Origin: Terriglobia bacterium
GTDB lineage: Bacteria; Acidobacteriota; Terriglobia; Terriglobales; Acidobacteriaceae
NCBI GenBank assembly: GCA_020072585.1
Contig: JAIQGL010000008.1
Span: 1-64,000 of the forward strand
Length of the DNA: 64,000 bases
Direction of reading: 5' to 3'
The notes beneath the pieces are model-generated. The model made no database searches. It saw only the letters and a program-made list of their open reading frames with translations, and had not been told where the DNA came from. This document shows positions 1-64,000 of this stretch, in pieces (positions within the stretch are counted from its first letter, which is position 1; the number at the start of each line of letters is the position of its first letter). A program made the translations under genes and the position numbers.

Positions 1-1
1 A

Positions 2-85
2 AGAAAGCTGGTCAAAATCGTCTACGATACTCTGAAAAACCAGTGGGTCTTCGAAGATTTTCCCAGCTTTACCCTGGCTGCCTAA
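2..85 (+). pseudogene. C-terminal end of a possible IS110-type transposase (partial)
   Basis: The window opens inside a reading frame that closes with TAA at 83-85. The 27 visible residues include the stretch TLKNQWVFEDFPSF, which resembles the C-terminal tail of some IS110-family transposases as I remember them. Only the tail is visible, so I cannot say whether the gene is intact upstream. A palindromic repeat begins about 38 nt after the stop. It could also be the end of an unrelated protein. Confidence 0.4.
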
Positions 86-122
86 AACCAGCCAAAACAA
101 CTTTTGAGTGGACATTATTCAT

Positions 123-316
123 GGGAGGCACGGAGACACGGAGAAGAACTATAAGGGTCTTCTTGTTGAGCATCTTTGACGCTCGGAACCTTTCTATTTT
201 GGGCGAGAAAGTGCCGATCGAAGCGTGGCGGCCCTAACCGGGTAAACAACTCGGCCCGCGCCTTCACCGCGATCAAAAGATTTCCTCCGTTCCTCCGTGT
301 CTCCGTGGTGGATGTT
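123..316. repeat. Palindromic repeat copy A (CACGGAG-type arms)
   Basis: The left arm (about 123-146) contains two CACGGAGA units 8 nt apart. The right arm (about 281-314), read on the opposite strand, contains CACGGAGA, CACGGAGG and AACGGAGG at the same 8-nt spacing. The shared core CACGGAGACACGGAG is 15 nt. The roughly 130 nt between the arms hold no convincing gene. The copy lies between the transposase-like tail and the sdh operon. It shares arm design with the copy inside mnmG (50267-50373), and both have a TCTTCTTG stretch inside. Confidence 0.65.
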
Positions 317-330
317 CTGCTCCCATTTGC

Positions 331-336
331 TACACT
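331..336 (+). promoter_or_regulatory. Possible -10 box (TACACT) for the sdh operon
   Basis: TACACT lies 33 nt before the TTG start of the cytochrome b gene, in the first AT-rich stretch after the palindromic repeat. I see no good -35 hexamer at the usual distance, so the call rests on the -10 alone. Confidence 0.25.
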
Positions 337-369
337 AATCAGTTTTCAATTCACCCTTGGAGGTGAAGT

Positions 370-1149
370 TTGGCTGCAAGCAGAAGCTCAGCCGTGCCAG
401 TTGCTCCAGGCCGTACTTTGCGTCGTGACGCCTGGTGGCTGGAATCAGTCCCAGTTTGGATCCTGATGGGAGGGTTCAGCATTTATGCTACGTTCCGCGC
501 CTTCGAGGGCAAATTTTATGAAGCCGCGCCGTACCTCTCGCCCTTTTACTCACCCTTAATCGACCCTCACCATCACTGGCTGCCTCTGTGGTTTTCACCG
601 GCGATGCTGATTCTGGCTTTCCCGCTTGGTTTCCGGGCAACCTGCTACTACTATCGCAAGGCGCTCTACCGCGCGTTCCTCTTAGATCCACCGGCCTGCG
701 CCGTGGGTGAGAGCCCGCACCGCAATTATCGCGGCGAAGCAAAGTTCCCGTTCATTCTGCAAAACGCACATCGCTATTTTCTTTATGCGGCCGTCGTTTT
801 TCTGTGCTTCCTCTGGTATGACGCTTTTCGCGCCTTCTGGTTTCCCGGTCCCGACAAGACCCTCCACTTCGGTATCGGGCTTGGGTCGCTGGTGCTGCTG
901 GTGAACATTGTGCTGCTGAGCCTGTATCTGTTCTCCTGCCACTCGCTGCGCCATCTGATTGGCGGAAAAATGGATTGCTTTTCCTGCACCACCTTCAATC
1001 TGAAGCGCCATGGCGCATGGAAAAAGGCCAGCTTTCTGAATGAGCGCCACATGCTTTTTGCCTGGGCGAGTTTGATTTCTGTTGGATTTGCCGACTTCTA
1101 TGTCCGCATGGTTTCGAGCGGCATCATCAAGGACCTGAGAATACTGTGA
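370..1149 (+). CDS. sdhC: Succinate dehydrogenase/fumarate reductase cytochrome b membrane subunit
   Basis: This 259-residue membrane protein probably anchors the succinate dehydrogenase complex and passes electrons to quinone. About five hydrophobic helices are visible (near 22-47, 69-90, 136-156, 167-195 and 228-253), with several histidines that could bind haem (HHH near 67-69, H133, H190, H194). The start is TTG, chosen because GGAGGTG lies 4 nt upstream and no better start exists. The assignment rests mainly on its place directly before the flavoprotein and iron-sulfur genes, with a 4-nt GTGA overlap into sdhA, and on a topology like five-helix actinobacterial-type Sdh anchors. The sequence itself is divergent. 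Confidence 0.75.
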   Translation: MAASRSSAVPVAPGRTLRRDAWWLESVPVWILMGGFSIYATFRAFEGKFYEAAPYLSPFYSPLIDPHHHWLPLWFSPAMLILAFPLGFRATCYYYRKALYRAFLLDPPACAVGESPHRNYRGEAKFPFILQNAHRYFLYAAVVFLCFLWYDAFRAFWFPGPDKTLHFGIGLGSLVLLVNIVLLSLYLFSCHSLRHLIGGKMDCFSCTTFNLKRHGAWKKASFLNERHMLFAWASLISVGFADFYVRMVSSGIIKDLRIL

Positions 1150-2870
1150 CGAACCAGACGAAGTATGAAACCCATGAACATGATGTCTTAATCATCGGCG
1201 CGGGCGGCGCGGGATTGCGGGCCGCGATTGAAGCTCTGGCGGCCGGCGCTCGCGTTGCCGTGGTCTCCAAATCCCTGCTGGGAAAAGCACACACGGTAAT
1301 GGCGGAAGGCGGCATCGCTGCTGCCATGGCCAACGTGGACAAGGCCGATAGTTGGAAGACGCATTTCCGTGACACCATGCGCGGCGGCAAGCTGGTCAAC
1401 AACTGGCGCATGGCCCAACTTCACGCTCAGGAATCGCCCGAGCGTGTGCGTGAGTTGGAGCAGTGGGGCGCACTCTTTGACCGCACTTCAGACGGCGACA
1501 TTCTGCAACGCGCCTTCGGCGGCCATACCTTCAAGCGGCTTTGCCATGTAGGCGACCGCACCGGCCTGGAGATGATCCGCACCCTGCAAGACCGCGGCGT
1601 ACAGCTCGGCATCGATGTCTTTATGGAATGCACCGTCATCCGGCTGCTCACAGACGGCAACCGTGTTGTAGGCGCGTTCGGCTATTGGCGCGAGCAGGGA
1701 CGCTTCGTGGTGCTGAAAGCCAAGGCCGTAGTCATGGCCACGGGCGGCATTGGCAAGGCCTGGCCGGTCACCTCCAATTCCTGGGAATGCACGGGTGATG
1801 GAATGGCGCTGGCCTATGAAGCCGGCGCCGATCTGCTGGATATGGAGTTTGTTCAGTTCCATCCCACCGGAATGGTGTGGCCTCCGGGCGTACAGGGGCT
1901 CCTGGTGACTGAGGCGGTGCGCGGCGAAGGCGGCATCCTGCGCAACAAGCTGGGCGAGCGATTCATGGAGAAGTACGACCCCAAGCGCATGGAACTTTCC
2001 ACGCGCGATCTGGTGGCACGTTCCATCTACACCGAGGTGAAAGAAGGGCGTGGCAGCGAGCACGGCGGCGCCTTCCTGGATATTTCCCACAAGCCGCCCG
2101 AATATGTGAAGCAGAAGCTGCCCAGCATGTATCACCAGTTCAAGGAACTGGCGGATGTGGACATCACCAAGGGACCGATGGAGGTCGGCCCCACATGCCA
2201 TTACATGATGGGCGGCATTCGCGTTGATGCTGAAACCACGGCGGCCTCTCTGCCCGGGCTGTTTGCCGCTGGTGAATCTGCCGCCGGACTGCATGGCGCC
2301 AACCGCCTGGGCGGCAACTCTCTCTCTGACTTGGTGGTGTTCGGACGCAGGGCGGGGCTGGAGGCCTCGGCGTTTGCCGCTAAGTCCCCAGCAGGCGGCA
2401 TTGACTCCGGGCAGATCGCTGAGGCCGAGCATGACATGCTGGCCCCGTTTGAACGCGGGGACGGAGAAAATCCATATACCGTGCACCGCGACCTGCAAAA
2501 CGTAATGCAGAACCTGGTAGGCATTTTTCGCACCGAAGAAGACTTGACTACAGCGCTGGCAGAGCTCGAGAAGCTAAAGCAGCGCGCGACGAGGCTCCGC
2601 GTGGAAGGTTCGCGGCTCTTCAATCCGGGATGGCACCTGGCCCGCGATCTGAAGTGCATGTTGATAGTTTCAGAAGCCGTGGCACGCAGCGCGCTGGCGC
2701 GCAAGGAGAGCCGGGGGGCGCACAGCCGCATCGATTGTCCCAATCCGGATGAGCAATGGGGTAAACAGAACAATGTGATCTCCCGCGAGGGAGATCGGAT
2801 GAAGCTCCGGCAGATCCCGGTAAAAGAAATGCCGGATGAGCTGCGCGAGCTTGTGGCCGACGACAAATAG
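1146..2870 (+). CDS. sdhA: Succinate dehydrogenase flavoprotein subunit
   Basis: The 574-residue subunit oxidises succinate to fumarate with covalently bound FAD at the inner face of the cytoplasmic membrane. It shows the FAD dinucleotide-binding motif GAGGAGLRAAIEA near residue 17, the region HTVMAEGGIAAA near 49 containing the expected flavinylated histidine, the active-site stretch TEAVRGEGG, and the C-terminal GLHGANRLGGNSLSDLV motif near 378. Length is normal for the family. The GTG start overlaps the end of sdhC by 4 nt, so the two are translationally coupled. sdhB follows after 50 nt. Confidence 0.95.
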   Translation: MTNQTKYETHEHDVLIIGAGGAGLRAAIEALAAGARVAVVSKSLLGKAHTVMAEGGIAAAMANVDKADSWKTHFRDTMRGGKLVNNWRMAQLHAQESPERVRELEQWGALFDRTSDGDILQRAFGGHTFKRLCHVGDRTGLEMIRTLQDRGVQLGIDVFMECTVIRLLTDGNRVVGAFGYWREQGRFVVLKAKAVVMATGGIGKAWPVTSNSWECTGDGMALAYEAGADLLDMEFVQFHPTGMVWPPGVQGLLVTEAVRGEGGILRNKLGERFMEKYDPKRMELSTRDLVARSIYTEVKEGRGSEHGGAFLDISHKPPEYVKQKLPSMYHQFKELADVDITKGPMEVGPTCHYMMGGIRVDAETTAASLPGLFAAGESAAGLHGANRLGGNSLSDLVVFGRRAGLEASAFAAKSPAGGIDSGQIAEAEHDMLAPFERGDGENPYTVHRDLQNVMQNLVGIFRTEEDLTTALAELEKLKQRATRLRVEGSRLFNPGWHLARDLKCMLIVSEAVARSALARKESRGAHSRIDCPNPDEQWGKQNNVISREGDRMKLRQIPVKEMPDELRELVADDK

Positions 2871-2920
2871 CATCACCTCAATGCCCGAGTGCAGTCAGAC
2901 CGAACCAACAGGAGAGAAGA

Positions 2921-3664
2921 ATGGCGGACGCGATCTTGGAAGTTTTCCGGGGTAACCAGGAAGTCGGCGGAGCAAAGCAATATACGGTCCCGATTACTCC
3001 GGGTATGGTGGTTCTTGACGCGCTGCACTACATCCAGGCGCATCTGGAACCTGACCTTGCCGTGCGCTGGAATTGCAAAGCCGGCAAATGTGGCTCGTGC
3101 TCGGCAGAGGTCAACGGCAAACCCCGGCTCACCTGCAAAACGCGCATGGACGCCCTTCCCACGGACAAACCCATCACCGTCTATCCCATGAAATCGTTTC
3201 CGGTGATCAAGGACCTTGTAACGGACGTCTCCTGGAATTACCGCGTGAACAGGAAGATTCCGCCGTTCACCCCGAAGCCTGGAACGGACTGGAAGATGTA
3301 TCAGGAAGATATGGACCGGGTACAGGAGTTCCGGAAGTGCATTGAATGTTTCCTGTGCCAGAACGTATGCCACGTTGTGCGCGATCATCACAAGAAAGAA
3401 GAGTTCGGCGGGCCGCGATTCTTTGTGCGTGTTGCATCGCTCGAAATGCATCCGCTTGACAACGTCTCGCGGGCCAAGCTGCTCAAGGATGAACTGGGAA
3501 TCGGCTACTGCAACATCACCAAATGCTGCACAGAGGTTTGCCCGGAGGAGATCAAGATCACTGACAACGCCATCATTCCTTTGAAAGAGCGCGTAGTCGA
3601 TGAGTTTTATGATCCAATCATGAAATTGGTGCGCAAGATACGCGGAGCGCCCAAAGCGGGCTAG
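2921..3664 (+). CDS. sdhB: Succinate dehydrogenase iron-sulfur subunit
   Basis: The 247-residue subunit relays electrons from FAD to the membrane anchor through three iron-sulfur clusters. The N-terminal half has the plant-type 2Fe-2S pattern CKAGKCGSC...C near residues 51-72. The C-terminal half has the cysteine groups CIECFLCQNVC and CNITKCCTEVCP for the 4Fe-4S and 3Fe-4S clusters. Length matches the family. A GGAGAGAAG ribosome-binding site precedes the ATG. It closes the sdhCAB operon. Confidence 0.95.
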   Translation: MADAILEVFRGNQEVGGAKQYTVPITPGMVVLDALHYIQAHLEPDLAVRWNCKAGKCGSCSAEVNGKPRLTCKTRMDALPTDKPITVYPMKSFPVIKDLVTDVSWNYRVNRKIPPFTPKPGTDWKMYQEDMDRVQEFRKCIECFLCQNVCHVVRDHHKKEEFGGPRFFVRVASLEMHPLDNVSRAKLLKDELGIGYCNITKCCTEVCPEEIKITDNAIIPLKERVVDEFYDPIMKLVRKIRGAPKAG

Positions 3665-3696
3665 AATGAATACAGTGATAGATCAGGCGGTTGATT

Positions 3697-4209
3697 ATGG
3701 AACGGCAATTTAAGACGATCTCCAAGAATGGCATTGTTGAGGCGCTGGCAAAAGTCCAGCACTATCGTTACCTGAACCAGGCGGAGGAAGCGGAATCGAT
3801 CTGCCGTGATGTTCTGGCCGTCGACCCGGAAAACCAACTGGCGTTGCGCTTATTGGGTCTGACTATTACTGACCAGTTTAAGGGTACAACCTCTGACGGC
3901 TTCCGCGAGGCACAAAGCTGCTTTGAGAAGCTCGCCAGCCCATACGAGCGGTACTATTATCAGGGCATTCTCCATGAACGGCGTGCCAAGGCGCAGCTGC
4001 GTGCCGGCCATCTGGCGCATTCTCTGATGGCCAGCTTTGAGAACGCCATGCGCTGCTTTGAAGAAGCGGAGAAGATTCGCCCGCAGGGCAATGATGATGC
4101 CTTGCTGCGCTGGAACCGCTGCCTGCGGCTCATGCAGAGCGTCCCTGATTTAGTGCGGGACTCAGAAGCCTTTGACGCCAGTGATGCTCCGCCCATCTTC
4201 AGGGATTAA
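3697..4209 (+). CDS. TPR-like protein of unknown function
   Basis: The protein is 170 residues with no signal peptide or membrane segment. The spacing of alanine, leucine and tyrosine (AEEAESICRDVLAVDPENQLALRLLG, then NAMRCFEEAEKIRPQ) is that of two or three tetratricopeptide helix pairs, which usually bind other proteins. A TTG six nt upstream is in frame, but ATG at 3697 is better placed behind AGGCGG. It lies 32 nt after sdhB and may be read with the sdh operon. No specific role can be given. Confidence 0.7.
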   Translation: MERQFKTISKNGIVEALAKVQHYRYLNQAEEAESICRDVLAVDPENQLALRLLGLTITDQFKGTTSDGFREAQSCFEKLASPYERYYYQGILHERRAKAQLRAGHLAHSLMASFENAMRCFEEAEKIRPQGNDDALLRWNRCLRLMQSVPDLVRDSEAFDASDAPPIFRD

Positions 4210-4360
4210 GGGGTTTTCGCCCGGTATACGCTGAATATTCCTGCAATCCGGACGAATTTCCCTGCCCGCGCAGTTAGTCCACCAGCGTGACGGCGATCAC
4301 ATCTCCGGTGGTCATCCGTTTACTAGACTCAAGCTGATTTCTTTGCAATGAGGTGATCTC

Positions 4361-5248
4361 ATGGAGACGCTTGAGCCGGTTACTTCGCTATCCTTAAAAA
4401 ACATTCTTCTCGCTACTGACTTTTCTTCTGGTTCGGAAACAGCCCTGAAATACGCGCAGGCCATCGCGCACCGGCACGCCTCCCACGTGCACGCGATCCA
4501 CGTCGATGGGCCCGACTGCTACCAGTTGCTTGATCCTGACGCTTTTTCCATCACCTTCAACGGCCCAGCGGCAAAGTCCGAGCATGGCACTGACGTATTG
4601 CGCGGGCTCATGCAGGGACTGCCCATACAGACGCCGCTGCGTCAGGGCGCGATCTGGGAAGTGATCGCCGATGTGGTGGCGCGAAATGAAATCGACCTGC
4701 TGGTGCTGGCTTCTCACGGGCGGCACGGAATTCCCAAACTGATGCTGGGCTCGGTGGCAGAAGATGTTTTTCGCAACGTTCCATGCCCTGTGCTCACCGT
4801 TGGACCGGACGTGAAAGCCTGCGATGCCCGGGACCTGAATATCAAAAAGGTTTTGCTGGCCACGCATTTTGAGCACAACTCGGCTGCCCCTTTGCATGCG
4901 GCACTGCTTGCCAATGAATTCCAGGCCGAACTCACGATCCTGCACGTCGGCGAAGAGCACAAGATTGATGCTGGCGCTAAAAGTGATGGGGAGATCACCC
5001 GTCAGTTGCTATCCACGGTCCCCCCAGAGGCTTGTTTGTGGCGGAAACCGGTATGCGTGCTCAAATATGGCTTGCCTTCGGACAAAATCCTGGAAGCTGC
5101 GCACCAGTTGCGCGCCGATTTGATCGTGCTGGGCGCTCGCCATCCCGAGCCGGCAAAAATCAATTCGCATTTACCCTGGGCGACGGCGGCGCGGGTCATT
5201 GCTGAAGCGGAGTGCCCGGTATTGACAGTGCGTGAAAAGGAGACCTGA
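4361..5248 (+). CDS. Tandem universal stress protein (two UspA domains)
   Basis: The 295-residue cytoplasmic protein carries two UspA folds: about residues 8-150 and 158-294. The first has the nucleotide-binding signature ASHGRHG...LGSVAEDV and ends with CPVLTVGP. The second ends with CPVLTVREKET but its glycine-rich motif is degenerate (GARHPEPAKINSHLPW). Tandem Usp proteins are usually linked to stress or energy sensing; the exact signal cannot be read here. AGGTGA lies 5 nt before the ATG. The stop overlaps the next gene's start (TGATG). Confidence 0.9.
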   Translation: METLEPVTSLSLKNILLATDFSSGSETALKYAQAIAHRHASHVHAIHVDGPDCYQLLDPDAFSITFNGPAAKSEHGTDVLRGLMQGLPIQTPLRQGAIWEVIADVVARNEIDLLVLASHGRHGIPKLMLGSVAEDVFRNVPCPVLTVGPDVKACDARDLNIKKVLLATHFEHNSAAPLHAALLANEFQAELTILHVGEEHKIDAGAKSDGEITRQLLSTVPPEACLWRKPVCVLKYGLPSDKILEAAHQLRADLIVLGARHPEPAKINSHLPWATAARVIAEAECPVLTVREKET

Positions 5249-5565
5249 TGCGTTCTCGTCGTATTAAGTCTAATGCCAGGAAGCTTCCAGCGACTACGCG
5301 GCTTTTGCCGCAGAATGCTCATGACCGGCAGAGCACACGCTTACGGCTGGGCAACTATGTTGCTGATATTGTTCCGGACCAATACGATTCCGGTATTGTT
5401 TATCAATGGATCGTACAGCGCGCAGGCTCATCGCAAATCCTGAGTCAGGGACAGGAAGCCACGCTGGCTGAGGCCCTGGCATGTGGACACCGATGGCTGG
5501 AACGGCTTGCCAGAAAGCATAAGGGAAGAGCCGCCATCTATGAATCGCGACCGATTGCCTCATAA
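5248..5565 (+). CDS. Small hypothetical protein coupled to the Usp gene
   Basis: This 105-residue protein has a basic N-terminus (SRRIKSNARKL) and a compact domain (about 25-98) whose pattern, YDSGIVYQWIVQRAGSS then EATLAEALACGHRWLERL, suggests a small alpha/beta fold that I do not recognise. The ATG overlaps the Usp stop codon by one base, so it is probably translated by coupling and may work with the stress protein. No signal peptide or membrane helix is seen. Confidence 0.65.
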   Translation: MRSRRIKSNARKLPATTRLLPQNAHDRQSTRLRLGNYVADIVPDQYDSGIVYQWIVQRAGSSQILSQGQEATLAEALACGHRWLERLARKHKGRAAIYESRPIAS

Positions 5566-5577
5566 CGGCTAGGGCGG

Positions 5578-6102
5578 TCAGCGGGCTGAGCTCTCCAGCA
5601 CGCGCACTTTCCAACGGTCTTCAGCGCCGGTCATTACCGCGTAATATTGAATCTGCGCTTGGTCCGAATGGATGACTGTTCCTCCGTCCAGCACCTGCGT
5701 CTCAATGCTGGCTGTGTCCTTCAACTCAACAGCAGACCCATCAGGGGAATAGAAGACCGCTTCCACCTTGTGGCCGCGATCAATAAGGCGCGTTGAAAGC
5801 CCATTCTGTTTCTGGTCTTTCACCCGCTGCACTAGCCTATCCAGCGCAAAGCCGGAAAAGTTTTCATTCAGCGGCTGCAGCGTATTGTTGGCCAGCGCCG
5901 TGCCAATTCCCTGCCAGGCGAGCGTGTAATCGCGCAAAATAGCATTCTGCGTGACTTCTTCAACTTCACGCGGTTGCGCGTTCTTCACATTGAGCTGCAC
6001 TGAAGGCTTGCTGTCAGCCAGAATCCGCTTCAGCAACGGCACCGCGCCGGACACAGCCAGCACCACGCCCGCAGTCAGGACCAGCATGCGCACAAGTTTC
6101 AT
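5578..6102 (-). CDS. Exported or membrane-anchored hypothetical protein, NTF2-like/ARC6-IMS-like
   Basis: The 174-residue protein starts with one hydrophobic helix (LVLTAGVVLAVSGAVPLL) acting as a signal or anchor. The rest resembles the curved alpha+beta domains used for protein contacts: helix-rich first half, then strands such as GHKVEAVFYSPDGSAVELKDTASIETQVL. It is the last gene of a four-gene operon and overlaps the previous gene by 4 nt (ATGA). Function unknown. Confidence 0.7.
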   Translation of the reverse strand: MKLVRMLVLTAGVVLAVSGAVPLLKRILADSKPSVQLNVKNAQPREVEEVTQNAILRDYTLAWQGIGTALANNTLQPLNENFSGFALDRLVQRVKDQKQNGLSTRLIDRGHKVEAVFYSPDGSAVELKDTASIETQVLDGGTVIHSDQAQIQYYAVMTGAEDRWKVRVLESSAR

Positions 6103-6959
6103 TGTTTGCCTCCCACATGCAGCTCGTTTCCCAGAACCACGCCTGCGGCCACGGTAATAGTTGCATTGTCAGACACCGGTAGCTCGGCGCGGGCGATGCC
6201 CTTTTTGATGCGCGAATCCACGGTGCTTCTGCCGCTTCGGTCAGTCTGGATGAAGCTGACAATCGTGCCGTCCGGCACAGGGTTGCCGCTGCAATCGCGG
6301 ATTGGGTCCGTCTCTATCACTACGTTATTGTTCGCGCGTCCGGCCACGTGCATACGGAGATTGCAGGGATCAGCCGCAACTTGTTGCACCACGCGCCGCA
6401 CCTGTGTACCACCAACAGAAGCAACGAACTGCGCCGCTCCCGCTTTTGGCGCAGACGCGCTGTTGGTCCAGGCGATGCCATCGCGGCTGGTAACGGTTTT
6501 CGAAGATCCCGTTCCGCCAACCGCAAGGTTGAAATTCACCGGCGTGGGATCAAGTATCAGGTTCTGGTATTTATCGAAAATGAATGCTACCCCGGTGATT
6601 ACATTAGGCCGGGCCACCGGGACGCGTGACGGACGGGCGAGGAAGTTCAGGTTTTCCGGCTTGCCGGGTTTGACCCAGAAAATCTGAGACTGCCTGACAT
6701 CGCCTCGGGCAATGGCGATCCAGCGTCCCGCACTCCGCAGCTCTTCACCTTTAATTTCGATATTGCCGCCAGACTTGAACTCACGCTTGATCACCTGACC
6801 AGGACCAATGAGATACAGAGTGCCGGTTCCGCTGGTGCCAATGCTCAACGGCTGTCCGGCCACAGCGTCTTTGGGAAGGTTCAGATCAGCGGCGTGGGCG
6901 CAATCTGCCGCAAACCAACAGAGAGCAACAATCAGGCCGATAAAGATCAGTTTACGCAT
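6099..6959 (-). CDS. Secreted hypothetical protein with Ig-like domains
   Basis: The 286-residue protein begins with a clear signal peptide (MRKLIFIGLIVALCWFAA, cleavage after AHA). The mature part is strand-rich with invasin/Big-like phrases: AGQPLSIGTSGTGTLYLIGPG near 20-45, and NPVPDGTIVSFIQTDRSGRST near 230. A GTG at 6971 would add four residues; ATG 6959 puts the signal peptide right at the N-terminus and is preferred. It is the third gene of the operon 8049-9860 to 5578. Presumed periplasmic or cell-surface; role unknown. Confidence 0.7.
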   Translation of the reverse strand: MRKLIFIGLIVALCWFAADCAHAADLNLPKDAVAGQPLSIGTSGTGTLYLIGPGQVIKREFKSGGNIEIKGEELRSAGRWIAIARGDVRQSQIFWVKPGKPENLNFLARPSRVPVARPNVITGVAFIFDKYQNLILDPTPVNFNLAVGGTGSSKTVTSRDGIAWTNSASAPKAGAAQFVASVGGTQVRRVVQQVAADPCNLRMHVAGRANNNVVIETDPIRDCSGNPVPDGTIVSFIQTDRSGRSTVDSRIKKGIARAELPVSDNATITVAAGVVLGNELHVGGKQ

Positions 6960-6960
6960 G

Positions 6961-8049
6961 CTAGTTCTCACGGCTGTAGTGATTTACGGTCACGCGGTAG
7001 GTGTGAACGTTCGCGGCAAGATCATCGCGCAACGCGACCGAGAAAGGCTGCGGCGTCTGCGGCAGCAACGCATGGTCTGAATATGCGTCAGATACCCAGA
7101 TCACTTTGCCGCCATTGTCATAGAACGTGGCGAGAACATGGGGGATATTCACCGTGGTTCCGCTTTCGTTCAGCAACTCGCCCTTCAGCACAGTGCGGCC
7201 CGTAATGTCCTTTTCAATCCGCTGGTGCAACACGCCGATGACCGGATCGGCAGAGGCCGGAACCAGCATCCAGTCATGCGTCATACGCACTGACTTCACG
7301 TCGGATTTTTTGATCCCCGGGAAATCAATGCGGTAAGGCGACACTTCCTTGGGAAGCAGCACGTGAGAGATTTTGTCAAAGCTGCTCTCCTCGGCCACGT
7401 CTTTTCCGGCATTGTCGGTAAGGACCGCTCCTACAGTGATAAAAGCTGGAACCGTGTCTTCATTCTCCACTTCGCCCATGATGATCAGGCCGCCATCGCG
7501 CTCCACGGCATTCATGGAAAGAATGCGGCAATTCGGGTTCTCGACGTTCTGCGCGCCCCAGTCATCGCCCGCGCCGCGCCACACAATGTCCCAGCGCAGA
7601 TAGTTCACGGGGATCACCTGCGGAGGCACATGCACTTCTTTTTCCGCCGGCCATTGCACCTTCCATGCGCCATCCTCTTTCACCACTTTCAGATCTCGTG
7701 TGTCAAAAGACACGCCCACGGCAGTTGCATATTTGAGCTCAGTGCGAACCGTGGCTTCAGTGTCTGACTCATGCAGCACACGTGTGTTCACTGAATCAAG
7801 CTGTGAGTAGGTACGCAGGCTGCCATTGCGCCCGGTCAGATCGCGAATGAACCCGCCCTGATCAACATTGCTGGACGAAGCCACGTAAGAGTAGGCGCCA
7901 TTCCAGTCATGCCCTTTGGCGTTGCCAAACATTGCTTGCACCGCGCCCTCCGGTGTCGACGCCTGGGCGTTCCTGCTTCCGTGCACCGTGCCAATGGCGA
8001 TCAATCCCACCGTAAGAACTGCAAAAATAACTGCGAGTATGCGCCCCAT
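6961..8049 (-). CDS. Membrane-anchored protein with NTF2-like and FxLYD-like domains
   Basis: The 362-residue protein has an N-terminal hydrophobic helix (ILAVIFAVLTVGLIAIGTV). Residues about 32-130 look like an NTF2-type domain (TPEGAVQAMFGNAKGHDWNGAYSYVA), followed by two strand-rich repeats that read like FxLYD domains (GEVENEDTVPAFITVGAVLTD near 195, and KGELLNESGTTVNIPHVLATFYD near 300). These usually sit outside the membrane. The start overlaps the upstream stop by one base (TAATG). Exact role unknown. Confidence 0.7.
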   Translation of the reverse strand: MGRILAVIFAVLTVGLIAIGTVHGSRNAQASTPEGAVQAMFGNAKGHDWNGAYSYVASSSNVDQGGFIRDLTGRNGSLRTYSQLDSVNTRVLHESDTEATVRTELKYATAVGVSFDTRDLKVVKEDGAWKVQWPAEKEVHVPPQVIPVNYLRWDIVWRGAGDDWGAQNVENPNCRILSMNAVERDGGLIIMGEVENEDTVPAFITVGAVLTDNAGKDVAEESSFDKISHVLLPKEVSPYRIDFPGIKKSDVKSVRMTHDWMLVPASADPVIGVLHQRIEKDITGRTVLKGELLNESGTTVNIPHVLATFYDNGGKVIWVSDAYSDHALLPQTPQPFSVALRDDLAANVHTYRVTVNHYSREN

Positions 8050-9860
8050 TACCGTGCCTCCCGGAGTACAGGTTCGTTTGCATTCAGCGGAAACTCGATT
8101 GGTTCAAGCTTGCGCCGCTTGTCTGGAAACATCAGCATGAGAAGCAAAGCAATAATGCTGCTGCCGATGGGTAGCGTGCCCCAGAGGATTCCTTCCATGG
8201 CCGTAGGTGGCGTGCCATACGGAGTCCTGTGCGCCGGTGAGATTCCATCCTTCACCCACAGGCTCACGTTGCCGCGGTCATACACTTCTGTCTTGCGCCA
8301 GCCGGCAAAAGCAATCAATGGTTCGTAATATGGATCGCGCACAAAAATATATTTCAATCCATATTGGTCAGCGTGTTTCAACACGGCACGCAGAGACTCG
8401 ATACCGTTCGTCCCGTAATACTTTGAGTTGGTGAGCTGAGCGGACCCGTATTGCGTCATTTCCGGCAGAAGACGGGCAGAGTTATATTCGCCGTCCACGC
8501 TGCTTGCATTGGCCCCAATTCCCACTTCAGACATCTTGCTGCCAAAGCCGAGCGTGAGATAGCGGAACTTGTCATGGCCATCACGGTTCAGGAATGAAAT
8601 CACTTCAGCGGTGCTGAATGGTGCATCATGAATGGGATGGTACACAGGCCATGAAACCGCGAATGCCACCGTGAATGCGGCCAGTGTTCCCAGAACGAAC
8701 GCGGCTTTGCGGCCATAGCGGTCAATCAGGCTAACGGCCAGCAAAGCCACAATGGGCAGCGCCATAAGATTGGCCCAGAAGCTGAAGCGCTCAAAGGTAA
8801 GAATGTCAAACGGATTATGGACATTTGCGCCCGTGATCACGTTTACAACACCAGCGAGCATGCCTAAAAGCATCCGGGGCAGCGGCGTGGTCCCGCCAAG
8901 GGCAAAGAGCATGGTGAGCCAGAAGCCAAAGAAGAGGGGCCGCAGCCTGCTTTCCTTCAAACCTTTGACGAAAATGAAAGGCACAGCCAGCAGCATCGCG
9001 CCCCATGGAACCAGAATATAATTCACCGCCAGCCAGCCTTGCGAAAAGAAGTTTTCCCGGCTGCCGTGGGGAATAGGCATCTGCTTGATCGGATTGGCTT
9101 TTAACGCCAGCCAATAAGGCAGCAGCACCAGAATGATTCCGCCCAGAGATAACGCCGCAAAGATCGCCGAGCGGGAGATTACGCCGGCAGTCGTCGCGTC
9201 CGCGCCATCCCGCTTGCGGTCCATCAGCGCTATAACAACCACGGGAATGGTGAAGATCACGCTGGCAAAAAGCAAAGTCACGTGATGAGCTGAGGCTGCG
9301 GCCATGGTGAGCGCCAGCGCTTTTGCCAGGGCCATGGCCTTTCCCTCACGCGCCCACTCATAGAAATACGCCAGCGCAATCAGATACAGAGGCGCTGCCC
9401 ACGTGGTAGAGAGCTGGCCATCTACATACACCAGGGACGCCAGCGACCCCAATAGCACACTGCCGATCGCGGCATAACTGGCTGCTCGTTCGCCCACCCA
9501 TATTCGGGCATACCGGTATACACCAATCGGAAGCAACAGAATTGCAATGAGCTGCACAAAGATGTAAGCCAGGTTGAGACCTATTACATGGGAAAACAAC
9601 GCCATCCACTGCTGCTCCATGGGCGGGTAAGTAGTTTGAGAGAAGCCCGTAAACCACTTTTCATTCCATGGATTGAACCAGTGTTGTGCGTAGTGCGCTG
9701 CAAAAAACTTGTGGAAGTCCGCGTCGTAAGAGTCATTGGTAATCTGCATCAGCAGCAGCGGACCGTGCACCAGCAGCGCCAGCAACAGCACCCAGCTCAA
9801 TGGGACCGCCCGGCTGGGCAGAGAAACTTGCCTGCCCGGAGCGATGGATGGGGAACTCAT
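8049..9860 (-). CDS. Polytopic membrane protein, GT-C/PTPS-related type
   Basis: The 603-residue protein has ten or more hydrophobic helices and a soluble C-terminal part. Near residue 40 it carries ITNDSYDADFHKF and NPWNEKWFTGFSQTTYPPM, the acidic, aromatic first loop typical of GT-C-like membrane glycosyltransferases and of the 6-pyruvoyl-tetrahydropterin-synthase-related family. A longer frame reaches 10166, but ATG 9860 has GGAGG in place and gives a sensible N-terminus. It heads a four-gene operon and faces a TPR/barrel and glycosyltransferase pair across the intergenic region, so a role in envelope polysaccharide is likely but not shown. Confidence 0.7.
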   Translation of the reverse strand: MSSPSIAPGRQVSLPSRAVPLSWVLLLALLVHGPLLLMQITNDSYDADFHKFFAAHYAQHWFNPWNEKWFTGFSQTTYPPMEQQWMALFSHVIGLNLAYIFVQLIAILLLPIGVYRYARIWVGERAASYAAIGSVLLGSLASLVYVDGQLSTTWAAPLYLIALAYFYEWAREGKAMALAKALALTMAAASAHHVTLLFASVIFTIPVVVIALMDRKRDGADATTAGVISRSAIFAALSLGGIILVLLPYWLALKANPIKQMPIPHGSRENFFSQGWLAVNYILVPWGAMLLAVPFIFVKGLKESRLRPLFFGFWLTMLFALGGTTPLPRMLLGMLAGVVNVITGANVHNPFDILTFERFSFWANLMALPIVALLAVSLIDRYGRKAAFVLGTLAAFTVAFAVSWPVYHPIHDAPFSTAEVISFLNRDGHDKFRYLTLGFGSKMSEVGIGANASSVDGEYNSARLLPEMTQYGSAQLTNSKYYGTNGIESLRAVLKHADQYGLKYIFVRDPYYEPLIAFAGWRKTEVYDRGNVSLWVKDGISPAHRTPYGTPPTAMEGILWGTLPIGSSIIALLLMLMFPDKRRKLEPIEFPLNANEPVLREAR

Positions 9861-10201
9861 GAAAAACCTCCGTGAATGAGAGCCTGCGACGATTGCGCGA
9901 TCTGGACCTGCGAGACGGTCTTCAATGGGATGCCGCCAACCTGTAGCAGTTCTGCTCCAGCAGAGACTTCGATTCCAAAAGTAGCAGCGGGGTTTGCCAA
10001 GTGGTATCCGGATTCTCACTATTGGGCGATTTTCGGTGAGTTTCATTGGCAAGGAATCCCTTGGCCGGAAAATCGCATCTCCAAACAACATGAGAACAGA
10101 GCTGCTGCCGCCAATCTGGCATGCTGCTTTCGCTAAATCCAAGTAGCGCCGTGGAACCTGGTCCACGTGTTCCCTCTGGCGACTCTGACAACGGTGGTCC
10201 C
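9861..10201. other. Divergent intergenic region, no clear element
   Basis: About 340 nt separate the divergent membrane-protein operon and the TPR/barrel gene, so promoters for both should lie here. I see no convincing sigma-70 or sigma-54 pair, no RNA gene and no repeat. Open frames continue from both genes into the region but lack start signals. Confidence 0.5.
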
Positions 10202-13200
10202 GTGAAGAAGAATCTTTTGCGTCTCGCGCTTTTCTGTTCGCTGTTTCCGGTCACTCGTGGCTGGACGCAGACGTTTGATCTCAACAGCAAACCGCAAGAC
10301 CAGAACCAAAAGTCCCAGCCAAAGCAAAACAACGCCAAGAAGCAGCCCGCAAGCCGGGCTGGCAGCGGTTCAGGGTCCTGTGGAACTTCCGGCAGTGGCT
10401 GGGGCGGAAGCATTGAGGCAGGGCGTTATGCACGCGCGGCAGAAACAGCGCTGAAGAATGGAAACCCTTCAGGCGCAATGAACCATGCCCAGCACCTTAC
10501 ACAAGCTGCGCCCAGTGATGCGTGCAACTGGTTCCTGCTGGGTTACACCGCGCGCCTTGCCGGCAAATCCCAGATATCTCTAGATGCATACCAGCGAGGG
10601 CTGCAGCACGCTCCCAATTCCGTGGAAGGTCTCTCCGGCATGGCCCAGACCTACATTCGCATGGGCAAAGCGGATGAAGCCAAGAAACTCCTGCTGCAGG
10701 TAATTGCTGCCAATCCCCGCCGTGCCACTGACCTGGCGATGGCGGGTGAGCTATTCATGCAATCCGGCGATCTGCCGCGCGCTGAAAATTTGCTGGAACG
10801 GTCTGAAAGCATTCAGCCTTCATCTCATGCTGAGTTGCTGCTGGCAATCACATACATGAAACAGAAGCAGACGGACAAAGCCAAGCAGCTGTTGGACAAG
10901 GCGATGAAACGCAGCCCGAAGAACACTGAGATCTTCCGCGCTGTGGCCCAGTATTACCGCGAGGCGCATGACTACAAGTCTGCGATTGCGATCCTACAGA
11001 AGGCGCCGGTGAAGAATGCTGACGTCATGTCCGAGCTTGGTTACACCTATGAGCTTGCCGGCATGAAGAAAGAATCGGCAGACACATACGAGAAAGCCGC
11101 GTCCATGGCGCCCAAGTCCGTCAATGTGCAGCTTGCTGCGGCCCAGGCGCAGTTGCGGATCAGCAATCTGGATAAGACTCGCACCTATCTGGCGCGCGCC
11201 GAGCAGCTGGATGCCAACTACTACCGCCTGCATGCGATTCGCGGCGACCTGGCCAAAATCGAACGGCGTGACGCTGACGCTGTGCGCGAATACCTGGCAG
11301 CGCTGGCAGCAATGCCGGAGGGACCGGCCGAAGGCGTACTTTATCCCACGCAATTGCGGCTTAACCTGATTGATACCTACCGTAACCTGGATGACGATGC
11401 GGCCATCCGTCAGCAGCTCAGCATCGCGCAGCAGGAGCTTGCCAAAATCCAGGTGGAAGGTCGGCAACAGGTGGAATACCTGCGGCTTCGCGCGGCCATT
11501 AAAGGGCTGGGCAATGATGTTTCCGGTGCTGAGGCCGACCTGAAGCAGGCCCTGAAGCTCGATCCGGAAAATGACAACGTGACTTTGCAATACGGCAGCC
11601 TGCTCTGGAAAGCTGGGCGCAAGGCTGAAGCTCGGCAGATGTATACCAGCCTGCTCAAGCGCGACGAAAAGAACCGCTACGCGCTGGAAGCCCTGGGATA
11701 CCTCTCCCGTGATGAAGGTGATAACAAAGCAGCAGAGACTTTCTTTACCCGCATGGCTGTGGCATATCCCAGCGATTACGTTCCCTACATGGCCCTGGGC
11801 GATCTCTATACGGCAATGAAGGAATATCCCAAAGCCCAGGCCAGCTATGAGAAAGCGCACAAGCTGGCGCCGACGAATTCTCAAATCATAGCCAGCGGCT
11901 CAAACGCTGCCATTGAAGCTGGCAAGGTCGATCTGGCGGGAGAGTGGATCGCGCGCGCTACCGGCACCATGAAAAATGATCCGCGTGTAATGCGTGAAAC
12001 CGAGCGCTATCTTTTCCTGAAGGGCCGCTATGCGGAATCCGCGCGGCTGGGCGAGCAGGCAATCGTAAAACTGCCGCACGATCGAGACGCTGCGGTTTAT
12101 CTGGGCTATGACTATTACAATCTGGGTCGCTATGATGAAGTTCTGGCGCTGGTAAGCCGCTATGAGAGCGTTCTGCCAAAAGAGGCAAACTTTCCCCTGC
12201 TCGCGGGCCACGTGCATAAGCAGAACCAGTTGCTGCAACAAGCGATTGATGACTTCTCTCGCGCTATTGCAAAAGATCCCAGGATGTTTGAAGCGCTGGT
12301 GAACCGCGGCTACGTCCGCAATGACATGCAAGATGCGCAGGCTGCGATCCGTGATTTTGAACCCGCATTAAAAATTAATCCCGAGAGCGGCATTGCCCGC
12401 CTGGGACTGGCATTCTCTTATCTGCAACTGCACCGCTCACGTGAGGCCCTGGAAGAAACCAACAAAGCGGAAAAGCTTCTGGGCGAACTGGGCGCAACGC
12501 ACATGGCCCGCGCCACGGCGTACCGGCAGATGCGCATTCTGGATAAAGCGGTACAGGAATACCGGGTGGCGCTCAAGTATTCGCCAGACGATCTGAAGCT
12601 CCACATGGCCCTGGCTGACGCTCTCTACCACGCACGCCACTATGCCCAGTCCATCAATGAACTGGAAGTTGCGCTGAAGCTTTCTCCAGACAATCCTTTG
12701 CTCTACGCGAACCTTGCCTCCGCACATGCACAGCTTGGTCATCGCGCAGAGACGTTTAAGTACATCCAGGCGGCAGAGCAAGAAGCTGTGGACCAGTCAG
12801 CGATTCTGCTGGCTACGGGCGACGCTTTGTTGACTCTGGGCGATCGCGCTTCCGCCCTGGAGCGCTTTACGCGCGCCCTGGACGCACCGGATGCCAATCG
12901 AGTGGATGTGCGCATTGAGTTCGCAAAGCTCTTTGTGCACCAAGGAAAATTTGCCGACGCCAAACAGGAAGTTGCACTAGCATTTGCTGAGTCGCGTATT
13001 GGCGAAGCTTCACCGGTCACGGCCGATAATCTAGTCGAAGCCGCCAATATCTTCCTGGCCGCCCATGATTTTGATCTGGCGGAGCGGTATTTCACCAAAG
13101 CAAAAGATTTGGGCGCGTCCGACGATACGGTAGCTATTGGACTGGCCGATACCTATATTGCGCAGGGCAATGATCGCAAGGCGGAAGCCGAACTGGCTGC

Positions 13201-14410
13201 ATTGGGCAAATCGGTGGACTACGAGCAAAGCTATGACTACCAACTTGCCTGGGCCAATATATACACGCAACGGCATGACAATGTGCGCGCCATCTCAGCG
13301 TTTGCCAGGGCCAACCAGCTTGCGGCAGACGATCCAACAGCTGAGCGCGGGCTGCTGCAGGTGTCTGGACAGGAAGGCACGCCTTTGCCGTTCCGACCGA
13401 ATCTAAGCATCCAGAGTGACGGTGCTACCGGCGCGATCTTTGAAGATGCCACGCTCTACCAGATGGACAACAAACTGTTTGGCGCGCCAGTTCCGCCACG
13501 CTCTTCACAGGAGACAAGCATCGGGAGCACGTTCCGCTATCACACGGGAAATTTCCCGCCTATCAATGGATTTTTCGGCATACGCAATTACCGGGGCACA
13601 ATCTCCATTCCAAGCCAGACGTTGATCGTCCATCGCAACACCTACGATACGGTCATGAACGTGGGCACAACTCCCGTTTTACGCCTGGGTAATGCCCACA
13701 TCGTGCTCAACCCGGGCATTGAGTTCACTATACGGCGTGACACTGAGTCGCCCATTCAGATGAACCAGCAGCTCTTCCGCCAGTTCCTCTATTTGAATAC
13801 CTCGCCCTTCTTCAACTGGCTGACGGTGCGCGGCAGCGCGGTGCATGAGTCTGGACCGTTCTCCCTGGAGAATCTGCATTCGCGCGACCTGGGCGCAAGC
13901 CTTGAGTTTGAAGTGGGACGCCCCTGGGGAAGCAACTCCCTGATCACCGGCTACTCTGTGCGCGACCTTCTGTTCCGTCCGTTGATTCGCGAGTTCTTTA
14001 CGACCTCAACATGGGTAGGCATGGAACACAAATTCGGACAGAGGATGGCGGTCACAGCGCTGGCTAAATACATACGTTCCTGGCGTGTGCAGGACCTGGA
14101 ATTTGCCACGGCGCAGGCCCTGATTCCCGGGGCGCGGTTTGAGTTCAAGCCGAACGATCGCTGGTCATTCGATGCGTCCATGGACTTCACCCGCGGCCAG
14201 GGGTTCCATTTGTATGACAACGTCCAAACTGGATTCCTCATCTCCTATGTAAGGCCTCTTCGCAGAAGTGTGAATGATGTGAATGGAGCCATCAATGTTG
14301 ATTATCCACTTCGTTTTTCAGTGGGATTGCAGCAGCAGTCGTTCTTTAGCTATACGGGCACAGGCAGCACGTCTGCATTGCGTCCGGTCGTTAAGATTTC
14401 TATCTTTTAG
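10202..14410 (+). CDS. Giant TPR protein with C-terminal outer-membrane barrel (BcsC-like layout)
   Basis: The 1402-residue protein starts with a signal peptide (KKNLLRLALFCSLF). A Gly/Ser-rich linker follows, then roughly residues 75-1080 are consecutive TPR units (patterns such as NSVEGLSGMAQTYIRMGKAD). The last ~300 residues are strand-rich with a terminal phenylalanine (VVKISIF), as expected for an outer-membrane beta barrel. This order matches exopolysaccharide exporters such as BcsC/AlgK-AlgE, though no cellulose or alginate synthase is beside it. GTG 10202 is preferred over the frame's earlier start because it begins the signal peptide. A glycosyltransferase follows after 15 nt. Confidence 0.8.
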   Translation: MKKNLLRLALFCSLFPVTRGWTQTFDLNSKPQDQNQKSQPKQNNAKKQPASRAGSGSGSCGTSGSGWGGSIEAGRYARAAETALKNGNPSGAMNHAQHLTQAAPSDACNWFLLGYTARLAGKSQISLDAYQRGLQHAPNSVEGLSGMAQTYIRMGKADEAKKLLLQVIAANPRRATDLAMAGELFMQSGDLPRAENLLERSESIQPSSHAELLLAITYMKQKQTDKAKQLLDKAMKRSPKNTEIFRAVAQYYREAHDYKSAIAILQKAPVKNADVMSELGYTYELAGMKKESADTYEKAASMAPKSVNVQLAAAQAQLRISNLDKTRTYLARAEQLDANYYRLHAIRGDLAKIERRDADAVREYLAALAAMPEGPAEGVLYPTQLRLNLIDTYRNLDDDAAIRQQLSIAQQELAKIQVEGRQQVEYLRLRAAIKGLGNDVSGAEADLKQALKLDPENDNVTLQYGSLLWKAGRKAEARQMYTSLLKRDEKNRYALEALGYLSRDEGDNKAAETFFTRMAVAYPSDYVPYMALGDLYTAMKEYPKAQASYEKAHKLAPTNSQIIASGSNAAIEAGKVDLAGEWIARATGTMKNDPRVMRETERYLFLKGRYAESARLGEQAIVKLPHDRDAAVYLGYDYYNLGRYDEVLALVSRYESVLPKEANFPLLAGHVHKQNQLLQQAIDDFSRAIAKDPRMFEALVNRGYVRNDMQDAQAAIRDFEPALKINPESGIARLGLAFSYLQLHRSREALEETNKAEKLLGELGATHMARATAYRQMRILDKAVQEYRVALKYSPDDLKLHMALADALYHARHYAQSINELEVALKLSPDNPLLYANLASAHAQLGHRAETFKYIQAAEQEAVDQSAILLATGDALLTLGDRASALERFTRALDAPDANRVDVRIEFAKLFVHQGKFADAKQEVALAFAESRIGEASPVTADNLVEAANIFLAAHDFDLAERYFTKAKDLGASDDTVAIGLADTYIAQGNDRKAEAELAALGKSVDYEQSYDYQLAWANIYTQRHDNVRAISAFARANQLAADDPTAERGLLQVSGQEGTPLPFRPNLSIQSDGATGAIFEDATLYQMDNKLFGAPVPPRSSQETSIGSTFRYHTGNFPPINGFFGIRNYRGTISIPSQTLIVHRNTYDTVMNVGTTPVLRLGNAHIVLNPGIEFTIRRDTESPIQMNQQLFRQFLYLNTSPFFNWLTVRGSAVHESGPFSLENLHSRDLGASLEFEVGRPWGSNSLITGYSVRDLLFRPLIREFFTTSTWVGMEHKFGQRMAVTALAKYIRSWRVQDLEFATAQALIPGARFEFKPNDRWSFDASMDFTRGQGFHLYDNVQTGFLISYVRPLRRSVNDVNGAINVDYPLRFSVGLQQQSFFSYTGTGSTSALRPVVKISIF

Positions 14411-14425
14411 GTTTTCAGGGCCCAA

Positions 14426-15679
14426 ATGAAAATTTGTTTTGTGAGCGGCTTTCCCCCCAGCAAAGCGGTGCTGAACGAGTACGGGTTTCACGTTGCCAGA
14501 GAATTGCAGGCCGATCCGCTCGTCAGCCTGACTATTCTTGCTGACGAGTATTCCGGCACGGAAGCCCAACTCACGGAATTCGAAGTGCAACGTTGCTGGA
14601 AGGAGAACCGCCTCAGCAATCACTCAAGATTGCTAAAAGCTATTCGTGACTACAAGCCTGACGTGGTGTGGTTCAATCTTGTCTTCTCCAGCTTCGGCAA
14701 CAAGGAGAACCCTTTGGCGGCTTTTTCCGGCCTCACGCTTCCCGCCATGACCCGCATGGCCGGCTATTACACCCACGTTACCTTGCACCATCTGATGGAC
14801 CACATTGATCTCGATGATGCCGGCGTACGCAACAAAGCACTGTTCCGTGCAGCTGGGAATGTGGCTACACGGATGCTGCTAATGGCCAACTCCATCTCCG
14901 TACTTCTACCCGCCTACCGGCGTACCTTGACGGAAAAATATCGCGGCGAGCATATTCACTATCGCGCGCATGGAATCCTTTCTGCGCGGCCGGAATACCC
15001 TGACTTTTCCCGCCGCGGTAATCCTGATTGCCGTATTTTGGCGTTTGGAAAATGGGGTACTTATAAACGCTGCGAAATGCTCATTGAGGCTTTTGAAAAA
15101 GAGGTAGCTCCGGCATTCCCCAGAGCAAAGCTGGTAATTGCGGGCACGAACAATAGTAATTCTCCCGGCTATATTGAGGGCCTTAATGCCAGATACGGCA
15201 GCCATCCGAACATTGAGTTCAGGGGATACGTAGAGGAGCATGACATCCCGGAGATGTTCGGGACTTCTTCGTTTATGGTGATGCCTTACACCTCTGCCAC
15301 CGGCGCAAGCGGTGTGGCCAACTTGGCAGCAGCGTATGGCGTCCCCATCATCTGCTCGGATATCCCTGACTTCCGCGAGATGGGAGACAGTGGGGGACTG
15401 GCAATCAAGTTTTATCCTGTGGGAAACAAAGCTGCGCTGGCCAAAAACATGCTCGACCTTCTGCAGAATGAGTCAGAGCAGCACGAGATGGCGGAACAGA
15501 ATTTTTCCTCTGCGTTGCGCATGACCATGCCCCAGATCATCCACCAGTATGTCCGCGCGTTTGACCGCCACCAGAGGGCCCGTGCATTGGAAGCCGTGTC
15601 ACGCTTCCGCCGCATCCCCGCCTGGGTGCCGTCACGTTCGGCGATTTTCAGGGCATCGCGGTGGGGTAGCTGGATCTAA
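14426..15679 (+). CDS. Glycosyltransferase, GT4-like
   Basis: The 417-residue protein is a GT-B glycosyltransferase. It shows KICFVSGFPPSKAV at the N-terminus, the C-terminal donor domain with RILAFGKWGTYKRCEMLIEAF near 205, FRGYVEEHDIPEMF near 268, and the family's MPYTSATGASGVANLAAAYGVPIICSD segment near 287-313. It should move a sugar from a nucleotide or lipid donor at the inner membrane face. It lies 15 nt after the TPR/barrel gene, so both probably serve one surface glycan. Confidence 0.85.
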   Translation: MKICFVSGFPPSKAVLNEYGFHVARELQADPLVSLTILADEYSGTEAQLTEFEVQRCWKENRLSNHSRLLKAIRDYKPDVVWFNLVFSSFGNKENPLAAFSGLTLPAMTRMAGYYTHVTLHHLMDHIDLDDAGVRNKALFRAAGNVATRMLLMANSISVLLPAYRRTLTEKYRGEHIHYRAHGILSARPEYPDFSRRGNPDCRILAFGKWGTYKRCEMLIEAFEKEVAPAFPRAKLVIAGTNNSNSPGYIEGLNARYGSHPNIEFRGYVEEHDIPEMFGTSSFMVMPYTSATGASGVANLAAAYGVPIICSDIPDFREMGDSGGLAIKFYPVGNKAALAKNMLDLLQNESEQHEMAEQNFSSALRMTMPQIIHQYVRAFDRHQRARALEAVSRFRRIPAWVPSRSAIFRASRWGSWI

Positions 15680-15697
15680 AAAGGCAGGCAACCGGCA

Positions 15698-15765
15698 TAA
15701 AATAGTCGGCGATGAATGAAGCTGCCTTAGGCATTGCCTCCGCCGATGACCAGTATGTCCTTTGA
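15698..15765 (+). other. Possible leaderless mini-ORF (17 aa) with its -10 box
   Basis: TAAAAT at 15698-15703 is followed after 8 nt by an ATG at 15712 that opens a 17-codon frame ending with TGA at 15763-15765. The spacing is like that of the longer leaderless candidates in this window. The peptide has no recognisable feature and could be chance or the stump of a lost gene. Confidence 0.2.
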
Positions 15766-15770
15766 TGTGG

Positions 15771-16976
15771 TCATAGCCCTGCTGCCGTGGCGGTTTGTTT
15801 TCCCACTTCCGGCATAGGATAAATGCCGAGTGACCTTGCCGCGCCGATATCGACCGTTAGCACCTCGCTCTGCGGTGTCCTCTTGAGCCAGGCTTGGGCG
15901 CGAGATTCCGCTGCGGCAAACGTTCCGCCGGGCAGCACGGTGAGGTCGAGATAGAGAATGTCTTGTGAGTTCGGTCCCAGACGAACCCCGGTGAACGCAT
16001 GTCCTGGAACAATCACGACCACCGGTTTCATTCCCAGATTTTCCAGCGCGGACGCGAACGCCACGCTTACATCAATGCAGTTGGCATTGCTCAGTTCCAA
16101 TGTCTCGCGTGGCAGACGGATGCGTTGTGTTTCGCCGGGATAGTTTCCAAACGCATAAATACTGCTCACATAGCTGATGCTGGAGCGACGCATGGCCCTG
16201 AAGACCGCCGCAGCCTGGGAGCGGACTTGCCCAGCCAGGTCAACTCCTGGCGCATGGTTATATCCGCGCAATCTTCCGCCATGAACCAGGCGCTCTGCAT
16301 GTGAGATCAGTTGCAGAATCTTGTCATCATGGGGCGTTACCCATCGGGCAAGAAGTTGTGCATTGGCAAACTTTCTTCCCCAAAACAAATCTGACGCACT
16401 GTGTATGAATACGGGGCGTTGCTGCGCGAAGGTGTGTCCAGTGGCAGGGTCCTCAACTTCCACAACCAGCGTGGCTGGATGAATCTCTCCATTCTCATAG
16501 GCCTTGCCCAGCAGTTCCGGATCCAGATTGATGGTCCGCACTTCATGGGGGCCAATCACAGCCGTCTGACGCAGTTCCGCGCTCCAGCCTCTTACTTGAG
16601 CGGTAATGATTTGCAGTATGGCCTTGCTTGAGGTATTGGAGACGCTCAGCGTCGCCACCGGCCAATAGTCCGCAGCCTGAGATCCGTTGAGCGCAGGGAA
16701 GATCTCACCACGGCCGGGAAGATTGAGTTGATATTGCATCTGCAACGGCGAAGCCAGCCCGGAACTAATCTGCATCCTGGCCGGAAGCGGCGGGTCGGGT
16801 AACGGCTTGAGTGCCAGCCTGGAAACAAAAATCCATCCCCACACAAGCGACCCGCCCAGCCCGATTGTGGTGGACAGAAAGACCCACGCCAAAACACGCG
16901 CAGTCCTCCCCGATCTTCCGGAATCAAACGTTCTGGAATCAAGCCTACTGGAATCAAGCTCTCTGGATTTCAGCAT
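15771..16976 (-). CDS. Membrane-anchored transglutaminase-like protein
   Basis: The 401-residue protein has one N-terminal membrane helix (about 28-52) and an exported body. Near residue 300 it carries a transglutaminase/protease-like triad layout: cysteine in NANCIDVSVAFASALENLG, histidine in VVIVPGHAFTG, then an aspartate-rich strand ILYLDLTVL. The fold is used for peptidase or cross-linking work on the envelope; substrate unknown. The first 20 residues are encoded by three 15-bp tandem units and are probably disordered. Confidence 0.75.
   Translation of the reverse strand: MLKSRELDSSRLDSRTFDSGRSGRTARVLAWVFLSTTIGLGGSLVWGWIFVSRLALKPLPDPPLPARMQISSGLASPLQMQYQLNLPGRGEIFPALNGSQAADYWPVATLSVSNTSSKAILQIITAQVRGWSAELRQTAVIGPHEVRTINLDPELLGKAYENGEIHPATLVVEVEDPATGHTFAQQRPVFIHSASDLFWGRKFANAQLLARWVTPHDDKILQLISHAERLVHGGRLRGYNHAPGVDLAGQVRSQAAAVFRAMRRSSISYVSSIYAFGNYPGETQRIRLPRETLELSNANCIDVSVAFASALENLGMKPVVVIVPGHAFTGVRLGPNSQDILYLDLTVLPGGTFAAAESRAQAWLKRTPQSEVLTVDIGAARSLGIYPMPEVGKQTATAAGL
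16920..16964. repeat. 15-bp tandem repeat (three units)
   Basis: Three units beginning GGAATCAA lie head to tail at 16920, 16935 and 16950. On the minus strand they encode the repeating pentapeptide-like N-terminus (LDSSRLDSRTFDS) of the transglutaminase-like protein. The unit keeps frame, so copy-number change would be tolerated. Confidence 0.8.
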
Positions 16977-17060
16977 CCTTTAGATTGGGTGACAAAGAGA
17001 GCTAACAGGTTGCAACAATTTTCCCGTGGGTTTCAGGCAACACCTTAGCCATGTGTAAGG

Positions 17061-17930
17061 CTATCGCGGTAAATTTTCAGCCGGCTTCTTGGGTGCGGCC
17101 TGCCGTTGCAACGATGGAGACGCCCTCCAGAATTCAGGATCGTCAACAATCCATTCGCCTGCGGGATTGCTCATGGCTGGGCTTACAGAAAACAGCCATG
17201 TCTCAGAACTTTGAACGGAGAAGCGCGTGAAATCATCCAGCCGGTTGCGGGTGGAATCATCCACGTCAGTAGAATAATCGTCCACGGCCGGATCAAGCGC
17301 TACCCCTGCATTTTGCAGTGAACGATGTGCGGAAAAAATGAGATAGATATTGCGCGGCATGCCGGAAACCACCTGATAGATTGCCCGATTGTCCAGGGTT
17401 CCGGCCCTTTGCCGGACAGATTTGAGGGTGCGATGAATATCTTCAAACTCGCGCTCATGGCCGGGACGAACCGTGACCAGAGTGACAGTGAAAAAACGCG
17501 TGCGCGGCTGAACTAACCCTGTGTTGCTGCTGAGATCGTCACGATAGTGCGCGTATACGGCGCGCGGCTCAGCCACCAGATTGGCCTTGGCCTCAAGCAA
17601 ACGGTTGAGTTCAGCGCTCAACAAGGCATTACGGGCAAACGGCTCCGCGCTTCGCTCCATGGCAGCGTATGAATCAAAGCCGGAGATGAACCAGACTTCC
17701 TGCGGACCGGTGATCGACTGGATAGCAAGATAGGGCCACGTACTGGCACGAGCACAAGCCTGCGCCGCCTCGCTTTCGATCCTGGAGTACTCTGCCATCT
17801 TTGAAGGCTTCACCGGATCGCGATAGATCTGGAGCATCGGGGGTGGGGCCGCCGGTGGGGCCTGCTGTGCGCTACTGGAAAAAAAGCAAGCGGCAAGCAA
17901 GAGTGAAAGTGAAATGCGCAGGCACGACAT
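17061..17930 (-). CDS. Exported hypothetical (possible lipoprotein)
   Basis: The 289-residue protein starts with a signal sequence containing a possible lipobox (SLLLAACF). The mature part seems to hold two related alpha+beta halves (YRDPVKPSKMAEYSRIESEAA near 36 and TLVTVRPGHEREFEDIHRTL near 150), reminiscent of dimeric ferredoxin-like (NIPSNAP/ABM) domains. I do not recognise a named family. It follows the phosphohexomutase gene by 86 nt on the same strand. Confidence 0.65.
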   Translation of the reverse strand: MSCLRISLSLLLAACFFSSSAQQAPPAAPPPMLQIYRDPVKPSKMAEYSRIESEAAQACARASTWPYLAIQSITGPQEVWFISGFDSYAAMERSAEPFARNALLSAELNRLLEAKANLVAEPRAVYAHYRDDLSSNTGLVQPRTRFFTVTLVTVRPGHEREFEDIHRTLKSVRQRAGTLDNRAIYQVVSGMPRNIYLIFSAHRSLQNAGVALDPAVDDYSTDVDDSTRNRLDDFTRFSVQSSETWLFSVSPAMSNPAGEWIVDDPEFWRASPSLQRQAAPKKPAENLPR

Positions 17931-18016
17931 GATGCGCCCATTTAAGCAAACAATGGGCTTGCTGTCATGCAGAAAAGGCGAATCAAGAGTCGCAGACCGT
18001 CTGTGCGTCCGCGGTC

Positions 18017-19453
18017 CTAGTGTACTGCCGCCGGCACCTTGTTATCGACAAAGGCGACAGCTTCTTCCAGGATTTCCTGCACCAGCCCCGGCGACGAGGC
18101 TTCAACGTATATGCGCATAAGCGGCTCGGTGCCGGAAGATCGAAGCAGAACCCAGGCCTCAGCGCCCTTGTCTTTGATGGGAGCATCCAGAAAGAACTTG
18201 ATGCCATCAAGATTTTCTTTACGCAGGACCTTGTAGCGGCCCAATGATGTCGTTTCATTGCTGCCGGCACGGGCAATCGCGGCGTTTTTGATCTCATTGG
18301 GAATACGCAGATCACGGCGCGCGTAATAATGTGGACCATACTCGGATTGCAGTGCGGCAACGAGCTGGCCCAGGCTCTTCCCTTCATCGGCCATCACGTT
18401 GGCCAGAAGCAGGGCATTCAGCAGACCATCGCGCTCGGGCAAATGCCGCTGGAAACCAATTCCACCGGACTCTTCACCACCAATAACGATCTGCCGCTCC
18501 AGCATGAGATCACAGATGTATTTGAAGCCGATGCCGCATTCCAGCAGGGTACGCCCATGTTTGGCGGCAATGCGGTCCAACATGCGCGTAGTGTTGAATG
18601 CGCGCGCCACATCGCCCGGCCAATCTTTGTGCCGCGTTACTACCCATTGCAGCAGGATGGAAAAGATTTTGTGCGAATCCACAAAGCTGCCGTCTTCCGC
18701 TGCGGCGCCAATGCGGTCGGCATCGCCATCGGTTATGAACGCGGCATGGCACTTTTCCTTAACCACGATTTCCTGGGCCGCGCGCACATGCGGCTCAATG
18801 GGCTCAGGGTTGATTCCGGGGAAAAGCGGGTTGACCTCACTGCGTATCTGCACGTGCTGGATACCGCGCTTCTGGAAGATTTCCGCAAGCACGTTGCGGC
18901 CTGCTCCATACATGCAGTCGATGGCGAACTTGAAGTTGGCTTTGGCAATCTTGTCCAGATCGGCAAATTCACAAATGGCCTCAACGTAAGGCGTTTTGAA
19001 ATCAGCCTCTTCAACTTTTGTCGTGTTGCCTTTGGGCATGGCTCCGGCGCGGACATAGTCTTCAATCTGCTTGATGATGGCAGGCGTGGCAGAACCGCCG
19101 TACGTGGCTTTGAACTTTACTCCATTCCAGTCCCAGGGATTATGGCTGGAGGTAATCATGATTCCACCGGCGGTGCGCAGAGTTTTTACCGCATAGGAAA
19201 GTGCCGGGGTCGGCGTGTAATCATTGGAGACTTTGATGGGAATTCCGGCAGCGGCCAGGACTTCAGCACAGGCTTGCGCAAAACGGCGGGAACCAAAGCG
19301 CGTATCATAGCCGATGACCAGCCCGCGGCTGGGATCTTCATTCTTGAGAACGTAAGCAGCAATGGCCCCGGCAACGCGACGCACATTTTCAAAGGTGTAG
19401 TCCTCAGCGATTACGCCTCGCCAGCCGTCTGTACCAAATTTAATGTCATCCAT
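18017..19453 (-). CDS. Phosphoglucomutase/phosphomannomutase family enzyme
   Basis: The 478-residue alpha-D-phosphohexomutase interconverts hexose 1- and 6-phosphates. It has the phosphoserine loop TSSHNP near 100, the metal loop DGDADR near 240, the sugar-binding loop GEESGGIGF near 325, and the C-terminal phosphate loop RSSGTEPLMRIYVE near 445. TTG at 19471 is in frame, but ATG 19453 is the better start, with GGAG 14 nt upstream. Together with manC and manA just upstream it should supply mannose 1-phosphate for GDP-mannose, though glucose use is equally possible. The ribosome-binding region lies inside a dispersed repeat. Confidence 0.9.
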   Translation of the reverse strand: MDDIKFGTDGWRGVIAEDYTFENVRRVAGAIAAYVLKNEDPSRGLVIGYDTRFGSRRFAQACAEVLAAAGIPIKVSNDYTPTPALSYAVKTLRTAGGIMITSSHNPWDWNGVKFKATYGGSATPAIIKQIEDYVRAGAMPKGNTTKVEEADFKTPYVEAICEFADLDKIAKANFKFAIDCMYGAGRNVLAEIFQKRGIQHVQIRSEVNPLFPGINPEPIEPHVRAAQEIVVKEKCHAAFITDGDADRIGAAAEDGSFVDSHKIFSILLQWVVTRHKDWPGDVARAFNTTRMLDRIAAKHGRTLLECGIGFKYICDLMLERQIVIGGEESGGIGFQRHLPERDGLLNALLLANVMADEGKSLGQLVAALQSEYGPHYYARRDLRIPNEIKNAAIARAGSNETTSLGRYKVLRKENLDGIKFFLDAPIKDKGAEAWVLLRSSGTEPLMRIYVEASSPGLVQEILEEAVAFVDNKVPAAVH

Positions 19454-19456
19454 TTT

Positions 19457-19522
19457 GTCGCTTCGCTCCAACTCGCTTAGAAATTTTGTGCCTGGATCGA
19501 GACGCTCACCACGCTAGTCAGC
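19457..19522. repeat. Dispersed repeat E, copy 1
   Basis: The segment begins GTCGCTTCGCTCCA (19457-19470) and ends CACGCTAGTC (19510-19519). Both end sequences recur in the same order and orientation at 40173-40253 with different interior sequence. This copy fills the gap between manC and the phosphohexomutase gene, and on the minus strand its GGAG lies just before the mutase start. Confidence 0.55.
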
Positions 19523-19530
19523 CGGCCTGG

Positions 19531-20637
19531 CTAAACCAGGTCCGTGAGTTTTTTATCATTCAAGTATTTCACAATTTTGCCCACGTCCTGGGATTGCTCA
19601 CGCGTGGTTACCAGAATGGCATCATCGGTCTCAACCACCACCAGATTGTGCACGCCAACAGCGGCCACAAATTTCTCTGGCGCATAGATATAGTTGCCAG
19701 TGGCATTCACAACATAGCAACCCTTGCTTTGTGTCACATTCTTCTGCTCGTCTTTCTGGCATACGGCGTGATGTTCATACAGAGCCGCCCATGAGCCCAG
19801 GTCATTCCAGCCAAAATCCACACGCAAACAGAACAATTTTGAAGAATGCTCGCCTTTGGCGGACCGGGGTTCCAGGACTGCATAGTCTATGCTGATGTTC
19901 TCGCATTTCGGATAGAGACTGGCAAAAGTCTTATCGAAGTCTTTGGTGCCCCAGGTGGCGGCGATCTGCTCCAGATACGGCGCAGTTTCAGAGAGGTGCT
20001 CACGCAGAGCACGAGTGAGCGTACGCGCACTCCATACGAAGATGCCGCTGTTCCAATAATAATTTCCCGCGGCCACAAACTCTTCTGCCCGCTGCTGGTT
20101 GGGCTTCTCAGTGAACCGCTTCACGCGAAAAAGTTCCGATTCAAGCTTTTCGCCGGTCTCGATGTAACCGTACCCGGTTTCCGCGCGCGCGGGCTGGACT
20201 CCCATCACCACAATGTGATCTTCTCGGCCAGCAATTTCTATGGCTCGCTGCAAAACTTTACGAAATTTTTTTTCGTCGGCGATGACGTGATCGGCGGGGA
20301 ACATGCCGATGATCGATTCAGGCGCAAGCTTTTCCAGCAGGAAGGCCGCCAGCCCAATGGCGGGCGCGGTGTTACGAGGTTCTGGCTCCACTATCACCTG
20401 AGGCGCGGGAATTGCCGGCAGTTGCCGCTTGATTTCTTCGCCAACAAATTCATTGGTGATGACCCAGAAATCTTTTTCCGTCCCTAGGGGCAGCAGGCGC
20501 TCCATCGTTTTCTGAATCATGGTCTGCTTGCCGTCAAGCGCAAGGACTTGTTTAGCCAGCTTGCGGCGGCTTCGCGGCCAGAAGCGTGTCCCGCTGCCGC
20601 CCGCAAGAATCACTGGATAGAACGCATGTTTGTTCAT
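19531..20637 (-). CDS. manC: Mannose-1-phosphate guanylyltransferase
   Basis: The 368-residue enzyme makes GDP-mannose from mannose 1-phosphate and GTP. It has the pyrophosphorylase signature AGGSGTRFWPRSRRKLAKQ near 12-30 (alanine replaces the usual proline of PKQ), and FPADHVIADEKKF, GYGYIETG, FTEKPNQQRAEEFV and NSGIFVWSA further on. The length fits the single-domain GDP form without a fused isomerase. A purine-rich AGAGGCAGG site precedes the ATG. It lies 12 nt after manA, so the two are co-transcribed. Confidence 0.93.
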   Translation of the reverse strand: MNKHAFYPVILAGGSGTRFWPRSRRKLAKQVLALDGKQTMIQKTMERLLPLGTEKDFWVITNEFVGEEIKRQLPAIPAPQVIVEPEPRNTAPAIGLAAFLLEKLAPESIIGMFPADHVIADEKKFRKVLQRAIEIAGREDHIVVMGVQPARAETGYGYIETGEKLESELFRVKRFTEKPNQQRAEEFVAAGNYYWNSGIFVWSARTLTRALREHLSETAPYLEQIAATWGTKDFDKTFASLYPKCENISIDYAVLEPRSAKGEHSSKLFCLRVDFGWNDLGSWAALYEHHAVCQKDEQKNVTQSKGCYVVNATGNYIYAPEKFVAAVGVHNLVVVETDDAILVTTREQSQDVGKIVKYLNDKKLTDLV

Positions 20638-20649
20638 AAAACCTGCCTC

Positions 20650-21672
20650 TCAAGCTCCAGTTAAGGTCCCCGCAGCTGTTTGGGTAGATGTGGATGGCTC
20701 TCCTACTTTCTCTACTGGCAAGGAAGCACACAAAAATTCCAGGTCCCACTGCGGCTTCAGCATAAACCTTTCCACTGAGGCAGGAACAACAACCGCCTGG
20801 CCGCCGGTAAATGTGACCGGCGCCGCATCTTCGCTATCAATCACGCCGCATCCGCGCAGAGCAATCAGGCACCATACACTGCGTTTCGTGTGGCGAGGCC
20901 GGCGGAACTCCCAGGCACTCGTGAGCTTGAAGTGGTCAACAATGAAACAGGGCGAGGTCACAAGGTTGGTCTGGCTCTTGCCCTGTCCGATCTGCGGCTG
21001 GCCGGCAATCACTTTGCCCGCATGAGTCTGCTCTTTGGCGGCACGCAGGCCGTCTTCAATGTGCAACTCGCGTGGGCGGCCATAGTCATAAAGGCGATAT
21101 GTAGTATCAGAGTTTTGCTGCGTCTCAACGATAATCGCTCCGCCACCGATCGCATGGACGGTACCTGCGTCAACATAGATCATGTCGCCTTCATGGACGT
21201 TAATCCAATTCAGCAGGTTCTCCATGCGGGTCTCCCGGATTGCGCGCTCGACTTCGGCTTTCGTTGTGCCTGGTTTCAGCCCTAACCCGATTTGAGCGCC
21301 CGGGTCAGCTTGTAGCACATACCAGCACTCAGTTTTACCGCACGGCTGGCCGACTCTCGCGGCTCCCTCGTCATCCGGATGTACCTGAACAGACAGCTTG
21401 TCTCTGGGGAAAAGAAACTTGATCAACAGCGGAAAGCGCGTAGCAGCCTTGTTCGTATCACCCAGAAGTTCTGTGCCAAATTGGCGGGACAGTTCGGCAA
21501 GTGTTCGACCAGCGAGAGGGCCATTGGCCACGGTACATTGGTCGCCAGTAAGCCAAGCCTCGCCAATCGGGTTGCCCGCAATCTCGCGCATATAAAACGG
21601 CGCAAGGTCGCGCGTGCCCCAGACGCGCTCATGGAACTGAGGCTGCAAAAATAGAGGATAAAGCTCAGGCAT
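20650..21672 (-). CDS. manA: Mannose-6-phosphate isomerase, class I
   Basis: The 340-residue zinc isomerase converts fructose 6-phosphate to mannose 6-phosphate. The metal-site motif QVHPDD lies near 103 and the C-terminal ETQQNSDTTYRLYDYGR near 190 is typical of the short bacterial class. The frame extends upstream to 21783, but ATG 21672 gives the normal N-terminus (PELYPLFLQPQFHERVWG). Together with manC and the mutase it completes the route from fructose 6-phosphate to GDP-mannose. Confidence 0.92.
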   Translation of the reverse strand: MPELYPLFLQPQFHERVWGTRDLAPFYMREIAGNPIGEAWLTGDQCTVANGPLAGRTLAELSRQFGTELLGDTNKAATRFPLLIKFLFPRDKLSVQVHPDDEGAARVGQPCGKTECWYVLQADPGAQIGLGLKPGTTKAEVERAIRETRMENLLNWINVHEGDMIYVDAGTVHAIGGGAIIVETQQNSDTTYRLYDYGRPRELHIEDGLRAAKEQTHAGKVIAGQPQIGQGKSQTNLVTSPCFIVDHFKLTSAWEFRRPRHTKRSVWCLIALRGCGVIDSEDAAPVTFTGGQAVVVPASVERFMLKPQWDLEFLCASLPVEKVGEPSTSTQTAAGTLTGA

Positions 21673-21825
21673 GCGAGTTATGATGGTGCTGTCAGGGTCC
21701 CAGAAAATCTTTAGACTCGCAAAAAAGGCCACGTGTTGTCCAGCAGCAGCTTCGACTTTCAGCCACAGGCCTATTCCGAGCAAAAATCCGTTCAGGAAAG
21801 CAGTTATGCGTGCCGCTAGTCAGGT

Positions 21826-23019
21826 TTAGAGCTTGCCAAACCACTCCTGCATGCGTTCCAGGCCACGTTCAATCTCCGTAGGCGAAGTGGCATAGGACAG
21901 GCGGATATGGTCGCGAGTGCCAAAAGCCTCGCCCGGGACCGTGACCACGTGGGCTTCATGAAGCAAGCGCTTGGCAATGTCCGCTGCCGAAGTGATCCCA
22001 TCCTTGCCAAAATAAGCAGACACGTTGGGATAGACGTAAAATGCCCCCTCCGGCTTTACGCAGGTCACGCCCGGAATGAGCTTAAGATGGCCAAGAATGA
22101 GTTCGCGAAGGAGGATGTAATCCTGCTTCATCTTCTCAACGCAGTCTTGCGGTCCGGTCACGGCAGCCAGCCCGGCCATCTGGACCATGTGTGCCGTGCT
22201 TGACGTGCTCTGGCTTTGCAGCTTGGTCATGGCGCTGATGATGGGCGCGGGTGCAAGCGCGTAACCCAGTCGCCAGCCCGTCATGGCGTACGTCTTGGAG
22301 AGCGACCCCACAATCACCAGGTGCTGCTTGACGTCGCTAATCGAGCCGGCGGAGAACCTGCGCGACGTGAAATTCAGATAAACGTAGCATTCGTCGGCAA
22401 TCACATAAATACCGCGCTTGTGCGCCAGACGCAGAATCGCGGTAAAGTCCACGGGGTCCAGCACGGCGCCACTCGGATTATTGGGGCTGTTGATGATGAT
22501 GCCGCGGGTGCGCGGGGTGATTTGGCGCTCAATCATCTCCGGTGTCAGTCGAAAATTATCGGTTTCCTCCGTCTCGACGAAGACGCATTTGCCCCCGGCA
22601 TATTCAACGATGTCTTTAAACGAAACCCAGTAAGGAACGGGCACAATGACCTCGTCTCCGTGGTCCACCAGTACCTGGATCGCATTGAAGAGTGCCAGCT
22701 TGCCGCCCGTGGAGACCATGCAGTCTCCGGGCTGATACATAGAGCCGAAATCTGCAGCGTGGCGGCGTGAAATAGCGGCACGCAGCTCCTGCACGCCCCC
22801 AACCGCGGTATAACGGGTGCAGTCGTTCTGGATGGCGGCAATGCCTGCGTCCTTGATGTGCTGCGGCGTGGAGAAATGCGGCTCACCTGCGCCAAACTCC
22901 ACCAGATCAGCCCCGGCAGCCTTTAACTTTGCCGCTTCAGCCACCACGGCCATGGTAGCTGAAATCTCAATCCGGTTAACGCGATTACTAAATTGTTTTA
23001 CAGCGGGTACGGTCGCCAT
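21826..23019 (-). CDS. Class I/II aminotransferase, aspartate-aminotransferase type
   Basis: The 397-residue PLP enzyme shows the cofactor lysine in GSLSKTYAMTGWRLGYA near 237, the NSPNNPSGAV motif near 175, and an arginine for substrate carboxylate near the end (HIRLSYATS). It resembles bacterial Ib-type aspartate/prephenate aminotransferases; substrate cannot be fixed from sequence alone. An ATG at 23031 overlaps the coaD stop by ATGA, but ATG 23019 has GAGGG at proper distance and is chosen. It sits directly downstream of coaD. Confidence 0.88.
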   Translation of the reverse strand: MATVPAVKQFSNRVNRIEISATMAVVAEAAKLKAAGADLVEFGAGEPHFSTPQHIKDAGIAAIQNDCTRYTAVGGVQELRAAISRRHAADFGSMYQPGDCMVSTGGKLALFNAIQVLVDHGDEVIVPVPYWVSFKDIVEYAGGKCVFVETEETDNFRLTPEMIERQITPRTRGIIINSPNNPSGAVLDPVDFTAILRLAHKRGIYVIADECYVYLNFTSRRFSAGSISDVKQHLVIVGSLSKTYAMTGWRLGYALAPAPIISAMTKLQSQSTSSTAHMVQMAGLAAVTGPQDCVEKMKQDYILLRELILGHLKLIPGVTCVKPEGAFYVYPNVSAYFGKDGITSAADIAKRLLHEAHVVTVPGEAFGTRDHIRLSYATSPTEIERGLERMQEWFGKL

Positions 23020-23027
23020 TTGAACCC

Positions 23028-23531
23028 TCATTTATTTGTAGCTGCGGTGCCATGGAATTTTTCCCGCAGTCGTTGTTCCACCAGTTCCGGCACCAGTCCG
23101 CGCACGGAACCGCCAAGGCGAAAAATCTCTTTGACCAGCCGCGAGCTTAAATAGGAATAAGCTTCGGCAGGCATCATAAAAATGGTTTCCAGTTGCGGCT
23201 GCAGTTTGCGGTTCATCAGGGCCATCTGCAGCTCATATTCATAGTCACTGATGGCGCGGATGCCGCGCAGCACCGCCTTGGCCTTTTTCTGCATGGCATA
23301 ATCCACCAGCAGGCCTTCAAAGGTTTCCACGCGCACATTGTCATAGCGCTTAACCATCTCTTCCAGCATTTGCAAGCGCTCCGCCAGAGTAAACAGCGGG
23401 TCTTTCTCGGCATTGCGCAGAATCGCGACGATCAGCTCATCAAAAATCTTGCTGCCGCGCTCAATCAGATCAAGATGACCGTTGGTCAACGGGTCAAATG
23501 AGCCGGGATAAATGGCGCGAACTAGATTCAA
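23028..23531 (-). CDS. coaD: Phosphopantetheine adenylyltransferase
   Basis: The 167-residue enzyme catalyses the penultimate step of coenzyme A synthesis, joining ATP and 4'-phosphopantetheine. It has the nucleotidyltransferase motif YPGSFDPLTNGHLDLI near 6-21, RGIRAISDYEYELQMALMN near 90, and YSYLSSRLVKEI near 125. A longer frame starts at 23573; TTG 23531 is chosen because it matches the usual N-terminus (NLVRAIYPGSF) and has AGGA 8 nt upstream. Confidence 0.93.
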   Translation of the reverse strand: MNLVRAIYPGSFDPLTNGHLDLIERGSKIFDELIVAILRNAEKDPLFTLAERLQMLEEMVKRYDNVRVETFEGLLVDYAMQKKAKAVLRGIRAISDYEYELQMALMNRKLQPQLETIFMMPAEAYSYLSSRLVKEIFRLGGSVRGLVPELVEQRLREKFHGTAATNK

Positions 23532-23784
23532 ATGAATGTCCTGGTTTGGTTTAAAGCTGTAAACTGTGGCCAAAATCTGATTTTATGCTGGATTCAACCA
23601 CCCGGCAATGTGGGAATTTACTCACGATTGGCGCTCTGGCGGAGGCGGCTGCCGAAAGCAGAGCGTTTTCAACAAAAGAATTGTTATTCGTCGGGCGTCA
23701 CGCGTCTTTCGCTTTACATCTCACAGATAGGGCGCGTATCGTTATCTCGCCAGCTAGAGAGCCATTAAGGAACTCATCACCAGC

Positions 23785-24360
23785 ATGTTTCGAAAACCTT
23801 CTCGCAGTGAAGAGACGCTGCTATTCGCCAAGAATTTTCTTCAGCATCCCATGATGCTGGGTTCCTTGATTCCCAGCTCACGTTTCCTGATTGGCCGGTT
23901 GCTCAACAAAGTGGATTGGGCACGTGCCCGGACCATTGTGGAATATGGCCCCGGCGTGGGCACCATTACGTCCCACATCCTCTCCAAAATGGCCCCGGAC
24001 GCCCGGCTCATCGCCTTTGAAATGAATGAGCGATTCGTGCGCTATCTGGAACGGTCATTCCCTGATCCCCGTCTGCACGTAGTACACGGATCGGCGGAAA
24101 ACGTGCAAAAAGAGCTGGACCGCCTGCATCTTGATGGAGCCGACTACATTATTTCCGGCATCCCATTCAACAACATGCAATACGAGCTGCGGGAAAAGAT
24201 CACGCGCCAGATACGTGCGGTTTTGAATCCCGGAGGCGAAGTCCTGATCTATCAGTTCACCCGGACCGTCCTGCCTCACCTGCGCACGCACTTTGATCAG
24301 GTCGACCAGGAAGTCGAGCTACGCAACTTTCCTTTCGCGATGTTATTCCACTGCACATAG
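23785..24360 (+). CDS. SAM-dependent methyltransferase, phospholipid/rRNA-adenine type
   Basis: The 191-residue class I methyltransferase has motif I VEYGPGVGTIT near 52, acidic residue AFEMNERF near 77, and the motif IV-like SGIPFNNM near 122. The N-terminus with HPMMLGSLIPSSRFL is typical of small proteins related to PmtA phosphatidylethanolamine N-methyltransferases and KsgA-like enzymes. The lipid role is plausible but not shown. It stands alone on the plus strand with ~250 nt of featureless sequence upstream. Confidence 0.8.
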   Translation: MFRKPSRSEETLLFAKNFLQHPMMLGSLIPSSRFLIGRLLNKVDWARARTIVEYGPGVGTITSHILSKMAPDARLIAFEMNERFVRYLERSFPDPRLHVVHGSAENVQKELDRLHLDGADYIISGIPFNNMQYELREKITRQIRAVLNPGGEVLIYQFTRTVLPHLRTHFDQVDQEVELRNFPFAMLFHCT

Positions 24361-24432
24361 GCGTCAGACCGTTGGCAATTGGGGGCCTGGAGATGGCAGA
24401 TGCTGCGCAGCACCGCCCAGGCCAGGACTGTA

Positions 24433-24438
24433 TATACT
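24433..24438 (+). promoter_or_regulatory. -10 box (TATACT) of a probable leaderless transcript
   Basis: TATACT ends 7 nt before the ATG of the DUF971 gene at 24446, and no ribosome-binding site fits between. A transcript starting the usual 6-8 nt after the box would begin at the start codon. The -35 is not clear. Confidence 0.45.
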
Positions 24439-24445
24439 TGACTGT

Positions 24446-24805
24446 ATGGGCGTTATCAATCCCAAATCGGTCAAGGTAAACGTCACCACCGGTACTGGTG
24501 TCGACATTGAGTGGGACGACGGTCACCAGACCCACTTCGGCTTCCAGTGGCTTCGCGATGCCTGCCCCTGCGCCACCTGCACAGAAGAGCGCAACACACA
24601 CAAGCGCAATCCTGGAGAGGCCCCTAAACAGGCCGCTAGCTTGTTGCCCATGTATAAGGAACCGGCCAAGCCCAAAGAAGTTAAGCCCGTGGGCCGCTAT
24701 GCACTGAACATTGCCTGGAATGACGGTCATGCCAGCGGCATATACTCCTGGGACTACTTGCGCGAGATGTGCCAGTGTGAAGTCTGCCGCGCAGCGGCGA
24801 ACTAG
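24446..24805 (+). CDS. DUF971 (GBBH-like N-terminal) domain protein
   Basis: The 119-residue protein is a stand-alone DUF971 domain, the fold also found at the N-terminus of gamma-butyrobetaine hydroxylases and near iron-sulfur proteins. It shows VDIEWDDGHQTHFGFQWLRDACPCATC near 15-40 and a matching second half SGIYSWDYLREMCQCEVC near 98-114. The two CxCxxC groups may bind a metal. The frame extends to 24293, but ATG 24446 begins the domain and lies just behind a -10 box. Confidence 0.85.
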   Translation: MGVINPKSVKVNVTTGTGVDIEWDDGHQTHFGFQWLRDACPCATCTEERNTHKRNPGEAPKQAASLLPMYKEPAKPKEVKPVGRYALNIAWNDGHASGIYSWDYLREMCQCEVCRAAAN

Positions 24806-24844
24806 AAGCCCGACGGCAAAATTCAAGCTCCGTGTGGCTGAGGC

Positions 24845-25837
24845 TTAGTAACCTGCTTTTTTAGCGATCGTCCCCTCGAGCGGCTGTCCCGCTAAATACC
24901 GCTTGAGATTGCCGGTAAAAGCCGCGTAGTGCCGCTCCCAGACATTTGCCGTCAAGAAAGCCGTGTGCGGCGTAATCAGAACCTGCGGCATCTTCCATAA
25001 AGGTGACCGTCGTGGCAGAGGCTCTTCCGCAAACACATCCAGAGCGGCGCCCGCAAACCGGAAATCACGCAGGGCCTTGACCAGTGCAGTCTCGTCCACC
25101 AGCGCGCCGCGAGAAACATTCACCAGAAATGCCGTCGGCTTGAAAAGATTCAGGCGGCGGGAATCGATCATGTTGCGTGTGCGCAGTGTAAGCGGAGCAG
25201 CCAGCACCACAAAATCAGAGCGCTTGATGCCATCATCCAGCGCATCATAGCCCATCACTTCATGCGCTCCGTCCGCATCCCGCTCAGGATGTTCACGCAC
25301 GCCGATGACCCGCATCTTCAGCGCAGCCGCCATCGCAGCAACTTCCGACCCTATGCTTCCCAATCCGATTACCGTCATTGTCGCGCCACGAATTTCCGCC
25401 GGCCGCGGATGTTCGTTCCAGATGGCTTCCATGGCCCACGTGCGGCGCTCCTGGTAACGCACTGCGGAAGGCAGGTGTTTGGCCAGCGCAAGAACCATGG
25501 CAATGGCATGCTCAGCCACCACCGGGCCATGCACGCGCCCAGCGTTGCTGATGGCAATGCCACTAGCTGCCAGCTCAGGATAGAGGAACTGGTCAATCGC
25601 CGCGGTAATCGAATATATCCAGCGTAAATTGGTGGCGGCGCGAAGCTGCTCAGGCGGGAGCGACCATCCAATCAGTATGTCAGCGCCATGCAGCGCATTG
25701 TCATCGCTGCGTTTGCTGGAAGAATACGCAACCTCCACCTGTGGATACTCCGTACGCAAGCGCTCCATAAACCACACCGGCGGACGCCACATTTCGAACT
25801 GCTTATGCAGCAGAATTGCGATCTTGTGACCCGCCAT
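24845..25837 (-). CDS. D-2-hydroxyacid dehydrogenase (NAD-dependent)
   Basis: The 330-residue oxidoreductase reduces a 2-oxoacid or oxidises the D-2-hydroxyacid. It has the Rossmann motif VIGLGSIGSEVA near 155, and the catalytic Arg in VNVSRGALVDE near 238, Glu in FAEEPLP near 267 and His in ITPHTAF near 285. It starts 5 nt after the FMN-dependent hydroxyacid oxidase on the same strand, so the two probably act on related hydroxyacids of opposite handedness. Exact substrate unknown. Confidence 0.9.
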   Translation of the reverse strand: MAGHKIAILLHKQFEMWRPPVWFMERLRTEYPQVEVAYSSSKRSDDNALHGADILIGWSLPPEQLRAATNLRWIYSITAAIDQFLYPELAASGIAISNAGRVHGPVVAEHAIAMVLALAKHLPSAVRYQERRTWAMEAIWNEHPRPAEIRGATMTVIGLGSIGSEVAAMAAALKMRVIGVREHPERDADGAHEVMGYDALDDGIKRSDFVVLAAPLTLRTRNMIDSRRLNLFKPTAFLVNVSRGALVDETALVKALRDFRFAGAALDVFAEEPLPRRSPLWKMPQVLITPHTAFLTANVWERHYAAFTGNLKRYLAGQPLEGTIAKKAGY

Positions 25838-25842
25838 TCCGG

Positions 25843-27000
25843 TTAAGCTCCCGCCGCTGGTGTTTGCAGCGTTTTTTTGCCGGCTGCGCCATGACCCCAG
25901 AGCACTGACGAATCGATCTCAGCAATGGACCGCCTTCCCGTCAGTGCCATGGCGCGTTCCAGTTCATCCCGCAGAATGGTGATCACGCGCTCCACCCCCT
26001 GCGCGCCTCCCGCAGCAAGCCCATAGATATAAGGCCGTCCGATGAACACAGCTTTCGCCCCCAACGCAAGCGCCATCAGCACATCTGTTCCACGACGAAT
26101 GCCGCTATCCAGCATGACCGGAATACGTCCGCCAACGGCTTCCACCACGCGCGGCAGAGCGTCAATCGTACCCGGGACCATGTCAAGATTGCGCCCGCCA
26201 TGGTTGGAAACGATCACTCCATCGGCGCCGTTCTCCACGGCGCGCTTGCCGTCTTCAGGGCTGAGCACGCCTTTCAGTATCACCGGGACACCTGCAACCG
26301 ATCGCAACCATTCCAGGTCGCGCCAGTTGAAAGACGGATCAAACAATGGATCGTAAATTCGACCACGCTGTGTTTTGTGTCCGGGAGTGGGTGCGCCCAG
26401 ATTGAGCCCGCGCAAATGCACGCACTCCAGCTCCTTGGGCAGGCCAAATGAGAGCTGGCCATATCGATTGCCAAGCACCGGTGTATCCACGGTGAGGCAT
26501 ACCGTCTTGCAGCCCGCTGCCACGGCACGTTGCACCATGTCTTTGGTAAAGGCGCGGTCGCGCTGGACATATAGCTGGAACCAGATTGCGCGCTGCGTGT
26601 TCCGCGCGATCTCATCCATTGCGGTGGTAGTGAAAGAGCTGACCACAAAAGCCGCTCCCGCAGCGCTGGCCCCGCGCGCGGTGGCAATTTCGCCATCCGG
26701 ATGATACAGCCGGTGATAAGCCACCGGCGCCAGCAGTACCGGGGAATCGAGCTCGCTGCCGAAGAGATTCACGCGCGTATCGATCCTTGAGACATCCACA
26801 AGAACGTTGGGTGCGAGTTGCAGCCGCTCAAATCCCTGCCTGTTATGCCGCATGGTGATCTCATCACCACCGCCCGAGCGAACATAGTCATAAGCCATTT
26901 TGGAGAGGCGCTGGCGGGCCAGGAGCTCGAACTGCGTTACATCTGCCGTGGGCAGACTCTCAGCGGTGCTGGGACGGCGAAGCTTGCTCCATCGGCTCAT
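25843..27000 (-). CDS. FMN-dependent alpha-hydroxyacid oxidase/dehydrogenase
   Basis: The 385-residue TIM-barrel flavoprotein belongs with glycolate oxidase and L-lactate dehydrogenase. It shows LTVDTPVLGNR near 172, the lysine in VPVILKGVLSPED near 242, the catalytic histidine in VSNHGGRNLD near 266, and the FMN phosphate-binding DSGIRRGTDVL and FIGRPYIYGL segments. It oxidises an L-2-hydroxyacid, using oxygen or a membrane acceptor. It lies between an SDR gene and a D-2-hydroxyacid dehydrogenase on the same strand. Confidence 0.9.
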   Translation of the reverse strand: MSRWSKLRRPSTAESLPTADVTQFELLARQRLSKMAYDYVRSGGGDEITMRHNRQGFERLQLAPNVLVDVSRIDTRVNLFGSELDSPVLLAPVAYHRLYHPDGEIATARGASAAGAAFVVSSFTTTAMDEIARNTQRAIWFQLYVQRDRAFTKDMVQRAVAAGCKTVCLTVDTPVLGNRYGQLSFGLPKELECVHLRGLNLGAPTPGHKTQRGRIYDPLFDPSFNWRDLEWLRSVAGVPVILKGVLSPEDGKRAVENGADGVIVSNHGGRNLDMVPGTIDALPRVVEAVGGRIPVMLDSGIRRGTDVLMALALGAKAVFIGRPYIYGLAAGGAQGVERVITILRDELERAMALTGRRSIAEIDSSVLWGHGAAGKKTLQTPAAGA

Positions 27001-27066
27001 GGTCTCTCCCTTACTCGTAAGAAATGTCTTTCTGCTTGCGTCTATATTCTCATGTCCGCCTGGAAG

Positions 27067-27807
27067 TCACTGCGCGCTGTATCCGCCATCCACCGTAAGA
27101 GTGCTGCCTGTGGTCCAGCCGGACTCGTCGCTGGCCAGAAAGACCGCGGCACTCGCCACATCCGCAGGCTGGCCAAAGCGCCCGAGTGGATGCATGGCCA
27201 AGCGTTGGCGGCGGGCGTTTTCGTCCAGGTTGAATTTCGCCACCAACTCCGTCTCCACAATTCCGGGGCAGATGCAATTCACGCGGATATTCTCCGCCGC
27301 ATGGTCCAGCGCCATTGCCCTGGTCATGGCTGCCACCGCGCCTTTTGAGGCCGAGTAGGCCACGCGATTGCGCGCACCCAGCAGACTCAACACCGAGCCT
27401 ATGTTAATGATGGACCCGCCGCCAATAGCGCGCATGTGCGGCAATACCGCGCGTGCCAGCAACCACAGACCACGAACATTCACGTTAAAGGTCTGGTCAA
27501 AATCCTCTTCGCTGAGCGACTCCGCCGTGCCAGGCAAAAGGACCGCAGCGTTATTCACCAGGATATTGATGCGCTTGAATTTTTCCAGCGCCGAGCCGAC
27601 CAGTTTCTTCACGTCGCTGGCTCTGCTTACGTCAGCGCTGACTGCCAGGCAGTCCGAGCCGATTTCCGCCGCAGCGAGCGCCAGTTTCTTGCTATCGCGC
27701 CCGGCAATCACTACCTGTGCGCCTTCGCGGACAAAATCCTGAGCAATGGCCTTGCCGATACCGCTACCGCCACCGCTAACAATTGCCACCTTTTTCTCCA
27801 GTCGCAT
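27067..27807 (-). CDS. SDR-family oxidoreductase
   Basis: The 246-residue short-chain dehydrogenase has the cofactor motif SGGGSGIGKA near 10, NNAAV near 85, the catalytic serine in INIGSVLSLLG near 133, YSASK near 150, and the usual C-terminal DGGYSAQ. Substrate cannot be told. The frame reaches 27834, but ATG 27807 fits the family N-terminus and lies 6 nt behind a TACAAT box, suggesting a leaderless transcript that also serves the two hydroxyacid genes downstream. Confidence 0.9.
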   Translation of the reverse strand: MRLEKKVAIVSGGGSGIGKAIAQDFVREGAQVVIAGRDSKKLALAAAEIGSDCLAVSADVSRASDVKKLVGSALEKFKRINILVNNAAVLLPGTAESLSEEDFDQTFNVNVRGLWLLARAVLPHMRAIGGGSIINIGSVLSLLGARNRVAYSASKGAVAAMTRAMALDHAAENIRVNCICPGIVETELVAKFNLDENARRQRLAMHPLGRFGQPADVASAAVFLASDESGWTTGSTLTVDGGYSAQ

Positions 27808-27813
27808 GAGCGC

Positions 27814-27819
27814 ATTGTA
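27814..27819 (-). promoter_or_regulatory. -10 box (TACAAT) of a probable leaderless transcript
   Basis: On the minus strand TACAAT ends 6 nt before the ATG at 27807 of the SDR gene. No ribosome-binding site is present in the gap. Confidence 0.4.
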
Positions 27820-28058
27820 GTCCCGCTGGGTCATTCAATTCAGATGGCTCGATGGTTCGCAGGTTGATTCCACCGAGCAAACTTTCCTAAGTGAGATAAA
27901 AGCGGATTGCACGGCGAACCCAGGCAACCCATCGGCATATGCGTCTTTAATACAAGAAATGCAATGAGATTGTTCTCGTGGAACGCCACGGCTGGCCTGA
28001 TTAGTCCCAATGAACTAGGCGACTCTACGGAGTTTATGGCTCAAAAATGCACTAGGAA

Positions 28059-28074
28059 GATTCAGCTCTGAATC
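28059..28074. promoter_or_regulatory. Palindrome upstream of the sigma-54 promoter
   Basis: GATTCAG-CT-CTGAATC has 7-bp perfect arms and lies about 90 nt before the -24 element. This is the usual position of an enhancer-binding activator site for sigma-54 promoters. The binding protein is unknown. Confidence 0.35.
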
Positions 28075-28163
28075 ACGTAATTGTTTACCGCTCCGCACCG
28101 CATGAATCCAGCATCTTCAAAGCATCTTCCTTGAAATCAACACGGGCAAAATTTTTTCCATTC

Positions 28164-28179
28164 TGGCACTACGTTTGCA
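28164..28179 (+). promoter_or_regulatory. Sigma-54 (RpoN) promoter
   Basis: TGGCAC-N5-TTGCA matches the sigma-54 -24/-12 consensus, with GG (28165-28166) and GC (28177-28178) separated by exactly 10 nt. Transcription would start near 28190, about 115 nt before the TTG of the first beta-helix protein. I scanned for the same pattern elsewhere and found no equal. The ~470 nt gap between 27835 and 28303 otherwise holds only short palindromes. Confidence 0.7.
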
Positions 28180-28303
28180 TTAACTGAGGCTTACTTACAA
28201 AGAACTAACTCAGCAAGAACTAGCTCAGCTTCAACGTGTCACGGCAGCAATCCCCCAGTTTCGCTGCCTTAAGGAAAAAAAATAAATTTCCAGTGAGGTC
28301 GAA

Positions 28304-30751
28304 TTGAAAAAGTTGTTCTATATCATTGTGTGGAGCGCTATCTTCTGCGCTTCTGCGCTAGCTCAGGCCCAATCCCCGCGAATTATTTTTAGCGATTTGC
28401 AAAGCGGCCCCAACAGTGGCGGTCTCAATAGCAAGGGCGCAATTGTTACGGTCTATGGCTTTGGTTTCGGCGCCAGCCGTGGCACTTCATCGGTGACCAT
28501 CGGAGGCGCGCCTGCGGACAACTATCCGCAGTGGTCAGACACCAGGATCAGCTTCCAGCTGGGATCGGCTGCTGTTTCCGGCAACATTGTCGTGCATGTT
28601 GGGAGTGCGGCAAGCAATGGAACTGCTTTCACGGTTCGTCCAGGCAGGATCTACTTTGTCTCTCCCACAGGCAGTGACACGAGCGCCGGAACCGCTACGG
28701 CCCCGTGGCATTCGGTCGTCAAGGCAAAAAATACCGTGGCCGCCGGCGACATTATTTACCTGATGAACGGCGTGAATGAGAGCGGCCTGGAGAGTTCCAG
28801 CGCCTCGCTTGCTTTGGCAAAGAGCGGTTCGGCATCGCTGCCAATCGCCCTCGTCGCATATCCTGGCGCTACGGCGACCATCGGATCCGCTACAGGACAG
28901 CAGTATGGGATCCGCACCACTTCCGCCTCCAATTACTGGGTTTTAGCAGGGCTCACGTTGCGTGGGTCGTTCAGCGCGCTCAGCGTTGCTAACTCATCCA
29001 CATGGCGCGTCATCGGCAATGATATCTCGTGCCCCAATGGTTTTGGATCGGGCGCGTGCGTGGATTTCTCCGGCGTCACAAGCATGCGCTTGTACCGTAA
29101 CCGCGTGCATGATGTGGGCTCAACCACCAGCACCAGCCTGAAACTTTATCAAGGCGTACTGTTTGACGCTGGCTCGAACGGCATTGATTTTGGATGGAAT
29201 GAAATCGCCAATGTGCGCTCCTGCCGCGCTCTGCAGTTCTCCTCTGACACGGGGAAGCTCTACAACATTACCGTGGACAACAACCTGATTCACGATTCGC
29301 GTTGCGATGGAATTAACTTTGCCACGGTTGACCCCGCGCTGGGCCCCGTGAAGGCTTATAACAACGTAATTTATCGCGCCGGTACCGGCCCTGCTCCGGG
29401 AGGAGTGGAAAGCAATTACGCGTGTATCAACGTAGGCGCTGCCGGATCAGCGGCCGTTCTGTTGCAGAACAACACTCTTTACGACTGCGGCCGCCGTGCC
29501 AATGGCGACTCCGGCGGCATCTCAGCGTCGGCAGCGGTCACCGTTGTCAACAACATTATTGTGGCCACGGCAGGAGAAAAATATCTGGCGCCTAATTCAC
29601 TGACGACGCACTTCTCCGGGAACAATAACTTGTTCTTTGGCGCCGGCGCGTCGCCTGCGTTTTCATCTGCCAGCGTGAATTCTGACCCCATGTTCGTTGA
29701 TCCTGCGAATTCTAACTTCCGGCTGCTTTCCGGCAGTCCGGCAATCGATCGCGGTGCGAATACAGGCATCACGCGTGACATATTGCAGGCACTGCGTCCT
29801 TCAGGTGCGGCCTATGATATGGGAGCCTACGAGTACACTTCAGCGGCAGCACCACCTCCGCCTCAGCAAGGCACACTTAGTGTCACTCCGCTATCTCTGG
29901 CCTTTGGCAGTGTAGTTGTGGGAGCTAGCGCCAGTCAGAACGTGACCGTGAGCAATTCTTCGACCGCCTCTGTCACCATTAGCAATCTCAGCGTTACCGG
30001 CGCCGGCTTCAGCCAAAGCGGAGCAACATTGCCGTTGACCCTGTCCGCGGGACAATCCGCTGTTATCGCCGTGAAGTTTGCGCCGCCGGCTGCGGGCAGC
30101 GTCACCGGCAGCTTGCAAATCGCCAGCAATGCGACGAATGCAAATATCTCTGTCACTCTGAGTGGAACCGGAACCACTTCAGCTCCACAACAGGGCGTGC
30201 TTACGGTTAGTCCGCAAACGCTCGCCTTTGGCAGTGTATTGATTGGAGCCAGTTCTAATCAGACAATCACGCTCAGCAACACCTCAACCATAGCCGTGAC
30301 AGTCAGCAAAGTGTCTGTTACAGGCGCCGGGTTCAGCCAAAGCGGCCTTTCGCTGCCTCTAACGTTATCGCCCGGCCAAACCGCCGCTCTCACCGCAACA
30401 TTTGCTCCACAGACTGCGGGTTCCGTCAGCGGCAGCATACAGATCACCAGCGACGCTACCAACCCCAGCGTGGCCGTAGCTCTTACCGGATCAGGCGCAA
30501 CCATCCAGCATTCGGTAGATGTCGCCTGGGATGCGAGCACTCCGGCGGCTTCCGGCTACAACGTTTATCGCTCCACGCAGAGCGGAGGCCCGTTTGCAAA
30601 GTTGAACGCGTCCCCGATCACCGTCTTGATCTTCACGGACAGCACGGTCAGCTCCGGCGTGACTTATTTCTATACCGTCACATCAGTGGCAGCGGATGGA
30701 AGCGAAAGTGGCAACTCAGCCGTGGTCTCCGCGGTAGTCCCAAATCCGTAA
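28304..30751 (+). CDS. Secreted IPT/beta-helix/choice-of-anchor-D/FN3 protein
   Basis: The 815-residue secreted protein has a signal peptide (residues 1-~21), an IPT/TIG Ig-like domain (about 25-105), a right-handed beta-helix (about 110-510) opening with the DUF1565-like YFVSPTGSDTSAGTATAPW, two tandem choice-of-anchor-D domains (about 515-725, each starting with the LxFGSVxxGAS pattern), and a fibronectin type III end. Beta-helix proteins often bind or cleave polysaccharides; no catalytic residues are clear. The start is TTG behind GAGGT. It is probably driven by the sigma-54 promoter at 28164 and is paralogous to the next gene. Confidence 0.85.
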   Translation: MKKLFYIIVWSAIFCASALAQAQSPRIIFSDLQSGPNSGGLNSKGAIVTVYGFGFGASRGTSSVTIGGAPADNYPQWSDTRISFQLGSAAVSGNIVVHVGSAASNGTAFTVRPGRIYFVSPTGSDTSAGTATAPWHSVVKAKNTVAAGDIIYLMNGVNESGLESSSASLALAKSGSASLPIALVAYPGATATIGSATGQQYGIRTTSASNYWVLAGLTLRGSFSALSVANSSTWRVIGNDISCPNGFGSGACVDFSGVTSMRLYRNRVHDVGSTTSTSLKLYQGVLFDAGSNGIDFGWNEIANVRSCRALQFSSDTGKLYNITVDNNLIHDSRCDGINFATVDPALGPVKAYNNVIYRAGTGPAPGGVESNYACINVGAAGSAAVLLQNNTLYDCGRRANGDSGGISASAAVTVVNNIIVATAGEKYLAPNSLTTHFSGNNNLFFGAGASPAFSSASVNSDPMFVDPANSNFRLLSGSPAIDRGANTGITRDILQALRPSGAAYDMGAYEYTSAAAPPPPQQGTLSVTPLSLAFGSVVVGASASQNVTVSNSSTASVTISNLSVTGAGFSQSGATLPLTLSAGQSAVIAVKFAPPAAGSVTGSLQIASNATNANISVTLSGTGTTSAPQQGVLTVSPQTLAFGSVLIGASSNQTITLSNTSTIAVTVSKVSVTGAGFSQSGLSLPLTLSPGQTAALTATFAPQTAGSVSGSIQITSDATNPSVAVALTGSGATIQHSVDVAWDASTPAASGYNVYRSTQSGGPFAKLNASPITVLIFTDSTVSSGVTYFYTVTSVAADGSESGNSAVVSAVVPNP

Positions 30752-30791
30752 TTGATAACTACCAACAGAATTCATTAGAAAAAGGATTTTC

Positions 30792-32540
30792 ATGAGCATT
30801 GGACGAATCTGTAAGAACTTGTTGCAATTAATGATGGTGGCGGCGATTCTTTGTTCGGTTTCACTTTTTGCCCAAAGTGCGCCACCGCGGATTTTCTTCT
30901 CTGATCTGGAAAGCGGCCCCAACGCTGGCGGAGAAAACGGCAAAGGCGCCTGGGTCACCGTGTGGGGCAGGGGCTTCGGCTCCTCGCAGGGTACTTCGAC
31001 GATAACTGTCGGCGGTGGCGCGGTTGCCAGCTATCCAGTTTGGACAGACAGCAAAATCACCTTTCAGCTTGGCTCCGGGGCTGCCACGGGTAACATCGTG
31101 GTGAACGTTGCGGGCATCGGGGCGACGAACGGACTACCATTCACCGTACGCGCAGGCAATATTTTCTTTGTCGCCAGCACCGGGAACGATGCGAATACCG
31201 GCACTGCAGCAGCTCCGTGGAAAACGATTGTCAAAGCCAAGAACACCATCGCCGCAGGTGATATCGCCTACATTGAAAATGGTGTGGCCCAGACTACGGA
31301 AGATACTTTCACCGCCTACCTGAGCATGGATAAGCAGGGCGCAGACAACTCCGGCACCGCCGCCGCACCGAAGGCTATAGTGGCGTATCCGGGCGCGACA
31401 GCAACGGTTGGCGTGGCCGGGGGGCTCCACTACGGAATCCGCACGCCGAACATTGGAACAAACGAGGATTACTGGGTCATCTCGCAGCTGCACATCATTG
31501 GCGGAACGCAGGCAATGGATATTAGCGGGACCGGCTGGCGCGTCATCGGCAATGACATGCAGTGCCCCGGCGCAGACGACCAGGTAGGTTGCTTTGAGAT
31601 AAGCGGCGGCAACAAGGTCCGGTTCTACGGCAATGATGTCCACAACGCCGGGATCAATCCCACATCGTCAAAGTACTACCACGCGGTATATTTCAGCACA
31701 GATTCCAACCACGTTGACGTGGGCTGGAACCACATCCATGACAATTACACCTGCCGGGCGCTGCAGTTTCATTCCTCGCCGCTGTGCAGCCCTTCGTGCG
31801 GCTCAGGTGATACTACCGGCTTTGATCAGTATGATCTGCACGTTCATGACAACCTGATCCACGGCGACAACTGCAACGGCATCAATTTCGCCACAGTAGA
31901 CCCGTCCAAGGGCACGGTTGAGGCTTACAACAACGTCATCTACAACGTTGGGCGGATGGATCCCCTGCAACTGGGCGCAAGCTTCTCCTGCATCTACCTG
32001 GCGGGCATTACTAACAACGGAACAGCGGGAACCGGCGCGGTGCAGGTGTTCAACAACACGCTTTCTGACTGCGCGGCCAATAATTCCTCCAATGCCAGCG
32101 GTTCACGCGGCGTGTTTGGTGTTGGCGGCGGACCGGCAAACCTGACGATGAACCTGCGCAACAACGTGGCCTACCAGAACGCAGGTGAAATTTATCTGGA
32201 CGGCAGCAAAGCGCAGATTACGGGCGACCATAACCTGTGGTTCGGCGTTGGCGCAGCTCCCACCCAAACCACCAATAACCTGAACGTGGACCCGTTGTTC
32301 ACCAACCGTGCTGGCGGAGACTTCCATTTGAGCTCATCCAGTCCGGCAAAAGATAGCGGGCTATCCGTCATGCCGAACAATCCCTTTGCACCTAACCCGG
32401 GCCCGACAACGGCAACGGACAAAGACGGTGTGCTTCGTGCCCAGGGTTCGGCGTTTGACCTTGGTGCATTTGAGGTTTTTAGCGGCAGCACATCTCTAAC
32501 AAGCAATCCTCCACCGAACGTGAGGGTGGTAGTGCACTAA
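30792..32540 (+). CDS. Secreted IPT/beta-helix protein, shorter paralogue
   Basis: The 582-residue protein repeats the first two-thirds of its neighbour: signal peptide (1-~27), IPT/TIG domain (about 35-115, with FFSDLESGPNAGGENGKGAW matching the neighbour's FSDLQSGPNSGGLNSKGA), and right-handed beta-helix (about 118-560) with GWNHIHDNYTCRALQF. The Ig-like and FN3 modules at the end are missing. It follows 40 nt after the first gene, with AAGGA before the ATG, so it is probably transcribed with it. A tandem duplication is likely. Function unknown, presumably surface or matrix glycans. Confidence 0.85.
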   Translation: MSIGRICKNLLQLMMVAAILCSVSLFAQSAPPRIFFSDLESGPNAGGENGKGAWVTVWGRGFGSSQGTSTITVGGGAVASYPVWTDSKITFQLGSGAATGNIVVNVAGIGATNGLPFTVRAGNIFFVASTGNDANTGTAAAPWKTIVKAKNTIAAGDIAYIENGVAQTTEDTFTAYLSMDKQGADNSGTAAAPKAIVAYPGATATVGVAGGLHYGIRTPNIGTNEDYWVISQLHIIGGTQAMDISGTGWRVIGNDMQCPGADDQVGCFEISGGNKVRFYGNDVHNAGINPTSSKYYHAVYFSTDSNHVDVGWNHIHDNYTCRALQFHSSPLCSPSCGSGDTTGFDQYDLHVHDNLIHGDNCNGINFATVDPSKGTVEAYNNVIYNVGRMDPLQLGASFSCIYLAGITNNGTAGTGAVQVFNNTLSDCAANNSSNASGSRGVFGVGGGPANLTMNLRNNVAYQNAGEIYLDGSKAQITGDHNLWFGVGAAPTQTTNNLNVDPLFTNRAGGDFHLSSSSPAKDSGLSVMPNNPFAPNPGPTTATDKDGVLRAQGSAFDLGAFEVFSGSTSLTSNPPPNVRVVVH

Positions 32541-32608
32541 GCGTTTTTGCATGCGGTAACTTTCAGGGTCAGGGAGTTGTGAGTTAACATTCGCAGCTTT
32601 CCTGGCCC

Positions 32609-33949
32609 TTACTTCTTTACGCCTTTTGTGTCTCGACCATTCTGATGAAGCACCATGCCAGTGACTTCTCCCTTGTCATTTTTGACGAACTCCACCTGCG
32701 CATCCACGATCTTCAGGAAGAACATGGTTTCGGATTCCGCAAAGAGAGGGTTCTTTTGCTGGTTGGTGGCTTGGGCCATTAGTTGGCCATTCTCCAGGGT
32801 CATGACAAGGCTGAAAGTGGGCCTGAGCTCGTAAGTGCCTACATACCGCTTCAAAATTTCCTGCGAGACGGTGATTTCCTTTCGTTCTGTGGGAAGCACC
32901 ACCTTCTCGCCATGGGCCACTTTGGCAAGCTTTGCACTCAGGTCGTCTGCAGCGCCACCATTCAGATTCGCCAGCACCACTACAACCAGCGCATCGTCAG
33001 GATAGTAAGCCATTGCCGTATTGAAGCCCTCAATGCCGCCGTTGTGGCTGATCATTTTGTGTCCGTTGGTTGTGGTGACGCCCACCCCAAAAGCATAGTT
33101 TTCCTTGAAAGGAGTAATCATCTTAGCCAGTGACGCGGCTGTAAGCAGTTTTCCTCCAAACAGCCCCTGCTCCCAGCGCAACAGGTCGTCCGTAGTGGAG
33201 TAAAGAGCGCCCGCAGACAGCGGGATGCTCATATGGACAAAACCCGCGTTGACGGGACCGCCCTCGCCCGGGGTGTAACCGGAGGCACGGTGTGGAATGA
33301 TCAAAGAATTGGAATCATAGCCGGAGTCTTTCATTCCCAGCGGCGTGAAGATATTTTTCTGCACAAAGTCGCTGTAGGTTTGTCCGCTGATTCTTTCAAT
33401 CAGGTAGCCGAGCAGCACATATCCTGAGTTTGAGTAATTCCATTTTTCGCCGGGCTGGAATTCCAGAGGCTTGTCACGAAACCACGCCACCAGCTTTTCC
33501 GGTGTGATGGCCTCAGCCTCACGCGACCGATAGTCAGGGAAGCTGGTAAAGCTAGGGATGCCCGACGTGTGAGTCAGCAAATGGAAGATAGTGATCTTGT
33601 CCCACGCTGCGGGTGCGTCCGCCATGTATTTTTTGACCGGGTCTTCAATCTTCAGCTTGCCACGCTCCTCAAGGAGCATGATGGAAGCTGCGGTAAATTG
33701 CTTGGTAATCGATCCCAGCCGGAACTTGCTCGCGGGCGAGTTCGGTATCTCCCATTCAAGGTTGGCGAAGCCGTAGCCTTTGTCCAGCAGGATTTTGCCA
33801 TTCTGCGCCACCAGAACCGATCCCATAAACCGCTTGGGCACTGCCGCCTGGATGATCTGCTCCATGCGGGCCACCCGGTCGTTTTGTGTTGTGTCTTGCG
33901 GAAGGCAGGAAGCGCTCAGGACCACTGCAATAACAATCCGTCGAAACAT
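32609..33949 (-). CDS. Serine hydrolase of the beta-lactamase/penicillin-binding (class C-like) family
   Basis: The 446-residue exported protein has a short signal peptide and the SxxK motif in LGSITKQFTAAS near 66, YSNSGY near 155, and HNGG near 303 in place of the usual KTG. It fits class C beta-lactamase-like esterases and D-amino acid peptidases rather than true resistance enzymes. A C-terminal strand-rich domain (about 350-446) is common in such proteins. ATG 33949, with GGAG 8 nt upstream, is preferred over 33982. Confidence 0.88.
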   Translation of the reverse strand: MFRRIVIAVVLSASCLPQDTTQNDRVARMEQIIQAAVPKRFMGSVLVAQNGKILLDKGYGFANLEWEIPNSPASKFRLGSITKQFTAASIMLLEERGKLKIEDPVKKYMADAPAAWDKITIFHLLTHTSGIPSFTSFPDYRSREAEAITPEKLVAWFRDKPLEFQPGEKWNYSNSGYVLLGYLIERISGQTYSDFVQKNIFTPLGMKDSGYDSNSLIIPHRASGYTPGEGGPVNAGFVHMSIPLSAGALYSTTDDLLRWEQGLFGGKLLTAASLAKMITPFKENYAFGVGVTTTNGHKMISHNGGIEGFNTAMAYYPDDALVVVVLANLNGGAADDLSAKLAKVAHGEKVVLPTERKEITVSQEILKRYVGTYELRPTFSLVMTLENGQLMAQATNQQKNPLFAESETMFFLKIVDAQVEFVKNDKGEVTGMVLHQNGRDTKGVKK

Positions 33950-34074
33950 AAAATCTCCACGCGGATAATGAGAATCGGCCATTATACCCAGCAGGCAGTT
34001 TGACCCGTTGTTTCCGGCTCGTTAGACTGAAAGATTACCGGCGCGGCCCAACGGCCACGCTTTCAAGATCTCTT

Positions 34075-36138
34075 ATGTCCCAAACCAATATTCAAGTCAC
34101 GCTTCCTGATGGAAGCAAAAAAGAAGTCCCCAGCGGCACCACGCCGCTTGATATCGCCCGGTCCATCAGCCCCCGGCTGGCCGATGCCACCCTGGTGGCG
34201 AAGATCCGGCCCTCGGCAGACGGTAGTGAGCCTTCAGCCAGCGAACCACCAGAAGCGGCTAAGGGCCCAGCTAGCATGCACGCGCAACACTCCAAGGCTG
34301 GCTGGCAGTTCGCCGACCTTAACAAACCGCTGGAACAGGATGTGGACCTGCGGCTGCTCACTGACCGTGATCCGGAAGCCCTGGAAGTGTACCGCCATTC
34401 CTCCGCTCATCTGCTGGCTACGGCCGTGCTCGAGCTCTTTCCTGAGACCAAGCTGGGCCACGGCCCGCCCACGGATAGCGGCTTTTTTTATGACTTCTAC
34501 CGCCCCACGACTTTCACTCCGGAAGACCTGGAGAAGATCGAGAAGCGCATGGGGGAGATCGCTGCGCGCGACGAAAAGTTTGAACGCGAGTTTATCCCGC
34601 GTAATGAAGGGCTGGCACGCTTCCGCGCTGAAGGCGACTTTATGAAAGTCCACTTCATTGAGCAGTTCACCAAGCCGGGCGAACCAATCTCCACGTACCG
34701 CAACGGAAAATTTGTGGACTTCTGCCGTGGCCCGCATATCCCTTCCACGGGCAAAATCAAGGCATTCAAGCTCACCAGCATCGCCGGCGCTTACTGGCTG
34801 GGCGATGAAAAGAACCCACAGCTTCAGCGCATCTATGGCACCTCGTTCTTCAACAAGAAAGACATGGAGCAGCATCTGCACGCGATTGAAGAAGCCAAGA
34901 AGCGCGACCATCGCGTGCTGGGCAAGCAGCTTGACCTGTTCAGCATTCAAGACCTGGCCGGCCCGGGGCTGATCTTCTGGCATCCCAAGGGTGGGCTCAT
35001 CCGCAAAGAGATGGAAGACTGGATGCGCGATGAGTACCTCAAGCGCGGCTACTCGCTGGTGTACACGCCCCACGCCTTCCGCGTGAACCTATGGAAGACC
35101 AGCGGCCATGAAGGCTATTACGCACAAAACATGTTCACGCCCATGGCGCTAGATGACGCGGAATATCGCATGAAGCCCATGAACTGCCCGGGGCACATCC
35201 TGATCTATCAGGACGCGCTGCGCTCCTACCGCGACCTGCCCCAGCGCTATGGTGAGCTGGGCACGGTGTATCGCTATGAGCGCTCCGGGGTGATGCACGG
35301 CCTGCTACGCGTGCGCGGCTTTACGCAGGATGATGCCCACATCTTCTGCACGCCTGAACAGATCGAAGGTGAAATCGTCGGGTGCATGGAGTTTGCCCTG
35401 GCGGTCCTCAAAGCGTTCGGCTTTACTGAATATCAGGTGGAGCTGAGCATCTGGGACCCTAACGACAAAAAGAATTTTCTGGGCGGTGATGAGAAGTGGG
35501 AGCTGGCCATACGTTCGCTGGAAAGCGCGCTTAAGAGCCTGAATATCCCCTACAAGACCATCCCCGGTGAAGCAGCGTTTTATGGCCCCAAGATTGACGT
35601 CAAATTGGTAGACGCCATTGGCCGTCCCTGGCAGCTTTCCACCGTGCAGTTTGATTTCAATCTGCCTGAGCGCTTCAAGCTGGAATATGTGGCGGAAGAC
35701 GGCTCACGCAAACAGCCGTTGATGGTGCACCGCGCTCTCTACGGTTCAATAGAACGCTTCTTTGGTGTGCTGATTGAGCATTATGCCGGCGCGTTTCCAG
35801 TGTGGCTCTCACCGGTGCAGGTGGCGGTCATTCCGATCAGTGACAAACATAACGAGTACGCAAAGAAAGTCACCCAGCAGTTGCAGGCAGCGGGTGTGCG
35901 CGTGCATCTGGATGATCGGGCGGAAAAAATGAACTCCAAAGTCCGTGATCTTACGATGCAAAAAATCCCGTTCATCCTGGTGGTCGGAGAAAAAGAGGCT
36001 GAGGCAGGGACGGTCAATGTACGCGTCCGCGGACAGCAACAGCCGGAAGGCACCGTTCCGGCGGAACAATTTGTGGCGCGCGTGAAGCGGCTGATCGCGG
36101 AGAAGACGGTAAACCTCACCACTGATAAACACGGATAA
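34075..36138 (+). CDS. thrS: Threonyl-tRNA synthetase
   Basis: The 687-residue enzyme charges tRNA-Thr. It has an N-terminal TGS domain (about 1-65), the editing domain with the zinc-type HxxxH (YRHSSAHLL near 106), class II motif 2 (YRYERSGVMHGLLRVRGFTQDDAHIF near 400), motif 3 (HRALYGSIERFFGVLIE near 555), and the anticodon-binding domain. A Ser/Ala-rich insertion lies near residues 44-75. The frame opens at 34000; ATG 34075 gives the normal start. The last nine codons (VNLTTDKHG) and the stop come from a palindromic repeat. Confidence 0.95.
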   Translation: MSQTNIQVTLPDGSKKEVPSGTTPLDIARSISPRLADATLVAKIRPSADGSEPSASEPPEAAKGPASMHAQHSKAGWQFADLNKPLEQDVDLRLLTDRDPEALEVYRHSSAHLLATAVLELFPETKLGHGPPTDSGFFYDFYRPTTFTPEDLEKIEKRMGEIAARDEKFEREFIPRNEGLARFRAEGDFMKVHFIEQFTKPGEPISTYRNGKFVDFCRGPHIPSTGKIKAFKLTSIAGAYWLGDEKNPQLQRIYGTSFFNKKDMEQHLHAIEEAKKRDHRVLGKQLDLFSIQDLAGPGLIFWHPKGGLIRKEMEDWMRDEYLKRGYSLVYTPHAFRVNLWKTSGHEGYYAQNMFTPMALDDAEYRMKPMNCPGHILIYQDALRSYRDLPQRYGELGTVYRYERSGVMHGLLRVRGFTQDDAHIFCTPEQIEGEIVGCMEFALAVLKAFGFTEYQVELSIWDPNDKKNFLGGDEKWELAIRSLESALKSLNIPYKTIPGEAAFYGPKIDVKLVDAIGRPWQLSTVQFDFNLPERFKLEYVAEDGSRKQPLMVHRALYGSIERFFGVLIEHYAGAFPVWLSPVQVAVIPISDKHNEYAKKVTQQLQAAGVRVHLDDRAEKMNSKVRDLTMQKIPFILVVGEKEAEAGTVNVRVRGQQQPEGTVPAEQFVARVKRLIAEKTVNLTTDKHG

Positions 36139-36206
36139 CCCTGATTATGCTTAACCTACCTTTTTGTCCTGATCCGTGTTCATCAGTGTTATCAGTGGTA
36201 AGGTTT
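36111..36206. repeat. Palindromic repeat copy C (short form with GxxExxY-element ends)
   Basis: The left arm (36111-36136) reads AAACCTCACCACTGAT then AAACACGGAT. The right arm (36172-36206), on the opposite strand, reads AAACCTTACCACTGAT then two further CACxGAT units. The spacer is about 35 nt with no gene. The outer ends (AAACCT-Y-ACC-R-CTGAT) match those of the gene-bearing element at 58365-58873. The left arm lies inside the end of thrS and the right arm just before the next gene. Confidence 0.75.
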
Positions 36207-36214
36207 GGAATTTC

Positions 36215-36931
36215 ATGAAATCCAGTTTCCCCGGCTTCTCCCCAGACGCTCTCTCTTTTCTCCGCGCTCTCAAGCGCAATAACCGCCGCGAGTGGTTCCA
36301 GCCACGCAAAGAAAAATACGAAGCGCTGATCAAGGCACCCATGCTGGAGATGGTGGCTGCGCTGAATGAAGAGCTGGCCCGCTTTGCTCCGGACTATGTA
36401 ACGCCGCCGGAAAAAGCCGTGTACCGCATTTATCGTGACACGCGCTTCTCGCCTGATAAAACACCTTACAAGACGCACATCGCCGCTATCTTCCCGCGCC
36501 ATAGCGCAGTGAAACGTGAGGGCGCTGTGTTTTATCTCCACTTCACTGAGAAAGAGGTTCTGGCATTTGCCGGCGTCTATTCACCGGACCGCGATGAGCT
36601 TCTGGCCTACCGCACTCTGCTGCAGGAACATCACAGCGAGTTCCGTGAGATCCTGGGCAACAAGGCATTGTGCAAAACGGTCGGCGCATTACAAGGCGAA
36701 CAGTTGAGCCGCATGCCGAAAGGATTCCCTGTGGACCATCCTGCGGAAGGCCTGCTCCGGCAGAAGCAGTGGTATCTGGAGTCAATGCTTGACATCAAGC
36801 TGCTGACTTCGTCAAAGCTGGTACCGGAGCTGGCCAGGCGCTTCGCACTGATGGCGCCTATGGTCGAATTCCTCAACCGGCCGTTCACGCAAAAACCCAG
36901 GCCCAAGAAGATGCTATTCATGGGCTTTTGA
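36215..36931 (+). CDS. DUF2461 (TIGR02453) family protein
   Basis: The 238-residue protein matches DUF2461, a widespread family of unknown function: FLRALKRNNRREWFQPRKEKYE near 12-33, YRIYRDTRFSPDKTPYKTHIAA near 70-92, and FAGVYSPDRDELLAYR near 115. ATG 36215 is chosen; the frame's earlier start lies inside the palindromic repeat. TAAGG from the repeat's right end lies 12 nt upstream and may serve as ribosome-binding site. Confidence 0.9.
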   Translation: MKSSFPGFSPDALSFLRALKRNNRREWFQPRKEKYEALIKAPMLEMVAALNEELARFAPDYVTPPEKAVYRIYRDTRFSPDKTPYKTHIAAIFPRHSAVKREGAVFYLHFTEKEVLAFAGVYSPDRDELLAYRTLLQEHHSEFREILGNKALCKTVGALQGEQLSRMPKGFPVDHPAEGLLRQKQWYLESMLDIKLLTSSKLVPELARRFALMAPMVEFLNRPFTQKPRPKKMLFMGF

Positions 36932-36970
36932 TAAGAAGTTACGAACCGCCTGGCTAGGTCCCCAGGCTGT

Positions 36971-37888
36971 TTATTGGAAAAACTCACCCATCGAATTCGC
37001 AATGGCTGAAGCTCCGGGCATATCCCCCACCCGCAGCAACTGCAAAATCGTACGCAGCACGGACTGATGCTGATACACGGTACTGGAGCGAAAAGCGGCC
37101 TTCACATGTGGTCCAACCAGGACGGTCATTACCTGTCCGCCGCCATTGGTCACGTCCGTGTCCACGGACTCGTCAAAGGTGATGATGAGCACGCTGTTGC
37201 CGAAATTTGGACTCTTGATGAGCGGATCGATGTTCGCTTTCAGCCAGTTGTCGGCCGCGGCGAGCTTCTGATCGTCAGTGCAGGTCACGGCCCCCCCGGG
37301 ACAGTCATGCGCATCGTTTTGTGAGTCTGGCACAAGGTATACAAAATTGGCGAGCGATCCGGCGGCAAGGTCAGCCCCGAACTGCGTGAACGGGACCATG
37401 TTGGCCGCCTGTGTCGCGGACCCCGTAACGTCACTTAAATAGGCGAACGGATTATGGCGCTTTAGATACGTACCGGTGCTCGGTCCGGTATACCCGGTGG
37501 AGGGCAGGCTCTCAACGTATGCCTTCCATGATTTGTTCGCACTGTTGAGTGCCCGGACAATATTGTCATCGGTGATCGTTCCGGAAAAATTGTCGTCGAA
37601 GGTCTCAAGGTTGCCCGTGGTCATCATAAAGTAATTCGGGATGGACGGGTGGGCGTTAGCAAAGTAGTTCGCTGCCAGGCTGTGCGCGGAAGCCAGCGAG
37701 TTTAGGTACGGCATTACCGGGTTCCCTATCACCTGGCCGAAACTGTGGTTCTCCAATACGACCAGAAAAACATGGTCCACTGTGGCTGCCGGGGGAGGTG
37801 GCTGCGTTGTAACACGGTTTGACACGCCACCGCAGCCGGTGAAAACGAGCGCGGATATCATTAGTGCTGTGAAAAGAGTCCGTTTCAT
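36971..37888 (-). CDS. Phosphoesterase-family lipoprotein (phospholipase C/acid phosphatase-like)
   Basis: The 305-residue protein has a lipobox (ALVFTGC), so it is probably anchored to the outer membrane. The body matches the phosphoesterase family of phospholipase C and acid phosphatases: VFLVVLENHSFGQV near 41, HPSIPNYFMMTTG near 81, and the metal-binding LIITFDESVDTDVTNGGG near 232. It likely removes phosphate from external substrates. AGGACAGGA precedes the ATG. Confidence 0.85.
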   Translation of the reverse strand: MKRTLFTALMISALVFTGCGGVSNRVTTQPPPPAATVDHVFLVVLENHSFGQVIGNPVMPYLNSLASAHSLAANYFANAHPSIPNYFMMTTGNLETFDDNFSGTITDDNIVRALNSANKSWKAYVESLPSTGYTGPSTGTYLKRHNPFAYLSDVTGSATQAANMVPFTQFGADLAAGSLANFVYLVPDSQNDAHDCPGGAVTCTDDQKLAAADNWLKANIDPLIKSPNFGNSVLIITFDESVDTDVTNGGGQVMTVLVGPHVKAAFRSSTVYQHQSVLRTILQLLRVGDMPGASAIANSMGEFFQ

Positions 37889-37996
37889 TCCTGTCCTTGA
37901 ACACTACTATTTGACCGGGTTAGATGCGCCTATGCCGCCCGGCGTGGCCACAGCCTAGCCAGACGACGGGTTTCAGGGCAAAATATCTCTCTAACT

Positions 37997-39247
37997 ATGC
38001 AACGTCTTGTTTTGTTTGTGGTTTGTCTGTTCCCTGCCCTGGCTGGCGCTGCCGATCATTTCAATCTGGCCCGCGTCCTGGTGACCGGCTCAGAACGCTA
38101 TCATGAGGACGATCTGGTGCGGGCCACTGGTCTTACCGTTAATACGCAAGTCACCTCAGATGATCTGCAAAATGCCGCCAACCGGCTGGGGAACAGCGGC
38201 GCTTTCTCTTCTGTACAATTTCTTTTTAAACCCGCGATCGGCTCTAAAGGGGTAGAAGCTGACTTTCAGGTGGCTGACGGAGAGAAGTTTCTCCCGGCTG
38301 TGTTTGAAAACTTTGTCTGGTTCAATGAACGCGATCTGGAGGAAGCCGTGCATCAGGCCGTCCCTCTGTATAACGGCCAACTGCCTACTTCCGGCAGTAT
38401 GTCGGACGAAGTTTCGGCGGCACTCGCAAATCTCCTTGCTTCCAAAAACTTGCCCAGCGAGATTTCTTACATGCTTTCCGCCGAGTTCGGACAGCTCCCT
38501 ACTGCATACAAATTCCGTGTGGCCAACGCCAGTCTGCAGATTCGCGACGTCATTCTTACCGGCGCAAGCCACATGCTGCCGGAAGAACTGGCAAAGTCAG
38601 TTACTCCTCTAAAAGGCACGACCTATCTGCGCAGTGACGTGGCGATCGTGCTACAGAAGAACCTCCTTCCGATCTACCGGCAGCACGGGTACCTCAAATG
38701 CGCCATCTCTGAAATCAAACCCAGGGTGGAAGACAAAAACCTGGTAACAGTAGAGGTCTCTCTCAATGAGGGCGATCAATATCGGCTCGCCGGTTACACC
38801 TGGTCAGGAAATACGCTCATTCCCAGCGACGAGCTCTCCAAGCACATCACACTCAAAGCCGGGGAACCCGTGAATGCGCCCCAGCTGGACCGCGAGCTCG
38901 CCCAGGTGCGCAAACTATTTGGTAAATTTGGGCGTGAAGGCGTGACAATCAATCCAGCCCCAACTTTTAGCGCCAATACCGTCACATATGAATTTGTGGT
39001 CAAAGAGGGCGATCTGTATCACATGGGTAAGCTGGAAATTGAGGGTGTGGAGCCAGAGCAGGCGCGCAAACTGGCACAAGGCTGGAAACTGGGAGAAGGG
39101 GAGCCCTATGACGCCACGTACGTGCAACAGTTCCTGGCCCACACTCTACTGAAAGTACCCGGCCACAAATGGACCTGGATGACTTTTGAACAGATCGATG
39201 ACACGCTAAAGACCGTCAATATGCGGCTCCAGGTGAAAATTGAGTAG
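37997..39247 (+). CDS. POTRA-repeat protein without beta barrel
   Basis: The 416-residue protein has a signal peptide (about 1-18) and then what looks like five POTRA domains (near 20-92, 95-175, 178-255, 258-335 and 338-415), for example IRDVILTGASHMLPEELAKSV and YRLAGYTWSGNTLIPSDELSKHI. In BamA/TamA proteins such domains are followed by a 16-strand barrel; here the protein stops after the POTRAs. It may be a periplasmic partner in outer-membrane assembly, or the front part of a split gene. The next gene encodes a tiny membrane protein, not a barrel. Confidence 0.75.
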   Translation: MQRLVLFVVCLFPALAGAADHFNLARVLVTGSERYHEDDLVRATGLTVNTQVTSDDLQNAANRLGNSGAFSSVQFLFKPAIGSKGVEADFQVADGEKFLPAVFENFVWFNERDLEEAVHQAVPLYNGQLPTSGSMSDEVSAALANLLASKNLPSEISYMLSAEFGQLPTAYKFRVANASLQIRDVILTGASHMLPEELAKSVTPLKGTTYLRSDVAIVLQKNLLPIYRQHGYLKCAISEIKPRVEDKNLVTVEVSLNEGDQYRLAGYTWSGNTLIPSDELSKHITLKAGEPVNAPQLDRELAQVRKLFGKFGREGVTINPAPTFSANTVTYEFVVKEGDLYHMGKLEIEGVEPEQARKLAQGWKLGEGEPYDATYVQQFLAHTLLKVPGHKWTWMTFEQIDDTLKTVNMRLQVKIE

Positions 39248-39347
39248 GCTGATCCGAATTCGAGTCAACTCGCCGCTGGCAAATTCCATCCTAAGAGCAT
39301 GGAGTTTGCGCAGGACTGACCGGCGCAGCTCGGGGACCAGGAAAATC

Positions 39348-39530
39348 ATGTTTACCGTACTTGTGTTACTCGTTCTTTGGATTCTTAGCATGTACTTCTA
39401 TCTTCCGCTGCCCATTGTTGTGCTCTTGTTCGCCGCACTGGCTTCCGGAGCCAGCGTGACCATTTGGACCGCCTGGATCAACCACAAACAGCGCCTGGCG
39501 CGTGTTGGCGAGCGGGATACAAACCTCTAA
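39348..39530 (+). CDS. Small two-helix membrane protein
   Basis: The 60-residue protein is two hydrophobic helices (about 2-17 and 20-42) with a charged tail (HKQRLARVGERDTNL). The layout recalls small DUF4229-like proteins. The frame opens at 39240, but ATG 39348 with AGGA 6 nt upstream removes a non-membrane N-terminal stretch. Function unknown. Confidence 0.6.
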   Translation: MFTVLVLLVLWILSMYFYLPLPIVVLLFAALASGASVTIWTAWINHKQRLARVGERDTNL

Positions 39531-39560
39531 TTACCGGCCCTGCCTGGAGCAAAAAAGCGG

Positions 39561-39566
39561 TAGACT
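39561..39566 (+). promoter_or_regulatory. -10 box (TAGACT) of a probable leaderless transcript
   Basis: TAGACT ends 5 nt before ATG 39572, with no room for a ribosome-binding site. It suggests a transcript that begins at or next to the start codon. Confidence 0.35.
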
Positions 39567-39571
39567 TGCTC

Positions 39572-40171
39572 ATGAAGTTTCTGGGCAACGTTTTGTTTCT
39601 GGCCGCGTGCGTGGCAGCGGCGCAATCACCACAGGCCAATCAGCCAGTGGCTGCATCGCCTGTACCTGTTGAGATGGCACAGCTGGCGGTAACAGTAAAG
39701 CAGCAGTTTGGTGATACCTTCTCGATTCCAGCAAAATTTACCACACCGGTAATCACCGCCGACTTTGACGGTGACGGCGTGGAAGATGTGGCTATTGTTG
39801 CCAACAGCAAAGATCCTCTGCCCGATTCCTACGCATTTAAATACGAGGTGGCCGATCCTTATCACGCCTATTTTGGCTTCGGCGATCCACGGCTTACTTC
39901 TTCTTTTCGAGCAGATCCCGAACATACCCATCATCTGCTGGTAATTTTTGGCAGCGGCAAAGAAGCATGGCGCTCTGTAACGCCCAAAGGAAAGTTCGTT
40001 CTGGTCAACGTTCCATTTGATTCGGTCGAAGTCGGGCGCATGCTGCTCAGCAAGAAGAAACCGCCAATCTTCGTCATCAAGGCTCTGGAAGCCCAGGTAA
40101 TGGATTCAGCCATCTGGTGGGACGTCAAGAAAAAACGCTGGCGCTGGGAGCCGGGCGATACTGTTCAGTAA
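39572..40171 (+). CDS. Exported hypothetical with FG-GAP-like calcium motif
   Basis: The 199-residue protein has a signal peptide (KFLGNVLFLAACVAAAQS). Near residue 65 it carries ADFDGDGVEDVAIVAN, the DxDxDG calcium loop of FG-GAP/VCBS repeats, in a single copy. The remainder (YHAYFGFGDPRL, WWDVKKKRWRWEPGD) is unfamiliar. Presumably periplasmic or surface-exposed. The earlier in-frame start at 39464 lacks a signal sequence. Confidence 0.65.
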   Translation: MKFLGNVLFLAACVAAAQSPQANQPVAASPVPVEMAQLAVTVKQQFGDTFSIPAKFTTPVITADFDGDGVEDVAIVANSKDPLPDSYAFKYEVADPYHAYFGFGDPRLTSSFRADPEHTHHLLVIFGSGKEAWRSVTPKGKFVLVNVPFDSVEVGRMLLSKKKPPIFVIKALEAQVMDSAIWWDVKKKRWRWEPGDTVQ

Positions 40172-40172
40172 T

Positions 40173-40256
40173 GTCGCTTCGCTCCACACCGCCCAACGTC
40201 GATTTCCCAAAAGATGCCGATAGGTCCTGATGCGGCGGCTCGGCACGCTAGTCGGC
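40173..40256. repeat. Dispersed repeat E, copy 2
   Basis: The segment starts GTCGCTTCGCTCCA (40173-40186) and ends CACGCTAGTC (40244-40253), the same end sequences and order as at 19457-19519. The interiors differ in length and sequence. It fills the gap between two convergent genes. Confidence 0.5.
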
Positions 40257-40284
40257 CTCGCCGTTAACTTCATTATGGCCTTAA

Positions 40285-43200
40285 TCAATCTTGTTCGTCG
40301 TCTTCTCCACTCGCTGTTGCAGGTGTTGTCCCCTGCGTGACTGCTGATCTGCCTGCATCCAGATGGTCGTAATTCATGACGGCGTTAAAAATCAGGAAGA
40401 AGCTGCCCATGGTTTCATTGCGCCACATCGGGTTGTTGGCGAAGAGAACAACGTGTCCCTTGCCGTGCGGAACATCGACAACCGCAGGCTTCTCCGCGAT
40501 CTCATTGCCGCCGGTAATCATGCCGCTCAGCAGCAATTCTTTCTCCGCTGCGAAGCGGAGCACCACGCGCGGCTGCTGGTCTTTGGGTGGAAGCGCCCAG
40601 CGTGCCGCCTCAGTCTGATCTTCCGGAACATACAGCTCCTGATCGTGAGGGCTGCGTTTCACTGGCTTTTCCGGCGCCGTATATTTCCGGCCCTGAATCA
40701 CATCTGGATCGCTAGCAGAGCCGCGTCCGCTGGAACGCGCGCCTGGGGCTTGTTCCGCGCCGCCTCCGCCGCCTGGACCACCACCGAAACCGCCCACGGT
40801 AATCACCGGGCCCTGGCGGAAATAGATGTAGAGCTTGTCGTCATATCCATACGTGATCGGGCTTTTCTTGTCGTCGATGCTTGAGAGCACCACGCTGCCG
40901 GGCGCCTGCATGGCGCGGGCATCGGCTACGTTGACCATCTCCGTCATTCCACCTGCAACGGGAAGTGAAGCACTGGTCTGGATGGCAATAAGCAGCCCTC
41001 CTTCACGCACAAATCGCTCAAGATTGCCCAGCCCCTGGTAGCCGAGACCGCCACGAATATCTTCCGTGGAGTCGAGACCGGGAGCCGTAAAGTTGGGCGT
41101 ATCCTCGCTGTTCTTCCACGGCAGAGGATTGCCACGCATGGGCAGTCCGCGCAGCATCGCGCTCAGGCTAGCCGGTCCGCCGCCGCCCATCGGCGGCAGA
41201 ATAATCACATCAAGTTTCTCCCTGAGGTTCTGCGTCTCACGCAGCCATGTATCGGCAACATAGCTGTACGGCACTTTCTGTTCTTCAAATGCCACGCGGA
41301 ACCAGCCGTCATTCTGCGTGTTCTGCCAGTTATGCACGATCCCCACGCGTGGCGCTGCCAGTGCATGCGTCGCAACTTTCACGTCCGCGCCGGTCGCGTG
41401 GACTTTCAGTCCCAGCTCTTTCGCGGCCTTTTCCAGTTGCGCGCGATCCGCATCCTTCAACACAAACGTCCCCGCCTTAAACTTGATTCCGTCAGCTTCA
41501 AAGGCGTCCTCCGCGGCTTCCATGGGTGTGCTGGCCATGCGGAAGCGCAGAGTAGCCAGAGTATTGTCAGTGTTGTGCTGGATCAAAAAGGTCTTGCCGG
41601 TGCCATCAATCGCGCCAGCAGGCTCAATCTTGCTGACTTTCTGCATGGGCGTATTAAGGATCTCGGGTTCCACAGCACGAATAGTTTTCACGTTGCGCAA
41701 CGCGCCCAGCGTCCAGCCTGTATCATCATAGGAGCGAGGATCTCTGGAGCTGTAATACTGCGTGTCCAGCACCATGTCCGCTAGCCGGCTATAAGGCTGG
41801 TCCATTCGAACGACATAGCTCCCAGCAGGTATCACGGTTTCCGCCGGCTTTTTGTCTTCCTTCACGGCGTCTGACTTTTCAGATTGCCCGGCTCTGGCGC
41901 CAGCCGCTCTGCCTGAGGTTTCCCGTACACTTTCCGCTGCGGCGGGCAGGCGGATTTCTTTTTCTGTCCTGTGAACTTCCACACCCTGCACCTGTAACAG
42001 AGTCAGGATGCGGGCCTGCTCGCCAGGCCGTGGATCGTCAGCCGGAAAAACCCATGCCGCCGGGCCTTCTGTGCGCGCTTTTTCTACCGCGCGCTTGCTC
42101 TTAAGATAAAAGTTGTTGAGAAACTTCTGCCCGTTGCTGGCAAGATTGTGCATGCCAAAGAGAATTGCGCTCTCCTGCATGTTGATGTTATTGCGTGCTG
42201 ACCACTTCACCTTCTCCAGCGGAGGATTGGGGCGGTACCATTCACGGCTGGTGTCCGGCGGACGCAGCGTGCGGACGCGCGTATCCGCGCCGCCATTGCC
42301 GAACGTCTCATAGAATCGGCCGATGGAGTTGTGATTGTTCGCAATGGAGAGAAGATAGTTCGGCGCCCATCCGTCATAAAAACCGTGCGTCCATACGCCG
42401 ATCACGCCGCGCTTGGTCATCTCTTCAATCTCGTAATAAGCCATCTCCTGCCACTCGCTGATCACAATTGGATCAAGCCACGCATTGTACGGCCCGGTGC
42501 CAGTCATGATGTAGAGATAGGGCACGGACTCATGCAGATCATGCATCACCGTGGGGTGCCAGTCCAAAAAGGTCCTGATCATGTTGCGTGAGAGCGCGAG
42601 GCTGACGCCCAGATTGTCGCGGTTATTGTCATGCGCAACGTAATGCCCCCACCAGACCAGTGGGTATGGCGGCTGGTCAGGATGCTTCTTGTGCTGCATG
42701 TATATATCGACCATGCGGTCGTGTCCATCCACTTCGACAATGGGCGTAATCAGCACAATGGCGTCTTTCCGGATCTTCTGGATGAACGGCGTGTCTTCAA
42801 CCGCAAGCCGGTATGCCAGTTCCATCAACATCTCCGGCGCCCCCGTCTCGGGCGAGTGGATGCTGCCATCAGCCCAGTAGATCGGCTTGCCCTCGGCAAT
42901 CAGTTTCTGCGCATCAGCCTCGCTCAGGCTGCGCGGATCAGCCAGCCGCGCCGTGATCTCTTTGTAACGGTCAAGCTTGGAAAGATTGGCTTCGTCACTG
43001 ACGGCCACCACCAGCATCTCCCGCCCTTCTTCTGACTTGCCGATGCTCCACAACTTTACCCGCGGGCTTTTGCCGGCGAGAAGGCGCATGTAGTCATTGA
43101 TCTGTTTCGTGTAATCCAACACATTTGGTGCGCCGACAATGTGATGGAGAAAGCTGTCCGGCGCGGGAACACAGGAACTCAGGGGAAGATGGTCCACCAG

Positions 43201-43350
43201 TTCTGTCGAAAAGACCGGCTCGGTGGTGAATTCCTTGATCTTCTTAGTGTATTCCGTATGGTCAGTAATGGTACAAGGCGTGGATTGACCAAAGCTGGCG
43301 GAAACAAACAGCAACAGACAGAGCACAGCACCTAACAGGCTGCGGTTCAT
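40285..43350 (-). CDS. Large M14-family zinc carboxypeptidase
   Basis: The 1021-residue exported peptidase has a signal peptide and an N-terminal M14 domain: zinc ligands in DGSIHSPETG near 150 (HxxE) and a downstream histidine in HDLHESVPYLY near 250. The long C-terminal part (about 440-1021) contains a Rossmann-like region and a Gly-rich stretch (FGGGPGGGGGAEQ), as in large acidobacterial M14 proteins. It likely digests external peptides. ATG 43350 with GAGGTG upstream is preferred over 43368. Confidence 0.88.
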   Translation of the reverse strand: MNRSLLGAVLCLLLFVSASFGQSTPCTITDHTEYTKKIKEFTTEPVFSTELVDHLPLSSCVPAPDSFLHHIVGAPNVLDYTKQINDYMRLLAGKSPRVKLWSIGKSEEGREMLVVAVSDEANLSKLDRYKEITARLADPRSLSEADAQKLIAEGKPIYWADGSIHSPETGAPEMLMELAYRLAVEDTPFIQKIRKDAIVLITPIVEVDGHDRMVDIYMQHKKHPDQPPYPLVWWGHYVAHDNNRDNLGVSLALSRNMIRTFLDWHPTVMHDLHESVPYLYIMTGTGPYNAWLDPIVISEWQEMAYYEIEEMTKRGVIGVWTHGFYDGWAPNYLLSIANNHNSIGRFYETFGNGGADTRVRTLRPPDTSREWYRPNPPLEKVKWSARNNINMQESAILFGMHNLASNGQKFLNNFYLKSKRAVEKARTEGPAAWVFPADDPRPGEQARILTLLQVQGVEVHRTEKEIRLPAAAESVRETSGRAAGARAGQSEKSDAVKEDKKPAETVIPAGSYVVRMDQPYSRLADMVLDTQYYSSRDPRSYDDTGWTLGALRNVKTIRAVEPEILNTPMQKVSKIEPAGAIDGTGKTFLIQHNTDNTLATLRFRMASTPMEAAEDAFEADGIKFKAGTFVLKDADRAQLEKAAKELGLKVHATGADVKVATHALAAPRVGIVHNWQNTQNDGWFRVAFEEQKVPYSYVADTWLRETQNLREKLDVIILPPMGGGGPASLSAMLRGLPMRGNPLPWKNSEDTPNFTAPGLDSTEDIRGGLGYQGLGNLERFVREGGLLIAIQTSASLPVAGGMTEMVNVADARAMQAPGSVVLSSIDDKKSPITYGYDDKLYIYFRQGPVITVGGFGGGPGGGGGAEQAPGARSSGRGSASDPDVIQGRKYTAPEKPVKRSPHDQELYVPEDQTEAARWALPPKDQQPRVVLRFAAEKELLLSGMITGGNEIAEKPAVVDVPHGKGHVVLFANNPMWRNETMGSFFLIFNAVMNYDHLDAGRSAVTQGTTPATASGEDDEQD

Positions 43351-43482
43351 GGAGCACCTCAGAGGCAAAAGAGTAAGCGGGCGATTATAAGCGACCAGCC
43401 GCTATCCTGGCAGCAAGAATTCGCGCAAGTTTGCGCTTGAAAGCCGCCGCTGTGCCCTAAGGTGAATACGATCAACGATAGG

Positions 43483-43555
43483 AAAAAATTGCCGGCCGTC
43501 CCAAATAAGAATTTATAAAAATATGAAGTTGGATGCGGCCGGCGTTTTTATTTTT
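43483..43555. terminator. Bidirectional stem with T-runs
   Basis: GCCGGCCG (43491-43498) pairs perfectly with CGGCCGGC (43536-43543), with an AT-rich 37-nt loop. On the minus strand the stem is followed by T6, terminating the papain-like gene at 43566. On the plus strand it is followed by TTTTTATTTTT. The long loop is unusual for a terminator. Confidence 0.55.
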
Positions 43556-43565
43556 GCGCCTGGCC

Positions 43566-44903
43566 TTAAGCAGCAGATTCGAAGGCCATGAGCCCCACAT
43601 CAACAGTCACCGCCGTATAACCAGGGGCGGTCACAGCCACAGTGGGAGGTACGTGTTCAACGGTCCATGTGCGAGTTTCAGGATCGAAGACGCGCACAGT
43701 TTTCATCACGAAGGTGTAGGTGAAGGGGACGTTGCTTTGCGCCACTTGCACTCCGTTGACAGAGACCGCCGCATTGACGGGTTGGTGCGTGCTGGCATCC
43801 TGCACCTGCACCGTGTAGCTTCTGGATTGCCCGATAACGACAGGGTACGGCTGAATGGATGCCGTCATCGACGCCAGCTGCACTGCGTAGTCGATTTCCG
43901 GAGTGAAGTCGCCAAACCAGGTGATCAATTCCTGCACCATCCGCCACTGGAACGGACGCGTACCCGGCGTTAACGGGGCCGTCACAGTGAAATTGAACAC
44001 CGCGGAGGAGCCCGGAGGAACAAGCTGAGGAACATCAACTCTGTTGCGGCCCCAGACGGTGTTGTCTTGCGGGTTTTGTGAACCAAGCCGCTGCGGGTTG
44101 GAGCCGGCTGAAGTCCAGGTGGTGATCCCGGTGTTCTTCATGGTGATGCTCACCGGATACGAGTGACCCGCCAGCACAGGTGACGACGGAACGCTCTGGC
44201 CGAGGCAAACGGCCCGCTGCCAGGGCATCACAGCCGAATAGTCATCCAGGTGAAAGAAGCAATTCAATCCTGGGTGGTTGCTCGTCACCGTTGTCGTGTG
44301 CAATGGATCGGCAATACTCAATCTGATGGTCTGGGCATCGTTGTTGGCAAAATTCGGATCGTAAATGTGCAGCGTCAGGTCCGTGCCAACCAGATCGTAC
44401 CCGAACACCACCACCACGTGGTTAAGTCCCAAGTCAATCGGGTTCAGGGATTTAGTCAAGACCAGACCGATCGGGCTGGTATGGCCATTGTCGATGTCGG
44501 CTTGGATCTTCGGCCAGGCCTCATTGATCATCACCCAGGCCCGGCCATGCGGCGCAAGACCAATCTGGCTCAAGTCAGTTTCATGGTCAGGAAGGGCCGG
44601 ATCCATCAGGGCGTAGTACGTCGCAACTGCACCGACAGTCATGCTGTCAAAGAAGCGGGCCACGGTGTACTGAAAGACAGGGTCGTCCGTGGTGGAAGGC
44701 GCCGTTGTAGCGGTCGGCGGCAGCGCGTGCACTTCGGCCAGGTCCCGGGCGACGTAGCACATACCGCCGCACACACCGAGAGCGGTGTCACCGAGGTTGA
44801 TGGGCCCGAAAGGTGTTTGGATGGTCAGCAGCGGAAGATGCGGCCATGCATTGTTGAAATGGAGGGCTGAAGTGGATGGTAAAAAGCCTGGGACAAACGT
44901 CAT
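43566..44903 (-). CDS. Papain-like cysteine peptidase-like protein with NBR1-type FW domain
   Basis: The 445-residue protein has no signal peptide. Residues 35-220 look like a papain-fold cysteine peptidase: Cys45/Cys49 in GVCGGMCYVA, His162 in NHVVVVFGYD and Asp182 in IYDPNF. Residues about 247-340 match the four-tryptophan (FW, Ig-like 'next to BRCA1') domain, with Trp263, 284, 320 and 329. A third strand-rich domain ends the protein. The pairing suggests a peptidase guided by a binding domain, but no substrate can be named. GAGGT precedes the ATG. Confidence 0.65.
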   Translation of the reverse strand: MTFVPGFLPSTSALHFNNAWPHLPLLTIQTPFGPINLGDTALGVCGGMCYVARDLAEVHALPPTATTAPSTTDDPVFQYTVARFFDSMTVGAVATYYALMDPALPDHETDLSQIGLAPHGRAWVMINEAWPKIQADIDNGHTSPIGLVLTKSLNPIDLGLNHVVVVFGYDLVGTDLTLHIYDPNFANNDAQTIRLSIADPLHTTTVTSNHPGLNCFFHLDDYSAVMPWQRAVCLGQSVPSSPVLAGHSYPVSITMKNTGITTWTSAGSNPQRLGSQNPQDNTVWGRNRVDVPQLVPPGSSAVFNFTVTAPLTPGTRPFQWRMVQELITWFGDFTPEIDYAVQLASMTASIQPYPVVIGQSRSYTVQVQDASTHQPVNAAVSVNGVQVAQSNVPFTYTFVMKTVRVFDPETRTWTVEHVPPTVAVTAPGYTAVTVDVGLMAFESAA

Positions 44904-45101
44904 TGTAAGAACCTCATTCTACAGTTTCAGAAGGAAGTCAACTTTCAGGTAGGAATCCAGAGCTATGAGAGCATGAATCTTTGATGAAGAGCTGAATCTT
45001 AACTTCTCACAAATATAGTGACGATGAATCCGCCAGCGTTTCATTCCAGCTTTCTTTTTTTGCATTGCACGAGTACCGTGGGCGGGCCAGCTCCAGGCGG
45101 A

Positions 45102-45107
45102 TATAAT
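45102..45107 (+). promoter_or_regulatory. -10 box (TATAAT) of a probable leaderless transcript
   Basis: A perfect TATAAT ends 7 nt before ATG 45115. A start point 7 nt downstream would coincide with the start codon, and the gap (CCTTCCC) has no ribosome-binding site. The -35 region is weak. Confidence 0.55.
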
Positions 45108-45114
45108 CCTTCCC

Positions 45115-46698
45115 ATGAACCAGGAACAGAAGCTTGCAGAACTCAAACGCCGCGACTCACTGGCTGAAGCAGGCGGCGGCAAGGAACGCCAGGAACGGCA
45201 GCACAAAGAAGGCAAGATGTCCGCGCGCGAGCGCATCGAATTCCTGCTGGATGAAAACACCTTTGAGGAATTCGACAAGATGGTCACGCACAAGTGCACC
45301 GACTTCGGCATGGAGCAGAGCAAGGTTTTTGGCGACGGCTTTGTTACTGGTTATGGCCGCATTGAAGGCCGGCTGGTTTTTGTTTTTGCGCAGGACTTCA
45401 CCGTCTTTGGCGGGTCACTCTCTGAGGCCAACGCCGCCAAGATTGTAAAGATCATGGACACCGCCATGAAAGTGGGTGCGCCCGTGATCGGACTCAACGA
45501 CTCCGGCGGCGCGCGCATTCAGGAAGGCGTGATGTCTCTGGCCGGCTACGCCGACATCTTTCTGCGCAACACTCTCTCAAGCGGAGTGATTCCGCAAATT
45601 TCCGCCATCATGGGCCCGTGCGCCGGCGGCGCCGTTTATTCGCCTGCCATTACCGATTTTATTTTTATGGTCGACCACACTTCTTACATGTTTGTGACCG
45701 GCCCGGACGTTATCAAGACCGTGACGCATGAAGAAGTCACCAAAGAACAGCTGGGCGGAGCAGCCACGCACAATGAAACCTCAGGCGTGGCGCACTTCAT
45801 GGCGCATGACGACGCCGAATGCCTCTCGATGGTCCGCGAACTGTTTGGATTTCTTCCCTCGAATAACCTTGACGATCCGCCGCGCCGCGAATGTACTGAC
45901 CCCATCGATCGCGCCGATGCCGAACTCGCCACGGTCGTTCCGGCCGAGTCCAACCAGCCTTATGACATTAAAGACGTCATCACGCGCGTGGTGGATGACG
46001 GATATTTTTTTGAGGTCCATGAGCATTACGCTCGAAATATTGTCGTTGGGTTCTCCCGCTTGAATGGACGCCCCGTGGGCATCGTTGCCAACCAGCCGGC
46101 GTTTTTGGCCGGGGTGCTCGACATCAACGCATCAGTCAAAGGCGCACGATTCGTGCGCTTCTGTGATGCCTTCAACATCCCTCTGATTACTTTTGAAGAC
46201 GTGCCCGGATTTCTGCCGGGCACACAGCAGGAGTACGGCGGCATCATCCGCCATGGCGCCAAGCTGCTCTTCGCCTTTGCTGAAGCCACAGTCCCCAAGA
46301 TCACGGTCATTACACGCAAAGCCTATGGCGGCGCCTATTGCGTTATGTCGTCCAAGCATATCCGCACGGACGTGAACTATGCCTGGCCAACGGCGGAAAT
46401 CGCCGTGATGGGCCCGGAGGGCGCGGTCAATGTTGTCTACAAGCGTGAACTGGAGCGCGCGGCGCTCTCGGCGAAGTCAGAGAAAGAGAAGGCTGACATC
46501 ATCGCCAAGGCACGGAATGAGAAGATAGAAGAATTCCGCGAACGCTTTGCCAATCCTTATGTGGCCGCCGAGCATGGCTATGTTGACGCTGTGATCCGTC
46601 CGCAGGAGACGCGCAAAAAGCTTATCGACGCCCTGGAGATGCTGCAAACCAAACGCGACAAGAACCCGCCGAAGAAACATGGGAATATACCGCTCTAG
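45115..46698 (+). CDS. Acyl-CoA carboxylase carboxyltransferase subunit (propionyl/methylmalonyl-CoA type)
   Basis: The 527-residue protein transfers carboxyl from carboxybiotin to acyl-CoA, most likely propionyl-CoA. It has the crotonase-fold halves of the PccB/MmdA family: [21 protein letters not shown] near 125, [17 protein letters not shown] near 165, the second-half [21 protein letters not shown] near 365, and [18 protein letters not shown] near 400. Length is as expected. The biotin carboxylase and carrier subunits are not nearby. It has its own promoter overlapping the start. Confidence 0.92.
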
Positions 46699-46735
46699 TC
46701 ATCCTTCGCGCAGGGAAGGGCCACAACCCGTAAAT

Positions 46736-47392
46736 CTATTTGATGGGATTGTTACTGTCAGAGCCATTGAGTATCAGATTAACGCGGGATTCCTTGACCA
46801 GGCGCAATTTCATTCCACCCGTAATCACTGTTGCATGTGCCTCATAGTTCGGCATCACTTGAATTTCTTTCGAACCCGCAGGCCGGTATCGGGAGGGCAT
46901 ATCCGGCATGGGCTCCACCCTTGGTGCTGGTGCAGGATATACGGGTTTGCCATAAGAGTCGACCATTGGGCCGGCGGCTCTTGCCACCGGATCTCCAGGT
47001 GACGGCACGCCACTGACACGGTTGATTACTGGCGGCGCGGGCCGATCTATGTAGCGTATGACTGCGACAATCGGCTCCTCAGCTCTGCCTTTTAGTTGGA
47101 GATGGTCCAGTACAATTACCAGCCTGGATTGAGGCTTGTCTGAGGAAGGCTGTTGAACCTCTTGAATGTGGCCAACGATCTTTGGGTTGATATAAATCTT
47201 TCCGTGGGCTGCGAGGCTGTCGAGACGTACAGTTACCTTGTCTCCCACCTTTGCCTTGGCTATGTCAATTGTCTGGGCTAGTTCGCCGCCGACATAGGTA
47301 TCTTTTTCGATTGCATCGGGCAATCGTTGCTGAGCGATCAAAGTAAGGTTCGATAACGCAACTAGAAGCAAGGTTATCAAAAAGTTCTTCAC
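46736..47392 (-). CDS. Exported hypothetical protein
   Basis: The 218-residue protein has a signal peptide (KNFLITLLLVALSNLTLIAQ) when read from GTG 47392, which has GGGAGAAAGAG just upstream. An earlier start at 47437 would bury it. Residues about 25-115 (GELAQTIDIAKAKVGDKVTVRLDS ... LVIVLDHLQLKGR) look like a small strand-rich domain seen in acidobacterial exported proteins. The rest is proline-rich and probably flexible. Function unknown. Confidence 0.65.
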   Translation of the reverse strand: MKNFLITLLLVALSNLTLIAQQRLPDAIEKDTYVGGELAQTIDIAKAKVGDKVTVRLDSLAAHGKIYINPKIVGHIQEVQQPSSDKPQSRLVIVLDHLQLKGRAEEPIVAVIRYIDRPAPPVINRVSGVPSPGDPVARAAGPMVDSYGKPVYPAPAPRVEPMPDMPSRYRPAGSKEIQVMPNYEAHATVITGGMKLRLVKESRVNLILNGSDSNNPIK

Positions 47393-47628
47393 AGCTCTTT
47401 CTCCCACCAGCAGCTCTGGTTTGGTGCAGCGTATCACACTTTTGGCCGGGCTTACGCGGCGGTAGTGACAGGAGCCAATTCACACCCGGATAGATCCCGC
47501 TTATCCCACTTTGGGTGAACAAAGATTGGTTGTTTAAGTTACACTCTCGCCAGCTTCCAGGACTACAATGCTTTTGAGCGGGTCCGCGTTAGCCCAATTC
47601 GCTGGATATCTCTCCGCAGGCGGTGGTT

Positions 47629-47955
47629 GTGAACCTAATTTTATTGACATTAATCTTTACCGCGCTCCTTCCATGGCAAAGTGCGACCGCACAAAAACAG
47701 GCAGCCGTCTCAATGACCAGCGATCAGGGCAAGACAATTTTTACCGGCCGGTGCGGAAGTTGCCATGATGCTGACGCCAGCAAGAAACTACCGGATGGAA
47801 CCACCCTGCTGGCGCGACTGGCAAAAAATAAAGATCCTGAGACGCGACTGGCCACCCGCCTGAAGAACCCACAGGAACGGCATCAGGTTTTTCTCTATCT
47901 GCAACCGATGATTGAGCGCGAGCAATCATCTGCGCCTGGCGATAAGACGCCTTGA
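47629..47955 (+). CDS. Small c-type cytochrome-like protein
   Basis: The 108-residue protein has a signal peptide (NLILLTLIFTALLPWQSATA) and one haem-attachment motif CGSCH near residue 41. A possible axial methionine is in YLQPMIERE near 91. It probably carries electrons in the periplasm. GTG 47629 is chosen because AGGCGG lies 5 nt upstream; GTG 47623 is also in frame. No partner oxidase is adjacent. Confidence 0.8.
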   Translation: MNLILLTLIFTALLPWQSATAQKQAAVSMTSDQGKTIFTGRCGSCHDADASKKLPDGTTLLARLAKNKDPETRLATRLKNPQERHQVFLYLQPMIEREQSSAPGDKTP

Positions 47956-47985
47956 ACTGCAAGCCGTGCAACCGCTGATCGAGAG

Positions 47986-48567
47986 CTAGGTTTCCATTGC
48001 GAGCGGCTGAGTGAAGGACCCCCAAATCAGTTCGTCCAGTTCCTGCCTGCGGATGTTTCTGGCCTGCTTAACCTGCCACGCAGCTTCCCTGGCCCAGGCT
48101 GCATACCACGCCACGTAGCGCCCCAGGACCGGGGCGTAAACCATCACTGCACCGTGCCCTGTATCCTCTGACTTGCCGCTATACCAGGCGATGGCGGGAG
48201 CGCCCGGGACGTCGGCCATCCACCGTGTCAGCGCGTTGCTGCTGGAAATCTTTTTGTGAACGGAAGGGCCGGGATCGGTCTCTTGAAACAAGGGTGCCAC
48301 GAATCTTCTCTGCAAAACCACCCGATTAGGCACGAATGGCGGCAGGGTCAGCTGGTATTTGTGAAACGGGACGGCCCCGAGCATCTTACCGGAGAAGCGC
48401 AGCCACTTCACATCAAACCAGTTATTGATCTTCACCAGGATGAGAGCTGGTGGCTCATAGCGGCGCACCATACCGTTAATGACTGCCTTGGCGCGCGCGA
48501 TGAATTCAGGCGCATCATCGGGTTGAGGCGACAGCACAATGAGCGCGTTTCCCTTCTCCATCATCAT
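47986..48567 (-). CDS. Hypothetical protein, no recognised family
   Basis: The 193-residue protein is probably soluble, with hydrophobic strands such as ALILVKINNWFDVKWLRF near 40 and AIAWYSGKSEDTGHGAVMVYAPVLGRYVAWYAAW near 124-157. I cannot name it. Three ATGs stand in a row at 48567, 48564 and 48561; AGGAA lies just upstream. It lies directly downstream of mnmG's 3' neighbourhood on the same strand, 24 nt after the mnmG stop. Confidence 0.55.
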   Translation of the reverse strand: MMMEKGNALIVLSPQPDDAPEFIARAKAVINGMVRRYEPPALILVKINNWFDVKWLRFSGKMLGAVPFHKYQLTLPPFVPNRVVLQRRFVAPLFQETDPGPSVHKKISSSNALTRWMADVPGAPAIAWYSGKSEDTGHGAVMVYAPVLGRYVAWYAAWAREAAWQVKQARNIRRQELDELIWGSFTQPLAMET

Positions 48568-48591
48568 TTCCTGCTTCGTTTGTATTTTTCG

Positions 48592-50766
48592 TCAGAAGCT
48601 AATTTCGTTTGCTGAACCTAACCGCTTTCCCTGAATTTCTATATACACATTGATCAGCGAAACAGCGGCCGGCGTAACACCCGGAATGCGCGAAGCATGG
48701 CCCAGAGTGCGCGGACGTACGCGCTGGAGTTTTTCATTCATCTCACGCGAAAGCCCGCTGACTTTGCCATAGTCAAACCATTCAGGAATCACGCGCTGCT
48801 CAGCTTTCTTCAGGCGCTCAATGGATTTGCGCTGCTGATCAAGGTAGCCGGCATATTTGATTTCGGTTTCCACGGTCTTCATCTCGTTGCGCGCAGCAGA
48901 GCTGAGCCTGGACGAGGGTTCGAGTCCAACATTCACTGCCGGTTGATCAATTTCCGCAAAGAACTCCGGATAGCTCTCTCGCACTACGCCGGTAAAGTCC
49001 TCAATCACGATCTCTGGCCGCTTCAGCAGTTGCCCCAGCGGCGCGCCAATCGCACCAGCCAGATTGTTCCCGCTTACTGGCGAGGCTGAAATGTTCAAAC
49101 GGTCGCCAGACTCGTCTGTGTCAGATGAAGCGGCAGAAGCGTTAGGGCCCTGCTTCGCCAGACGCTCCTGTTGTGCCCGGCTGACCTTCTCCAGCAGGTC
49201 ACCAGTGACTCGCATCTTTTCCAAAAATGCCATCATTTTTTGCGCGCGACTTTCCTTGGCCAAATAATCAGCCCATGCCGGACCGCCGATGAGTCCGATG
49301 CGCCTTCCATGCGGCGTAAGCCGACGGTCGGCGTTATCGATGCGCAGATGCAGGCGGAACTCCGCGCGCGAGGTAAACATACGGTAAGGCTCGCTGGTGC
49401 CTTTGCTGATGAGATCATCAATCAGAATGGCCGTGTAGGCCTCGGTCCGGTCCAGCACCAGAGGAGGCTCGCCTTTGATCTTCAACGCCGCGTTGATGCC
49501 TGCCATCAAACCCTGGCAGGCTGCTTCTTCATAACCAGAGGTTCCGTTGATCTGCCCGGCAAGAAAAAGCCGGTCGATTTTCTTTGTCTCCAGTGTCCGT
49601 TCAAGTTCAGTCGGATCGATGGAGTCATACTCAATGGCATATCCCGGCCGCAGCATCTCCGCATTTTCCAATCCGGGAATTGACTTGATCACAGCCAATT
49701 GCACATCGATCGGCATGGATGTACTCATGCCGTTGACATAGATCTCATGCGTGTTCAGGCCTTCCGGCTCAAGAAAGAGCTGGTGTGTCGTCTTGTCTGG
49801 GAACTTAACGATCTTGTCTTCAATGCTCGGACAATAACGCGGACCAATGCTCTGTATCTGGCCGGAATACATGGGCGAGCGATGCACGTTCTCACGGATG
49901 ATGCGGTGCGTCTCCTCCGTGGTAAAAGCCAGGTAGCACGGCACCTGCTTTTGCAGGATTTTTTTTGTGCGGAAGCTGAACGGCGTGGGATCAGCATCGC
50001 CGGGTTGGACTTCAAAGCGCAACCAGTCAATGCTGCGGCCGTCCAGTCGGGGCGGGGTCCCGGTCTTGAGGCGGCAACCACGAAGCCCCAACATCTTGAG
50101 CGATTCGCCCAGAAGCTGGGAAGGCGGCTCACCGCTACGTCCGGCAGGATAAGTTTGCTCACCGCAATGAATCAGCCCGTTGAGAAATGTACCAGTGGTG
50201 ACGATGACGGACTGCGCGCCCACGGTACGGCCATCACGCAGTTTAATGCCGCGGGCAACGGCGAACCTACCACGGAGGCACGGAGACACGGAGGAAGACA
50301 ATTCTTGCTCAAAATCTTCTTGCCCAGATTGATTTGTTTCCGTGTCTATGTGTCTCTGTGGTGGGTGTTCTTCCACAATCAATTCCGCCACTTCGGCCTG
50401 CTTGATGAAAAGATTGGGCTGGCTCTCCAGCACTTCACGCATCTTGAGGCGGTATTGTTGCTTGTCACACTGAGCGCGTGGTGACCAAACGGCGGGTCCG
50501 CGAGATGTGTTGAGCAGACGGAACTGGATTCCTACCGCATCAGTGACTTCGCCCATGATCCCGCCCAGGGCATCCACCTCACGGACCAGATGTCCTTTGG
50601 CTATCCCACCCACTGCTGGATTGCACGACATCTGGGCAATCAGGTCTACATTGAGGGTAAAAAGAGCGGTTTTCAGCCCCATGCGTGCCGCAGCCATGGC
50701 AGCTTCGCAGCCGGCATGTCCGGCGCCCACCACCACCACATCGTATTGTTCGGTGAAAGAAGACAT
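48592..50766 (-). CDS. mnmG: tRNA uridine-34 carboxymethylaminomethyl modification enzyme, with repeat-encoded insertion
   Basis: MnmG (GidA) works with MnmE to modify the wobble uridine of several tRNAs, using FAD. The FAD motif [10 protein letters not shown] lies at 14-23, [23 protein letters not shown] at 47-69, [14 protein letters not shown] near 233, and the C-terminal domain with [16 protein letters not shown] is complete. The protein is 724 residues, well above the usual ~620-630. About 36 of the extra residues (132-167) are encoded by a palindromic repeat in frame; another Ser/Asp-rich insertion lies near 555-590. No ribosome-binding site is visible before the ATG; TAAAAT (minus strand) lies 12 nt upstream. 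Confidence 0.95.
50267..50373. repeat. Palindromic repeat copy B, in frame inside mnmG
   Basis: The left arm has three CACGGAG units at 50271, 50279 and 50287 (8-nt period). The right arm (50337-50372), read on the opposite strand, has CACAGAGA, CACATAGA and CACGGAAA with the same period. About 19 of 25 arm positions pair. The ~105-nt element interrupts the mnmG frame between the strand ending AELIVE and RGIKLRDGR without a stop or frameshift. The encoded segment is rich in Glu, Gln and Ser and probably forms a surface loop. Confidence 0.8.
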
Positions 50767-50879
50767 CGCTGTATCAGTATTTTACAGGTCACAGAGGCCC
50801 TGTGCCGAATCCGAGGTGGGACTTGAGCCACTCCGAGGGGCAGGACTGTTGACGGCTGAATAGGTGCGGGCGGCTTTTG

Positions 50880-51338
50880 CTATCCCTTATCCAGCCCGGC
50901 GGTCTGGCCAGCGTTGTGAGCAAAGAACAATAGGAATAGCAAGAGCAACCCGATGTTATCGAGTTCGTTGCCAAAGTAACGCCATGCCGGAACGCCATGA
51001 GGCAGGACCCAGGTTGAAAGCAGCAGATTGAACATGAATAAGGCGCCCACAATCGCGAAGGGGCGCACCCAGTAGCCAAGCACCATGGAGAGGCCGATCA
51101 GCAGCTCTGCCACTCCAACCGCGTATCCTGACGCCGTCGGAAACTTCAACGTGGCGCGGAGAAACGGCTTATAAAAGCTCACGGCGCTTTCCTGCACATA
51201 TCCCGTCACGTATTTCTCATAACCGCCATGGGCAAAGTCGCGTCCCATGAGCTTGTACTGTGCGAAAAACAGAAACATGATGCCCACGATGATGCGCGCT
51301 ACCGCCATGGTCACAGATGACGACCCTGAATTCTTCAT
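50880..51338 (-). CDS. DoxX-family membrane protein
   Basis: The 152-residue protein has four hydrophobic helices (near 10-28, 70-90, 93-112 and 125-142) and the DoxX-family pattern ARIIVGIMFLFFAQYKLMG and VGVAELLIGLSMVLGYWVRPFAIVGALFMF. DoxX proteins are small quinone- or redox-related membrane proteins; the role is poorly known. It lies between mnmG and an amidohydrolase gene. Confidence 0.85.
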   Translation of the reverse strand: MKNSGSSSVTMAVARIIVGIMFLFFAQYKLMGRDFAHGGYEKYVTGYVQESAVSFYKPFLRATLKFPTASGYAVGVAELLIGLSMVLGYWVRPFAIVGALFMFNLLLSTWVLPHGVPAWRYFGNELDNIGLLLLFLLFFAHNAGQTAGLDKG

Positions 51339-51411
51339 GCTGATCGACTTTTCTCCCTTGGATTTTCCTGCTTAGCAACCAACCGCTTTCGGCAATTCCG
51401 GCACAGCGGCC

Positions 51412-52746
51412 CTACTGTTTGAACACTTTGCCGTCTTTCATCACAAAGCTCACATTCTTGAGCGCGTCGATATTCGCCAGAGGATCACCCTGAACAGCCA
51501 CAATGTCAGCATAGGCTCCCGGAGCAATTACACCAATATCGCCCTTCATTTCCAGCAAGTTGGCGGCGGTGGAAGTAGCTGACTTGATAGCGTCCATGGG
51601 AGTCATGCCGTACTTCACCATATAGTCGAATTCGTTGGCGATGGGTTCTGTCCATGGAATTCCGCCCATGTCCGTCCCAAACGCGATCTTCACGCCTGCC
51701 TTCAGCGCTTTTTTGAACGAAGCTTCGTGCTCGTTGAAGCGTGCACGATCGCGCTTGCCGTCCTCTGTGTTCTCCGGCGCCCAATCCGTGCGATAGACCC
51801 CCAGAGTCGGTACCAGCCAGGTACCCTGTTTCAGCATCTGCGCAATAGCCGCATCGTCCAGTGACAGGCCGTGCTCGATTGAATCGCAGCCGCCATCCAG
51901 CGCTCGATGCAGCCCAATTCCGCTGTAGGCATGGCATGCCACCCTCTTCTGCTGACCATGCGCCTCGTCGACGATCGCTTTGAGTTCCTCGACCGTCAGC
52001 GTCGGCTGGGAAACCAGGTGGCCCTCTTTATCCACCCAGGAGCGGTGGGTCATATAGACTTTGATCCAGTCAGCGCCGTTTTCAAGCTGCTGGCGCGTGA
52101 TCTTGCGCAGTTCCACAGGGCCATCACCAATCTGCGCTCCCTTGGGCACCACAATGTCAGGGTTGTAGCCCTCCAATGGATACCCGCCTGTGACAGAGAT
52201 GGCGCGCGTCACCACCAACAGCCGTGGCCCCGGAATGAATCCGCCATTGATGGCTTCTTTGATGCCGACGTCGCCATATCCGGCTCCTTCGGTCTCAACG
52301 TCGCGTAAGGTAGTAAATCCCTGTTCCAGCGCCCGGCGCGCCGCCACCGCAGCTCTCGCCGCGCGGTAGGACGAAGGGTGCTTCAACAGCTGGATGTCAT
52401 ATCCGCCCTCAGCCGGGTCTTCTCCCTGGAGAAAAATGTGGGTATGCGTATCGATCAGGCCAGGCAGTACTGTCACCCCCGCAGGCAAGTTGATAAGCGT
52501 GGCCCCTGCCGGCGGATTCCCGCCTTCGGTAACACTATCAATCTTGTTTCTCTTAATTACGATCAGCACATTGTGCCGCGCCTGCGCCGCTGATCCGTCA
52601 ATCAGGATGGCCGCGCGGACCGCAATGACCTTGTCCGTTGCAGGACTACCCTTCGGCTGCCCGGCACCTTGCGCCAAGGCGGTTGTTGCCAGAACGGCAC
52701 ATGACAGTATTGCAATGAAAACCAAAATGGCTTTACGGCTCGGCAT
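51412..52746 (-). CDS. Exported metal-dependent amidohydrolase (imidazolonepropionase-like)
   Basis: The 444-residue protein has a signal peptide (KAILVFIAILSCAVLATTAL) and an amidohydrolase TIM barrel: DTHTHIFL near 99 for two metal-binding histidines, HAYSGIGLHRALDGGCDSIEHG near 275, and GTDMGGIPW near 357. It resembles periplasmic Xaa-Pro/dipeptide-type amidohydrolases related to imidazolonepropionase. ATG 52746 with GGGAGCTCAAC upstream is preferred over 52779. Confidence 0.9.
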   Translation of the reverse strand: MPSRKAILVFIAILSCAVLATTALAQGAGQPKGSPATDKVIAVRAAILIDGSAAQARHNVLIVIKRNKIDSVTEGGNPPAGATLINLPAGVTVLPGLIDTHTHIFLQGEDPAEGGYDIQLLKHPSSYRAARAAVAARRALEQGFTTLRDVETEGAGYGDVGIKEAINGGFIPGPRLLVVTRAISVTGGYPLEGYNPDIVVPKGAQIGDGPVELRKITRQQLENGADWIKVYMTHRSWVDKEGHLVSQPTLTVEELKAIVDEAHGQQKRVACHAYSGIGLHRALDGGCDSIEHGLSLDDAAIAQMLKQGTWLVPTLGVYRTDWAPENTEDGKRDRARFNEHEASFKKALKAGVKIAFGTDMGGIPWTEPIANEFDYMVKYGMTPMDAIKSATSTAANLLEMKGDIGVIAPGAYADIVAVQGDPLANIDALKNVSFVMKDGKVFKQ

Positions 52747-52881
52747 GTTGAGCTCCCTTGAGTTAAGTTCAAAACCCATTAGAAATACGCCATGCGAGGC
52801 GAATATGCAATCGTTATGAATTCATTTGGGAGAAACAGGGCTCAAGCAGATCAATGTTTGAGCTGTTAGCAACAAAAGACA

Positions 52882-52901
52882 AGGGCAGCCGAAGCTGCCC
52901 T
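52882..52901 (-). terminator. Rho-independent terminator of ftsH
   Basis: AGGGCAGC, a TTCG tetraloop and GCTGCCCT form a perfect 8-bp stem on the minus strand, followed by TGTCTTTTG. It begins 26 nt after the ftsH stop codon. Confidence 0.8.
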
Positions 52902-52927
52902 GTTGTGTCTGTATGTATGGAAGAAAG

Positions 52928-54835
52928 TTATGCTGGTGACGGTTTGCCCGGCGCCATTCCTGGCGTTCTGCCGGGCTCTGGTTTGAGCACCTGCTGTACG
53001 CCATCATCGCCCTTTTGCGGTATCACACGAGCTGGAAGCTGTTTGCCTTCAAGGATAAGCTTCAGCTCGTTGGCATCCAGTACTTCACGCTCCAGCAATG
53101 CCAGCGCGATGCGGACCAGAGCATCACGGTTCTCAAGGATGATGTGTTTGGCCTTTTCATAGCCCGTGTTTACCAGACGGCGGACCTCGGAATCGATCTC
53201 GCGCGCTGTTTCTTCACTAAAATCACGGTGCTGGGCAAGTTCGCGGCCCAGAAATATCTGCTCTTCCTTTTTACCAAAGGTAAGCGGACCCAGGCTGCTC
53301 ATGCCCCACTCGCAAACCATCTTGCGCGACATTTCAGTGGCGCGCTCAATGTCATTCCCGGCTCCGGTGGACATCTGGTTGAGGAAAATTTCTTCCGCCA
53401 GGCGTCCGCCCATCATCACGGCGATCTGCGTGTTGAGATAGTCAAGGGTGTAATTGTGTTTGTCTGTTTCCGGTAGCTGCATGGTCACGCCCAGGGCCAT
53501 GCCTCTGGGAATGATGGTGACCTTGTGGAGCGGATCGGCAAAGGGCATGAGCGCCGCCACAATCGCGTGGCCGGCTTCATGATATGCCGTTACCTTCTTT
53601 TCCTCTTCCGTGAGCAGCATGCTCTTGCGCTCGGCGCCCATCAGGACCTTGTCCTTGGCCAGCTCAAAGTCATACATCAGCACGGATTTACGGTTGTTGC
53701 GGGCAGCGTTCAGCGCCGCTTCATTCACCATGTTGGAAATCTCGGCGCCGGAGAAGCCCGGTGTGCCGCGCGCCAGGATGGAGAGATCCACGTCGTCAGC
53801 CAAAGGAATCTTACGCGTGTGCACGCGAAGAATTTCTTCGCGGCCACGAACGTCTGGAAGTGGAACCACCACGCGGCGGTCAAAGCGTCCCGGACGGAGA
53901 AGAGCGGGATCAAGCACGTCAGGACGGTTCGTTGCGGCAATCAGTATGACGCCTTCATTCGATTCAAAGCCGTCCATCTCGACGAGCAATTGATTGAGTG
54001 TCTGTTCACGCTCATCGTGTCCACCGCCCAAACCGGCGCCGCGATGGCGGCCAACGGCATCAATTTCATCAATGAAGATAATGCAGGGAGCGTTTTTCTT
54101 GCCCTGCTCAAACAGGTCGCGTACACGGCTAGCGCCCACGCCGACGAACATCTCTACAAAGTCCGAACCGGAGATGCTGAAGAACGGGACATTGGCTTCG
54201 CCGGCAACGGCGCGCGCAAGCAGGGTTTTGCCTGTTCCCGGATGGCCAACCAGCAGCACGCCCTTGGGAATGCGTCCGCCGAGCTTCTGGAATTTTTGCG
54301 CTTCACGCAGGAACTCAATAATTTCCCGCAGCTCTTCCTTGGCCTCATCCACGCCGGCCACATCTTTGAATGTGATCTTTTTCTGCTGCATCGACAGCAG
54401 GCGGGCGCGACTCTTCCCAAAACTCAAAGCCTTGTTTCCGCCGGTCTGCATTTGCCGGATCATGACAAACCACAGCACACCCAGCAGTATGAAAGGCGAG
54501 AACTGGAGAAGCGCCATGGACCAATTCCATCCCTGGCTGTCTTTGAACGTTGTCTTGGTGACGTCTTTGTGGGCATCCAGCGCTGTGAGCAGGGCCGGGT
54601 TAGTGGCCGGAACCACCGAGTGGTACATGCTGCCATTGCGCAACTTGCCCCGGGCCACATTGCCTTCTATCGTCACTTCAGCAATGTTGTTCTGATTAAG
54701 ATTAGACATGAATTCGGTGTAAGGAATTTCCTGATCCTTGCCACCGTTGGGCCCGCCCTGAATGATTCTCCAGAGGACGACGGCGACCGCCACCAGCGTC
54801 ACCCACAAGATCACCGTTTTAAATGTCGAATTCAC
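52928..54835 (-). CDS. ftsH: ATP-dependent zinc metalloprotease FtsH
   Basis: The 635-residue membrane protease degrades unfolded membrane proteins and some regulators. Two N-terminal membrane helices (about 5-24 and 107-127) flank a periplasmic domain. The AAA+ part has Walker A GHPGTGKT near 197, Walker [12 protein letters not shown] near 253, and [20 protein letters not shown] near 300. The zinc motif HEAGH is near 420. The C-terminus is short and proline-rich. Neighbours upstream are tilS and an HPRT homologue, a common order with an active hpt gene. Confidence 0.96.
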
Positions 54836-54927
54836 TGATTGCTCCTAATTTCCCGTCAAGGACACTAGTCCCTTGACTCCTTACCTGTCTCAAACACACC
54901 GCATCAATATAAAGACGTTTTGTAATG

Positions 54928-54959
54928 AAAAAGGTTCCCCGACCTTCCTGGATGCGGGG
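54928..54959 (-). terminator. Possible terminator after the tilS-HPRT-homologue operon
   Basis: On the minus strand CCCCG pairs with CGGGG around a 13-nt loop, followed by AACCTTTTT. It lies about 115 nt past the HPRT-homologue stop and ahead of ftsH. The region 54836-55072 also holds a GTCAAGG/CCTTGAC inverted repeat near 54856-54878; otherwise I see nothing in it. Confidence 0.4.
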
Positions 54960-55072
54960 CTCTGTACCGATTAGATGCTTAACAACTGGTTTTCGGTCTC
55001 AAACTTTCTCACTGCAAAGATTTTATACCCATTCGTGCAAACACGGGTGCAGTAAAACCGCTTAAGTCCTGT

Positions 55073-55639
55073 TTAAGGAGTACCCGGCTCGGCGCGGCCC
55101 GCTATATAGGGCAAATTCCGGCCAAAATGGCGATCCCCCAACCCATAGCCTACGACAAAACTCTCATTCATGAGAAAACCAAAGTAATCGGGCTGCAGGG
55201 ACACCCGGCGCGCTGACTGCTTGTCCAGCAGGACAGCCAGCTTCACGCTGGCAGCGCCACGGCCCATCAGGTTCCGAATCAGGAATTCACTGGTGACGCC
55301 AGATTGAACCAGCACCTCAACCAGCAGGACATGCTGGCCATTTACATCAACTTCCGGGCTGAAGAAAATCTCGGTTGTACTGAGACTTGATTCCTTGAAC
55401 TCTGCCTTCACGAACTGGCAAACGATATTCAAATCCAGCTCACGGATCAGATCTGCCATGAATATAAAGCCGTTTTCCATCACGCCGACCACATACAGGG
55501 TTTTGCCCCGGAAATCACTGGAGATTTGCCGCGCCATCTCCTGCACGCGCTTTTTGATCTGGTCCGCGGACAGTAGCACTCTGGGGTACTCAGACTGAAG
55601 ATATTTGGATTGAAGATGTTCGGATTCGGCGCTGTTCAC
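55073..55639 (-). CDS. Hypoxanthine phosphoribosyltransferase homologue with lost catalytic residues
   Basis: The 188-residue protein aligns along its length with HPRT: VLLSADQIKKRVQEMARQIS near 21-40, FIFMADLIRELDL, VLLVEVLVQSG at 104-114, DYFGFLMNESFVVGYGLGD at 151-169. The catalytic positions are changed: the pyrophosphate loop KGG is E55-N-G, the PRPP-loop Glu-Asp is E108-V109, the general base Asp is Gln112, the base-binding Lys is Gln149, and the metal Asp is Gly168. It may be inactive as an enzyme. The GTG start overlaps tilS by GTGA, with AAGGGAG upstream. Its N-terminus is repeat-encoded. Confidence 0.8.
   Translation of the reverse strand: MNSAESEHLQSKYLQSEYPRVLLSADQIKKRVQEMARQISSDFRGKTLYVVGVMENGFIFMADLIRELDLNIVCQFVKAEFKESSLSTTEIFFSPEVDVNGQHVLLVEVLVQSGVTSEFLIRNLMGRGAASVKLAVLLDKQSARRVSLQPDYFGFLMNESFVVGYGLGDRHFGRNLPYIAGRAEPGTP
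55593..55622. repeat. 15-bp imperfect direct repeat (two units)
   Basis: Units GACTGAAGATATTTG (55593-55607) and GATTGAAGATGTTCG (55608-55622) match at 12 of 15 positions. On the minus strand they encode the LQSKYLQSEY-type N-terminal extension of the HPRT homologue. The unit length equals that at 16920-16964, but the sequence is different. Confidence 0.6.
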
Positions 55640-57072
55640 TTGTCTCCCTTAGCTGGCATTTTCATCTCCTCAATCAGCACAGCGTCTCCAGAACTGCTGG
55701 CAAAGTCGCGTGAGACCGGGAACCCTCGCATCCACACGATCTGGCCAGCACTCTCAATCACAGGCCATGCCTTCCTTTGGACAAGGGAAAACTGCTGTCC
55801 CAGTCGAGCAGGCTGCAACAACTCTTTTACTTTCTTTGGGGATTGGCTGTGCGCCGGAAAAAATCTGTCACCAGCACGCCAGTTTCTAACTTTCAGCTCC
55901 GGCCCCAGCAGGGTTGGGTTCAAAAGCGTTGCGGCATTATAACTTGAAACCTTTTGTTTTCCAGCACTTATTAACCGCGCCCGAATAGTATTTCCTAGCT
56001 CCGGCACGGCCACTTCTCCTGGAATTGGCAGTGAATAGCAGTAATTATGTGGTGATTTTGCCAGGTTTTGGCTGAATTGAAGCTCACGGGCGGTTCGATT
56101 TGCCACAAAATTGTCTGGCAAATCAAGTTTTTTACCATGATTCTCAGGCTTAACTAACTGTGTAAGTTGTTGAATATGCTTGAATTCAAGGGTAACACCT
56201 AACCGTTCCGTGGTTCCCAGCATCACAAGCCGCCGCAGTACCAGGGGCAGGCCTTGCAAAGCCACAAGATCCAGAGCGAGCACCCCCTCTGAGTTCCCAC
56301 TTAAGCTCCTGCCGCTACGGCTCGGTTTTCCCTGGCGCACCAGCCTTGGCAACAATTGCAACAGCTCATTGTTCCAATATTCGTCTTCAGCGCGCGCCAG
56401 CTCTGCCAGGTCAGCCAGCGTTTGCCGGATGGCTGGATTGAAGTCGCGCTCAAGCAATGGCAGCAGAGTATGACGGATACGATTGCGCGTGTGGTTCAAA
56501 TCCTGGTTTGAGGAGTCGTCGTGCCATGGCTGTCCAAGGGCTTTGAGGTAGGCCTCAATTTCATGGCGGCCCGTCTCCAGCAGGGGACGGACCAGGTTCT
56601 TTACCTTTTGCGACGGGGCAATGCCAGCCAGCCCTCGCGCGCCCGTTCCGCGAAGGATTCTCATCAATACGGTTTCAGCCTGGTCATCCAATGTGTGGGC
56701 CGTGGCGATTTTGTCAGCCTTGCCCTGATGAATAAGCTCCGCAAACCATTGGTCCCGAAGCTCCCTTGCCGCGGTTTCAATACTGACCCTCCGCGCACCG
56801 GCATAGGCCGGAACATCGCCCGAACCGGAGTGAAACTCCACCTTGAAGCGGGCTGCCAGCTCTTCAACAAACAGCTTGTCCGCATCCGCTTCAGCGCCGC
56901 GAATCTGGTGATGGAAGTGGGCCACAGACAGAACAATCCCAAGCTCCTGCCGCAGATCGAGAAGAACCCGCAGCAAAGCCACGGAATCTGCTCCTCCGGA
57001 ACACGCCACAGCAATGCGGTTTCCCGGCTGGAGGAGCCGCTGCTCACGAATATATTTGAGCACTTTTTCCAT
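55636..57072 (-). CDS. tilS: tRNA(Ile)-lysidine synthase
   Basis: The 478-residue enzyme attaches lysine to cytidine-34 of tRNA-Ile(CAU). It has the ATP-pyrophosphatase P-loop ACSGGADSVALLR near 24, AHFHHQIRGAEADAD near 52, ATAHTLDDQAETVLMRILRGTGARGLAGI near 122-150, RPLLETGRHEIEAYL, and the C-terminal PilZ-like domain with RNWRAGDRFFPAHSQSPKKVKELL near 395-420. ATG 57072 is taken; an in-frame TTG lies one codon upstream. It overlaps the HPRT homologue by 4 nt. Confidence 0.94.
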   Translation of the reverse strand: MEKVLKYIREQRLLQPGNRIAVACSGGADSVALLRVLLDLRQELGIVLSVAHFHHQIRGAEADADKLFVEELAARFKVEFHSGSGDVPAYAGARRVSIETAARELRDQWFAELIHQGKADKIATAHTLDDQAETVLMRILRGTGARGLAGIAPSQKVKNLVRPLLETGRHEIEAYLKALGQPWHDDSSNQDLNHTRNRIRHTLLPLLERDFNPAIRQTLADLAELARAEDEYWNNELLQLLPRLVRQGKPSRSGRSLSGNSEGVLALDLVALQGLPLVLRRLVMLGTTERLGVTLEFKHIQQLTQLVKPENHGKKLDLPDNFVANRTARELQFSQNLAKSPHNYCYSLPIPGEVAVPELGNTIRARLISAGKQKVSSYNAATLLNPTLLGPELKVRNWRAGDRFFPAHSQSPKKVKELLQPARLGQQFSLVQRKAWPVIESAGQIVWMRGFPVSRDFASSSGDAVLIEEMKMPAKGDK

Positions 57073-57121
57073 CAAATGCGGCCAAATAACGCCTTAGCTA
57101 TTGTGGAATAATTGATGGTCT

Positions 57122-57541
57122 ATGTACAGGAACCCGCCTTCCATGTTTCGCCGTACCGTATACAGTTTCTCCCTCGGCTTCGGGATTTTTCTTCTCGGCG
57201 TGGCGCTGAGGAGCACCCTGGACAAACTGGGCGTGAGCGGATGGACTGCAGCGATCGATGACCTGCTGATCGGCATTCTTGCCGGACTCCTGGTGTTTGC
57301 CTATGAGCGGCACCAACACAAACTTGTGCTCGAAAGGCTGAGTGTCATCGCTGAAATGAATCACCACGTCCGCAATGCTTTGCAGTCAATCCTCTACTCT
57401 CCATTCGTGAAAGAGCAGGCCGAACAGGTCAGTCTTATCCAGGAAAGCACGCGACGGATTGAGTGGGCGCTCAGAGAAGTTCTCCCCGGAGAAGCGGATA
57501 CACAGCCGCCGGCAAACTCGAAATCCAAATCCGCGGCATGA
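57122..57541 (+). CDS. Small membrane protein with histidine-kinase H-box only
   Basis: The 139-residue protein has two membrane helices (about 13-30 and 44-61) and then a cytoplasmic helix pair with EMNHHVRNALQSIL at 78-91, which looks like the phospho-accepting H-box of sensor kinases (His81/His82 and N85). The matching second helix is QVSLIQESTRRIEWALREVL. There is no ATP-binding domain. It could be a dimerisation or phosphotransfer module fed by another kinase. ATG 57143 is a possible alternative start. Confidence 0.6.
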   Translation: MYRNPPSMFRRTVYSFSLGFGIFLLGVALRSTLDKLGVSGWTAAIDDLLIGILAGLLVFAYERHQHKLVLERLSVIAEMNHHVRNALQSILYSPFVKEQAEQVSLIQESTRRIEWALREVLPGEADTQPPANSKSKSAA

Positions 57542-57618
57542 ACGAATCGTGGGTTCATTCTATTTTGGGTTCGTTCTATCTAAAAGACTCTCGTGGGCCG
57601 GGCCATCGGCAAAATTGC

Positions 57619-57624
57619 TATACT
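57619..57624 (+). promoter_or_regulatory. -10 box (TATACT) close to the ispD start
   Basis: TATACT ends 10 nt before ATG 57635 and the gap (TTTCATCCCA) has no ribosome-binding site. The transcript would have a leader of only a few nucleotides. Confidence 0.4.
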
Positions 57625-57634
57625 TTTCATCCCA

Positions 57635-58366
57635 ATGAAGGTGATTGTCATCATTCCCGCGGCTGGACTCGGCACACGCATGGCGTCTGCCGGCAAGAAA
57701 GGCGCGCCCTCCAAACAGTTCTTTGAAATCAACGGCACCCCGATTGTCATCCACACGCTGCGCGTCTTTGCCCGCAACCAGCAAGTCAGCAAGATCGTGG
57801 TGGCCTTACGCAAAAATGAGATGGAACGCTTTCGGCAGCAACTGGACAAAGAAAAACTTGGCGCGAAGGTCGAAATCGTGGAAGGCGGCGAGCATCGGCA
57901 GGAGTCAGTTGCCAATGCGCTTTCCCAGCTCCAAGCGGCCCCTGATGATGTTGTATTGGTCCATGACGCTGTGCGCCCGTTTATCGACGATGAAGTCATC
58001 GCCAACGTGGTCCATGAAGTGGAACGGCACGGCGCTGCGATTGCCGGCCTGCCCGCGGTGGACACGATCAAGCAGGTGGAACGCGCAGCGGAAGGCGCGA
58101 TTATTACGTCTACAATCCCACGCGAACGCATTGTTCAGGCGCAGACGCCGCAGGGCTTCCGCTATGAATTGATCAAACGCGCCTTTGACAGCGCCACAGC
58201 CGACGGCTTCACCGGCACGGATGAAGCTTCACTGGTGGAACGGCTAGGCGAGAACGTGTGGGTGGTAATGGGCTCGGCGCGAAACATTAAGATCACAACG
58301 CCGGCGGACATGGAGCTGGCGGAATATCTTCTGACGCGAGCAGCAACGAAGAACTTGGCGAGGTAA
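57635..58366 (+). CDS. ispD: 2-C-methyl-D-erythritol 4-phosphate cytidylyltransferase
   Basis: The 243-residue enzyme makes CDP-methylerythritol in the MEP route to isoprenoids. It shows IIPAAGLGTRMAS at 5-17 with a downstream lysine, VVHDAVRPFID-type VLVHDAVRPFIDD near 107, and RERIVQAQTPQGFRYELIKRAF near 164. An upstream frame opens at 57593, but ATG 57635 matches the family. ispF lies 512 nt further on; the two are adjacent or fused in many bacteria, and here a repeat-bounded gene separates them. Confidence 0.94.
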   Translation: MKVIVIIPAAGLGTRMASAGKKGAPSKQFFEINGTPIVIHTLRVFARNQQVSKIVVALRKNEMERFRQQLDKEKLGAKVEIVEGGEHRQESVANALSQLQAAPDDVVLVHDAVRPFIDDEVIANVVHEVERHGAAIAGLPAVDTIKQVERAAEGAIITSTIPRERIVQAQTPQGFRYELIKRAFDSATADGFTGTDEASLVERLGENVWVVMGSARNIKITTPADMELAEYLLTRAATKNLAR

Positions 58367-58873
58367 AGCCTCACCGCTGATGAACGCTGATCGGACTGAT
58401 CTTATGACTGTTGATCCCAGCTATAAACACTCTGAACTGAGCGAAGTAATCATTGGTGTCTTTTATGAAGTTTATAACGAACTTGGATATGGTTTTCTCG
58501 AATCTGTATATCGGAACTCGCTGCAGCTTGCACTTCTCGCCAAGAGTCTGCGGGTAGAAACCGAGGTTGCAGTTCCGGTTTTTTTCCGAGGAAAGAACGT
58601 TGGGGATTTTCGCGCCGATATGGTCATTAGCGGCTGCCTACTGTTGGAATTGAAGACCGCAGAAGCAATCATCATCGCACACGAAGCTCAGCTGCTGAAT
58701 TATCTGCGGGCAACAAATCTTGAGGTTGGCCTTATTCTAAATTTTGGCCCGAAGGCGCAAGTGCGCCGCCTCGCCTACGACAACACTCGAAAGCAATTCA
58801 AATCTCAGCGTGCTGGAGTCTCTTATTGAATTTCTTTAGATCAATTACATCAGCGTTCATCAGCGGTAAGGTT
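58365..58873 (+). mobile_element. Palindrome-bounded GxxExxY element (copy D)
   Basis: ACCGCTGATGAACGCTGAT (58373-58391) is repeated perfectly as its reverse complement at 58849-58867. Outside it both ends continue A-R-CCT-Y, as in copy C at 36111-36206. The only gene between the arms is the GxxExxY protein, whose first codons lie in the left arm. The left end overlaps the ispD stop and the right end sits 5 nt before ispF. No transposase is present and no target duplication is obvious. The interior is visibly more AT-rich than the flanking genes. Confidence 0.75.
58380..58829 (+). CDS. GxxExxY protein, PD-(D/E)XK nuclease-like
   Basis: The 149-residue protein carries the family hallmark GFLESVY at 38-44. 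A likely PD-(D/E)XK active site follows: D80 in DFRADMV, E90-L-K92 in LLLELKTAEA, and Q104 in HEAQLLNYL. Members are small, widespread and of unproven function; the fold suggests DNA cleavage or binding. The ATG lies in the left terminal repeat, so the first eight residues or so come from the repeat; ATG at 58404 is another possible start. The gene has lower GC than its neighbours and lies inside an element splitting ispD from ispF. Confidence 0.85.
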   Translation: MNADRTDLMTVDPSYKHSELSEVIIGVFYEVYNELGYGFLESVYRNSLQLALLAKSLRVETEVAVPVFFRGKNVGDFRADMVISGCLLLELKTAEAIIIAHEAQLLNYLRATNLEVGLILNFGPKAQVRRLAYDNTRKQFKSQRAGVSY

Positions 58874-58878
58874 TTTTT

Positions 58879-59448
58879 ATGAGAATCGGTTATGGATGGG
58901 ACTCCCATGAATTTCAGGCAGGCGTTCCTTTAAAAATTGGCGGCGTCATGCTTCCGCATGGCAAGGGCCTTGCCGGCCACTCCGATGGCGATGTTCTTCT
59001 CCATGCAATTACTGATGCTTTGCTCGGAGCTGTTGCGGCCGGCGATATCGGCAGCTATTTCCCGCCGACCGATCCCCAATGGAAGGGCGCCAACTCGGTC
59101 GTCTTTCTTGAAGAGGCCCTCAGGCAGGTACGCCTTGCCGGGTATACGATCTCCAATGTCGATTCAACTTTGATCCTGGCCGAGCCCAAGATTGTTCCGC
59201 ACGCAAAGAAAATCCAGGCGCGTGTCGCTGAGCTGCTGGGGATCAAGCCGGACCAGGTCGGCATTAAAGCCAAAACTCCCGAAGGCATGGGCACGGACAA
59301 TGCCGCGATTGCACACGTGGCGGTGTTGTTGGAACCGGCTAAGAAACCACAGTCGTCCTCTTCAAAAAAATCCGGCCCCCAAAAATCCGGCATAAAGAAA
59401 CCGCAGGCCTTGAAGCGCGGCGGAAAGAAACGCAGAGGAAAGAAGTAA
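58879..59448 (+). CDS. ispF: 2-C-methyl-D-erythritol 2,4-cyclodiphosphate synthase with basic tail
   Basis: The enzyme forms the cyclic diphosphate in the MEP pathway. Metal ligands D8 and H10 are in WDSHEF, with LAGHSDGDVLLHAITDALLGA near 31-51, DIGSYFPPTDPQWKGANS near 56, and KAKTPEGMGTDNAAIAHVAVLL near 131-153. The protein is 189 residues against the usual ~158. The extra C-terminal ~35 residues are Lys/Ser-rich (KKSGPQKSGIKKPQALKRGG) and probably disordered. The TAAGG ahead of the ATG belongs to the right end of the GxxExxY element. Confidence 0.93.
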   Translation: MRIGYGWDSHEFQAGVPLKIGGVMLPHGKGLAGHSDGDVLLHAITDALLGAVAAGDIGSYFPPTDPQWKGANSVVFLEEALRQVRLAGYTISNVDSTLILAEPKIVPHAKKIQARVAELLGIKPDQVGIKAKTPEGMGTDNAAIAHVAVLLEPAKKPQSSSSKKSGPQKSGIKKPQALKRGGKKRRGKK

Positions 59449-59583
59449 ACCGAGGAACAGGGAATTTCCCGCGCTTCCTTGGTGCATTTCGTCCCAGATG
59501 TCTTCTCGCTTGTTTCCTGAGCAGCGGTGCTGCTAACCTAAATCGCCTCGTCGAACGACATTTTCGCTTTCCGGTGGGTGCCT

Positions 59584-62500
59584 ATGAAGAAGTTCCTCTC
59601 CTCTCTCTTTTTGGTCTTTGTGATTTTTGCCGGCGCTCTGAGCGCGCATGCGTCTGGGCCGCTGCTCATGCAGAAGCCCACGCTATCCAAAACTCATATC
59701 GCCTTCGCCTATGCCGGCGATCTGTGGCTAGTGGCGCGTGAAGGCGGCGCGGCGCGGCTGCTAACCAGCGGCAGCGGCACCAAGAGCGATCCGGTCTTCT
59801 CTCCTGATGGCGCCATGATCGCATTCACCGGCGATTATGACGGCAATGTGGACGTTTACGTTATGCCCAGCGAGGGCGGAGTTCCCCGCAGGTTGACCCA
59901 TCATCCGGCAGTGGATGAAGTTGTTGGCTGGGCGCCTGACGGCAAGTCGGTTCTGTTCCGTTCCACCCGCAACAGCTATTCACGCTTCAACCGGCTGTTC
60001 ACGGTTTCGCTTGATGGCAGCTTGCCGTATGAACTGCAGCTGCCCACCGCCGAGTTCGGCGCATTCTCTTCAGACGGCAAGCACATTGCTTACGTTCCGG
60101 TGGACAACAACCGCAGGCTTTCCGCGATCGGGTGGAAGCGTTATCGCGGCGGCAAAGCATCGCGGGTTTGGATTGCCAACCTCTCCGACCTTGGTCTGGA
60201 CCAGGTGCCACGCGAAACCTCGAATGACGGCAACCCCATGTGGGTCGGCAACAAAGTTTATTTCCTCTCAGATCGCAACGGGCCTTTCAGCCTTTTTGTC
60301 TATGATCCAAAGACAAAGAAAGTCGACCCCGCATTGCCCGGTAACGGCTCCGATATCAAGTCCGCATCTGCCGGTCCGGGTGCAATCGTGTACGAACAAT
60401 TTGGCTCCCTGGGCCTTTTTGATCCCTCCACAGGCAAAGCCCACACAGTCGCAGTGACTGTGCCTGCCGATCTGCCCAACGTGCGTCCGCATTTCAAGAA
60501 AGTTGAAAGCGAAATTGCTGGAGCAGCGCTTTCACCCAGCGGAGCACGCGCCGTGTTTGAAGCGCATGGCGAAATCCTGACCGCTCCGGGCGAGAAGGGC
60601 GACATCCGCAATTTGACGAACACTCCGGGAACGATGGAGCGCGATCCTGCCTGGTCACCGGACGGCAAGTGGGTGGCGTACTTCTCTGACGAGTCAGGCG
60701 AATACCAGCTCTTCCTTAAAAGCCCGGACGGAATGAGCGAGCCGAAGAAAATATCTCTCGGCGCTCCAGCTTCTTTTTACTACGAGCCTGTCTGGTCACC
60801 CGATAGCAAGAAGATTGTCTTTTCTGATAAGCGCCTCAGTATCTGGTATGTCGATCTGGCAAAGGGCACGCCGGTAAAGATCGATACCGACACATACGAT
60901 GCGCCGGTGCGCACGCTTGACCCTGTTTGGTCGCCGGACAGCCGCTGGATTGCCTATTCAAAAACTCTTTCGAGCCACATGCATGCCATCTTCGCGTATT
61001 CACTGGAACAGGCAAAGAGCCTGCAACTGACGGATGGCCTGAGCGACGCACGCTTTCCTGCGTTTGACCAGAAGGGACAGTATCTGTTTTTCGCGGCCAG
61101 TACAGATATTGGCCCGACAACAGGATGGCTTGATCTTTCCAGCATTAATCGTCCGATCTCGCGTAGCGCGTACTTGATGGTCCTGCGCAAGGACCAACCT
61201 TCACCGCTGGCGCCTGAAAGCGATGAAGAGAAAGCTGCTGACGACTCCAAGCCGGATACAGACAAAGCAGCAAAAGCCGAAGACAAGACAGAGCAAGAAC
61301 CGGGGAACGCAGAAGAGAAAGCCAAAATGCAGGACGCCCGCGCCGCGAAGTCAGTTAAAAGTGAAAGCGTAACTGTGCGGATTGACGCTGAGAACATCAG
61401 CCAGCGCATTCTGGCGCTGCCAATCCCGCCGCGTGATTACGGCAAACTGGTGGCAGGCAAAGCAGGAACCATTTTTCTGATCGAGGATCCGCCACGCCCT
61501 GGCCCGGACCAGCAGTCAACTTTGTGGCGCTTTGATCTGACCTCCCGCAAGCCGGAAAAGCTAATGGAAGGCGCGAACAACTTTACCGTCTCCTTTGACG
61601 GCAAGAAGATGCTCTACAGCAAAGGCCGCAGAGACAACATGAAGTGGTTCATCAGCTCGGCCACTGCGCCGGCACGAGGCGAAGGACCGGGTGGCGGCAA
61701 GCCCGATACGCCGCTGAATCTGGCACGGATGGAGGTACTGGTCGATCCCCGGGCGGAATGGAAGCAGGAGTACAACGAAGTTTGGCGCATTGAGCGCGAC
61801 TTCTTCTACGATCCCAACTTCCATGGCCTGAACCTGCAAGCGGCAAAGAAGCAATACGAGCCATATCTTGAGAATGTGGGCAGCCGCATTGATTTCAGCT
61901 ACTTGCTCTCAGACATGCTGGGCGAACTCACGGTTGGCCACATGTATATCCGCACGCCGGCAGAGCCACCTTCAGAGCAGGGCAAGGTGGGCCTGCTGGG
62001 CGTTGACTACAAAATCGAAAATGGCCGCTATCGCCTTTCCCACATATACCAGGGTGAAAACTGGAACCCGCAGTTGCGTGCTCCGCTGACCCAGCCCGGA
62101 GTCAATGTGCAGCAAGGCGACTATCTTCTGGCGGTAAATGGCAGAGAGCTGCGGGCCACGGACGAAGTGTTTGAGTTGTTTGCCGGCACGGCGGACAAAG
62201 CAACCGTACTGAAGGTTGGCCCGACTCCGGATGGCAAGGGTGCGCGCACTGTAACAGTAGTGCCAATTGAAAACGAAGCATCACTGCGCAACCGGGCATG
62301 GATTGAAGGCAATCTGCGCAAGGTGGATAAGCTCAGCGGCGGCCGCGTTGCGTACGTCTACCTGCCGGACACCGGCTTTGGCGGCTACACATCATTCAAC
62401 CGCTACTTCTTTGCGCAGATTGGACGCGAAGGCGCCGTGATTGATGAGCGCTTTAACGGTGGCGGATCAGCGGCGGATTACGTAATCGATTATCTGCGGC

Positions 62501-62994
62501 GGCCTCTGCAAAACTACTGGATGACCCGCGAGGGCCAGGACTTCACCACACCTGTGGGCGCCATCTTTGGACCCAAGGCTATGATCATCAACATGTATGC
62601 CGGCTCCGGAGGAGACGCGCTGCCCTGGTACTTCCATGATGCCAAGCTAGGGCCACTCGTCGGCACGCGCACATGGGGCGGTCTGGTGGGAATTTATGAC
62701 TACCCGAACCTCATGGACGGCGGTTCAGTTACGGCTCCACGCGTGGCCTTCTACAATCGCACAGGCGACTGGGACGTGGAGAACCATGGCGTAGCACCGG
62801 ATATCGAAGTGGAGATCACACCTAAGGATTGGGCCAGCGGACATGATCCGCAATTGGAAAAAGCGTTGTCATTGGTGATGGATTCGCTCAAGAAGAATCC
62901 GCTGCCTGTAGCCAAGCGCCCTGCGTTCCCCAACTACCAAAACCAGCCGAACGAGGGAGTCCCAGCGGCTGGGGGCTCAGGCAAAAAGAAGTAA
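59584..62994 (+). CDS. Tricorn protease homologue (S41 family)
   Basis: The 1136-residue exported protease has a signal peptide, a beta-propeller region (about 25-540, with TolB/WD-like repeats such as SDPVFSPDGAMIAFTGDYDGNVDVYVMP), a Lys/Glu-rich linker near 540-600, the C1 domain, a PDZ domain (about 795-890), and an S41 core with the catalytic serine in MYAGSGGDALPWYFHD near 1005. Tricorn cuts oligopeptides released by larger proteases; exported forms probably degrade peptides in the periplasm. ATG 59584 is preferred over the GTG at 59578. Confidence 0.93.
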   Translation: MKKFLSSLFLVFVIFAGALSAHASGPLLMQKPTLSKTHIAFAYAGDLWLVAREGGAARLLTSGSGTKSDPVFSPDGAMIAFTGDYDGNVDVYVMPSEGGVPRRLTHHPAVDEVVGWAPDGKSVLFRSTRNSYSRFNRLFTVSLDGSLPYELQLPTAEFGAFSSDGKHIAYVPVDNNRRLSAIGWKRYRGGKASRVWIANLSDLGLDQVPRETSNDGNPMWVGNKVYFLSDRNGPFSLFVYDPKTKKVDPALPGNGSDIKSASAGPGAIVYEQFGSLGLFDPSTGKAHTVAVTVPADLPNVRPHFKKVESEIAGAALSPSGARAVFEAHGEILTAPGEKGDIRNLTNTPGTMERDPAWSPDGKWVAYFSDESGEYQLFLKSPDGMSEPKKISLGAPASFYYEPVWSPDSKKIVFSDKRLSIWYVDLAKGTPVKIDTDTYDAPVRTLDPVWSPDSRWIAYSKTLSSHMHAIFAYSLEQAKSLQLTDGLSDARFPAFDQKGQYLFFAASTDIGPTTGWLDLSSINRPISRSAYLMVLRKDQPSPLAPESDEEKAADDSKPDTDKAAKAEDKTEQEPGNAEEKAKMQDARAAKSVKSESVTVRIDAENISQRILALPIPPRDYGKLVAGKAGTIFLIEDPPRPGPDQQSTLWRFDLTSRKPEKLMEGANNFTVSFDGKKMLYSKGRRDNMKWFISSATAPARGEGPGGGKPDTPLNLARMEVLVDPRAEWKQEYNEVWRIERDFFYDPNFHGLNLQAAKKQYEPYLENVGSRIDFSYLLSDMLGELTVGHMYIRTPAEPPSEQGKVGLLGVDYKIENGRYRLSHIYQGENWNPQLRAPLTQPGVNVQQGDYLLAVNGRELRATDEVFELFAGTADKATVLKVGPTPDGKGARTVTVVPIENEASLRNRAWIEGNLRKVDKLSGGRVAYVYLPDTGFGGYTSFNRYFFAQIGREGAVIDERFNGGGSAADYVIDYLRRPLQNYWMTREGQDFTTPVGAIFGPKAMIINMYAGSGGDALPWYFHDAKLGPLVGTRTWGGLVGIYDYPNLMDGGSVTAPRVAFYNRTGDWDVENHGVAPDIEVEITPKDWASGHDPQLEKALSLVMDSLKKNPLPVAKRPAFPNYQNQPNEGVPAAGGSGKKK

Positions 62995-63015
62995 GGAAAA
63001 ATCGAAATCGGGCCA

Positions 63016-63042
63016 GGCGTCAGATATTTCTTATCTGGCGCC
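63016..63042 (+). terminator. Hairpin after the tricorn gene
   Basis: GGCGTCAGATA pairs with TATCTGGCGCC (one G-U pair) around a 5-nt loop. Only a distant T5 follows, so it may stabilise the 3' end rather than terminate. Confidence 0.4.
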
Positions 63043-63088
63043 CAAGCATGCGTGTAACTTTTTGGGAATTCGCGGGTAGAAAGGAAAT

Positions 63089-63295
63089 ATGGGAAACAGA
63101 CCTACTGGTTATTGGATTTTCTTGGCACTTGCCATCGCGGCAGTAGTCGCCTCTTTCATGATGCGGTCATCGCCTTACCCGCACATTCGTGAGATCGCCC
63201 AATACTTAGGCTACGGCGCAATTGCGTTGTTGCTGATCGCCCGTTTTGGTTTTCGTAGAAAAGTGGATCCGACCCCGCCAATGCCAAAGGACTAG
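63089..63295 (+). CDS. Small two-helix membrane protein
   Basis: The 68-residue protein has two membrane helices (about 7-24 and 38-52) and a short basic, proline-rich tail. GAAAGGAAAT lies directly before the ATG. I do not recognise the family. It follows the tricorn gene after a hairpin and may have its own promoter. Confidence 0.65.
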   Translation: MGNRPTGYWIFLALAIAAVVASFMMRSSPYPHIREIAQYLGYGAIALLLIARFGFRRKVDPTPPMPKD

Positions 63296-63341
63296 AAAAA
63301 CAGAATCACCACAACTTTACGGGGTAACGGCTCGGTCAGTC

Positions 63342-63575
63342 TTATGAAGGGATCGAGAACCAGATACGTCCGGCTTCAACCAGCGCAATGAAAATACCAA
63401 TGACAAAGTAGAGGTTCTGCGCGGTCGCATCACTTGGTGGGGCGGGCAACTCGACACCCCGGCTGCGGAAATACCCATCCAGTGCGCGCTCATGCTGCAT
63501 GATCATGCTGGCCAACGGGCGATGGAAGATGGCGATCATCACCCCGAGCAGCAATCTGGCGATTTCTACGATCAT
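63342..63575 (-). CDS. Small membrane protein, hypothetical
   Basis: The 77-residue protein has an N-terminal helix (VEIARLLLGVMIAIFHRPLASMIM) and a second near 53-72 (NLYFVIGIFIALVEAGRIWF), joined by a polar loop with RALDGYFRSRG. No family is recognised. It is convergent with the preceding small membrane protein. Confidence 0.6.
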   Translation of the reverse strand: MIVEIARLLLGVMIAIFHRPLASMIMQHERALDGYFRSRGVELPAPPSDATAQNLYFVIGIFIALVEAGRIWFSIPS

Positions 63576-63695
63576 AATGTGTTGAGTCTAAGCATGGCAT
63601 CGGGCAGCCACAATCAGTAGAAAAACCTAGTTAACAGCACGAAAGTAGCATTCGGCGGCTGTTTACGCGTGTTAGAATTATGATTACTCCTTCCC

Positions 63696-64000
63696 ATGAA
63701 TGCAGATCTGGAAAGACTTATCGAGCTGGAAAAAGTTGATCGGGAGGCTTCCCGCCTGACCGAGGAGGTAGCCAGCCTGCCCAAGCGGGTGGCTGCTATC
63801 GAAGAAAAGCTGGCCGAACACAAGGCCGCGGTGGAGAAGGCCAAGGCCCAGATCAAGAGCAATGAGACGAACCGCCGCCAGTTGGAAACGGACATCAAGG
63901 GCTTCCAGGAAAAAATCGCCAAGTATCGCAGCCAGTCTTCCAGTGTCAAAACCAATGACGAATATCGTGCCCTGATGCACGAGGTGGAATTCGCGGAAAA
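63696..64000 (+). CDS. Coiled-coil zinc-ribbon protein (CT398-like), N-terminal part
   Basis: The gene runs off the window; the first ~101 residues are visible. They form a long coiled coil (LERLIELEKVDREASRLTEE... KRVAAIEEKLAEHKAAVEK) ending in the family's YRSQSSSVKTNDEYRALMHEVEFAE segment. Full-length members end in a C4 zinc ribbon and are thought to bind nucleic acid. TATGAT lies 11 nt before the ATG with no clear ribosome-binding site. Confidence 0.8.
   Translation, partial: MNADLERLIELEKVDREASRLTEEVASLPKRVAAIEEKLAEHKAAVEKAKAQIKSNETNRRQLETDIKGFQEKIAKYRSQSSSVKTNDEYRALMHEVEFAE

Follow-up and report, generated by a model that had tools for sequence, protein, structure and literature searches.

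The 64,000-nt stretch of DNA analysed here, referred to throughout as the window, contains the gene mnmG (gidA), whose reading frame continues through a palindrome built of CACGGAG-type heptamers (Table 1). The two arms of this palindrome (50265–50366), 28 nt each, are 82% complementary and lie 46 nt apart, and its presence adds about 35 residues to the protein. An earlier, sequence-only reading of the window had described such an in-frame palindrome with CACGGAG-type units in both arms, and this description was borne out, with exact units in the left arm and decayed ones in the right. The repeat exceeds what would be expected by chance: its RNA fold had a z-score of −5.85 relative to dinucleotide shuffles, with none of 200 shuffles equally low, and the CACGGAGNCACGGAG pattern had 49 matches, at about 28 places, in the 6.9-Mb genome to which the window belongs (G000), compared to two for the reversed pattern. 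The palindrome is free of stop codons in just three of the six frames. Its 46-nt loop contains no nuclease gene and has no homology to the GxxExxY gene described below, and a 30-nt stretch of the insert was matched with 100% identity at another place in G000 (locus L070). An Rfam search of the window returned no matches.

Table 1. Positions of mnmG, its insert and variable loops, and related repeat elements in the window.
Feature	Position	Strand	Remarks
mnmG (gidA)	48592..50766	(-)	724 aa, frame intact; Pfam GIDA 3e-170; PDB 2zxh
In-frame insert, residues 134-168 (MnmG site 1), holding the palindrome	50263..50367	(-)	105 nt
Left arm of mnmG palindrome	50265..50292	(+)	three exact CACGGAG units
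Right arm of mnmG palindrome	50339..50366	(-)	three decayed units: CACAGAG, CACATAG, CACGGAA
MnmG site 2 (~residues 547-568)	49063..49128	(-)	low-confidence loop in model
MnmG site 3 (~residues 605-628)	48883..48954	(-)	loop longer than in other phyla
Gene-less pair of CACGGAG arms, intergenic	124..309		bounds by eye
Gene-less palindrome, CACTGAT/CACGGAT arms	36111..36207		bounds by eye
Complete arm-gene-arm element	58365..58875	(+)	CGCTGAT arms 58365-58391 and 58849-58875
GxxExxY / PDDEXK_3 nuclease gene within CGCTGAT element	58404..58829	(+)	141 aa

The length of the enzyme had previously been attributed to the insert. This is correct for about 35 of roughly 100 extra residues; the rest lies partly in two other loops (sites 2 and 3), which are also longer than in other phyla. 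An AlphaFold2 model of MnmG, based on 71 sequences, had a mean pLDDT of 89.1 and matched 2zxh best among PDB entries (TM-score 0.90 by target). The block of residues 141–170 had pLDDT values of 46–61, and the insert is flanked by predicted strands at residues 126–133 and 169–176. In the model, the insert is thus the disordered tip of a β-hairpin, an exposed and presumably tolerant site, in agreement with the surface loop that had been predicted.

Repeat insertions in the loops of MnmG

We compared 101 distinct MnmG proteins, measuring the length of each loop over identical alignment columns. Site 1 spans 27–34 residues (median 28) in 55 proteins from loci not titled Acidobacteria, three of whose titles name no phylum; in the window's family, represented by 26 genes, it spans 33–103 residues (median 59). 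For sites 2 and 3, the medians are 65.5 and 48 in the family, compared to 41 and 27 in loci not titled Acidobacteria.

CACGGAG or CGCGGAG arms occupy site 1 in five (G000, G002, G004, G006 and G007) of the eight readable genomes among the nine of the genus. G003 has a short loop at this site, and G001 and G008 have other palindromes. The precise absence of the insert in relatives, which had been anticipated, was therefore not what we saw: the genomes without CACGGAG at site 1 include two that hold another palindrome there, and even the shortest site 1 among the 26 family genes is five residues longer than the median of the 55 proteins elsewhere. Neither a target duplication nor a precise empty site was seen at site 1 among the relatives, which are too diverged there. 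Beyond the genus, the insert is not conserved as protein, so that conservation as ordinary protein sequence in distant Acidobacteriota, which would have spoken against an inserted repeat, is not observed. On an MnmG tree from which the variable sites were removed (incompletely in some rows; columns with residues in less than half of the rows were left out), the presence of CACGGAG at site 1 requires two changes; a single origin was neither established nor rejected (p-AU 0.344).

The other two loops have been filled as well. A CACGGAG arm is present at site 3 in G004 and G007 and absent there from the window genome; no repeat was found at site 2 of the window genome, and repeats occur at this site in some other genera. 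A search of G030 with its own insert gave 28 matches, counting the insert itself; they fall on two distinct parts of the query, and one of these families also matches mnmG of G014, at site 2. The G032 insert is a palindrome of GTCGTTG units with 28 matches in G032 and 58 in G035, counts that may include a place twice because a palindromic query can match it on each strand; five of the eight genomes searched gave none. One of the G035 matches falls in site 1 of the G035 mnmG gene. Inside the CACGGAG palindrome of G006 lies a GATCGGGT-type repeat, similar to arms around S23 genes (L314), which looks like a nested second event. MnmG thus has three loops that are repeatedly filled, by unrelated repeat families in several genera.

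In 27 genes (the 26 of the family and one of the class), the inverted repeat at site 1 was stronger than that of every same-length window tested elsewhere in the gene in 11 cases, and that at site 2 in two. The remaining 16 genes have no inverted repeat at site 1 exceeding the rest of the gene, so not every MnmG loop is explained in this way. Two other measures were rejected as general tests. The fold z-score reached −3 at site 1 in eight of the 27 genes, compared to 1.4% of 1716 background windows, and the minimum was taken over several windows, which biases the test toward site 1. A BLAST search against the own genome at a loose cut-off (about 2 to 301 kb of sequence searched per genome) gave matches for 11 of 21 inserts and also for 43 of 545 control windows, up to 9 of 25 in G026. 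More weight is therefore given to the G030 and G032 insert matches above and to the matches with S23 arms, with their controls, below.

Two irregular genes were observed in the course of the comparison. The MnmG of G031 (L020) has 802 aa, and its site 3, with 170 residues over the compared columns, resembles several consecutive repeats. About 1 kb past the mnmG gene of G004 there is a second, stop-bearing stretch similar to the last 67 mnmG codons (L238, G004:C12:458453-458653), as if something had inserted at the 3' end of the gene.

The CACGGAG family and the GxxExxY elements

The CACGGAG repeats are dispersed in the genome and beyond it. The CACGGAGNCACGGAG pattern is present in 28 of the 61 genomes searched, including G000, and CACGGAGRCACGGAG has five matches in the window with up to two mismatches, compared to 0.32 expected. 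In the window and 26 further places in G000, all stretches picked around matches, we counted 30 solo arms and eight pairs, one of which encloses a GxxExxY gene. Copies are intergenic and also lie within other genes. An in-frame copy is found in the UvrD/PcrA helicase, inside the UvrD_C match; a POTRA/FtsQ-type protein has two in-frame arms in its C-terminal tail; and in-frame copies lie at the C-termini of a RibF-like gene and a flavoprotein gene. Among eight genomes of the genus compared, the arm in the UvrD linker is present in G000, G002, G003, G004 and G007 and absent from G001, G006 and G008. The UvrD/PcrA linker of G001 (L268) has about 190 extra residues, which resemble a foreign domain. 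The start of the contig (window positions ~85–150) shares about 45 nt, running into a CACGGAG arm, with locus L078 in the end region of contig G000:C38; a copy of the repeat may be where the assembly broke.

Arms of the same type bracket genes of the PDDEXK_3 family, at L281 in G000 (contig C53; CGCGGAG arms) and at L282, L283 and L290 elsewhere in the genus (CACGGAG arms). All 19 GxxExxY genes in five genus genomes (counting two neighbours and one fragment) are bracketed by inverted arms, as are 22 of 28 in the family, compared to none of 600 random intervals. In a pooled set of 46 loci, from which one further locus with uncertain coordinates was left out, 40 have the gene enclosed between inverted arms composed of CRCNNAN heptamers in tandem. 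A CRCNNAN pair occurs in 35 of 40 GxxExxY arms, in 1 of 44 arms of PF05635 genes and in 15 of 2000 random 28-mers. The arms of the mnmG palindrome likewise consist of tandem CRCNNAN heptamers in inverted orientation. Among GxxExxY loci from other taxa, 14 of 30 have similar arms, all 14 of them with CRCNNAN heptamers (random controls, 0 of 500). The nuclease sequences, of PF13366 type, have the D, ExK and GxxExxY motifs invariant in 39 sequences, and a predicted model has the PDDEXK fold. When the heptamer types were placed on the nuclease tree, 11 changes were required, compared to 25.3 after shuffling, and none of 200 shuffles reached so low a number. The last base, T or G, switches once, and the GGAT type (three rows) is not clustered. 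The arms and the GxxExxY nuclease thus go together and largely covary.

The window itself holds a complete element of this kind, of CGCTGAT type, between two genes that we take, from their protein sequences, to be ispD and ispF. The same gap in G006 also holds a CGCTGAT-type element, 57–72% identical per 60 columns. In G004 the element is of CGCGGAT type and 42–73% identical per 60 columns, between flanks that are 77–88% identical; the gap seems to have been refilled in G004, or the element to have changed type. The gene-less palindrome at 36111–36207 is absent from G004, where its flanks lie about 20 kb apart, and from G006, where the stretch examined contained just one of the flanks. At the corresponding place, G007 has several repeat families joined into a composite, with one stretch resembling a Y1-transposase end.

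We considered whether gene-less copies could be internal deletions of GxxExxY elements. For seven gene-less pairs, all matches of the loops were to arms or to sequence lying outside the nuclease gene, and none of the loops is homologous to the gene. These pairs are therefore not simple internal deletions, and this origin was rejected.

A parallel class of elements carries PF05635 genes, which encode the S23-type four-helix-bundle protein of 23S rRNA intervening sequences. Of 57 such loci, which include a few neighbours or pieces of one gene, 44 have the gene bracketed, by arms made of other heptamers, such as AGTTCTC, AGTTTCA and TCAGCAN. These genes were rejected as carriers of the CACGGAG arms: a single arm-like match was found in 27 loci, most of which have their own arms. 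Of 12 site-1 inserts of MnmG tested, five match S23 arms, three of them (G032, G033 and G018) within their own genome; 303 control windows from the same 12 genes gave no match.

Origin of the mnmG palindrome

Taken together, we consider it probable that the mnmG palindrome belongs, as a form lacking a gene, to the CACGGAG family of arms that bracket GxxExxY genes, and that it entered the hairpin tip of MnmG in an ancestor within the genus and has been translated since. In the genus, CACGGAG-type heptamer arms and the GxxExxY nuclease genes that they bracket form arm-gene-arm units roughly 0.5 kb long. The nuclease might bind or cut its own arms, possibly in cruciform or hairpin form, and thereby move them, as might the S23 protein with the arms of the parallel class; the palindrome would have come to MnmG by such nuclease-driven spread of arms. 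Selection may then have retained only frame-preserving copies at a harmless tip, where the insert would be made as protein and be close to neutral. We infer that it is tolerated because the tip is predicted to be exposed and disordered and the palindrome is stop-free in the frame used.

The order of events could be the reverse, with arms that spread by slippage, template switching or gene conversion and with the GxxExxY and S23 genes as passengers or homing genes that settled between them. The excess of solo arms over pairs, in stretches picked around matches, is consistent with this, as are the gene-less loops unrelated to the nuclease gene, the one layout common to two unrelated gene families, and G011, which has 21 matches to the CACGGAG pattern and no PF13366 match. 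S23 proteins are not known nucleases and their genes have the same layout, so the mover may indeed be something else. Against this stands the tree of the nuclease, which arm type largely tracks across genera. This result weakens the repeat-first scenario, which we regard as rather unlikely, and less so than the other alternatives.

The palindrome could also be a REP-type element moved by an IS200-like tyrosine (Y1) transposase. G000 has 11 Y1_Tnp matches, and for two of them the distance to a CACGGAG arm is about 1 kb or less. Of 10 Y1 loci (about 2–3 kb each), 6 contain a loosely defined arm pattern and one contains a stricter version of it. Some other MnmG inserts, such as the short perfect hairpins in G035, G013, G021 and G036, look more REP-like. 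However, CACGGAG arms bracket no Y1 gene among the 9–10 loci examined, and six of nine are bracketed by inverted repeats of other sequence. Both G000 Y1 genes with a nearby arm have other ends, such as GCGAGCCCCGTAGGGCGCGACAC (by eye). The Y1 transposases were consequently rejected as carriers of the CACGGAG arms, and we consider a Y1-driven origin of the palindrome improbable. In the Y1 genes at L183, L184, L189 and L190, we observed inverted ends of their own, for example CAGCGCCGGAGGCGCG...AGCCCAGGCC, unrelated to the heptamer arms.

Ordinary growth of a fast-evolving, low-complexity loop, with a palindrome arising by chance or local duplication, would agree with the variability and predicted disorder of the site-1 loop and with the 16 genes in which site 1 does not stand out. 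It does not account for the exact 30-nt match of the window insert to another place in G000, or for the inserts of G032, G033 and G018 that match S23 arms of the same genome where the controls match none; for the window insert this explanation is disfavoured, and we think it very improbable. An assembly artefact is a practically negligible prospect: the genome is a 74-contig draft and the start of the contig is close to another CACGGAG pair (124–309), but the insert lies in frame inside a 165-kb contig, such arms are found at the identical place in the separate assemblies of G002, G004, G006 and G007, and the different inserts that fill site 1 in separate assemblies do not bear out the concern of the sequence-only reading on this point.

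Returning to a mobile arm associated with a nuclease, we tentatively extend this reading across phyla, in a form that we consider possible and a little short of probable. The elements would be minimal selfish units of about 0.5 kb, each consisting of one small gene (GxxExxY or S23) and private inverted heptamer arms recognised by its protein; their gene-less forms would land repeatedly in the three MnmG loops and in other housekeeping proteins, and become protein.

Relation to known elements

Palindromes that code for protein have been described in Rickettsia and Wolbachia (RPE and WPE; cited in PMC3733652). The mnmG palindrome resembles them in behaviour, as a member of a dispersed family of palindromes that are read in frame within conserved genes where the protein tolerates insertion. 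It differs in that it occurs in another phylum, that its arms are heptamer triplets tied to a nuclease gene family, and that, in a single enzyme, the same loops have taken up repeats from several unrelated families. The Rickettsia parallel drawn by the sequence-only reading therefore applies to the in-frame palindrome, the conserved protein and the dispersed family; it was incomplete in that intragenic REPs were already known from several phyla and in that the arms are linked to a nuclease. MITEs are short, gene-less elements whose inverted ends are common to a gene-bearing form. The mnmG palindrome is likewise short and gene-less, with ends in common with a gene-bearing form. Unlike in MITEs, the interior is not derived from that form, as seen in the seven loops; solo arms are common, and no target duplication was seen among relatives that are strongly diverged at the site.

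Intragenic REPs have been reported in several phyla, including in uvr genes and tRNA pseudouridine synthases, and TIRYTs have been described in Acidobacteria, according to the main text of PMC3733652. The GTAG/CGTC REPs, RAYT REPtrons and TIRYTs, as presented there, share with the present elements short repeats linked to a small DNA-acting enzyme, and the occurrence of intragenic copies (PMC3733652). Their units are single self-complementary sequences of 20–40 bp together with a Y1 transposase, whereas here inverted arms of heptamer triplets surround a PDDEXK nuclease (PMC3733652, main text). The main text of that article contains none of the terms mnmG, gidA and heptamer. Within 23S rRNA intervening sequences, an S23p gene lies inside terminal inverted repeats, an arrangement described as selfish in PMC4990558. 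The likeness extends to MnmG of some relatives of the window genome, which also contains S23-type arms. In that description, the intervening sequence sits in rRNA and is excised by RNase III (PMC4990558), in contrast to the dispersed units seen here, whose mnmG copies are gene-less and in frame. In the open-access literature, we found no account of MnmG inserts or of MnmG as a repeated target, of arms flanking GxxExxY genes or of CACGGAG strings.

The insert indicates that protein-coding palindromes are at work in Acidobacteriota, with a presumably unrelated sequence, and MnmG offers a natural experiment in which three loops of one enzyme have received many inserts from different repeat families. 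A widespread family named merely GxxExxY by NCBIfam is tied through covariation to a specific DNA partner, and its function is therefore directly testable; for the S23 intervening-sequence proteins, membership in a wider, dispersed type of element is suggested. If the cross-phylum reading is true, GxxExxY proteins would thereby be assigned a function, and protein loops would be seen to originate from palindromic selfish DNA far beyond Rickettsia.

Finally, GxxExxY and S23 domains were observed in far longer reading frames of 479 aa (G033:C21:73832-74167) and 302 aa (G011:C132:528-845), which are perhaps whole elements that lie in frame with another gene.
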